This document shows, in pieces, positions 1 through 28,763 of a DNA stretch of 28,763 nucleotides. The notes under the pieces are model-generated. The model had not been told where the DNA came from. It was given only the letters and a program-made list of their open reading frames with translations, and ran no database searches. Source of the stretch: a virus. The stretch's first letter is position 1; each line of letters begins with the position of its first letter. The DNA is taken from positions 1 to 28,763 of IMG/VR virus record IMGVR_UViG_3300007734_000548. One strand, written 5' to 3'. Made by a program: the position numbers and the translations under genes.

Positions 1-40
1 ATACTACAACGCCCAGAACTAAAAATAGTTCAGGCGTTTC

Positions 41-81
41 TGTGGATAACTTCCCTGTGGATAACTAGGCCCTGTGGATAT
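41..81. repeat. Cluster of three DnaA-box-like direct repeats
   Basis: TGTGGATAA occurs at 41-49 and 56-64 and TGTGGATAT at 73-81. The reverse complement TTATCCACA is the canonical bacterial DnaA box; the third copy has one change at its edge. The spacings are 15 and 17 bp, and each copy is followed by a CT-containing extension (ACT, ACT, TCT). The cluster lies in the non-coding end of the window, just beyond the stop of the HNH gene. It could be a replication origin that recruits host DnaA. The repeats are seen directly; the function is inference. Confidence 0.6.
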
Positions 82-103
82 CTATCTCACTCTTTGTGAG
101 GTT

Positions 104-382
104 TCACCATTGGCGTGTTGCACCTGGTCGTTGTGGTTGCGCTCGGTTGTTGGAGCGTCGGCTGTTGCAGCCGTGGTGTGCGAGCCGGAGGTTGGCACGG
201 TCGTATGGTGCGCCGCCTTGGCTGATGGGAATGATGTGATCGACACTGTGTGCCCATCGTGTTCTTGGTGCGATGGTGTGGTCTACGACTCTGCCGCATA
301 GCCAGCAGTGGGTTTCTTCTGCGTAGACGGTGAGGCTTATGAGCTTCCACTGTCTGGTACTTCTGCCTTTGCTAGCCATCAT
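104..382 (-). CDS. HNH endonuclease
   Basis: This 92-residue protein carries a compact HNH nuclease domain over most of its length. A CxxC pair (C26, C29) and a later Cys (C72) probably form a structural zinc site. The catalytic core is the SVDHIIP segment (D48-H49) followed by ANLRLAHHGCN (N64, H70). HNH proteins nick or cut DNA with a divalent metal. Small phage HNH proteins often lie beside the terminase genes and assist cos cleavage and packaging, which fits a gene at the end of the early block, but terminase is not visible here. The frame stays open upstream, but that part is low-complexity, so I start at the ATG pair at 382/379. The ribosome site is weak. Confidence 0.85.
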   Translation of the reverse strand: MMASKGRSTRQWKLISLTVYAEETHCWLCGRVVDHTIAPRTRWAHSVDHIIPISQGGAPYDRANLRLAHHGCNSRRSNNRAQPQRPGATRQW

Positions 383-452
383 GCACCTGTGCTTAGGCTG
401 GGTGTGGTGAGACTGCCGTAAGCGTTGCATGGGTTTGTGGTGGTGGTCAAGG
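383..452. other. Short intergenic stretch, nothing recognised
   Basis: These 70 bp separate the HNH gene from the gene transcribed before it. They are rich in G and T on the plus strand. I see no convincing promoter, hairpin or small reading frame, although the HNH frame stays open through it. Confidence 0.4.
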
Positions 453-980
453 TTATCCCTTGGTTTTATTTTCGTGGAGTGCTTGGTTGATTTCTCGTGT
501 GGTGATGCGTCGGCCTTGGCGTTGTCGGTCGACAAGTGTTGTTGGTGGTTGTTCGAGTGTGATGTTGCATTGCATCTGGATGCGTAGGACAAGTTCGGTG
601 CAGGTTCTGCACATGGGGTTGTTGGCTGTTCGTGCGGTCCATGTGCCTACTCGTGCGCAGCTGGTGCAGCCGTCGTCGTGTTGGGTTGTGGTTGCTGCGA
701 TGTGTTGTTGTTTGCGTTGTGGTGGTCGTGCCCTGTTGAGGATGTCTTGTAGTTCGGTGAGTAGGTAGATGGCTCGGTCGTAGTCTTGGTCTGATCGTTC
801 TGGGCCTTTGTCTGCTCGGGTGGTTGCGAGGAGGCCTGTGCGGTCACTGGTCGATGAGGGTGATCCTCCGGTGCCGCCTGCTGGGTAACCACTGCGTTGT
901 TCGATGAGGGCTTGTGCGCCTTGCTCGAGGGTTTGTGTGATGGTGTGGGCGAGTGTGGTGAGCGGGTCGAGGTCTTTCAT
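453..980 (-). CDS. Hypothetical phage protein with a CxxC zinc-finger-like core
   Basis: A 175-residue protein I cannot assign to a family. Residues 1-50 look helical and then disordered (GGTGGSPSS). Residues 66-86 form a probable helix. Two CxxC pairs (CTSC and CRTC, about 18 residues apart, residues 104-126) are laid out like a treble-clef or zinc-ribbon site. The C-terminal 45 residues are basic and polar. A DNA- or RNA-binding role is plausible for a gene in the replication operon but is only inference. The ATG has a good upstream AGGAG and overlaps the stop of the preceding gene by 4 bp (ATGA), indicating translational coupling. Confidence 0.65.
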   Translation of the reverse strand: MKDLDPLTTLAHTITQTLEQGAQALIEQRSGYPAGGTGGSPSSTSDRTGLLATTRADKGPERSDQDYDRAIYLLTELQDILNRARPPQRKQQHIAATTTQHDDGCTSCARVGTWTARTANNPMCRTCTELVLRIQMQCNITLEQPPTTLVDRQRQGRRITTREINQALHENKTKG

Positions 981-1222
981 GGTGTGCTCCTGTGTTTGGC
1001 GATGATGGCTTGTGCGCCTGGAGTGAGTGCGGGTAGTGGTCCGCCGTGGAGTGCGGCTGTGAGTTGGTCGATGGCGATGATGAGTTGTGTGATTTCGATT
1101 GTGGTGGTTGTTGAGGTTGTTGGGTGTCTGGTTGTGGGTTGGGTTTGTTCCCAGTTGCGGTGATGGTCTCGGTGTCCTTGTGTGAGTAGATCACCACGGT
1201 ATTGGCATTGGCATTGGGGCAT
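977..1222 (-). CDS. Small hypothetical protein
   Basis: An 81-residue protein of unknown function. The N-terminal half is rich in Q, H, T and R and probably disordered. The C-terminal half (about 45-78) reads as a structured helical segment with hydrophobic periodicity (ITQLIIAIDQLTAAL). The start is supported by AAGGA about 8 bases upstream. It sits between the primase/helicase gene (12-bp gap) and the zinc-finger-like gene (4-bp overlap), so it belongs to the replication operon. No motif identifies it. Confidence 0.55.
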   Translation of the reverse strand: MPQCQCQYRGDLLTQGHRDHHRNWEQTQPTTRHPTTSTTTTIEITQLIIAIDQLTAALHGGPLPALTPGAQAIIAKHRSTP

Positions 1223-1234
1223 GGTTTGGTGTCC

Positions 1235-3310
1235 TTAGAACTCGTCGTATGTGGGTTGGTTTTGGTGTTCGGTTTGTGGGCTGGGATCTCTGTCCCCCCT
1301 ACGGGGTGACAGAGTGTCCCGCTGTGCCTGCGGAATAGTGTCCCGCAGTGTCCCGCTCTCTGTCCCGCCTTTGTTTGTATGGGTTTCGGGTTTTGTCCCG
1401 CAGTGTCCCGCAGTCTGTCCCGCAGTTTTGTCCCGAGGCGTGTCCCGAGCTCTGTCCCGCCCTGTTTTTCGTAGCGAATACTGTGCTGATTTGCGGTATC
1501 TGACTGCCGCTTGTACATCCTTTTTGAGGGTGCCTGTTGGCCCGTTTGTTTTGGTGTGTGCCCAGCATTCTCGGATGGGTGCGTTGGCTGGGATTCCTTC
1601 ACTGTCGAGCCAGTCTGAGAGGTCAAAGATGTGGAGCTCGAACTGTTCGAGGTTGCCGCCTTCCATTGTGAAGGTGGCTTGATCGTCTAGTTCTGCGATG
1701 GTGATGTCTGATTGTTCTGGGTACCAGGACATGCGGCGGTGGGTTGCTGTCCATGTGATTCCTGTTGGTGTGCGTGTGAGGTTGACTACGATGTCAACGT
1801 CATCGTTCTTTGCTGATGATCCTCGTTGGCCTCTGGTGGTGTCTTTGCCTGCGTGGTCGAGGCGTGCCCATGTGATGCCCATGCGTTTGAGTTGCATGCC
1901 GGTGTGGCGGTAGAAGTCTTGGTATGTGCCTGCGTCGTTTTCTTCGCCTTGTACTGCTCGGCCTGTGGTGTCGATGATTACTATTTCTGCGCCGACTGCG
2001 TGGGCTGCTTGGCAGAGTGCGATGCCGCCTTGTGATGTGTCGAGGGGTGCGATGACTGGGAGTTGTGCGTAGTGGAGGTGGTCGAAGATTGTGGACTCAT
2101 AGCCGAATTCTGTGAGGCGGTCGTATAGGTCTGTGGGTGTCATCTCGTAGTCCACATACAGAACATGTTGTGGTGGGCCTTCTGGTTTGCGTAGGAATGG
2201 TTGCCCGGTTGCGAGGGCTGCGCAGGCTGCGAGGGTGACGAAGCTTTTGCCGACTTTGGCGCCTGCGTAGATGGCGTGTGCTCGGCCTTTGGCGAAGAGG
2301 GGTTCGAGTAGCCATTCTGTTTCGGTGTGGTCTGTGGTCCAGAAGGTTTGCCAGTTGATGAGGTATGGGGCGAGCGGATTGGGATCTCCTTGGTCATCAC
2401 TGCTGGCGGTGAGGTGGTTGAGGATGTTGAGGTCGGGTGTTGGTGTGGTGAAGCCTTCGGCTGCGAGGGCTCTGGCTGCTGCAGTGTGGTCGTGGTTGTG
2501 GTGGACTGCTGCGAGGTAACCAAGCTTTGTGTATGTTTCTTCTGCTTTGAGGTTGGGTACTGAGCTGGTGAATACGTGGAGGTTGTCGTTGGCTGTGTTG
2601 CCTGTGGTGGCGCTGATGCCGTCTCGGGGTTCTTTGCCGGGTCTGGTCCAGTAGCGTTCGCCGTTGTTGTCGGTGTGTGAGAGTTGCCAGCCGTCGGGTA
2701 TGAGGATTTGGGCCCAGTCTGTTTGTTGTGCCCATAGGTCACCTGGTCTGTCTGTGGCGGTGATGCTCGAGGTGGGTTGGGTTGGTGTGGGTTCGGGGTC
2801 TTTGTCGCAGATGAGGTCGAGTAGCCATTCGGGTGCGGTGGCTATCTCGGTGCATTGTTCGTCCCATTCGTATGGGTTGCCGTTGGGGTGGATGGTTGGT
2901 GGTGCGACGATCTGCCCGCCTTCTCCACGCACATCAATGCCGTCGAGGATGCTGCTGGCGCTGTTGTGGATGGTGCGTCCGTCTGCCGGCCACTGGTAGA
3001 TCTGGTGTTCACCGCCACTGCCTGTGATGGATGTGAGTGTGGGCGGTAGTTCACCGTGTTCTTGTTCGAGTTCGTAGAGTGCGTCTCGGTCGTCGATGTC
3101 GAGGACCCAGATGCCGGATTGTTTGCCGGTTGCGATGCCTACACCGCAGGAGGATTGTGAGCCCATCCACCATTGGTTGATCTGTGCGGTGCTGGTTGTC
3201 GCAGCGTCTTGCCATTGGTTGATGGCTGGTCGTTTTGTTCCTGGAAGGATTGGTATGACCCGCCAGCCTTTGTGTGCGTACTCGAGCGCTGTGTTGTGTG
3301 GGTCATTCAT
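1235..3310 (-). CDS. Bifunctional primase-polymerase with helicase-type AAA ATPase domain
   Basis: This 691-residue protein is the probable replication initiator. Residues 1-165 form a prim-pol (AEP) domain: a WRVIPILPGTKRP opening, the metal-binding D71-I-D73, H102 in SGGEHQIY, and the conserved IDVRGEGGQIVAPPT stretch around 125-139. A middle linker leads to a RecA/RepA-like ATPase with Walker A GAKVGKS (350-356), a VDYEM segment near 386-390, Walker B VIIDTTG ending in D447, and a later H486 region. Such proteins synthesise primers and unwind DNA at phage and plasmid origins. The tail beyond residue 615 is low-complexity and is encoded by the TGTCCCGC repeat array. The ATG has AGGAA about 8 bases upstream and overlaps the preceding gene by 8 bp. 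Confidence 0.92.
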   Translation of the reverse strand: MNDPHNTALEYAHKGWRVIPILPGTKRPAINQWQDAATTSTAQINQWWMGSQSSCGVGIATGKQSGIWVLDIDDRDALYELEQEHGELPPTLTSITGSGGEHQIYQWPADGRTIHNSASSILDGIDVRGEGGQIVAPPTIHPNGNPYEWDEQCTEIATAPEWLLDLICDKDPEPTPTQPTSSITATDRPGDLWAQQTDWAQILIPDGWQLSHTDNNGERYWTRPGKEPRDGISATTGNTANDNLHVFTSSVPNLKAEETYTKLGYLAAVHHNHDHTAAARALAAEGFTTPTPDLNILNHLTASSDDQGDPNPLAPYLINWQTFWTTDHTETEWLLEPLFAKGRAHAIYAGAKVGKSFVTLAACAALATGQPFLRKPEGPPQHVLYVDYEMTPTDLYDRLTEFGYESTIFDHLHYAQLPVIAPLDTSQGGIALCQAAHAVGAEIVIIDTTGRAVQGEENDAGTYQDFYRHTGMQLKRMGITWARLDHAGKDTTRGQRGSSAKNDDVDIVVNLTRTPTGITWTATHRRMSWYPEQSDITIAELDDQATFTMEGGNLEQFELHIFDLSDWLDSEGIPANAPIRECWAHTKTNGPTGTLKKDVQAAVRYRKSAQYSLRKTGRDRARDTPRDKTAGQTAGHCGTKPETHTNKGGTESGTLRDTIPQAQRDTLSPRRGDRDPSPQTEHQNQPTYDEF
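1315..1460. repeat. Iteron-like array of ten TGTCCCG(C/A) repeats
   Basis: TGTCCCGC starts at 1315, 1339, 1349, 1361, 1394, 1404, 1416 and 1453, with TGTCCCGA at 1429 and 1441 and a degenerate TGTCCCCC at 1291. Most start-to-start distances are 10-13 bp, close to one helical turn. Several are not multiples of three, so the repeat falls in all three reading frames of the primase gene and encodes RD, GT and AG by turns. The DNA word, not the peptide, is therefore conserved. This is the layout of iterons or a multi-copy binding site; the binding protein and role are not known. Confidence 0.75.
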
Positions 3311-4739
3311 TGATGTTTCCTGTGAGCGGTGCTGGGTATTCGTCGGGTAGTTGCATGCCTGGTTGTGTGAGCAGGTTGGGTTTGAGGTGGATTTTGCATC
3401 CTGCTTGGCGTGCTTGTGCGACTATCGCTGCTACCCATTCAAAGTGTGGTGAGAATGCTGGTATGCCGTTGGCTGTGGTTTGTGCGCCGATGACTACCCA
3501 GTCGAACTCGTTGAGTACGCCGTCTGCGAACACGATTGGTTCTAGGAGTGGTTCGATGCTGAGCCAGCGAACTTCTGCTGTTACGTGTTGCATGGAGTGG
3601 GCGATGATGTCTGCTCGTCGTTGTGTGTCTACTGATGCGCCGACGCAGGCTTGTTTGGGGAATGTGAGCCCTTTGTATCTGCTGGGGAATTTGGTGAGGA
3701 AGATGTATCGCCATTGTGGGTTGTTGTTGCATGCTTGGAATACTTCTTCGATCCAGTGGTCTGGTACCCATTTGCCGAATAGGTCGGCCATTGAGCAGAC
3801 GAACACTGATCGTGATGCTTGTGTGGTTTGTTTGGGTGTTGGTGTGTTGCTTGGTGCTGTGAGGCGTTCGGGCCTGTATGTGGGTTCGAAGCCTGTTGGG
3901 AATGTTTGGTTGGTTCGGTCTGATGTGGCGATTGCTCGTGCGTAGCAGTAGTCGCAGCCGTGGTCGCAGCCTGTGACTGGGTTCCATGACCAGTCTGCCC
4001 ATGAGATCCCATCGCCTTTTGATTTGTTGAACACAGGTTTTTTGGATGCTTGGTGTTGGAGTGTTGTGCCGTCTGCTTTGTGGAGGGTTGTGAGTGTGAC
4101 GGGTGTGCCTTCGGCGGGTGTGTCGGGTTTGGGGTCTGGTGCTGGTTTGTTTGCTTGGCGTTGTTTGACTTGTTTCTCTGCTGCGTCGAGGGCGAGCTCA
4201 CCGTTGTTTACTTGTTCGGCTAGGTCTGGTGCGTTTTCTTTGATGCGTTTGGCTTGGCCTACTGATCGGCCTGATGCGCCTGCGACTGCTGCTGCATGAT
4301 CTCGTGCCTGTGGCGCACGCTCAATAACCTGAGGCAGATCTGCCTCAGGTTTATCACTGTGTGTGGTTGGTCTGCCTGTTGACAGTTTGAGGCGTTGTGC
4401 TGCTTCGATTTCGTAATGCTCGAGGATGTTCGCTGCAAGCATTGCCCGCTGACCAGCAGTCATATCCCTGCGCAGATCGTTAGCTCGAATAATTGCCTGC
4501 ACAAGGTCGGCGTTCTTTGGTAGTCGCTTCCATGATGGGTATATGCCAGCTTCTTTGCATGCTGCTAAACGGTTGCGACCGTCAACGATGATGAGCCCTG
4601 TGTGATCGGTCAGTATCGGTTCCCGCAAACCGTTGTCTCGTATGTCAGCGACAAGAGCTGCAAACCTTTCCTGATTAAACATCGGGTATAGGTCTGCGAG
4701 CCAATGGACGGTTGGTTCTTCAAGCTGTGATTCAGTCAT
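3303..4739 (-). CDS. ParB-like domain fused to phage Gp37/Gp68 three-Cys-motif (radical-SAM-like) protein
   Basis: This 478-residue protein is a two-part fusion. Residues 1-120 are a ParB/Srx-like N-terminal domain (NGLREPIL and the DGRNRLAACKEAG box), followed by a helical ParB-like stretch (RDMTAGQRAMLAANIL, then SGRSVGQAKRIKE). After a charged, proline-rich linker (about 190-240), the C-terminal 235 residues are a phage Gp37/Gp68 (DUF5131) domain with SWNPVTGCDHGCDYCYA: Cys 258, 262 and 265 form CxxxCxxC, the spacing that binds the radical-SAM 4Fe-4S cluster. Family members usually pair with TcmP, encoded just upstream. A chemistry on DNA or nucleotides is likely but unproven. ATG 4739 has GGAG about 7 bases upstream and overlaps the TcmP stop; GTG 4742 is an alternative start. 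Confidence 0.88.
   Translation of the reverse strand: MTESQLEEPTVHWLADLYPMFNQERFAALVADIRDNGLREPILTDHTGLIIVDGRNRLAACKEAGIYPSWKRLPKNADLVQAIIRANDLRRDMTAGQRAMLAANILEHYEIEAAQRLKLSTGRPTTHSDKPEADLPQVIERAPQARDHAAAVAGASGRSVGQAKRIKENAPDLAEQVNNGELALDAAEKQVKQRQANKPAPDPKPDTPAEGTPVTLTTLHKADGTTLQHQASKKPVFNKSKGDGISWADWSWNPVTGCDHGCDYCYARAIATSDRTNQTFPTGFEPTYRPERLTAPSNTPTPKQTTQASRSVFVCSMADLFGKWVPDHWIEEVFQACNNNPQWRYIFLTKFPSRYKGLTFPKQACVGASVDTQRRADIIAHSMQHVTAEVRWLSIEPLLEPIVFADGVLNEFDWVVIGAQTTANGIPAFSPHFEWVAAIVAQARQAGCKIHLKPNLLTQPGMQLPDEYPAPLTGNINE
4326..4351. repeat. 26-bp perfect palindrome inside the ParB/three-Cys gene
   Basis: The 13 bases at 4326-4338 (AACCTGAGGCAGA) are exactly repeated as the reverse complement at 4339-4351, with no loop. 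It encodes residues around 130-138, in the linker after the ParB-like core. It lies where the plus-strand G/T-rich composition of the early block gives way to a more balanced one. It could be an operator, a cruciform-forming site or a recombination joint; no partner copy was noticed in the window. Confidence 0.8.
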
Positions 4740-5794
4740 CACTTCACTCCGTACTTGTTGTGTAGCTGTGCGTAAATTTGTTTCATGTTGAGGCGGTCAG
4801 ATTGTTCTGTAAGTTCGTCAACGGTGAATACCAAGTACTCGATCAATTCGATGAACCCCTCGTTAGTCTTTGGCATTAGCAGGTCATAGTGTTTTAACTG
4901 CCCGGAATCTGATGCTTTCCGATACTCCTTTTCGATCCTCTTTACGGTTTCTTCGTAAAAGCGTTCCGCTGTGTTGATCAGGTATCCCCATCTCGAGTCA
5001 TCTTTGCCGAACGCAAACATGATTGGGATGTGATGCTCTGGCCTGCCGTTAATCGTCTTTACGATCTTGTCGTACCATCCTGCTCGTTGCTCGTAAGGCA
5101 ATCGTTTAAGACCGTTCGGGTTACATCCGAGCGTCGAGTACTGCGTTACTCGTACATGTTTGTCAGCAAGTTTTTTGTACTGTGCTGCGTCGAGCGCAAA
5201 ATCGTTGACGTTGTTTGGGTCGTTGTTAATAAAGGCAAAGTCTTTTGAACGTAACGGGTAGCTCAGCAGATCAACTGTCTTGGCATCGTCGTTTAAAGTT
5301 TCGATGTACAACTCTGTTTGGGTTGTCCTGTTTACAAACTTCCATGATCGGCCAGTGTCCGTCGTGCCACGCCTTATCTCGTATGATTGACCTGCTGGAT
5401 TGACGTGAAGGTTTATGTGATCTTCTAAATTACTTTCGAGTCGTTCATGTGTCTGTCCGTGCCGTTCAATAAAGAACAGGTTGAGATCGAACCGTGTTGC
5501 ATTTTTGAGGATGAATGCAGCGTGTTTGATAAAGATTTCAGGTGATGACGCAATGCCGCCATCACGATCTGGCCCACCATCACCTGCGCACAAGTCGACC
5601 CACATAGCCCTGCTGCCAGCGTGTCTATCAAAAGCGCATACGCCTGCTTCTACGCCGACCATAGCGTTTAGGATCGCATGTTTCATCGGTGTTCTGTCTG
5701 ATGTGCCAACGAGTGTCGGTACTCTCGGTTTGGCTTTGATTGGTGCTAAGGGTTGTTCTTCTAATTCGTCTTGGTTGAACAGGTCTGCTTGCAT
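4739..5794 (-). CDS. tcmP: Three-Cys-motif partner protein TcmP
   Basis: At 351 residues this matches the TcmP family, named as the partner of the three-Cys-motif (Gp37/Gp68) proteins; here that partner is the next gene, overlapping by 1 bp or more. Residues 62-75 hold WVDLCAGDGG, which resembles motif I of class I S-adenosylmethionine methyltransferases, and FINNDPNN (188-195) sits where a DPP-type catalytic motif would be. The C-terminal third is helical and charged (RFYEETVKRIEKEYRK). A nucleic-acid methyltransferase-like role is inference from these motifs. The gene is visibly more A/T-rich and balanced between strands than the genes from 104 to about 4250, consistent with separate acquisition. 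AAAGGA lies 6 bases before the ATG. Confidence 0.85.
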   Translation of the reverse strand: MQADLFNQDELEEQPLAPIKAKPRVPTLVGTSDRTPMKHAILNAMVGVEAGVCAFDRHAGSRAMWVDLCAGDGGPDRDGGIASSPEIFIKHAAFILKNATRFDLNLFFIERHGQTHERLESNLEDHINLHVNPAGQSYEIRRGTTDTGRSWKFVNRTTQTELYIETLNDDAKTVDLLSYPLRSKDFAFINNDPNNVNDFALDAAQYKKLADKHVRVTQYSTLGCNPNGLKRLPYEQRAGWYDKIVKTINGRPEHHIPIMFAFGKDDSRWGYLINTAERFYEETVKRIEKEYRKASDSGQLKHYDLLMPKTNEGFIELIEYLVFTVDELTEQSDRLNMKQIYAQLHNKYGVK

Positions 5795-5803
5795 GTTTGT
5801 CCT

Positions 5804-6232
5804 TTACTGCTGGTTGAAGTGGTAGGAGTCTGGTTCGGGTTGTGTGTTGGATGTGTGTGTGATGATGCCGCCTTGTGCGAGGCGTGTGAGTGCGTTGCGT
5901 GTGGCGTGTTTTGTGTAGTGCGGGTGGAGTGCTAGGTATACCTGGTTGACTGTCATGGGTTCACCAACGTGTTCGAGTAGCGCTGCGATCCTCTCGGTGG
6001 ACATTGGTGCTGCTGTTGTGGATCTTCCAAAGCCTCGTTCTGCTGGTGTGAGCCCGCCCCACATGCCGAACACTTCGTGTGCGCCGTCTTGTGCGCATGC
6101 TTGTTTGACTTCGCATGTGTTGCAGATGGTGCGGGCCTGTTCCCATACTTGCCCGTAGTTGTTGCGGTCTGGGAAGAATGTTTCTTTAGGGTGGTAGCGG
6201 CATGCTGCAATGTCCCATTCATCAGGTGTCAT
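5804..6232 (-). CDS. WhiB-like iron-sulfur transcriptional regulator with C-terminal winged-helix-like region
   Basis: A 142-residue protein. Residues 5-68 form a Wbl domain with four cluster cysteines C11, C37, C40 and C46 (C..CNTC..C) and the turn GMWGGLTPAE at 56-65, close to the classical G(V/I)WGG. Wbl proteins bind a 4Fe-4S cluster and the housekeeping sigma factor and act on actinobacterial promoters; phage copies can alter host gene expression. The second half (about 75-135, MSTERIAALLEH, NALTRLAQGGIITH) looks like a winged-helix domain, longer than the usual short C-tail. The ATG at 6232 is preferred because the upstream extension of this frame runs through the zinc-ribbon gene; the two overlap by 11 bp. 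Confidence 0.9.
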   Translation of the reverse strand: MTPDEWDIAACRYHPKETFFPDRNNYGQVWEQARTICNTCEVKQACAQDGAHEVFGMWGGLTPAERGFGRSTTAAPMSTERIAALLEHVGEPMTVNQVYLALHPHYTKHATRNALTRLAQGGIITHTSNTQPEPDSYHFNQQ

Positions 6233-6374
6233 TTGTTGTGGGGGATTCTTTGCATTGTGGGCAGTGTTCTGGGCACCACCATCTGATCCCACGCACATCA
6301 GCTGTGTCGTGGTCTACTCCTGGTGTGACCTGTTTGCCGCACTGGTGGCACTGCTCGAGCTTTTGATCTGTCAT
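6222..6374 (-). CDS. Small zinc-ribbon-like protein (50 residues)
   Basis: A 50-residue protein with cysteines in CHQC (9-12) and CPEHCPQC (34-41), the arrangement of a one-site zinc ribbon or rubredoxin-like knuckle. The middle (VTPGVDHDTADVRGIRWW) is short, leaving room for a single metal site. The ATG at 6374 overlaps the stop of the upstream WhiB-like gene by 4 bp (ATGA) and its own end overlaps the next WhiB-like start by 11 bp, so it is sandwiched and coupled between two regulators. A role as a small nucleic-acid-binding or adaptor protein is inference. The same frame stays open upstream to 6698, but that part shadows the WhiB gene. Confidence 0.75.
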   Translation of the reverse strand: MTDQKLEQCHQCGKQVTPGVDHDTADVRGIRWWCPEHCPQCKESPTTNDT

Positions 6375-6790
6375 GCGACTCCTTCGGGGTGTCGGGTGTT
6401 GTGCCGTCTGAGCGAGTCGGGTGTGATACCAAGGTCGTGCGCTGCGATCTCTAAGGGTTCCGTGTTGATGATGTGGTCCCGTAGTTGGAGGAGGTCGAGG
6501 TTCTTTTTGATCATGTGTTTGCGGTGGCGTTCTGCGGTGGTTTGCCCGCCGACAATCCCACCGTCGTATCTGCCGAGGGCTTGCAGGCATTCGGCTTGTA
6601 CAGGGCATGCAGCGCACACTGCTTGTGCTTGTCGTTGTTTGGCGTGCCCGTTGTATCCTGCTTCTGGGTAGAACAGGTTTGTGTCCATCCCACGGCACGC
6701 AGCGTGCTTACGCCAGTGGGCCTGTGCGTTGCAGTCCTCGAGGATGATGGTGAGGTGGTCGAGCATCTCAGCCCGTACAGGTAGCCGCAT
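6371..6790 (-). CDS. Second WhiB-like iron-sulfur regulator
   Basis: A 139-residue Wbl-type protein. The cluster ligands are C32, C59, C62 and C68 (AACRG..VCAACPVQAEC). The usual G(V/I)WGG turn appears as GGIVGG (77-82), with the tryptophan missing, unlike the neighbouring copy. Residues 105-135 (HDLGITPDSLRRHN) read as a helix-turn-helix that could contact DNA. ATG 6790 has GGTGA 8 bases upstream; a GTG at 6802 in the same frame is an alternative, overlapping the preceding stop. The loss of tryptophan in the turn that contacts the sigma factor in known Wbl proteins may change its partner. Confidence 0.88.
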   Translation of the reverse strand: MRLPVRAEMLDHLTIILEDCNAQAHWRKHAACRGMDTNLFYPEAGYNGHAKQRQAQAVCAACPVQAECLQALGRYDGGIVGGQTTAERHRKHMIKKNLDLLQLRDHIINTEPLEIAAHDLGITPDSLRRHNTRHPEGVA

Positions 6791-6794
6791 GAGG

Positions 6795-7112
6795 TCACTC
6801 ACCTAACAGCATTTGCTCAGCTGGTGCAGCGGGTTCAGCCTCAACCAGTTCGAGCTCGAGCAGGTCCGCTGCAGTGATCAGTGCGTGAGCGATGTCTCGG
6901 ATAGCTGCAAGCTTCTGCGCCTTCGTCCCAATGCCCTCCAGGAAGAACACAGCTTTGCCGATACTGAAACTGATATGACTTACATCGTCGCCACGCATCC
7001 TCACATCGACCATCTTTGCGTTCGTATGGAAGAAGTCAACCTCGTTGAGCTCCTGGTACACGGTGGCTTTGATTGCTTGCATCGTGCGTTTGGATGATTC
7101 CTTTGTGCTCAT
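6795..7112 (-). CDS. Hypothetical protein, paralogue of the gene at 9691-9975
   Basis: A 105-residue protein without a recognisable family. Its core (KMVDVRMRGDDVSHISFSIG, then KAVFFLEG) matches the core of the 94-residue protein at 9691-9975 (KMVSAD.., HVAFHVGRATFFLEG), followed in both by a helix of about 25 residues. The two are paralogues with a small beta-sheet plus helix layout. The C-terminal tail is acidic. The start is ATG 7112, sharing one base with the preceding stop (TGATG); the GTG just before it (7115) is an alternative. A copy at each end of the nuclease block suggests an early-phase accessory role, but nothing more specific can be said. Confidence 0.65.
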   Translation of the reverse strand: MSTKESSKRTMQAIKATVYQELNEVDFFHTNAKMVDVRMRGDDVSHISFSIGKAVFFLEGIGTKAQKLAAIRDIAHALITAADLLELELVEAEPAAPAEQMLLGE

Positions 7113-7453
7113 CACATTGCCATCTGTTGTTGTGGTGGGCGGTATGCCTCGATGGCTTCTGCGAGCTCCTCGTGCGTGATCTCAACGCTGCGCACAACAT
7201 ACGCTTTGATTTCGGTTGGTGTTGGTGCCCGCCCTGGTGTGTTCGAGCATTCCTTGATCCGCAAAGCGATCAACCCCCAGTCGAGCACGAGGTCGTGACC
7301 CCATATGATGTCAGGGCAGAACGGTCGCAGTGTCTTATTCTTCACGCCCATCTCATGTGACCATTCTGCGATGCCTTCTGCTGGTGCCATCTCGGACAGC
7401 ATCCGCATTGTGAGCATCAGCAGTTCTGGTTGTTCATCTCCTACATGTTGCAT
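7112..7453 (-). CDS. Hypothetical protein
   Basis: A 113-residue soluble protein I do not recognise. It has a helical N-terminal third (PELLMLTMRMLSEMA), a central aromatic stretch (CPDIIWGHDLVLDWGLIALRI) and a C-terminal helix (EITHEELAEAIEAYR) ending in a Q/M-rich tail. ATG 7453 is chosen because AGGA lies about 7 bases upstream and it overlaps the resolvase-like gene's stop by 13 bp; the frame extends further upstream only as a shadow of that gene. It lies in the nuclease part of the early operon and may take part in DNA metabolism, but there is no motif evidence. Confidence 0.6.
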   Translation of the reverse strand: MQHVGDEQPELLMLTMRMLSEMAPAEGIAEWSHEMGVKNKTLRPFCPDIIWGHDLVLDWGLIALRIKECSNTPGRAPTPTEIKAYVVRSVEITHEELAEAIEAYRPPQQQMAM

Positions 7454-7878
7454 TGTTTGTCCTGTTCTGCTGCACGTACTAGCGCACAGACGTTTGCGAA
7501 GGTTGTTTCGACCCATAGTTCTTTGAGTCGTGGGCATGGGAATGGGAGCAGGCCTTTGCCGCCGATCCAGATGTAGTCACGTTGCGGCATCTGTGCGGGC
7601 CACTGGCCCACATCTGGTGTGCCCCTCGTCCTACGGGTGACGACGATCAGGTCTCCTGGTCGTGACTGTTGGACTGCTTGTGCTCTCCATGTGGGCCAAG
7701 CGCTCGAGGTGCGGTCTTTTATTTCGATGCTGACACCGTGCCAGCATTCGATGTCTGAGTGTTGGTGCCCGTCGCCAGCAAGAACCCGCCTTGCGTGATC
7801 CCACCCCTGAGCTTTCAGGTAGTTCACTACTGCACGTTCGGCGTTTGCCCCACGGTTCCTGCTGGCGGCACCAGACAT
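7441..7878 (-). CDS. PD-(D/E)XK nuclease, Holliday junction resolvase-like
   Basis: A 145-residue protein with the archaeal-type resolvase signature. GANAERAVVNYLKAQGW (10-26) supplies E14; HSDIE supplies D42; SIEIK supplies E52 and K54. That is the E...D...ExK catalytic set of PD-(D/E)XK enzymes. A basic stretch (RRTRGTPD) follows. Resolvase-like enzymes cut four-way junctions or branched DNA during replication and before packaging. The start is the ATG at 7878, sharing one base with the preceding stop (TGATG). It is followed at once by an unknown gene and preceded by a DNA-binding candidate, a normal early DNA-processing neighbourhood. Confidence 0.8.
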   Translation of the reverse strand: MSGAASRNRGANAERAVVNYLKAQGWDHARRVLAGDGHQHSDIECWHGVSIEIKDRTSSAWPTWRAQAVQQSRPGDLIVVTRRTRGTPDVGQWPAQMPQRDYIWIGGKGLLPFPCPRLKELWVETTFANVCALVRAAEQDKQCNM

Positions 7879-8306
7879 CAGAACTCTGCGATGTCGATAA
7901 CGGGTTTGCCGGGTGTCCACCGTGCGACATACGTCGCCTGTTTCATCTGCTCAGGTGGATCAACACTCACAGCAATCTTTAACGTGTCCCCTTCTTTGGC
8001 TGGTTCGCCACACGCTTTGATTGCCTGTGAAATTGCAGACTGCATAGCCTCGTTGCAGGGGAGTTTGCGTGTGCCGTCATCGTCGGGCCCTTCACGCTCC
8101 GCCAACGGGACTGAGAGTGTGAGTAGCCATTCGGTGCGTGGAACATCGGTGCCACGCTTGAGTACGGGGTTGCCTTCCATGTCCGTCTTTGCCCGTGACT
8201 CGAACGCAACGAGTGTGCCCTCGAAACTGCCGTCCTCTTTGGTACGGAGCTTGACCCACTTCCCACCGCTTGTTGATGCAGCCCGGTTTAGTTCATTCAA
8301 ATCCAT
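7878..8306 (-). CDS. Hypothetical protein, possible single-strand DNA-binding (OB-like) protein
   Basis: A 142-residue protein. The alternation KWVKLRTKEDGSFEGTLVAFESR, then TEWLLTLSVPLAE, then GDTLKIAVSVDPP and YVARWTPGKP suggests a five-strand beta barrel. Its place between a RecB-like exonuclease and a resolvase is where phages often encode a single-strand DNA-binding or annealing partner. I do not see a family signature, so the function is inference from shape and context. The ATG at 8306 has AGG about 9 bases upstream. A strong hairpin (8349-8368) separates it from the exonuclease gene. Confidence 0.6.
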   Translation of the reverse strand: MDLNELNRAASTSGGKWVKLRTKEDGSFEGTLVAFESRAKTDMEGNPVLKRGTDVPRTEWLLTLSVPLAEREGPDDDGTRKLPCNEAMQSAISQAIKACGEPAKEGDTLKIAVSVDPPEQMKQATYVARWTPGKPVIDIAEF

Positions 8307-8371
8307 TGTCTTTGCCTGCTTTCATGTTGTTGTGTTGTTGTGTTGTGTGCAGGCCAGTAGTGGCCTGCCCG
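8307..8371 (-). promoter_or_regulatory. Intergenic hairpin between exonuclease and OB-like gene
   Basis: GCAGGCCA (8349-8356) and TGGCCTGC (8361-8368) form a perfect 8-bp stem with a 4-base loop, just after the exonuclease stop codon at 8372. On the transcribed strand it is followed by an A/C-rich, CA-repeat leader and then the next ribosome site. There is no T-run, so it may be an mRNA processing or stability element or a weak attenuator and not a full terminator. Confidence 0.5.
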
Positions 8372-9694
8372 CTAATTTGCGGTCTGGTTGGTGAGTCCTG
8401 CGCCTGACGCAGCTTTCACAAATCGTTCGGTCTCCTCGAGCTTCAACCGTTGTGCCAGTTCGGGGTCGGTTGCACCGAACGGCATGTCATGTGCCATCTC
8501 CACAGCATCAACGCACTTCACTACCGCTGCTGTTTCTGCGATGTTCCAGATGGCCTGACGGCTTCGTACCGCTTTTGGTCCTGCGCACCCTTCGGGCCAT
8601 TCTGCTTGGAGTGTGCTGATGAATCCTTGTTCGCCGATGATGCGGATGCGTTCGAGTAGCCAGAGTCGGCGGATGTGGAGCATGTGGTCACGCTCTTCTA
8701 ATGCGTCCTGGACAGTGGTGTCGGGTGTGGAAGGTGGTTCCGAGGAGGCGGTCACCCCTTCCACACCCATGCCAGTAGCCGGGCTCACAGCTTCTGACAG
8801 AACAGTAGTGCTAGCGGCAGGTTCCGTGGGAGCCACCACAGCCTCAACGGTCGCCTGACCGCCAGCACCTTTGAACGGTACCAGCAGTTTGCGTTTCTTT
8901 CGCCACTCACGCACGTTCATGGCAACCTCGAGGGCTTCAAACCCACGCTTGATGTCCAAGGTATGCAGGTCGCATGAACCTGATTCGGGTTCGCAGTGAA
9001 TGATGATCGCTTGGTCTTTGTTGACTGCTGGCATCGGTGCCCGCAGATCCTCCGAGCCGTCCGCTGCAGCGCCTTGGAGGTAGATGTTGTCTGCGTTGGC
9101 GTAGATTGATAGTTGGATTGCCCAACCGAGCGCACCCCACTCGACGCTGCTGCCGGTTTTGAGGTCCGCAATGAACAGCTGCCCATCACTAATGCGTTCA
9201 ACAATGAGGTCTGCCATGCCTGCGATCTTGTGCCGGTCAATCACAACCATAAGCTCGGAACATTCATCAAGTACTTGCAAGCCTGCTGCTCGGAGCGCTT
9301 GGTGTATTGCAAAAATGTCTGCAGCGTATGTAGCCGGAGGTTCATAGCCAGGAGTGACACACGATGCCTCAAACATCTTGTGTAAAGCAGTACCGAGATC
9401 CCTGCGTGCTGTTGCACCGCCCGCCTCCGATGCACTTTCGCAGAGTCGGTCGAGGGCTTTCTTGTCTGTGTTGTCTGTGGTTTGCACCAAGGCCAGCAGA
9501 TCAGGCCTCGACGCTAGACCGAGCGCTGTCATGCGCCGACCCCACGCCATCAGGTTCGAGGTGTCATCAAGGGCTTTGGCAACTGTCGTTGCCCGTGTGT
9601 AGCCCTCTGGTTTCTTACCGTCGGGTGCGAGCACTTGGTATCGCCCGTAGCGGTCACGCCTGACGGGTTCAGGTAGCTCTGGGATCATGCTCAT
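8372..9694 (-). CDS. RecB/Cas4-family PD-(D/E)XK exonuclease
   Basis: A 440-residue protein. Residues 95-215 hold the RecB-like nuclease core: GTALHKMF with H105, GMADLIVE with D162, IADLKTG with D177 and K179, and QLSIYANA (Q194, Y198). These match the H...D...DxK...QxxxY set of the Cas4/RecB exonuclease family, which degrades DNA ends and works in recombination. A low-complexity A/S/T/P region (about 280-330) links to a helical C-terminal domain of unknown role (345-440), larger than in short phage exonucleases. The ATG overlaps the preceding gene by 4 bp (ATGA). With the OB-like and resolvase-like genes it forms a recombination module. Confidence 0.82.
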   Translation of the reverse strand: MSMIPELPEPVRRDRYGRYQVLAPDGKKPEGYTRATTVAKALDDTSNLMAWGRRMTALGLASRPDLLALVQTTDNTDKKALDRLCESASEAGGATARRDLGTALHKMFEASCVTPGYEPPATYAADIFAIHQALRAAGLQVLDECSELMVVIDRHKIAGMADLIVERISDGQLFIADLKTGSSVEWGALGWAIQLSIYANADNIYLQGAAADGSEDLRAPMPAVNKDQAIIIHCEPESGSCDLHTLDIKRGFEALEVAMNVREWRKKRKLLVPFKGAGGQATVEAVVAPTEPAASTTVLSEAVSPATGMGVEGVTASSEPPSTPDTTVQDALEERDHMLHIRRLWLLERIRIIGEQGFISTLQAEWPEGCAGPKAVRSRQAIWNIAETAAVVKCVDAVEMAHDMPFGATDPELAQRLKLEETERFVKAASGAGLTNQTAN

Positions 9695-9975
9695 AGTGAA
9701 GCCGGGCCGTTTCGCAGCAGTTCTTCTGATGCTGCAACGATGGCAAGGCCAATGAGTTGCATCTGCACGATCTTCTCGTCTGAGGTGTCACCCTCAAGGA
9801 AGAACGTTGCCCGCCCAACGTGGAATGCAACGTGTTCATGGCCTTCTGCGTCTTTCAACCAGTCGGCTGAAACCATTTTGCCGTTGTTGCCGTGGAAGCT
9901 AACGCCCATGATGTCACTGTTCTTTGATTCTTGGTGTGCTAGCCGGTTGTGCTCACTGCGGTCTGTGTTGCTCAT
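9691..9975 (-). CDS. Hypothetical protein, paralogue of the gene at 6795-7112
   Basis: A 94-residue protein with the core KMVSADWLKDAEGHEHVAF and HVGRATFFLEG, followed by a long helix (IVQMQLIGLAIVAASEELL). The same pattern occurs in the 105-residue protein at 6795-7112. Function unknown. The start is ATG 9975, preceded by AAAGGA at a normal distance; the frame stays open to 10032 only through a G/T repeat tract that would encode poly-threonine. It ends in an ATGA overlap with the exonuclease start. Confidence 0.65.
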   Translation of the reverse strand: MSNTDRSEHNRLAHQESKNSDIMGVSFHGNNGKMVSADWLKDAEGHEHVAFHVGRATFFLEGDTSDEKIVQMQLIGLAIVAASEELLRNGPASL

Positions 9976-10036
9976 CTGTCTGTCCTTTGTGGTGGTGGTT
10001 GTGGTGGTAAGTGTGGTGGTGGGCTGTGACACTAAC

Positions 10037-10186
10037 TCACTGGGAGCCAGGGTGACGGTATTTTGCTAACTGGATCTGACGCTCACGGTTGAAGCGTGCT
10101 CGCATGCGTGCAGCAACTGATCTGCCATACACATACACACCAACACCGCCAATGACTACAAACCCGAATATTTGGTCCTTGCTCAT
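10037..10186 (-). CDS. Small single-span membrane protein (49 residues)
   Basis: A short gene read directly from the minus strand, encoding 49 residues. Residues 6-21 (IFGFVVIGGVGVYVYG) form one hydrophobic segment; the rest (RSVAARMRARFNRERQ) is strongly basic, so the C-terminus should stay in the cytoplasm. The ATG at 10186 overlaps the stop of the helix-turn-helix gene by 4 bp (ATGA), the same coupling seen through this operon. The function is unknown; small early membrane proteins of phages can affect superinfection or host envelope processes, but nothing here shows it. Confidence 0.6.
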   Translation of the reverse strand: MSKDQIFGFVVIGGVGVYVYGRSVAARMRARFNRERQIQLAKYRHPGSQ

Positions 10187-10389
10187 TCGTCCTCTTCCAT
10201 GTCTGCTAGTTCGAGTGCGAGGTCTGCCGCAACATCAAGTACGTATTCGTGGTCAAAGATGATCTGACCGTTAGCCAGCGTGTACTCAGGTTTGAGTTGC
10301 CCGTTGTGAACCCACCGTGTAACGGTCGCACGGTTGATCCCGAGAATGAACGCAGCCTCGGTTGTCGTGATCTTTCCCTCACTGGTCAT
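10183..10389 (-). CDS. Helix-turn-helix DNA-binding protein (MerR/excisionase-like)
   Basis: A 68-residue protein whose N-terminal 50 residues form a winged helix of the MerR/excisionase type: ITTTEAAFILGINRATVTRWVHNGQL carries the helix-turn-helix and NGQIIFDHEYV the wing. The C-terminus is an acidic tail (ELADMEEDE). Proteins of this size act as excisionases, repressors or local regulators. No integrase is visible in the window, so an excisionase role has no partner here and a regulator is the safer reading. It overlaps the preceding gene by 11 bp and the membrane-protein gene by 4 bp. Confidence 0.75.
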   Translation of the reverse strand: MTSEGKITTTEAAFILGINRATVTRWVHNGQLKPEYTLANGQIIFDHEYVLDVAADLALELADMEEDE

Positions 10390-10609
10390 CGCTGTTTGCC
10401 CTTTCTTCTGCTGCCATCTTCATCGCCTGAACAGCCCTGTTGATCAGAAGGTTGGAAAGGGTGAACGCATCGTCTGCGCTCATCCTCCATTCCATAAACC
10501 CGCACGACTCATCAAACTCAATCCACTTCGATGCGGATGAGATGATGACCACTGGTACGCCAGCATCACTGACGCATGCACCGCCGATGACTTCGCCGTC
10601 GTTGCTCAT
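10379..10609 (-). CDS. Hypothetical protein
   Basis: A 76-residue acidic protein of unknown function. The first half (VIGGACVSDAGVPVVIISSASKWIEF) looks like short beta strands; the second half (SADDAFTLSNLLINRAVQAMKMAAEER) is a helix. The ATG at 10609 overlaps the preceding stop by 4 bp (ATGA) and is preferred over one three codons upstream. It is the second gene of the early operon. Confidence 0.55.
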   Translation of the reverse strand: MSNDGEVIGGACVSDAGVPVVIISSASKWIEFDESCGFMEWRMSADDAFTLSNLLINRAVQAMKMAAEERANSDDQ

Positions 10610-10947
10610 AGTTGGCACCCTGCGATTACATACACGCCTGATGCGGTCACGAGCTCAATGGTGTAATCGCCTTTGTCGCCACAAGCGGAAACTGCGTAGA
10701 TACCGGAGTCAACGAGATCATCGTGGATCTGATGGCAAGACTGCTGGGCCTCGTGCCGAAGACCGCTGCGTGTTTCGTTGTCGATGCCTTCGAGCAGTTC
10801 GTAGATCGCTTTGTGTTGTGGTGTGTCTTCGCCTGCTTCACTCAACGCCATACCAAGGTGTTTGATGTTGGCGAGTTGTTCGTTGTAGGTGAGGATTTGA
10901 TCCTCAAGCCGGAGGTTGTGTAGTAGTCCTGCTGTGATTGCATTCAT
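10606..10947 (-). CDS. Hypothetical protein, first gene of the early operon
   Basis: A 113-residue protein. Residues 1-75 are helical with heptad-like spacing (LLHNLRLEDQILTYNEQLANIKHLGMAL, given as two adjoining helices), then a Cys/His-containing segment and a short beta-rich end (YTIELVTAS, VYVIAGCQL). It matches no family I know. ATG 10947 is chosen because AAAGGA lies about 10 bases upstream; the frame continues upstream into the control region, where it is not protein-like. As the promoter-proximal gene it should be among the earliest expressed. Confidence 0.6.
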   Translation of the reverse strand: MNAITAGLLHNLRLEDQILTYNEQLANIKHLGMALSEAGEDTPQHKAIYELLEGIDNETRSGLRHEAQQSCHQIHDDLVDSGIYAVSACGDKGDYTIELVTASGVYVIAGCQL

Positions 10948-10997
10948 GTGCTGATTGTCCTTTGCTGTGGTGGTGGTGGTACGCCCCGTTCGGTGGC

Positions 10998-11025
10998 GTG
11001 CAACCATTGTTGCACGAGTTGCAAC
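10998..11025. promoter_or_regulatory. Candidate operator: GTGCAAC / GTTGCAC / GTTGCAAC half-sites
   Basis: GTGCAAC (10998-11004) is followed after four bases by its exact complement GTTGCAC (11009-11015), and after two more by the self-complementary GTTGCAAC (11018-11025). Repeated half-sites in a divergent promoter region suggest a repressor or activator site. The helix-turn-helix protein encoded in the early operon or the WhiB-like proteins are possible binders; that is inference. Confidence 0.5.
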
Positions 11026-11108
11026 ACTTCGTGCGGCATTTCTCAAATTTCTTTTTGAGAGGGTATGCAAGCACCGACAGGCCCGAAGTTGTTAGGGTAA
11101 ATGGTGAA

Positions 11109-11128
11109 GCCCACGCAACAGCGTGGGC
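11109..11128 (+). other. Leader hairpin upstream of the lipoprotein gene
   Basis: GCCCACGC and GCGTGGGC form a perfect 8-bp stem with loop AACA, followed by CTTTCC. It lies about 30 bases before the start codon on the plus strand. It may be an attenuator, a 5' stabilising hairpin, or an operator; the short CTTTCC is weak as a terminator tail. Confidence 0.5.
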
Positions 11129-11159
11129 CTTTCCATATCCCGACCAGGAGACAACTCTA

Positions 11160-11576
11160 ATGATACGCACACTCAAAGCTGCGGCAACACTCTTTGCCGT
11201 TACAATCCCGTTACTCTTTACAGCCTGCACCGACGAACAGGTAGCCCAGTTCCAAGCATTGGATGCACCATCACAAGCAGCAGTGATCACAGCACTGCAA
11301 ACACCACCAGAACCACCAGCGCACACACCGCCCGGTGGTTTCCTCGCATGCGTCAGGCGCCACGAGTCAGGTGGGAACTATCAGGCCGAGAACCCTGTGA
11401 GCACCGCATCAGGTGCGTACCAGTTTTTGGATAGCACTTGGCGCACGATGTCTGCTCGAGCAGGCCACAGTGGTTGGGGTCACGCAGCTGATGCACCACC
11501 AGCAGTGCAAGACGCTGTTGCCGTTTACACGGTGAACAGCGGGTGGGCTTCGGCGTGGAACGGTACGGGCTGCTAG
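11160..11576 (+). CDS. Rpf/transglycosylase-like lipoprotein
   Basis: The only plus-strand gene. The 138-residue protein opens with a lipoprotein signal (MIRT, hydrophobic 5-22, then FTAC with C23), followed by a helical, proline-rich spacer. Residues 59-138 match the transglycosylase-like (Rpf-like) domain: CVRRHESGGNY with E69 as the likely catalytic acid, SGAYQFLDSTW, GWGHAADAPPAVQDAVA and a terminal WNGTGC. C64 and C138 could form the disulfide seen in this fold. The family cleaves peptidoglycan. The ATG has AGGAG about 9 bases upstream. It has its own leader and terminator, like a moron gene, and could help lysis, wall remodelling after infection, or host resuscitation. Confidence 0.85.
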   Translation: MIRTLKAAATLFAVTIPLLFTACTDEQVAQFQALDAPSQAAVITALQTPPEPPAHTPPGGFLACVRRHESGGNYQAENPVSTASGAYQFLDSTWRTMSARAGHSGWGHAADAPPAVQDAVAVYTVNSGWASAWNGTGC

Positions 11577-11597
11577 AACATAACTGCGGGCGCGAAA

Positions 11598-11647
11598 GAA
11601 CCCCGACCATCGGCGCAGTGGGCTTGCGCACAAGATGGTCGGGGTTC
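11598..11647. terminator. Bidirectional terminator between convergent genes
   Basis: A 13-bp perfect stem, GAACCCCGACCAT (11598-11610) with ATGGTCGGGGTTC (11635-11647), encloses an inner GCGCA/TGCGC stem. It lies between the stop of the plus-strand lipoprotein gene (11576) and the stop of the last late gene (11698), which converge. On the minus strand it is followed by a short T-containing run (TTTCG), so it should work best for the late operon. Confidence 0.75.
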
Positions 11648-11697
11648 AATCTGACGGCCTGCAGAAGAGGACAAACAAAACTGCGCCGTCGACCTTG

Positions 11698-12075
11698 TTA
11701 CTCGTCTGTGTCTTTGTCTGGACCAAGATCGATCATGCCTTGTATCAGTCGGCGTAACCGTTCGTCTTGCGCTGATATCAGGGCAACTTGTTGTTCGACA
11801 ACTTTGAGGCGCATGTGCACTGGCATCGAGGTGCCGTTCGGGCCGAGGTGATGCCGGTTGTAAGCATCTGCGTATTCAACCTGCTGACCGATCTCAATGA
11901 TGCGCTCGTTTGTCGGTTCAAGTGATTCTTTGAAGTGGCGTTCAAACCAGCGGCCGAGACTGCCAGTTACTTTTTCAAGGATGACAATCAACGAGGCTAC
12001 TCCTGCCACTGAAACGGCAACGATACCTACCGTGAGGCTTACTACTTGGATGGTTTCGAGCTCTGCAGCAAACAC
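11698..12075 (-). CDS. Single-span membrane protein, possible holin-like (DUF2746-like)
   Basis: A 125-residue protein with one N-terminal membrane segment (about 10-35, VVSLTVGIVAVSVAGVASLI), then a basic and coiled-coil-prone cytoplasmic part (FKESLEPTNERIIEIGQQVEY) and the stretch HHLGPNGTSMPVHMRL, which recalls mycobacteriophage DUF2746 proteins sometimes listed as holin-like. It is the last gene of the late operon, some 2 kb past the endolysin and a clearer holin, so a role as second holin, antiholin or spanin-like factor is possible but unproven. It begins with GTG and has no strong ribosome site. Confidence 0.65.
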   Translation of the reverse strand: MFAAELETIQVVSLTVGIVAVSVAGVASLIVILEKVTGSLGRWFERHFKESLEPTNERIIEIGQQVEYADAYNRHHLGPNGTSMPVHMRLKVVEQQVALISAQDERLRRLIQGMIDLGPDKDTDE

Positions 12076-12077
12076 GC

Positions 12078-12368
12078 TTAGCCGCCAAGGGAAACAATTG
12101 CAGCGGCAAGACCATCTGTGATCGCTGCTTTGATCTCGCTGATGGTGCCAGCGGGATCGAGCCGGACGCTGATCTCGGTCGAGATCGCCTGAGCTGCGAT
12201 AACTTCCGGTGTTGGTGATTCAACTTCACGTGTTTCTTCGGATGGGACCAGAGTGTCTGATGTGACGGTGCCATCCGAAGCCTGTTCCACGATACGAGCG
12301 GTACCGTCGTAAAGCTCTGTGCGGATGAACCTGCTGCCATCAGCAAAGGTCTGGGAGATATTGCTCAC
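12078..12368 (-). CDS. Hypothetical late protein
   Basis: A 96-residue protein. The N-terminal half is beta-rich (FADGSRFIRTELYDGTARIVEQ); the C-terminal half is helical with an alanine-rich end (ISEIKAAITDGLAAAIVSL). I do not recognise it. The start is a GTG at 12368 with a strong GGAGG ribosome site, overlapping the tail-fibre stop by 4 bp (GTGA); the longer open frame upstream is a shadow of the tail-fibre gene. It may be a small tail or chaperone-type accessory of the fibre. Confidence 0.6.
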   Translation of the reverse strand: MSNISQTFADGSRFIRTELYDGTARIVEQASDGTVTSDTLVPSEETREVESPTPEVIAAQAISTEISVRLDPAGTISEIKAAITDGLAAAIVSLGG

Positions 12369-13822
12369 GAGATTCCTCCGAGTGCTAGTGATGCGTTGGC
12401 TGCGTAAGCAGCAAAAGTCGTTGGCACTGCGGGCGGTGTTGTCAGCCCTGTTGTTGAGGTAAATGATTGCAGTTTGACAGGGGTCATCGTTGAGTATCCA
12501 AGCCCACGATATGTAAGCATGGTCGTAGCTGTGACGCACACGCCGATGTAATGCAAACCTGAGTATGTTGTTGTGAAGGGTGCTGTGAGTGCCAACGTTT
12601 TAGTTGTGTTTGCAGGCCATGCTGTTGTGGTGTCGTTCGTGGTGTTAGCAAGTGAAACACGGTTGAGGTCTGCGAGAACAAACCACTGATTCGTTGGCGT
12701 TCCTGCTGCTGTTGTTGAAGAGTGAAAACTGATTGAGGTGCAAACTGTGCCTTTTGCAAGCCAGATGCCAGTGAGGAGCAGCACGCCTGTGGTTGGTCCT
12801 GTAACGCTTGCAAAGATTGAAGAAGCGGGTGCGTTCTCAGCAATCGTGCCGCTGACTGTCAGCGTTGGAATCACTGTTTGCAAAGCTGGGACCGCTGCTG
12901 CCGTGATGCCTGAAAGTTTTGTGAAATCAGCGCTGCTCATTGATCCTGCTGCCGATACACTAGAAGCGCCTATGCTGATGATAGGTGCCGCACCGCCACT
13001 GCTGGCAATAGGTGCCGTGCCGGTCACGCCCGTGACAGCACTGGACCAAGACTGATCACCACGCAAGAAGGTTGTGGCAGATGCAGTACCACTGCTAGCT
13101 AGGTAGTTGGTGGCAATCAGGTTGGGCACATCATTCGTGCGGCCCGGTCCAAGCACAAGCACTGAACCAGTAGTTGCACTCACCCTCGTAACCCTTGCCA
13201 CATTCTGTACAAGGTCTGTTGCTGCTGTGGGTCTGGTGTTGGTTAGCCCACCACCAGGTGCGACAAACATGCCAGAGTTGATTGCATAGCCAAGTGTATT
13301 GATGCTGGTGATGGTACCCATGACCATCACAAGGCCAGTGCCGTTTTGGGCAAGGTCTTGGAGTAGTAACCCTATGGCAGGCATCTTTGCTGACACTGAA
13401 GCATCAGCTGCAGCAACCTCAATCACAGCAGTAGCACCCACAGTGCCTGTTGCGTAAACAGGTGTGCCCTTGGTTAGTGCCCCACCTGAAGTGTTCTTCA
13501 CGTTTACCTGCAAGGGCACGTCATCAGTCCATGTGGAATCGCCACGCAAGAAGGTTGTTGCATCAGCTGTGCCTGTTGCCAGTCGTGCTGGTGAGAAGAT
13601 GCCTGCTGTTGTCTGTGTGGCATTGATGCCAGAAAGGGTCACGTTGGGCACTGTGGTTGGTGTGCCAGTGATGACGACTGGGCTTGTGGCGGTCACACTT
13701 GTCACAGTCCCACTGCCGCCACCAGAACTCGTGTTCACTGAGCGGTCAATGGTGATGGTGATACCACGAGCACTAGTCAGGGTGATTGGTGGCTTGGATG
13801 AAGCAAGGCTCACTGTTGTCAT
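12365..13822 (-). CDS. Tail fibre / minor tail protein with LRGD repeats
   Basis: A 485-residue protein rich in T, S, A, G and V with a beta-structured, repetitive look. Two copies of a phage fibre motif occur, ATTFLRGDSTW (around 90-105) and ATTFLRGDQSW (around 245-262); their DNA is also similar near 13059 and 13541. An N-terminal glycine-rich patch (SSGGGSGTVTSV) precedes a VTATSPVVITGT.. section typical of fibre shafts. The last 150 residues look like a separate beta-sandwich, a candidate receptor-binding head. ATG 13822 has GGAG upstream and overlaps the preceding stop by one base (TAATG). Confidence 0.8.
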   Translation of the reverse strand: MTTVSLASSKPPITLTSARGITITIDRSVNTSSGGGSGTVTSVTATSPVVITGTPTTVPNVTLSGINATQTTAGIFSPARLATGTADATTFLRGDSTWTDDVPLQVNVKNTSGGALTKGTPVYATGTVGATAVIEVAAADASVSAKMPAIGLLLQDLAQNGTGLVMVMGTITSINTLGYAINSGMFVAPGGGLTNTRPTAATDLVQNVARVTRVSATTGSVLVLGPGRTNDVPNLIATNYLASSGTASATTFLRGDQSWSSAVTGVTGTAPIASSGGAAPIISIGASSVSAAGSMSSADFTKLSGITAAAVPALQTVIPTLTVSGTIAENAPASSIFASVTGPTTGVLLLTGIWLAKGTVCTSISFHSSTTAAGTPTNQWFVLADLNRVSLANTTNDTTTAWPANTTKTLALTAPFTTTYSGLHYIGVCVTATTMLTYRGLGYSTMTPVKLQSFTSTTGLTTPPAVPTTFAAYAANASLALGGIS

Positions 13823-14178
13823 TAGAGGCTCCAATCCTGCACAACGAAGTTGCCAGCAGCTAAGGCCACATCATCAGTGCCATCATTCCACTGCATGCTC
13901 CACCAGTAGGTGCCAGGAGTGAGCGTGGTTAGGGTCTCGTCGATACGGATTCTGAACTTGCCTGCAGCTGCATCAGTTTTTGTGACGGTGAAAGTTTTGA
14001 GCGCTGCTTGCGAGGTTGGTCCAGCGGTCACTTCAGCAGTGATTGTGATGCTGGTCAGGTCTATCGGATCGCCTGTGGTTGTGAGGGTTGCAACAAAGTT
14101 GTCCACCCAAGTTGTGTTTTCACGGACGCTCCAGTTGACCTGCGCTCCTGTATCGTCGAGCTGTACTTGTGCGCTCAT
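13822..14178 (-). CDS. Tail-associated beta-sandwich protein, BppU-N-like
   Basis: A 118-residue protein with an immunoglobulin-like strand pattern: VNWSVRENTTWVDNFVATLT, GDPIDLTSITITAEV, KFRIRIDETLTTL, GTYWWSMQW, VALAAGNFVVQDW. The opening resembles the N-terminal domain of upper-baseplate or fibre-anchoring proteins in siphophages, and the gene directly precedes the fibre gene in the transcript. That suggests it links the fibre to the tail tip; this is inference from pattern and position. ATG 14178 has AAAGGGG upstream and overlaps the holin stop (ATGA). Confidence 0.65.
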   Translation of the reverse strand: MSAQVQLDDTGAQVNWSVRENTTWVDNFVATLTTTGDPIDLTSITITAEVTAGPTSQAALKTFTVTKTDAAAGKFRIRIDETLTTLTPGTYWWSMQWNDGTDDVALAAGNFVVQDWSL

Positions 14179-14360
14179 AGGTCGGGCCCCTTTGTGCTTG
14201 TGTTCATTGATGCTAGACCGACCCCACAAACAGCACCGATGACTCCCGCCCAAAGTGCTGCGGTGCGACCATCGATGATCCCGTAGGCGGTGATCAGTGG
14301 GACTGCTGCGGTGAGCACACGGTAAATGTATGCCCTTGTGACTTCATCTTTTAGGCTCAT
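14175..14360 (-). CDS. Holin-like membrane protein
   Basis: A 61-residue protein with a short charged N-terminus (MSLKDEVTRAY) and two hydrophobic segments, about 13-28 (VLTAAVPLITAYGII) and 34-53 (ALWAGVIGAVCGVGLASM), separated by a tight DGRT turn. It lies 11 bp after the endolysin stop, the usual partner. This is the layout of small class II holins of actinophages, which form membrane holes and time lysis. ATG 14360 has AAAGGG about 7 bases upstream. Confidence 0.8.
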   Translation of the reverse strand: MSLKDEVTRAYIYRVLTAAVPLITAYGIIDGRTAALWAGVIGAVCGVGLASMNTSTKGPDL

Positions 14361-14371
14361 GTGTGGCCCTT

Positions 14372-15214
14372 TCATTTGGTCAACCAAAACCAGGTTGCAG
14401 GCCCAATGATCCCGTCCACTGGCATCTGCTTGGATGACAGTTTGAAGAACCGTTTGACATTTGTTTGAAAGCGTTTAGCTGCCGCTACTGATGCAGGCCC
14501 AAAGACCCCATCCACTATCAGATCAGGCCCATCAAGCTTGTTGTTGAGTAGGGCTTGCGCCCACTTCGCAGCGTCACCCTTAGAGCCTTGTTTGACGATC
14601 TGTTTGGATGCTGCCGCTATCCCCGCTGCGATTGCTGCAAGGTCAATGCCTGCAGTAGGTGGTGTCGGTGGTGCAGGTGGTGGTGTGCCGTTGCATAGCT
14701 GCATGACACGAGCACGCATCTCGTTGCCAGACACCGTGTGCATATCGATCTTGCGGGTAGGTGCCCACTCTTTATGCATGCAGCAATCAGCAACAAGCGC
14801 AGCGTCATAGCTAATCAATGCTGCGGTGACCTCGGCAACATTCTGCAGCTGGTCGGGTCGCCACGGTTCAGCCACCGTGCCCACATTCTCAACCTCGATG
14901 CCCCAGTAGGCACTGTTGCCTGTTGAGCTGCCGTTCCAACTGCCGGCACCAGCATGATTGGCCCTGCCTGCTGCGATGACTACGTTGCAGTTATCCCTGC
15001 CCGTTAGGACATGGCACAGTGGGCCTGCTAGGTCTGGACGCCCGTTGGTCACAATGCTAAGGCTCGGCAAGTTCTTCCCCATGGCACTGGCTGTGTGGTG
15101 CCACATCACAGCCCTTGGAGCAAACAACGCTGATCCACGTGTTTGCCAGCCTGGTTGTTCCTCAACCACAAGGCCAGCGCCACGCAACCTGTCAGCAATC
15201 CCTGTGTCTCTCAT
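14372..15214 (-). CDS. Endolysin: N-acetylmuramoyl-L-alanine amidase with peptidoglycan-binding domain
   Basis: A 280-residue lysin. Residues 30-165 form an Amidase_2 (PGRP-like) domain: MWHHTAS with H39/H40, CHVLTGRD, WGIEVENVG, and CMHKEWAPTRKID with H147, the likely zinc ligands and catalytic face. It cuts the amide bond between muramic acid and the stem peptide. A proline-rich linker (about 176-188, PPPAPPTPPT) leads to an alanine-rich helix and then a PG_binding_1 module (about 205-280, LLNNKLDGPDLIVDGVFGPASVAA..). No signal peptide is seen, so it should need the adjacent holin for release. GGGG precedes the ATG. Confidence 0.92.
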   Translation of the reverse strand: MRDTGIADRLRGAGLVVEEQPGWQTRGSALFAPRAVMWHHTASAMGKNLPSLSIVTNGRPDLAGPLCHVLTGRDNCNVVIAAGRANHAGAGSWNGSSTGNSAYWGIEVENVGTVAEPWRPDQLQNVAEVTAALISYDAALVADCCMHKEWAPTRKIDMHTVSGNEMRARVMQLCNGTPPPAPPTPPTAGIDLAAIAAGIAAASKQIVKQGSKGDAAKWAQALLNNKLDGPDLIVDGVFGPASVAAAKRFQTNVKRFFKLSSKQMPVDGIIGPATWFWLTK

Positions 15215-15217
15215 CTT

Positions 15218-16108
15218 TCACCCCCACGCATGACCACGCACCCAACCCACAGAATCCTTATCAATGCGGTTGATAGCAGACAAGTACGAAACCCACACCT
15301 TGTTGTTGTCATCTACGCCAACACCATCGGGCTGTATGGACGAAGGGACCAGCAAAGTATCTGTCAAAGTATTTGTGGCGGGATCAATGCGGAGCATTGC
15401 GCCAGTACCAGTGCGTGCAACCCACACAGCGCTGCTGTCTGAGCGCAACACGTACGGGATATTACCTGCAGCACCAGCTGCAATAGTTGCGGTCACAGCG
15501 TTAGTCGATGGGTTGATGCGGATTACGTCCATTGTGGCTGTGCTGATCCCAGCCCACAAACTTCCAAACGCATAATGCAGACCATACGGATATTGAGCCG
15601 TAGCAATCGTTGCTGTTGATGTCATCGTTGCAGGATCAACCCGCTCAATCGAATTGGTACCGCTGCCAGCGCCAATCCATACACTGCCTGAACCAGTAGC
15701 CAAACCGTAAGAGAAGTTTGTTGAGTAGTAAGTAGCTGTGACTGTGTTCGTCGTTGGGTCAATCCGTCGGGTTTGGTTTGCCCCGAAATTTTTTGCAAAC
15801 ACATATGAGCCATCAAAAGCCAATTCTACTGATGAAGAAGCCATGCCAATAGTGGCTGTGATGGTGTTTGTTGCAGGATCAATCCGTGAAACATTGTTTC
15901 CATTCGTGACCCATACTGAACCAAACGCATACGTAATTGCTTCAGCAGTGGCCAGCCCTGTGATTGTTGCTGTGACAGACAAGGCCACTGGGTCTACTCG
16001 TGAGACTGTGCCGCTTGTGTAGTTTGCAACCCAGAGTGAACCCGAACCGTAAACAACTCCGGACGGGAGAACGCCAACGCCAACACTCGGTCCCCACTTG
16101 TATGCCAT
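15218..16108 (-). CDS. Beta-propeller protein (YVTN/NHL-like, streptogramin-lyase-like repeats)
   Basis: A 296-residue protein built from about seven 40-residue repeats with the pattern GSLWV..N...RIDPATNTVTATI, the hallmark of YVTN/YncE or Vgb-like propellers. It has no signal peptide and no lyase active-site motif that I can place, so it is more likely a structural or ligand-binding propeller than an antibiotic lyase. Its position, immediately after the largest tail-tip gene and before the endolysin, suggests a tail-tip or receptor-contacting protein. It could instead be a host-derived carbohydrate-binding domain. Confidence 0.8.
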   Translation of the reverse strand: MAYKWGPSVGVGVLPSGVVYGSGSLWVANYTSGTVSRVDPVALSVTATITGLATAEAITYAFGSVWVTNGNNVSRIDPATNTITATIGMASSSVELAFDGSYVFAKNFGANQTRRIDPTTNTVTATYYSTNFSYGLATGSGSVWIGAGSGTNSIERVDPATMTSTATIATAQYPYGLHYAFGSLWAGISTATMDVIRINPSTNAVTATIAAGAAGNIPYVLRSDSSAVWVARTGTGAMLRIDPATNTLTDTLLVPSSIQPDGVGVDDNNKVWVSYLSAINRIDKDSVGWVRGHAWG

Positions 16109-16114
16109 GTCAGG

Positions 16115-18445
16115 TTATTCCCACAACAGACGGCCAACGGGTTGCACATCCTCACCAGAAGCAAACGCAGCCCACACCTGCACGCTCAACTGCCCGCCAC
16201 CCGCACCCTTATCCACCAGCCTAAACGCCAACTGATCATTGGTCTGGAAAGTGTGATCCATTGCCAACCACGTTGATGTGAACTCCCCAGCAGCAATGTA
16301 CATGGAGACATCAATTTGTGCCCCGTTCTTTAGCATGATCACTTCCAAAGCAGATGTGAGCGTACCGAGCTGGGAAAGTTTGATGTAGGTGAGTCGTACA
16401 GGCCGTTGGAAAACCTCGGCTGTTGACTGCCCTTTCAAAGGGTCCTCTGTGTAATCAACCAGTTCACCCTGTGAGAAACCGTCCACACGGTACAGCTGCA
16501 CGAGGCCACTGGTTCCACCATCAGCCAACCAGCGTGAAGGAGTCGCCACCTTCGACAAACCTGCAAGCGCCCCTGGGACCCCACGCTTTAACATCGCAGC
16601 GATCCGGTCACCGTCTTGCTCCGATGCAGAAGCAAGTTCAAATGAGAGGCCAACGAAACCGTTTGAATCCTCGGACACATCCAACGTTTTCAACCGCACG
16701 TTCTCAGCGCCAGCACCGTTCTTATACAAGACAATGGTGTCGCCAATGCGGTAGTTCAGATACGGGATATCACCTGCGTAGATGGCAGACACAGACACCA
16801 GCTGTGTGCGAGCAGCGAATAACTCGAGTTGTGCTGTTGCAACAGCTTGCGCTGATGCAAGGTCACGCACATCAGCGATAGAGAACGCTGCTTCGATAAT
16901 TCCAAACAACGCAACCTGTGCTGCGTCAGTGGAAACAAACTGCCCGCCAGAATACGTGCAGATCAAAGTGTTGGGTTGCGGTGGACGCTTATCACGAGTC
17001 ACCGCCTGCAGATTCACATTAGCCTCGATGCCAGCGGCAGAAGTACCGCCACGCCCAAAGGCGAACGCATCGAGTGTTAGCCCTGCGGCACGCATCCCAA
17101 ACTCATAACCCAATGTCTGCAACTGCTGGCAAACATCCCAGATCGTGTCACCCACACGCACAGTGAACACATCTAATGCAGGCCAGCCCAGCCCATCAGA
17201 ATCCACTGTGGCACTAAACCCAACAGTGAACCCTGCTGGCAAAGAACCCCTAGCGATAGCCTCATTGATCAGAGTGATGAGTACCGTGCCCGCTGTCGGG
17301 TTAGGAATCACAGCAGGGTTGTCTAACGCATACCAGCTGTCATCAGAAGCCATCACGAGCGTTGAAGAAGTGAGCACTGTTTCAGGTGATTGGATTGAAT
17401 GCAGGTTCAACGCAAAGCAGTGTTCACGGTTCACAGTTGCAAGGGTGCCAGGTAGTGCTGAGTTGTCTGGGCCTGCAACGTGGTCAAGTTCCACAGCGAA
17501 CACATGAGCGCCTGCGGTCAGTTCAATCATTGCCCGCCACGGTGAACGCCACGAATCCGTGTTGTCTTTGCTGTCGTAGAGTTGGATGCCGTCAACGTAG
17601 ATGGCACCACCCGAATACATTGCCAACCAAAGGTCATACAGTCCGTCTGATGCAACAGTGAACGTACGTTTGAACAGAGTGGTGCGAACGTCTGATGCTG
17701 CGATCCTGCCCACAAAGCCTTGAATAGGTTTCGTTGAACCAATAGGCCAACCATCAGGTGGTAGCCAAGGTTCAAACCATTCAGGCTGTGTGTTAGGTGT
17801 GCGCCACGCTATCGACACAGCGTATGAGCGGAATGTTGCAGCAGACCAACCAGTGGTGGAACCTTCTGCTGAGTGCCATGCGAACGTCCGCAAATCTGAT
17901 GCAGGGACTTTGCCCAACCCGTTCTGTGGGTACACGGTCGCCCGATCCAAAATAGACCGCACATCCAAGCAGGTAACTTCAAACACTTTGTCAGAATCTT
18001 TGATGTCTGTTTCAACAACCTGTGTTGAAACAATGCGACCAGTCCACGCCAGCGTTGCACCGAGCGTGAACCGTAGGTGCCGACCAATGGTCATGCCTGA
18101 TGTTGCGCTGATGTCCGCAGCGGTCGCATACGGCATAGCGATCTTGCCTTGGCTTATTGAGTCCAGGCTGTCTTGCCATTTGCGAGAACCAAGAATGGTG
18201 GTCGGTGTTGAGATCGCAGAAGCGTTGTTTGTGTCGAACAGTTGCACGCTGATAGCGGGCACTGGTGCAGCGTTCGGCACTGGTGCCGCTGGTGTGGTGT
18301 CAGCGAAGAACCCTCGCACTGATGGCGCACGGTTTATGAAAGGGATCGCAGCGGTCTTGTTTCCTTGCACTGCGGTGAACGCAAGCGCAGCAGGAGCGCC
18401 AAGCGCCCGTGGTGTGAGAAAAGGAAACGCAACAGTCTGTGCCAT
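16115..18445 (-). CDS. Large minor tail protein with PA14-like module
   Basis: A 776-residue protein after the tape measure, the usual place of tail-tip or baseplate hub proteins. Residues 60-165 contain a hub-like beta region (ISVQLFDTNNASAI, GRHLRFTLGATLAWTGRIVSTQV). Residues about 255-345 resemble a PA14 carbohydrate-binding fold (FTVASDGLYDLWLAMYSGG, then AIYVDGIQLYD and ELTAGAHVFAVEL). Residues about 400-620 look like a tail-tip phage protein (FTVRVGDTIWDVCQQLQTLGY, then RIGDTIVLYKNG). A C-terminal beta domain follows. It probably contacts cell-surface sugars. The ATG shares one base with the preceding stop (TGATG). Confidence 0.8.
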   Translation of the reverse strand: MAQTVAFPFLTPRALGAPAALAFTAVQGNKTAAIPFINRAPSVRGFFADTTPAAPVPNAAPVPAISVQLFDTNNASAISTPTTILGSRKWQDSLDSISQGKIAMPYATAADISATSGMTIGRHLRFTLGATLAWTGRIVSTQVVETDIKDSDKVFEVTCLDVRSILDRATVYPQNGLGKVPASDLRTFAWHSAEGSTTGWSAATFRSYAVSIAWRTPNTQPEWFEPWLPPDGWPIGSTKPIQGFVGRIAASDVRTTLFKRTFTVASDGLYDLWLAMYSGGAIYVDGIQLYDSKDNTDSWRSPWRAMIELTAGAHVFAVELDHVAGPDNSALPGTLATVNREHCFALNLHSIQSPETVLTSSTLVMASDDSWYALDNPAVIPNPTAGTVLITLINEAIARGSLPAGFTVGFSATVDSDGLGWPALDVFTVRVGDTIWDVCQQLQTLGYEFGMRAAGLTLDAFAFGRGGTSAAGIEANVNLQAVTRDKRPPQPNTLICTYSGGQFVSTDAAQVALFGIIEAAFSIADVRDLASAQAVATAQLELFAARTQLVSVSAIYAGDIPYLNYRIGDTIVLYKNGAGAENVRLKTLDVSEDSNGFVGLSFELASASEQDGDRIAAMLKRGVPGALAGLSKVATPSRWLADGGTSGLVQLYRVDGFSQGELVDYTEDPLKGQSTAEVFQRPVRLTYIKLSQLGTLTSALEVIMLKNGAQIDVSMYIAAGEFTSTWLAMDHTFQTNDQLAFRLVDKGAGGGQLSVQVWAAFASGEDVQPVGRLLWE

Positions 18446-18843
18446 CAGATGGCAAGCAGACCTGTGGCTGAAAGTGTGAGCGTGATATTTGTGCCGTCAG
18501 GGACCACAGCAAACGCTGCACCAGCTGCGGTCGCATCCCAGTAGCAGATCAGCGCTGATGTCGATGTGGTGCCTGTGTCTTTGAACATGGCAAAGCTGAC
18601 AATGGTTGAACCTGTCACGGATGTGAACACTGGGTCTGCTGCGTCTAGCACACCACCAGTGGAAGTCTTTGATGAAAGGTTTGCCGATGTTGCAACAACA
18701 CCTGACAAGTCGTTGCGGAAATCATGTGCAGATGAGTAGGTGTAAGCACTGCTCATTGCGACGATCTTGATGTCATCCACCAAGTAGTCAATGTCTGCGT
18801 CTGCAAAGGCTTTCATGCCCGTTGGGTATACAGCGTTTGCCAT
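18445..18843 (-). CDS. Hypothetical virion-associated protein
   Basis: A 132-residue protein of the type often found near tail genes of siphophages. It opens with MANAVYPTGMKAFADADIDYLVDDIKIVAM-type sequence and continues as a beta-rich domain with TSVTGSTIVSFAMFKDTG and ALICYWDATAAGAAFAVVPDG. I know such proteins as small structural or tail proteins of unknown exact role. AAGAAGG lies upstream of the ATG. It is separated from the preceding gene by 19 bp and runs into the large tail protein. Confidence 0.65.
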   Translation of the reverse strand: MANAVYPTGMKAFADADIDYLVDDIKIVAMSSAYTYSSAHDFRNDLSGVVATSANLSSKTSTGGVLDAADPVFTSVTGSTIVSFAMFKDTGTTSTSALICYWDATAAGAAFAVVPDGTNITLTLSATGLLAI

Positions 18844-18862
18844 CAGTTCAACCTTCTTTGAG

Positions 18863-19315
18863 TCATGCGAGCACGCCCGCTGGTACTGAAACCTCGAGCA
18901 CTGCTAGCGCCCATTTTGCGGTGGGTACAACCTCACCGATAGTCAGGCCAAGAATGTGCACCGGGCCTGTGATCGTCGCACCAGATGGCAATGTGAGTAT
19001 CGCTGTGCGAGTGCCGTCAGTAGTAGCAGGAATGTTCGTGAAGTTGGATGCAATGTACGCAATGTTAGTTTTCAGTCGTGCTGGGTAGTCACTGTCTGGT
19101 GTGCCACTAGTGGACACTTCACCAGAGATGACCAGCTCGAGGCTGTGTGTGGTTGGTTGCACCAAAGGTTTCCGTGCCGTCATACCGGTCACACCAGCAA
19201 GCTTGATGTTTGATGCTTCGAGTTGTGCTGGTTGCCAGAACGTCCACAAGTTTCTGACCTTGATTGCACTGTTGCCAAGCGCCACAGCATCAAACGTGAT
19301 TGAGGATGCGGTCAC
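18863..19315 (-). CDS. Tail-tip protein, distal-tail-like
   Basis: A 150-residue protein directly downstream of the tape measure, the normal position of a distal tail or tail-tip adaptor. The pattern is beta-rich (SITFDAVALGNSAIKVRNLW, LELVISGEVSTSG, GTRTAILTLPSGATITGPV, KWALAVLEVSVPAG). No family signature is certain. It begins with GTG and overlaps the tape-measure stop by 4 bp (GTGA). Confidence 0.65.
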   Translation of the reverse strand: MTASSITFDAVALGNSAIKVRNLWTFWQPAQLEASNIKLAGVTGMTARKPLVQPTTHSLELVISGEVSTSGTPDSDYPARLKTNIAYIASNFTNIPATTDGTRTAILTLPSGATITGPVHILGLTIGEVVPTAKWALAVLEVSVPAGVLA

Positions 19316-21882
19316 AGCGCACCAGCCAAGAACAGCGAAGCCTTGTTTGCTCTGATCACTTCAAGGGCAGTCTGCCGTGGCGATGATGTCTCGTTGATCG
19401 TGATGTTGTTTGTCATACCACGACCACCCCCACCGCTCACCATCTTCGACACACCCTGCACAAGGGCTTGTGCGTCACCAGCGTTCATGATGAACCCGTT
19501 TGAGTTAGGTGTGAACAACTCACGGCCACGCTCATTCACCATGTATGTACGACCACCGCCGACAGGTCCACCTCTTGCACGCCCCACAATACCGTTGAAG
19601 TTCAAATCTAACCCGGTGCGGACTTCATCAGGTTGTATAGGCAACGAGTTGGGATCTATGCCAGGAGGGAAGTACGTGTTTGCGCTACCAGAAGTACTGG
19701 CACCAGCAAACGGGCTAACCAATTTTATTGGAATCTCAACAGGGTTAGCGTCTGCTTGATTCTGTGCATCAGCCAAAGCCGGTGCCAAATCAGGATATAT
19801 GCCAAGCACAAAATCAAGCTGCGTTTTCGTAACACCCGGCTGCGAAGCAACAATCAAAGCGTTCAACTCAGCAAACTTCCCAGCAAGGAACAACTCGTTG
19901 ATCTTCGGGAGAATCTCAGGAGCCAACTCTTGTGACGTTGCTTGGAACAACGCCAAAAGATTCATAAACTTCTGCTGCTCTTCCGCAGCCAAACTCACCT
20001 TAATCGCCACATCAATCTGCTGCTCAGACAAACCAGCCAAACCAATGTACTCAGCGATCTGCTCTGGTGGGATACCAGCATTCTTCAATGTCTCTTCAAG
20101 GCTCGCACGGAAGATCCCCCCGAGGAAACGAGGATCACCGCCAGTCGAAACAGCCTGCTCAAGAACACTCCCAGCTTTCTCACCGAACCCAATAACAGCT
20201 TCAACAGCTTTGTTCTGCTCATCCGAGTAATCACCTAACGCAGCCTTGACCGCATCGAACTCTTTAGGCAGATCACCAAGTGTGTTAAACAAACCCTTGT
20301 AAGCGTCGTTCATCCCAAACGCTGCAGTGGCCTGATCATCCAATGCCGAGGAATCCTCAATGGCTTTCGCATAAGCAGCTGCACGATCAGCGCCCATCTT
20401 CTGGGTATCAGCAATAAACTTCAACTGCGCATCATAAATCTTGCCCGTAGCAGTCAAATCTTCCATCGTGCCAACAAGCTTCTCGCCCTTACCAGAAGCA
20501 ACCGCAGCAGCCTCGCCCGCAGCATTCTGTGCGTCACGTATATCGTTCAACGTTTCTTGAAATTGCTGACCACGTTTCTGCCCACGAGTACCAGGGTCAA
20601 ACGTTGCGTCTTGCAACTCGAGCAGCACTGCTCGAAGTTCTTTATCTTTGCCAGACTTCTTCAGGTCTGCAACCTTGCGCAGAACGTCATCGATCTGCAT
20701 CGTAACGCCCTTGACCTTAAGTTCGTTAGATGACTGGATTGGTTTGTTGATGAAATCCCAGATCCCATCACCCGCTTTGCGGGTTGCCTCAGCAGAAGTT
20801 TTGAACTTCTCCATGCTGATCGTGCCAGTTTTCGTGAAGTCAGTTGAGAGCCGGTCAGATGCTGCAGCGAACTTGTCAGCATTGAAAGATGCATCGTTGA
20901 GAGCGTTACCAATTTCATAGATGGCTGCTGCAGCAGCCAGCGCACCCAGTGCCCCAGCGGCTTTGCCTGCACCCGTGAGTGATGTGGTAGCTGATGCACC
21001 CGAACCTGTTACTTGTGTGAACTGGCCTTTCATTCTCATTAGCGCACCAGTAGCAACTGAAACTGTTCCAATCATGCCAGCAGCACCAGCACCGATGGTC
21101 GCAAGTTTGCCAGCGGTTTCACCAACAGCAGGGTTAATGTCACCAGCTGCAGCACCAATATTCAAAATCGGGTTAACCACATCGAGTACGCCTTTTCCGA
21201 CGGACTCTTTGAGCTCACCAAACTTGTTCTTCATGATTTCCATCTGGCCAGCAAAAGTGGACCCTTCGGATTCTGCAAACCCGCCAACAGTTGAAGCAAG
21301 CGCAGCAATCGTGTTCTCGGTAGCGGTAGCACCACCACCAAGGTCCACAAGCTGAATACCCATTTTCTTTAGCGCACCAGATGAACCATCGCTTGCCTTG
21401 CCAACTGCCTTTGCAGCGCTCTCAAGATCAATGCCCATCTTACGTGAGAGGTCAACAACAAGCGGTGTGAGTTGTTCAGTCTCTTTTGATGTACGCCCGA
21501 ACTGCACAAGGAGTGCTTGCGCCGAAACGATTGCATCATCATCAGCAACAGTGACCTTCATCAGCGCTGATGCCTGATCACGCAAAGCTTTACCGTTACC
21601 AGGGAACGCAGCACTGCTGTTCTTGATCGAGTTAGTCAGCTTCAACTGTTGTGTCTCAGCTGCCGCAGCCTCCTTGGCAAACATTGCCAAACCGGCACCC
21701 AATGCCGCAGCGCCAACAACCGCACCAGCACCAAAGCTAGTTAGCTTCGAGCTCATGCGGTCCATTGACTTCGTAGCCTTGCCGAGCTCACGATCAGCGG
21801 TATTGCCAATCTTCTTAAACTCACGCACAGCGCCGCCAGCATCAGCGTCGATGAGGATCTGTAACCGTTCAAGTAGAGCCAC
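19312..21882 (-). CDS. Tail length tape measure protein
   Basis: At 856 residues this is the longest protein in the window. It shows the usual tape-measure layout: an N-terminal helical start (LQILIDADAGGAVREFKKIGN), a hydrophobic segment (about 48-70, AVVGAAALGAGLAMF), a TMP repeat region (LVVDLSRKMGIDLESAAKAVGKAS, LKKMGIQLVDLGG), more hydrophobic helices near 320, long charged helices, and a C-terminal GGGRGMTNNITINE tail. It sets tail length and is injected or ejected at infection. It starts with GTG at 21882; GAGG lies upstream. The start lies inside the last 14 bases of the frameshifted chaperone extension. Confidence 0.9.
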   Translation of the reverse strand: MALLERLQILIDADAGGAVREFKKIGNTADRELGKATKSMDRMSSKLTSFGAGAVVGAAALGAGLAMFAKEAAAAETQQLKLTNSIKNSSAAFPGNGKALRDQASALMKVTVADDDAIVSAQALLVQFGRTSKETEQLTPLVVDLSRKMGIDLESAAKAVGKASDGSSGALKKMGIQLVDLGGGATATENTIAALASTVGGFAESEGSTFAGQMEIMKNKFGELKESVGKGVLDVVNPILNIGAAAGDINPAVGETAGKLATIGAGAAGMIGTVSVATGALMRMKGQFTQVTGSGASATTSLTGAGKAAGALGALAAAAAIYEIGNALNDASFNADKFAAASDRLSTDFTKTGTISMEKFKTSAEATRKAGDGIWDFINKPIQSSNELKVKGVTMQIDDVLRKVADLKKSGKDKELRAVLLELQDATFDPGTRGQKRGQQFQETLNDIRDAQNAAGEAAAVASGKGEKLVGTMEDLTATGKIYDAQLKFIADTQKMGADRAAAYAKAIEDSSALDDQATAAFGMNDAYKGLFNTLGDLPKEFDAVKAALGDYSDEQNKAVEAVIGFGEKAGSVLEQAVSTGGDPRFLGGIFRASLEETLKNAGIPPEQIAEYIGLAGLSEQQIDVAIKVSLAAEEQQKFMNLLALFQATSQELAPEILPKINELFLAGKFAELNALIVASQPGVTKTQLDFVLGIYPDLAPALADAQNQADANPVEIPIKLVSPFAGASTSGSANTYFPPGIDPNSLPIQPDEVRTGLDLNFNGIVGRARGGPVGGGRTYMVNERGRELFTPNSNGFIMNAGDAQALVQGVSKMVSGGGGRGMTNNITINETSSPRQTALEVIRANKASLFLAGAL

Positions 21883-22284
21883 TGCTCACCGCCTCGCTAA
21901 GTAACCGAAGTTCCCGAATGCTTAGGCTTCGGGTTTGTTCTGGGGTCCAGTTGAATCGGAGGGCACACCAGACGGTCCAGCTGTCTGTTGAGCGTCCTCC
22001 TCTTTTGGGATACTGCCCTCATAAACATCAGGCATATTGTCTGGCACCTGAACAAACACATCAGTCAACATCCGCACTGTTAGCACTGCAGGCTCTACGC
22101 CTTGCTGTGCGCATGCCGCTGCGTAAATGTATTTGGCGTTCTTCGCACTTTTGAACGGGTGCGATAGGAGCGCCCACCACTCCTCATCACAATCCGTTTC
22201 AAGTTGTACCAGCTCATCAAGCGTGAAATCAGAAAGTCTGACCTGCTTGTTGTCTGGTGTGTTGACGGCCCACTCGTCAGCCAT
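21869..22284 (-). CDS. Tail assembly chaperone, long form made by -1 ribosomal frameshift
   Basis: Read in frame 0 from 22284 to the slippery site (residues 1-94), then in frame -1 to a TGA at 21869-21871, this gives 138 residues. The 44-residue extension is protein-like: WTVWCALRFNWTPEQ and SLSIRELRLLSEAV. Its aromatic WTPEQ plus L.IREL helix is like the T part of GT-type tail chaperones. The join is the heptamer C CCA AAA in the correct phase (22009-22003). Long-tailed phages conserve such frameshifts to make a minor GT product that recruits the tail protein and tape measure. Frame 0 has no such extension. Confidence 0.82.
21922..22284 (-). CDS. Tail assembly chaperone, short form (G-like)
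   Basis: A 120-residue protein between the major tail protein and the tape measure, the fixed place of the G-type chaperone. The first 80 residues form an alpha/beta start (RLSDFTLDELVQLETDCDEE) and helices with aromatic and alanine patches (WWALLSHPFKSAKNAKYIYAAACA). The C-terminal 30 residues are a disordered S/P/G/Q-rich tail, made only when no frameshift occurs. The protein ends at the TAA 21922-21924, two bases before the next reading of the shifted frame ends further on. It probably keeps the tape measure soluble during tail assembly. Confidence 0.8.
   Translation of the reverse strand: MADEWAVNTPDNKQVRLSDFTLDELVQLETDCDEEWWALLSHPFKSAKNAKYIYAAACAQQGVEPAVLTVRMLTDVFVQVPDNMPDVYEGSIPKEEDAQQTAGPSGVPSDSTGPQNKPEA
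22003..22009 (-). promoter_or_regulatory. Programmed -1 frameshift slippery site CCCAAAA
   Basis: On the coding strand the heptamer is C CCA AAA, with CCA (22008-22006) and AAA (22005-22003) as zero-frame codons, so it fits X XXY YYZ exactly. Both tRNAs can re-pair after slipping back one base (CCC, AAA). About 15 bases downstream a short CAGAC/GTCTG pairing (21969-21973, 21983-21987) could act as a stimulator; that is weak. Confidence 0.8.
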
Positions 22285-22286
22285 GA

Positions 22287-22697
22287 TCAGGTACCAACGC
22301 TGCTGATCGTTGAAGCAGCAGAACCGGTACCGCTGATCTCAACCGCACCGCTCACCGTCTGAGTGATTGACAGATCAAAGTGCGCAAGCCCAAAGAAGTA
22401 CTGAGCGTTGTCAGTCGACGGGTACAGGTAGAACTTGCGCCCTGCGGCAACCGAGGTTGTGATGTTGTACTGTGATCCTGCTGCAGTATCCCAGAACCCA
22501 CCGAAGCTGATGCTGCCATCAGGCAAACCAACAACATAGGTCTTGGAACCGTCGCCGAAGCTCGTGACCTCTGTTTTGTCTGTGGTTGAATCCAAACCCC
22601 ATGTGTTCAGGTTTGCGATCGGTGTAGCGGAACCGTTGCCGGCACTGGAATTATCTGCATAGACACGGCCCTTGCGACCGCTGATCGGATTAGCCAT
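22287..22697 (-). CDS. Major tail protein (tail tube)
   Basis: A 136-residue protein that precedes the chaperone gene by 2 bp. It begins MANPISGRKGRVYADN and continues as a beta sandwich with TDKTEVTSFGDGSKTYVVGL, GSISFGGFWDT, KFYLYPSTDNAQYFFG and FDLSITQTVSGAVEISG, ending in the VEISGTGS pattern typical of tail tube subunits. It polymerises into the tail tube. Its start shares one base with the preceding stop (TAATG); an ATG 27 bases further upstream is less likely. Confidence 0.82.
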   Translation of the reverse strand: MANPISGRKGRVYADNSSAGNGSATPIANLNTWGLDSTTDKTEVTSFGDGSKTYVVGLPDGSISFGGFWDTAAGSQYNITTSVAAGRKFYLYPSTDNAQYFFGLAHFDLSITQTVSGAVEISGTGSAASTISSVGT

Positions 22698-23737
22698 TAG
22701 CTTTCTCTTTTCACTAGGCCACAAGCCTCTAGAAGCTTGTGGGCATTCATTGGAAACGTACGATCAGCGACCACACGTTTTGCCTGCTCAGCAGCAATTT
22801 GCCGCTCAACGGGATTCTCAAGAGCCCAGCGAATTAACTCGCCAAGTTCTTCAGGACTATTAAAAGTAGGGAGCATCGGAAACAACTCATCAGACTCACC
22901 ACGAGACTGCCGTGCAAACCAAGTGCCAGATGCCGCAAGCTCGATCTCACGAGGCCCAACAGACCAACCATCAGCACCATCAGAAATATCACCGTTGTTC
23001 TCAGTACGGTAAATGTTGAACGAGGTTTTAGCACCACGGTACAACTCAGCAGTCTGCACATTGTCAATGCAGTCTTCGATATCATGCACAACACGATCAG
23101 CCAGGACTGTTGGCACATTCTGCCAGTTACCCGCAAGAGCCAAGTCAATGCCGTCGAAGTTGCACCGCTCAAGGAAAGCAACCCTCGACGGGTAACCCGT
23201 ACCAACAAACACACAATCGCTGAGATAGTCCTCGTGGGCTTCGCCCTCGTGATGGATGTCAGGCCGGTAAGCATGCGGAGTGTAGATAGCTGTTGTTAGC
23301 GTTGCGTACTGGCCCATGTTTGTCGGGTCGTTCAATGCCACAGCATCGAAGTGCGGTGCGATCAACAACTGGCGTGATTCCTCATACGGTGATTCTGTCA
23401 TCACGCACGCTGTTTTGATTCCACGCCCACGGCAAACCTCAAGAAACTGCGGGTCAACCGTGAAACCTGAAACGAACACGATGAGTTGCGGCCACCAGTA
23501 CAACACTGATTGTGGCAGGCCACTAATCGCAAACGAGTACACATTCTCTGGTTTTGGGAACGCCTTGACGAAGGTGCCGTCATCCATGCCAAGGTGCGCA
23601 ATCGCAGCCCATGTGAGCCGGTCACCCAAATTGTAAGACTGGACCTCGTGGCCTAACTCTGTAAACCCCTCAACCCAACCATCATGCACATCTTGCACCG
23701 AGAAGTTAGGACCAGGGTGAACAACAAGAATACGCAC
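22697..23737 (-). CDS. GT-B glycosyltransferase, CgeB/DUF3880-like
   Basis: A 346-residue protein. The N-terminal Rossmann-like domain starts MRILVVHPGPNFSVQD and holds PQLIVFVSGF, GIKTACVMTESPYE and FDAVALNDP. The C-terminal domain has VFVGTGYPSRVAFLE, LALAGNW, LYRGAKTSFNIYR and the nucleotide-sugar-binding GPREIELAASGTWFARQ, followed by SPEELGELIRWAL. This matches CgeB-like glycosyltransferases, which use a nucleotide-sugar donor. The acceptor is unknown. It is placed between head-tail connector and major tail genes, an unusual spot, pointing to a virion or tail-tube modification. The GTG start at 23737 overlaps the preceding stop (TAGTG). Confidence 0.85.
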   Translation of the reverse strand: MRILVVHPGPNFSVQDVHDGWVEGFTELGHEVQSYNLGDRLTWAAIAHLGMDDGTFVKAFPKPENVYSFAISGLPQSVLYWWPQLIVFVSGFTVDPQFLEVCRGRGIKTACVMTESPYEESRQLLIAPHFDAVALNDPTNMGQYATLTTAIYTPHAYRPDIHHEGEAHEDYLSDCVFVGTGYPSRVAFLERCNFDGIDLALAGNWQNVPTVLADRVVHDIEDCIDNVQTAELYRGAKTSFNIYRTENNGDISDGADGWSVGPREIELAASGTWFARQSRGESDELFPMLPTFNSPEELGELIRWALENPVERQIAAEQAKRVVADRTFPMNAHKLLEACGLVKRES

Positions 23738-24225
23738 TACTTGCGGTGAGCTTCCAACAGCGCAAACTTCTGAGTGCGTTTGTACGCTTGCATTGCGCCT
23801 GCTTGGCTTGAACGGATACCGATAGCCCACGCACTAGTGCCATGCCTACCAGGGTGAACCACAGAACCGCTGGCAAACCCGCCATCAGCGAACTTCAAAG
23901 CTTTCAAACCTTTACGTTTCCTCGGTTTAATAACGTGAGCGGGTGACCCATACTCGAGTACCCACCAGATCCCCATCGGTCGTGCAAGCAGTGTTGCGTT
24001 CGCATGGACTTTGCTGCCACCAACCTCAAACCCTGCGCCTAAGCGTGGGCCTTGCTTGCCTTTCCATTTGGAAAACCTGCGATCACCACCAGTGAACCCA
24101 GCGGCAGAACTCAACACACCAGACTTGTAAACCATCGCAGCGGCAATCGTCGCTTTGCGGTTTACGTCGGTGAGGTTGTCACCGTATTTGATCATCTTAA
24201 AACCGAACGAATCAACTGCGCTCAT
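23737..24225 (-). CDS. Head-tail connector / tail completion protein (gp10-like)
   Basis: A 162-residue basic protein in the neck-gene position, after the connector genes and before the tail genes. Its core (GFKMIKYGDNLTDVNRKATI, AMVYKSGVLSSAAG) and the segment WWVLEYGSPAHVIKPRKRKG resemble HK97 gp10-like tail-completion or neck proteins. It probably joins the portal-connector to the tail. It overlaps the preceding gene by 4 bp (ATGA). Confidence 0.72.
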   Translation of the reverse strand: MSAVDSFGFKMIKYGDNLTDVNRKATIAAAMVYKSGVLSSAAGFTGGDRRFSKWKGKQGPRLGAGFEVGGSKVHANATLLARPMGIWWVLEYGSPAHVIKPRKRKGLKALKFADGGFASGSVVHPGRHGTSAWAIGIRSSQAGAMQAYKRTQKFALLEAHRK

Positions 24226-24614
24226 GTTCTCACCATCACGCTCACATCTGCAGCGTAGTAGCCGACATCGGCAACGGTGAGCTCACGGTACCCACCGATT
24301 GATTCCACAAAGAAGTTGATGCCAGGAGGCGTAGCGGATTCGATAGCGTCGACTACTGACCACGGGCCGTCAGTGTCGAGCATTGCGTCAAGGGTGACGA
24401 TCTGGTCAACGTGTTTGTGTGAGACAACAACGGTGACATCGACTTTGGTTTCACGGTTTCCATCAAACGTCATGGGCACGATGGAGAATCCTGCGATGAA
24501 CGCTGCAGGCGGATTCAAATCCTCGGGTGGGAAACGGTAAATGTTGAGCCCTGGCACAGCGTTGATTGCCTGCGCTAACGCTTCTCGAATCTCACCGTTC
24601 GTGATCGAGCTCAT
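24222..24614 (-). CDS. Neck / tail terminator-like protein
   Basis: A 130-residue protein with a helical start (SITNGEIREALAQAINAVPG), a beta-rich body (AAFIAGFSIVPMTFDG, KVDVTVVVSHK) and a VDAIESATPPGINFFVESIGGY segment. The layout is that of siphophage head completion or tail terminator proteins. Exact identity is uncertain, but the order connector - this - gp10-like - tail tube supports a neck role. ATGA overlaps join it to both neighbours. Confidence 0.65.
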   Translation of the reverse strand: MSSITNGEIREALAQAINAVPGLNIYRFPPEDLNPPAAFIAGFSIVPMTFDGNRETKVDVTVVVSHKHVDQIVTLDAMLDTDGPWSVVDAIESATPPGINFFVESIGGYRELTVADVGYYAADVSVMVRT

Positions 24615-25228
24615 GCGATACCAAAGTTCTGACCATGCCGGTACGGTGCGAGCAACTGGCGGGCCCTTGGCGGCATTGTCTGAGAAACCCTCACAACACC
24701 AAACTCGCCAAACCCAGCAACACCCAACGGTGCAGACTCAAGCTTTGCAATCTCAGCAACCAACAACCGGCACGCCTGTTTCACATCGAGCGGTACAGCT
24801 GGCCAGCCCCATACGCCTGTGATCTCTACCGTGTTTTGTCGCATGTTGAATGTGGGTACGGGCCACTGTGTTCCACCGAGTAGTGAGATCAGCGTGTACG
24901 GCTCTTCTGCGGTCGGTGCGTTATACGGCAACAACTGGTAAGCGGTCGCACCAATCGTTGTGGAATACGTGCCAGCGCCTGTTGGATCTGTTTTGAGTGT
25001 GGTGATCGATACCAGATCATCAAACGGGCCCATTCGCAGCGAGTAGATGTCATCTGTTGCGAACGTGCGTGCTTCGGTCACCTGGAAGAATGTGCGCCCG
25101 CAGTAACGGTCGATCAACCTCGAGCTTGAAGTCACCACATCATCCAGAAGGCTTGTGTCTTGCACAAGGTTCTGCCCAACATACGCCAACGCTTCAGCCT
25201 GCGTGAGATACCCATTTGTGATTGTCAT
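24611..25228 (-). CDS. Head-tail connector (gp6-like adaptor)
   Basis: A 205-residue protein with the gp6-like adaptor pattern: TITNGYLTQAEALAYVGQ, then a helix SSRLIDRYCGRTFF, a beta section (SLRMGPFDDLVSITTLKTD), WPVPTFNMRQNTVEITGVWGW and a C-terminal helix VKQACRLLVAEIAKLES. Adaptors of this kind form the ring under the portal. ATG 25228 has GGAGA 7 bases upstream; the longer open frame overlaps the methyltransferase gene and is rejected. Confidence 0.78.
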   Translation of the reverse strand: MTITNGYLTQAEALAYVGQNLVQDTSLLDDVVTSSSRLIDRYCGRTFFQVTEARTFATDDIYSLRMGPFDDLVSITTLKTDPTGAGTYSTTIGATAYQLLPYNAPTAEEPYTLISLLGGTQWPVPTFNMRQNTVEITGVWGWPAVPLDVKQACRLLVAEIAKLESAPLGVAGFGEFGVVRVSQTMPPRARQLLAPYRHGQNFGIA

Positions 25229-25232
25229 GCGT

Positions 25233-25715
25233 TCATCTCCATGCTGCAGCCCGTACGTCTTCGCCTTGCACATCAATCACATGCTTTGAAAAGTTGCGAT
25301 CCAAAAGCTGTGCAAGCAAATCGGGGTCAATGTTGTTGTAGTACTCACCTGGTTGCAAAGCCCCACCATCGGAAGCGGAGTGCGCTGCCCGACCGTGCGT
25401 AGCTGCGGTGAAGATCAGCAGACCAGTTTTCTTGTTCAGAAGGTCCCTGATGTGTTTGAGGTGAAGCGGCCAGTCATGCGTGTGTTCCGCAACTTCAAGG
25501 TACAAGCCCACATCGAATGGTTGTTCATTGCCGTAATCCAAGATGTCGCCAACCCATGTCACCTCTGGTGAAGGCACAAGGTCCACGACTTCAAACGTCG
25601 AATGCTCAAACAGGTACTCAGGGTTGCCGTTGATGTCCCGCCCGCCCACATCGAGCACAGTGCAAGGCCCAGAAGGTACCCACCTTTGAACCCACTCAAG
25701 CACTGCATGGTGCAT
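25233..25715 (-). CDS. Class I SAM-dependent methyltransferase
   Basis: A 160-residue protein. Motif I is TVLDVGGRDINGN (about 19-31); FEVVDLVPSP follows as the second strand; VGDILDYGNEQPFDVGLYLEVAEHTHDW holds the acidic post-I and motif IV-like parts (given as two joined segments); LLNKKTGLLIFTAAT is the fifth strand. The fold is a short Rossmann methyltransferase like those acting on small molecules or sugars, as no target-recognition domain is seen. It lies between a polytopic membrane protein and the connector gene, inside the head block. Its ATG shares one base with the preceding stop (TAATG), so it is coupled to the membrane-protein gene. Confidence 0.8.
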   Translation of the reverse strand: MHHAVLEWVQRWVPSGPCTVLDVGGRDINGNPEYLFEHSTFEVVDLVPSPEVTWVGDILDYGNEQPFDVGLYLEVAEHTHDWPLHLKHIRDLLNKKTGLLIFTAATHGRAAHSASDGGALQPGEYYNNIDPDLLAQLLDRNFSKHVIDVQGEDVRAAAWR

Positions 25716-26524
25716 TAGATGACCTCGGGCTTTCTCCACCAGAAGAAGTGAGCAATCAGTATCAGCGGCAACCATTGCACCGGCAACACCTGCACAGCCG
25801 CTAAGGCCATCACAGGCCCAGCAGCCGTGTGCAACAGTCGAACCGTGTCAGTAGCAACCAGAAGCTGTGCATACGCTAGAACGAGAATCAGAAGCGTCTG
25901 CCACGACGGACGGTAAAGCGCTGCGAGTGTCGCACCCCACGGTGCGACCATCAGCCAAGCATCACGCCAACGCCCACAATGAGCTTCCATAGCAGTGATC
26001 ACAGGATGCTCATACACCCTGCGCAACAAAGGTTGTGCAGTCACCTGATCAACCTGTGGTTTGCGAACAAACCAGACAACAGCCGGCACGATCAAACCGA
26101 TCAGCATGATCGGATGCCATGCCCACACTGCAGCAAACACAGGTGAAGTTTCCTTGATGGAAGCGGCAACCAGAATCAGCAACACCGCTACAGGCCACAG
26201 GCCGTGATCGAAACAAGCAACCGCCATGATCGCCACAGCCATCGCAGGTAAATCAACGCCAACAGGACGTACTACTTGCGGGCCCCACACTCCTGGCAAC
26301 GCCAGCAACAACACCGCTGCAGCTGCCGCACGCTCGATGCCAAGATCCCAGCACCACCACAACATCCCTGCTGCAGCCACAACCCACGACGCAACCCACA
26401 CCGCACGCCACCTGCGCAAATCATCCTTACAAACAGTCGGCAACAACCAGCGCAGGTTAAACGGTCGTGCTACCGGAACACCCTTGCCAGCAAGGATGTA
26501 CCTGCTGGCATCAGGTCCTAGCAT
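25715..26524 (-). CDS. Polytopic membrane protein, unknown (GT-C-like possible)
   Basis: A 269-residue protein with about seven or eight membrane segments, e.g. WVASWVVAAAGMLWW (44-58), the alanine/leucine stretch 66-80, AMAVAIMAVACF, LWPVAVLLILVAAS, IMLIGLIVPAVVWFV, and two or three near the C-terminus. The N-terminal stretch before the first span (GPDASRYILAGKGVPVARPF) and NLRWLLPTVC could be the loop of a truncated GT-C-type glycosyltransferase or a sugar-lipid transporter. Neither is proven. A multi-span protein between capsid and connector genes is unusual. It overlaps the glycosyltransferase gene by 14 bp, so the two should be made together. Confidence 0.7.
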   Translation of the reverse strand: MLGPDASRYILAGKGVPVARPFNLRWLLPTVCKDDLRRWRAVWVASWVVAAAGMLWWCWDLGIERAAAAAVLLLALPGVWGPQVVRPVGVDLPAMAVAIMAVACFDHGLWPVAVLLILVAASIKETSPVFAAVWAWHPIMLIGLIVPAVVWFVRKPQVDQVTAQPLLRRVYEHPVITAMEAHCGRWRDAWLMVAPWGATLAALYRPSWQTLLILVLAYAQLLVATDTVRLLHTAAGPVMALAAVQVLPVQWLPLILIAHFFWWRKPEVI

Positions 26525-27314
26525 TATCGTCCGTCAGCTTCGGCTCCTCTGGCGGTTGCACACCCATCGTCTTCGTGTCTTCAGGCCAGTAAACCCGCCC
26601 GCCTTTGTGATGACCAACATGCGCAGTCGTGTCCACATAAACCTTGTGGCCCTGCTCGCCCGCACGCAAACAAAAACTCACATCCTCGCCCAACGCCCAT
26701 TCCGAGCCATCATCACCAAAGCGAATATCGAAACCAAACCAGCAGTTCGTACTGCCACCACTCTGATCAAACATCTGTTGCAACACTGAGCGGTGGATCA
26801 GCAAGCACCCAGTGCCTGTGGCTGTGACTTGTGCCAGCTGGTTTGGTGCCCAGTCCAGCATCACTTGTGTGATGGTGTTGGGGTCATCAATGAACAAGGT
26901 TGGGATGCAGCCATCACTAGTCAAGATCACGCACAAGGCACCCAATACTTTGACATCATGTTCAACTGCTCGTGCAACCATTTGGTGCATCAACTCTGGT
27001 TTGAAAACCATGTCAGTGTCTACAAACCACAACCACTCTGCTTCAAGGTTGTTGTGCAAGAACTCATCACAAAGCCTGTTACGAGCTTTGGCAAGGTTTG
27101 CTGTGGCTTCCAAAGCCACATAGTTATGCAGCAAGCGCAGATCAATTGGGTTGGGTGACTCTGGGGCACCTAGTGCTTCCCAGATTTGTACTGCTCGTTC
27201 TCGGTCCCACATATCAAGTTCCCAGAAGGAGCGCATGAAACGTGTGGAAATGTCGTGGCCTGTTGAAGGAAACGCCAGCAGCACTTTGCCAGGGTGATCA
27301 AAAGTCTCTTGCAT
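26511..27314 (-). CDS. GT-A family glycosyltransferase
   Basis: A 267-residue protein with a GT2-like core. VLLAFPSTGHDISTRFM opens it; LAKARNRLCDEFL precedes the metal-binding WLWFVDTDMVF with D99-T100-D101 (DxD); VTATGTGCLLIHRS and GFDIRFG follow; ALGEDVSFCLRAGEQGHKVYVD holds the acidic E210-D211 pair, then HVGHH may bind metal. It should transfer a sugar from a nucleotide donor. It is the first gene after the capsid gene and is followed by a membrane protein and a methyltransferase, so capsid or cell-wall glycan modification is plausible. AAAGGA lies 6 bases before ATG 27314. Confidence 0.85.
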   Translation of the reverse strand: MQETFDHPGKVLLAFPSTGHDISTRFMRSFWELDMWDRERAVQIWEALGAPESPNPIDLRLLHNYVALEATANLAKARNRLCDEFLHNNLEAEWLWFVDTDMVFKPELMHQMVARAVEHDVKVLGALCVILTSDGCIPTLFIDDPNTITQVMLDWAPNQLAQVTATGTGCLLIHRSVLQQMFDQSGGSTNCWFGFDIRFGDDGSEWALGEDVSFCLRAGEQGHKVYVDTTAHVGHHKGGRVYWPEDTKTMGVQPPEEPKLTDDNART

Positions 27315-27343
27315 GTTTATCCTTTGGGTTTTCGGAATTGGGT

Positions 27344-27376
27344 GGTGGTGCAAGCAAGCCCACTGCCTGCACCACC
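27344..27376 (-). terminator. Hairpin after the capsid gene
   Basis: GGTGGTGCA (27344-27352) pairs with TGCACCACC (27368-27376), and the stem can extend by a base or two. It lies between the capsid stop (27390) and the glycosyltransferase start (27314). There is no long T-run, so it may be a partial terminator or a 3' stabiliser that keeps capsid mRNA abundant and the downstream genes lower. Confidence 0.55.
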
Positions 27377-27389
27377 ATCACAGATTTGA

Positions 27390-28748
27390 CTAGCTCAATA
27401 CTTGCTTGAAGCCCGTACCAGACAGCACCACAGTGGCCGACGGAAAACGCCCAGCCGTATATGCGGAAAAGCCGTATACGACCATGGTCACTGTGAGGTT
27501 CTGTGCAGCAACCTCACTGAGAGTCAAACCAACTGGCGCGCCAGCTGCTTCAAAATACAGGTTGTCGGATCGTCTTGTGATGACCACGCGATCCTCGTCA
27601 GTGCTGGCTCCAGCGGCTGTGGTCATGCCACCGTCTGTGACGACTGGAACACCAGCGATTGATCCCACTGGCGCATAGCCTGCAGCGACACCAGCACCAA
27701 CAGCATTGAACGAGTTGTACCCTTCAATGGCCACAAGTGGGCGCAGTGAAGAATCAGACTGGGCGCATAGCCAAGCCCAACGGCGTGGGTGCATCAGGAT
27801 CAGGTCTGCTGCTGCGTATCGTGCAGCGTTGACCTTGCCAAGCCCATTGTGGATTGCAGCAACAAAGGATGCGCCTGTGGTGCAGTTGGCACCGCCCCAT
27901 GCTGCAGTCTGCACTGAAGTGGTGTTCAGGATTCCGAAGTGGCCACCAGCGGTGCCATCACCATTGATTGCTGACACGTTGGTCTTGGTCGCGTACTGCT
28001 GGTATAGATCAGCCAACAGGATGCCAGCAATACCAGTTCCACGCTCAACAGACTGGCGTGAAACCAACTGCTGACCAGCAAACGTACGCACTGGCACAGT
28101 CAGATCAGACTCTCCAAATGTTGTGTTCTGGACCGCCGTATTTTCGGTAGTCTGAGCAGCAACACCAGTGGCAGTATTTCCGCGCGGGATCACAAGATTC
28201 ATTCCAGAATCTGGCAAGGCCACTTGGGTGACACTTTCAAGGAAAGGCCGACCAGATGCAAGCGTTGGTGCAAACTGCTCAGTCAAGTACTGGGGAACTA
28301 CCAAGCCACCAAAAGCGCCGCTCGTGCTGCGGTAGCTGATCAGGCTTTCATCACGGCTGCGTGCAAGACGATCAGCAGCAGCCTGGTCATTGTTGAACTT
28401 GGCTGCAACAGCATCTGCAAAGAAGTCATGCTCACCATCTTGGCGGTAGGTCTTCTCCTCGGAAACAACTTTGATGTTCATTGGGATCACTTCTTTTCTA
28501 GCCTCTGCGGCTTTTTCGGATCGGGCTGCAAGGTCAACAAGGTCTGCTTCACGCGCCTGAAGGGCTGTGATCTTGTCGTCAATCTCGCGAAGTTCTGCGC
28601 GAGCTGCGTCGAACTTTTCGGTTTCTTCTGCGTTCATCTCTGAACGGCCTTCTTCTTCGATTGCTGCAATTACTGCTTGCACAGCTGCTTCAGAAACTTC
28701 ACGTTCATCAAGAGCTGCAGAAATCAAACTGCGGATCTGGTCCAACAT
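27390..28748 (-). CDS. Major capsid protein, HK97 fold, with N-terminal scaffold (delta) domain
   Basis: A 452-residue protein. Residues 1-85 are a charged coiled coil (SEAAVQAVIAAIEEEGRSEM, EKFDAARAELREIDDKITAL), the scaffold domain removed by the prohead protease in HK97-type phages. The cleavage site should lie near residues 85-125. The capsid domain follows with GGLVVPQYLTEQF, FLESVTQVALPDSG, QQLVSRQSVERG, the central LILMHPRRWAWL and VVTDGGM, ending in a beta-rich TVVLSGTGFKQ. Separate scaffold is not needed with this layout. AAGG lies 8 bases before the ATG. Portal and protease genes should lie beyond the right edge. Confidence 0.93.
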   Translation of the reverse strand: MLDQIRSLISAALDEREVSEAAVQAVIAAIEEEGRSEMNAEETEKFDAARAELREIDDKITALQAREADLVDLAARSEKAAEARKEVIPMNIKVVSEEKTYRQDGEHDFFADAVAAKFNNDQAAADRLARSRDESLISYRSTSGAFGGLVVPQYLTEQFAPTLASGRPFLESVTQVALPDSGMNLVIPRGNTATGVAAQTTENTAVQNTTFGESDLTVPVRTFAGQQLVSRQSVERGTGIAGILLADLYQQYATKTNVSAINGDGTAGGHFGILNTTSVQTAAWGGANCTTGASFVAAIHNGLGKVNAARYAAADLILMHPRRWAWLCAQSDSSLRPLVAIEGYNSFNAVGAGVAAGYAPVGSIAGVPVVTDGGMTTAAGASTDEDRVVITRRSDNLYFEAAGAPVGLTLSEVAAQNLTVTMVVYGFSAYTAGRFPSATVVLSGTGFKQVLS

Positions 28749-28763
28749 ATGTGGAACCTTTCT

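Follow-up and report, generated by a model that had tools for sequence, protein, structure and literature searches.

The genes gpA and gpB form a linked unit that recurs across unrelated viruses. They lie on the minus strand of the window, the linear virus record of 28,763 bases analysed here, which apparently derives from an actinobacterial phage as judged from two WhiB-like genes, a Prim-Pol gene, and tail- and capsid-type genes. gpA (3303..4742) encodes a fusion of a ParB-type arm to a DUF5131 radical-SAM domain, with 479 residues if read from GTG or 478 if read from the next codon, ATG, and gpB (4739..5794) encodes a divergent TcmP of 351 residues with a class-I, RlmJ-like methyltransferase fold. 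Considering the features seen directly (the genes, their domains and predicted folds, the linkage, purifying selection, and the conserved cysteines and methyltransferase residues), we give an even chance to the reading that gpA and gpB are a phage-encoded, DNA-targeted nucleic-acid modification unit composed of two enzymes. In such a unit, the ParB/HTH arm of gpA would bind DNA, perhaps in a nucleotide-gated manner, and would place the radical-SAM domain, which resembles that of spore photoproduct lyase (SPL), onto it; gpB, as an RlmJ-like SAM methyltransferase, would share this target, with an exocyclic amine as its most likely site of action, and would act either before or after the radical step. 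The DNA-binding arm speaks for DNA as the substrate, the pair of SAM-dependent folds speaks for a modification in two steps, and the operon setting suggests action during phage replication. We therefore infer that both proteins are catalytically active and act together on DNA, the likely target being the phage's own DNA because the genes stand between regulators and a primase-helicase gene. Nucleic-acid modification appears to be the best-supported idea of an earlier note on this DNA.

That note had placed the two genes within 3303-5794, with gpA translated from an overlap with tcmP and next to a replication gene, and the gene arrangement is as described. The overlap between gpA and gpB (4739..4742, minus strand) comprises 4 bp, GTGA, or 1 bp, TGATG, if ATG is the start; either start is possible, with GGAG preceding GTG by 4 nt and ATG by 7 nt. 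Downstream, gpA overlaps by 8 bp the gene for a Prim-Pol/AAA primase-helicase (1235..3310, minus strand), and the pair is part of a replication operon, between this gene and the regulators. Two WhiB-like regulator genes lie directly upstream of gpB (5804-6298 and 6371-6802, minus strand). At the left end of the window is an ORF that, by eye, encodes a phage-type HNH endonuclease (104-592, minus strand), unlike the small type present in related units, and glycosyltransferase-like and methyltransferase-like genes are found among the structural genes (22697-23830, 25233-25775 and 26511-27353, minus strand, the last being assigned to this group by eye only). Scans of the window for Rfam families, tRNAs and promoters gave nothing relevant.

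The description of gpA as a radical-SAM-like three-Cys protein holds up well. Residues 245-454 (3381..4010, minus strand) match DUF5131 (PF07505) with an E value of 9e-40 and 137.1 bits, exceeding the gathering score of 28.9, and all three cysteines of the CxxxCxxC motif are invariant in 60 relatives (codons at 3945..3968, minus strand; Cys 259/263/266 counted from GTG, and 258/262/265, the numbers given in the earlier note, counted from ATG). The radical SAM model PF04055 gives 17.4 bits for gpA, under its cut-off of 29.5, and is matched at E ≤ 0.01 by 36 of the 60 relatives. TIGR04471, a radical-SAM mobile-pair model, is matched by every one of 46 proteins in a broadly drawn DUF5131 set, and the window's own match falls under the model cut-off. 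AF2 models of gpA and gpB were built from 59-60 sequences. The gpA model (mean pLDDT 89) matches the folds of ParB/Noc/KorB, spore photoproduct lyase (4fhg, E 3.8e-4) and then RlmN; the last two matches indicate a radical-SAM fold, albeit with modest TM-scores (0.28-0.31 with SPL, taken over the whole of gpA). Absence of a radical-SAM or a Rossmann fold had been named beforehand as an outcome that would count against the proposal, and the models show both. Like other members of the phage Gp37/Gp68 family (DUF5131), gpA has the CxxxCxxC motif and the conserved core in residues 245-454, whereas the sampled cultured phages carry a solo gene and gpA is fused to its ParB arm.

Spore photoproduct lyase (SplB) is the nearest solved radical-SAM fold to this domain, which raises the alternative that gpA is a DNA repair enzyme that reverses lesions in the manner of SPL, with the ParB arm to guide it and gpB in an accessory role. 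Cys316 of gpA, which occurs in more than 90% of the 60 closest relatives, sits 57 residues past the first cluster cysteine, a spacing to be set beside the 50 residues by which C140 follows C90 in SPL, and a plasmid copy of the unit has Ku and DNA ligase genes in its vicinity. Nevertheless, Cys316 is not invariant, gpA has 12% identity to SplB and a low TM-score, the record contains no SPL family match, and no solved protein matches the DUF5131 profile by sequence. Repair, which also leaves the methyltransferase partner unexplained, is therefore an improbable function for the pair.

Residues of about 12-200 of gpA (4143..4709, minus strand) comprise a ParB/Srx-like NTP-pocket domain and a helix-turn-helix. 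ParB profiles match at residues of about 20-200 (phrog_21315, E 1.7e-14; phrog_4715 ParB, E 2e-10), TIGR00180 matches under its cut-off (E 1.3e-5), and the family profile of the arm matches Noc/ParB with an E value of about 1e-10. The Pfam ParB_N model (PF02195) returned no row for gpA itself and is matched by 11 of 60 relatives, with a best E value of 9.4e-11. The family profile and the ParB/Noc/KorB folds of the model nevertheless place a ParB N-terminal fold with an HTH in this arm, in keeping with the note's idea of a ParB-like domain that might bind DNA or nucleotide; we think that the arm probably binds DNA and is perhaps nucleotide-gated. The arm shares the NTP-pocket and HTH fold and the profile match with ParB/Noc/KorB but differs in having GRNR for GERR and in being fused to an enzyme, and a partition role is not implied. 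DGRNR is in place and the GERR glutamate, a criterion for a CTP-hydrolysing ParB, is absent, which we count against the DNA-modification reading.

The second protein contains both VDLCAGDGG and NNDPNN, and its model (pLDDT 83.6, pTM 0.82) has a class-I methyltransferase fold, as befits the methyltransferase-like partner that had been proposed. The top match is RlmJ (E 4e-6), with a modest TM-score of about 0.4-0.5, and a viral fold library returned mostly methyltransferase-type folds from large eukaryotic viruses; a tblastn search of phages with gpB gave no match. gpB matches TcmP (TIGR04474) with an E value of 0.0017 and 18.3 bits, under the curated cut-off of 53; 20 of 59 relatives match this model at E ≤ 0.001. 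Because of the low score of gpB, the TcmP name needed a profile-profile test, and hhalign aligned the gpB group with a set of sequences of which one is a true TcmP (97.9%, E 4.7e-13). gpB has the same fold as TcmP and the same order beside DUF5131, although, apart from its low score, its subfamily is distinguished by RTPxKH, NDPN and STLGCNxxGLKR blocks. E. coli RlmJ is itself weakly matched by TIGR04474 (E 0.0012).

In all three alignment modes, RlmJ residues D40 and G44 (motif I), S100-P101 (SP motif), D143 and D164 fall on conserved gpB columns, and K18, the motif X lysine, falls on gpB K38 in one of the three. The only columns invariant in the 59 sequences of the gpB family are K38, D67 and D192. 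Residues D67, G71, E110 (in two of three modes), D192 and P193 of gpB correspond to motif I, the acidic residue of motif II and the Asp-Pro of motif IV. The last motif reads NDPN (N191-D192-P193-N194; 5213..5224, minus strand), with D192 aligned with the catalytic D164 of RlmJ, and the K18A and D164A replacements each abolish RlmJ activity (PMC3814359). The full DPPY motif is not kept, the second proline being replaced by asparagine to give DPN in 48 of the 59 sequences, which also counts against the DNA-modification reading. With the SAM-binding residues and the catalytic Asp of RlmJ kept and the second proline of DPPY changed, gpB has the look of a functional RlmJ/Dam-type SAM enzyme whose substrate pocket has been altered. 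RlmJ, the 23S rRNA m6A2030 methyltransferase, shares about 10% identity with gpB, and no counterpart of its residues Y4 and H6 was found in gpB.

These comparisons bear on two other readings. The pair might modify rRNA or tRNA of the host translation machinery, given that the solved fold nearest to gpB is a 23S rRNA methyltransferase and that RlmN is among the fold matches of gpA. RlmJ and RlmN act on rRNA or tRNA, and we count this against DNA as the substrate. The fused ParB/HTH arm, however, speaks for DNA, as do the HTH-like N-termini that replace it in related loci, and modification of RNA is in our judgement unlikely. Alternatively, gpA and gpB might together be a DNA-binding regulatory complex, with no catalytic activity left in one of them or in both, as could be argued from the altered GERR motif of gpA and from motif IV of gpB, which is degenerate at the second proline and at the aromatic position. 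A dead enzyme does not need the conservation that is seen, since in 59-60 divergent sequences neither the cluster cysteines nor D192 vary and the SAM motif is highly conserved. We therefore regard such a complex as very unlikely.

A scan of viral contigs provided DUF5131 relatives, of which the best 80 were taken, and loci with enough upstream sequence were typed with profiles made in this analysis; since sampling is skewed toward relatives of the query, the counts are linkage figures and not abundances. A TcmP neighbour is present in 43 of 44 sampled viral ParB-DUF5131 loci and in 16 of 18 viral DUF5131 loci with another N-terminus, and in only 1 of the 12 viral DUF5131 genes in the sample that have no N-terminal extension. 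When a TcmP profile was used to search 8,964 ORFs with no positional information, 70 of 72 matches were found to sit immediately upstream of DUF5131, and the exact 4-bp overlap occurs in 22 TcmP/DUF5131 pairs. We considered whether short DUF5131 genes have an overlooked TcmP, but TIGR04474 finds a match in only 1 of 16 searched genomes that hold them. Distances within the DUF5131 and TcmP families are correlated (r 0.59, a value that none of 2,000 permutations reached), and this correlation partly reflects shared phage ancestry. Moreover, comparison with a sister contig gives dN/dS values of 0.19 for gpA and 0.14 for gpB, indicating purifying selection on both genes. Chance ORFs are ruled out by the linkage and dN/dS values, and a one-off fusion by the presence of the same two-gene arrangement in dozens of unrelated viral contigs. 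Neighbours of the unit include DNA methylases, DnaB helicases and RecA-like ATPases in a tally made without a background control; adjacency to DNA-metabolism genes is normal in phage replication modules. In one locus, the upstream partner of the DUF5131 gene (L004:2338-3444) is Rossmann-like by eye and has no match to any TcmP model.

The ParB fusion had been presented as a peculiarity of this protein; it is instead the commonest N-terminus of a large DUF5131 clade. A single origin of the arm is not supported, in that the N-terminus changes 17 times on the DUF5131 tree and at least 7 of these changes are forced by well-supported branches. Pfam named none of six tested N-termini that lack the ParB profile; by eye, several are ParB/Srx-like (L062, L073) or HTH-like. 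A separate ParB-like gene lies immediately downstream of one ParB-DUF5131 fusion (L003:5749-6555). Many TcmP-DUF5131 units also contain a small HNH/zinc-type gene of 75-130 codons between, after or fused to TcmP (L010:3715-3975, L015:3726-3974, L058:3453-3677, L027:5398-5700 and others; fused in L044:2553-3749 and L062:2553-3446); the earlier note had mentioned neither this gene nor the RlmJ-like active site of gpB. An HNH gene stands between or beside the pair in 17 of 44 viral ParB units, PF01844 scores above its cut-off in two of four HNH genes tested, and the window has no HNH gene of this small, unit-associated type.

The HNH gene bears on the main rival reading, that of a phage-carried system for defence or superinfection exclusion in which gpA and gpB, joined by HNH in those loci that have it, would either label self DNA or attack the DNA of incoming phages in a restriction-modification-like or abortive manner. 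Support for this idea is provided by PADLOC, which lists two-gene TcmP and DUF5131 pairs as the defence candidates PDC-M30 and PDC-M41, a fact that we count against the DNA-modification reading. The DUF5131 domain of gpA matches PDC-M41B (E 1.6e-36) and PDC-M30B (E 3.1e-36), and TcmP partners in some related loci match PDC-M30A/M41A. In addition, among 100 P. aeruginosa strains PDC-M30 was seen in 32, and 68.8% of these 32 were phage-resistant (PMC10855318); an expression table lists S. meliloti tcmP (SMa2243) beside the Hna defence gene (PMC12445080). The PDC systems are guilt-by-embedding predictions, however, and gpB does not match the A-gene (TcmP) models of PDC-M30/M41. Unlike those candidates, gpA and gpB have a ParB arm and lie inside a phage replication operon, overlapping the primase gene, with no HNH gene of the unit type in the window. 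Defence is thus a possible function to which we assign clearly less weight than to modification of phage DNA. The anti-defence role that the earlier note had suggested finds no direct support, the published annotation being that of candidate defence.

A broader version of the DNA-modification reading is more speculative, and we think it somewhat less probable still than defence. A widespread phage system would combine radical-SAM and RlmJ-like methyltransferase chemistry to make a new DNA base modification, would exchange its DNA-binding arm, ParB being the commonest, and would become a restriction-like weapon where the optional HNH is present. If correct, phage biology would gain a new route of DNA modification, or a computational defence candidate would become a testable enzyme system. 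Both families, DUF5131 and TcmP, are found commonly among phages and plasmids. In the open-access literature, which leaves most subscription journals outside its scope, we found no paper naming DUF5131 and no functional study of Gp37/Gp68, PDC-M41 or TcmP chemistry. The DUF5131/TcmP pairing is already known, and the fusion to a DNA-binding arm looks to have been little noticed. Taken with the RlmJ-like active site of gpB and a linkage that is nearly strict, the arm leads to concrete predictions, namely a DNA substrate, named residues and a two-protein reaction.

Outside the viral contigs, a first genome scan gave no relatives and a second, broader one did. Besides Streptomyces and its actinobacterial relatives, delta-proteobacterial, Bacteroidota and Methanoperedens assemblies carry the fusion. 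Linkage is looser in genomes than in viral contigs (a TcmP neighbour for 7 of 12 ParB fusions). Among 50,697 phage records, not one covers 80% of gpA, and DUF5131 in the cultured phages examined is short, with about 250-330 residues. In Gordonia phage Jablanski, gene 43 (L170:3719-4843), annotated only as a methyltransferase, is a true TcmP (E 1.2e-33) and is convergent with a short DUF5131 gene. One Streptomyces plasmid, from Streptomyces caniferus (L177), carries the ParB-DUF5131/TcmP unit, annotated as DUF5131 and a hypothetical protein, close to genes for Ku and an ATP-dependent DNA ligase.
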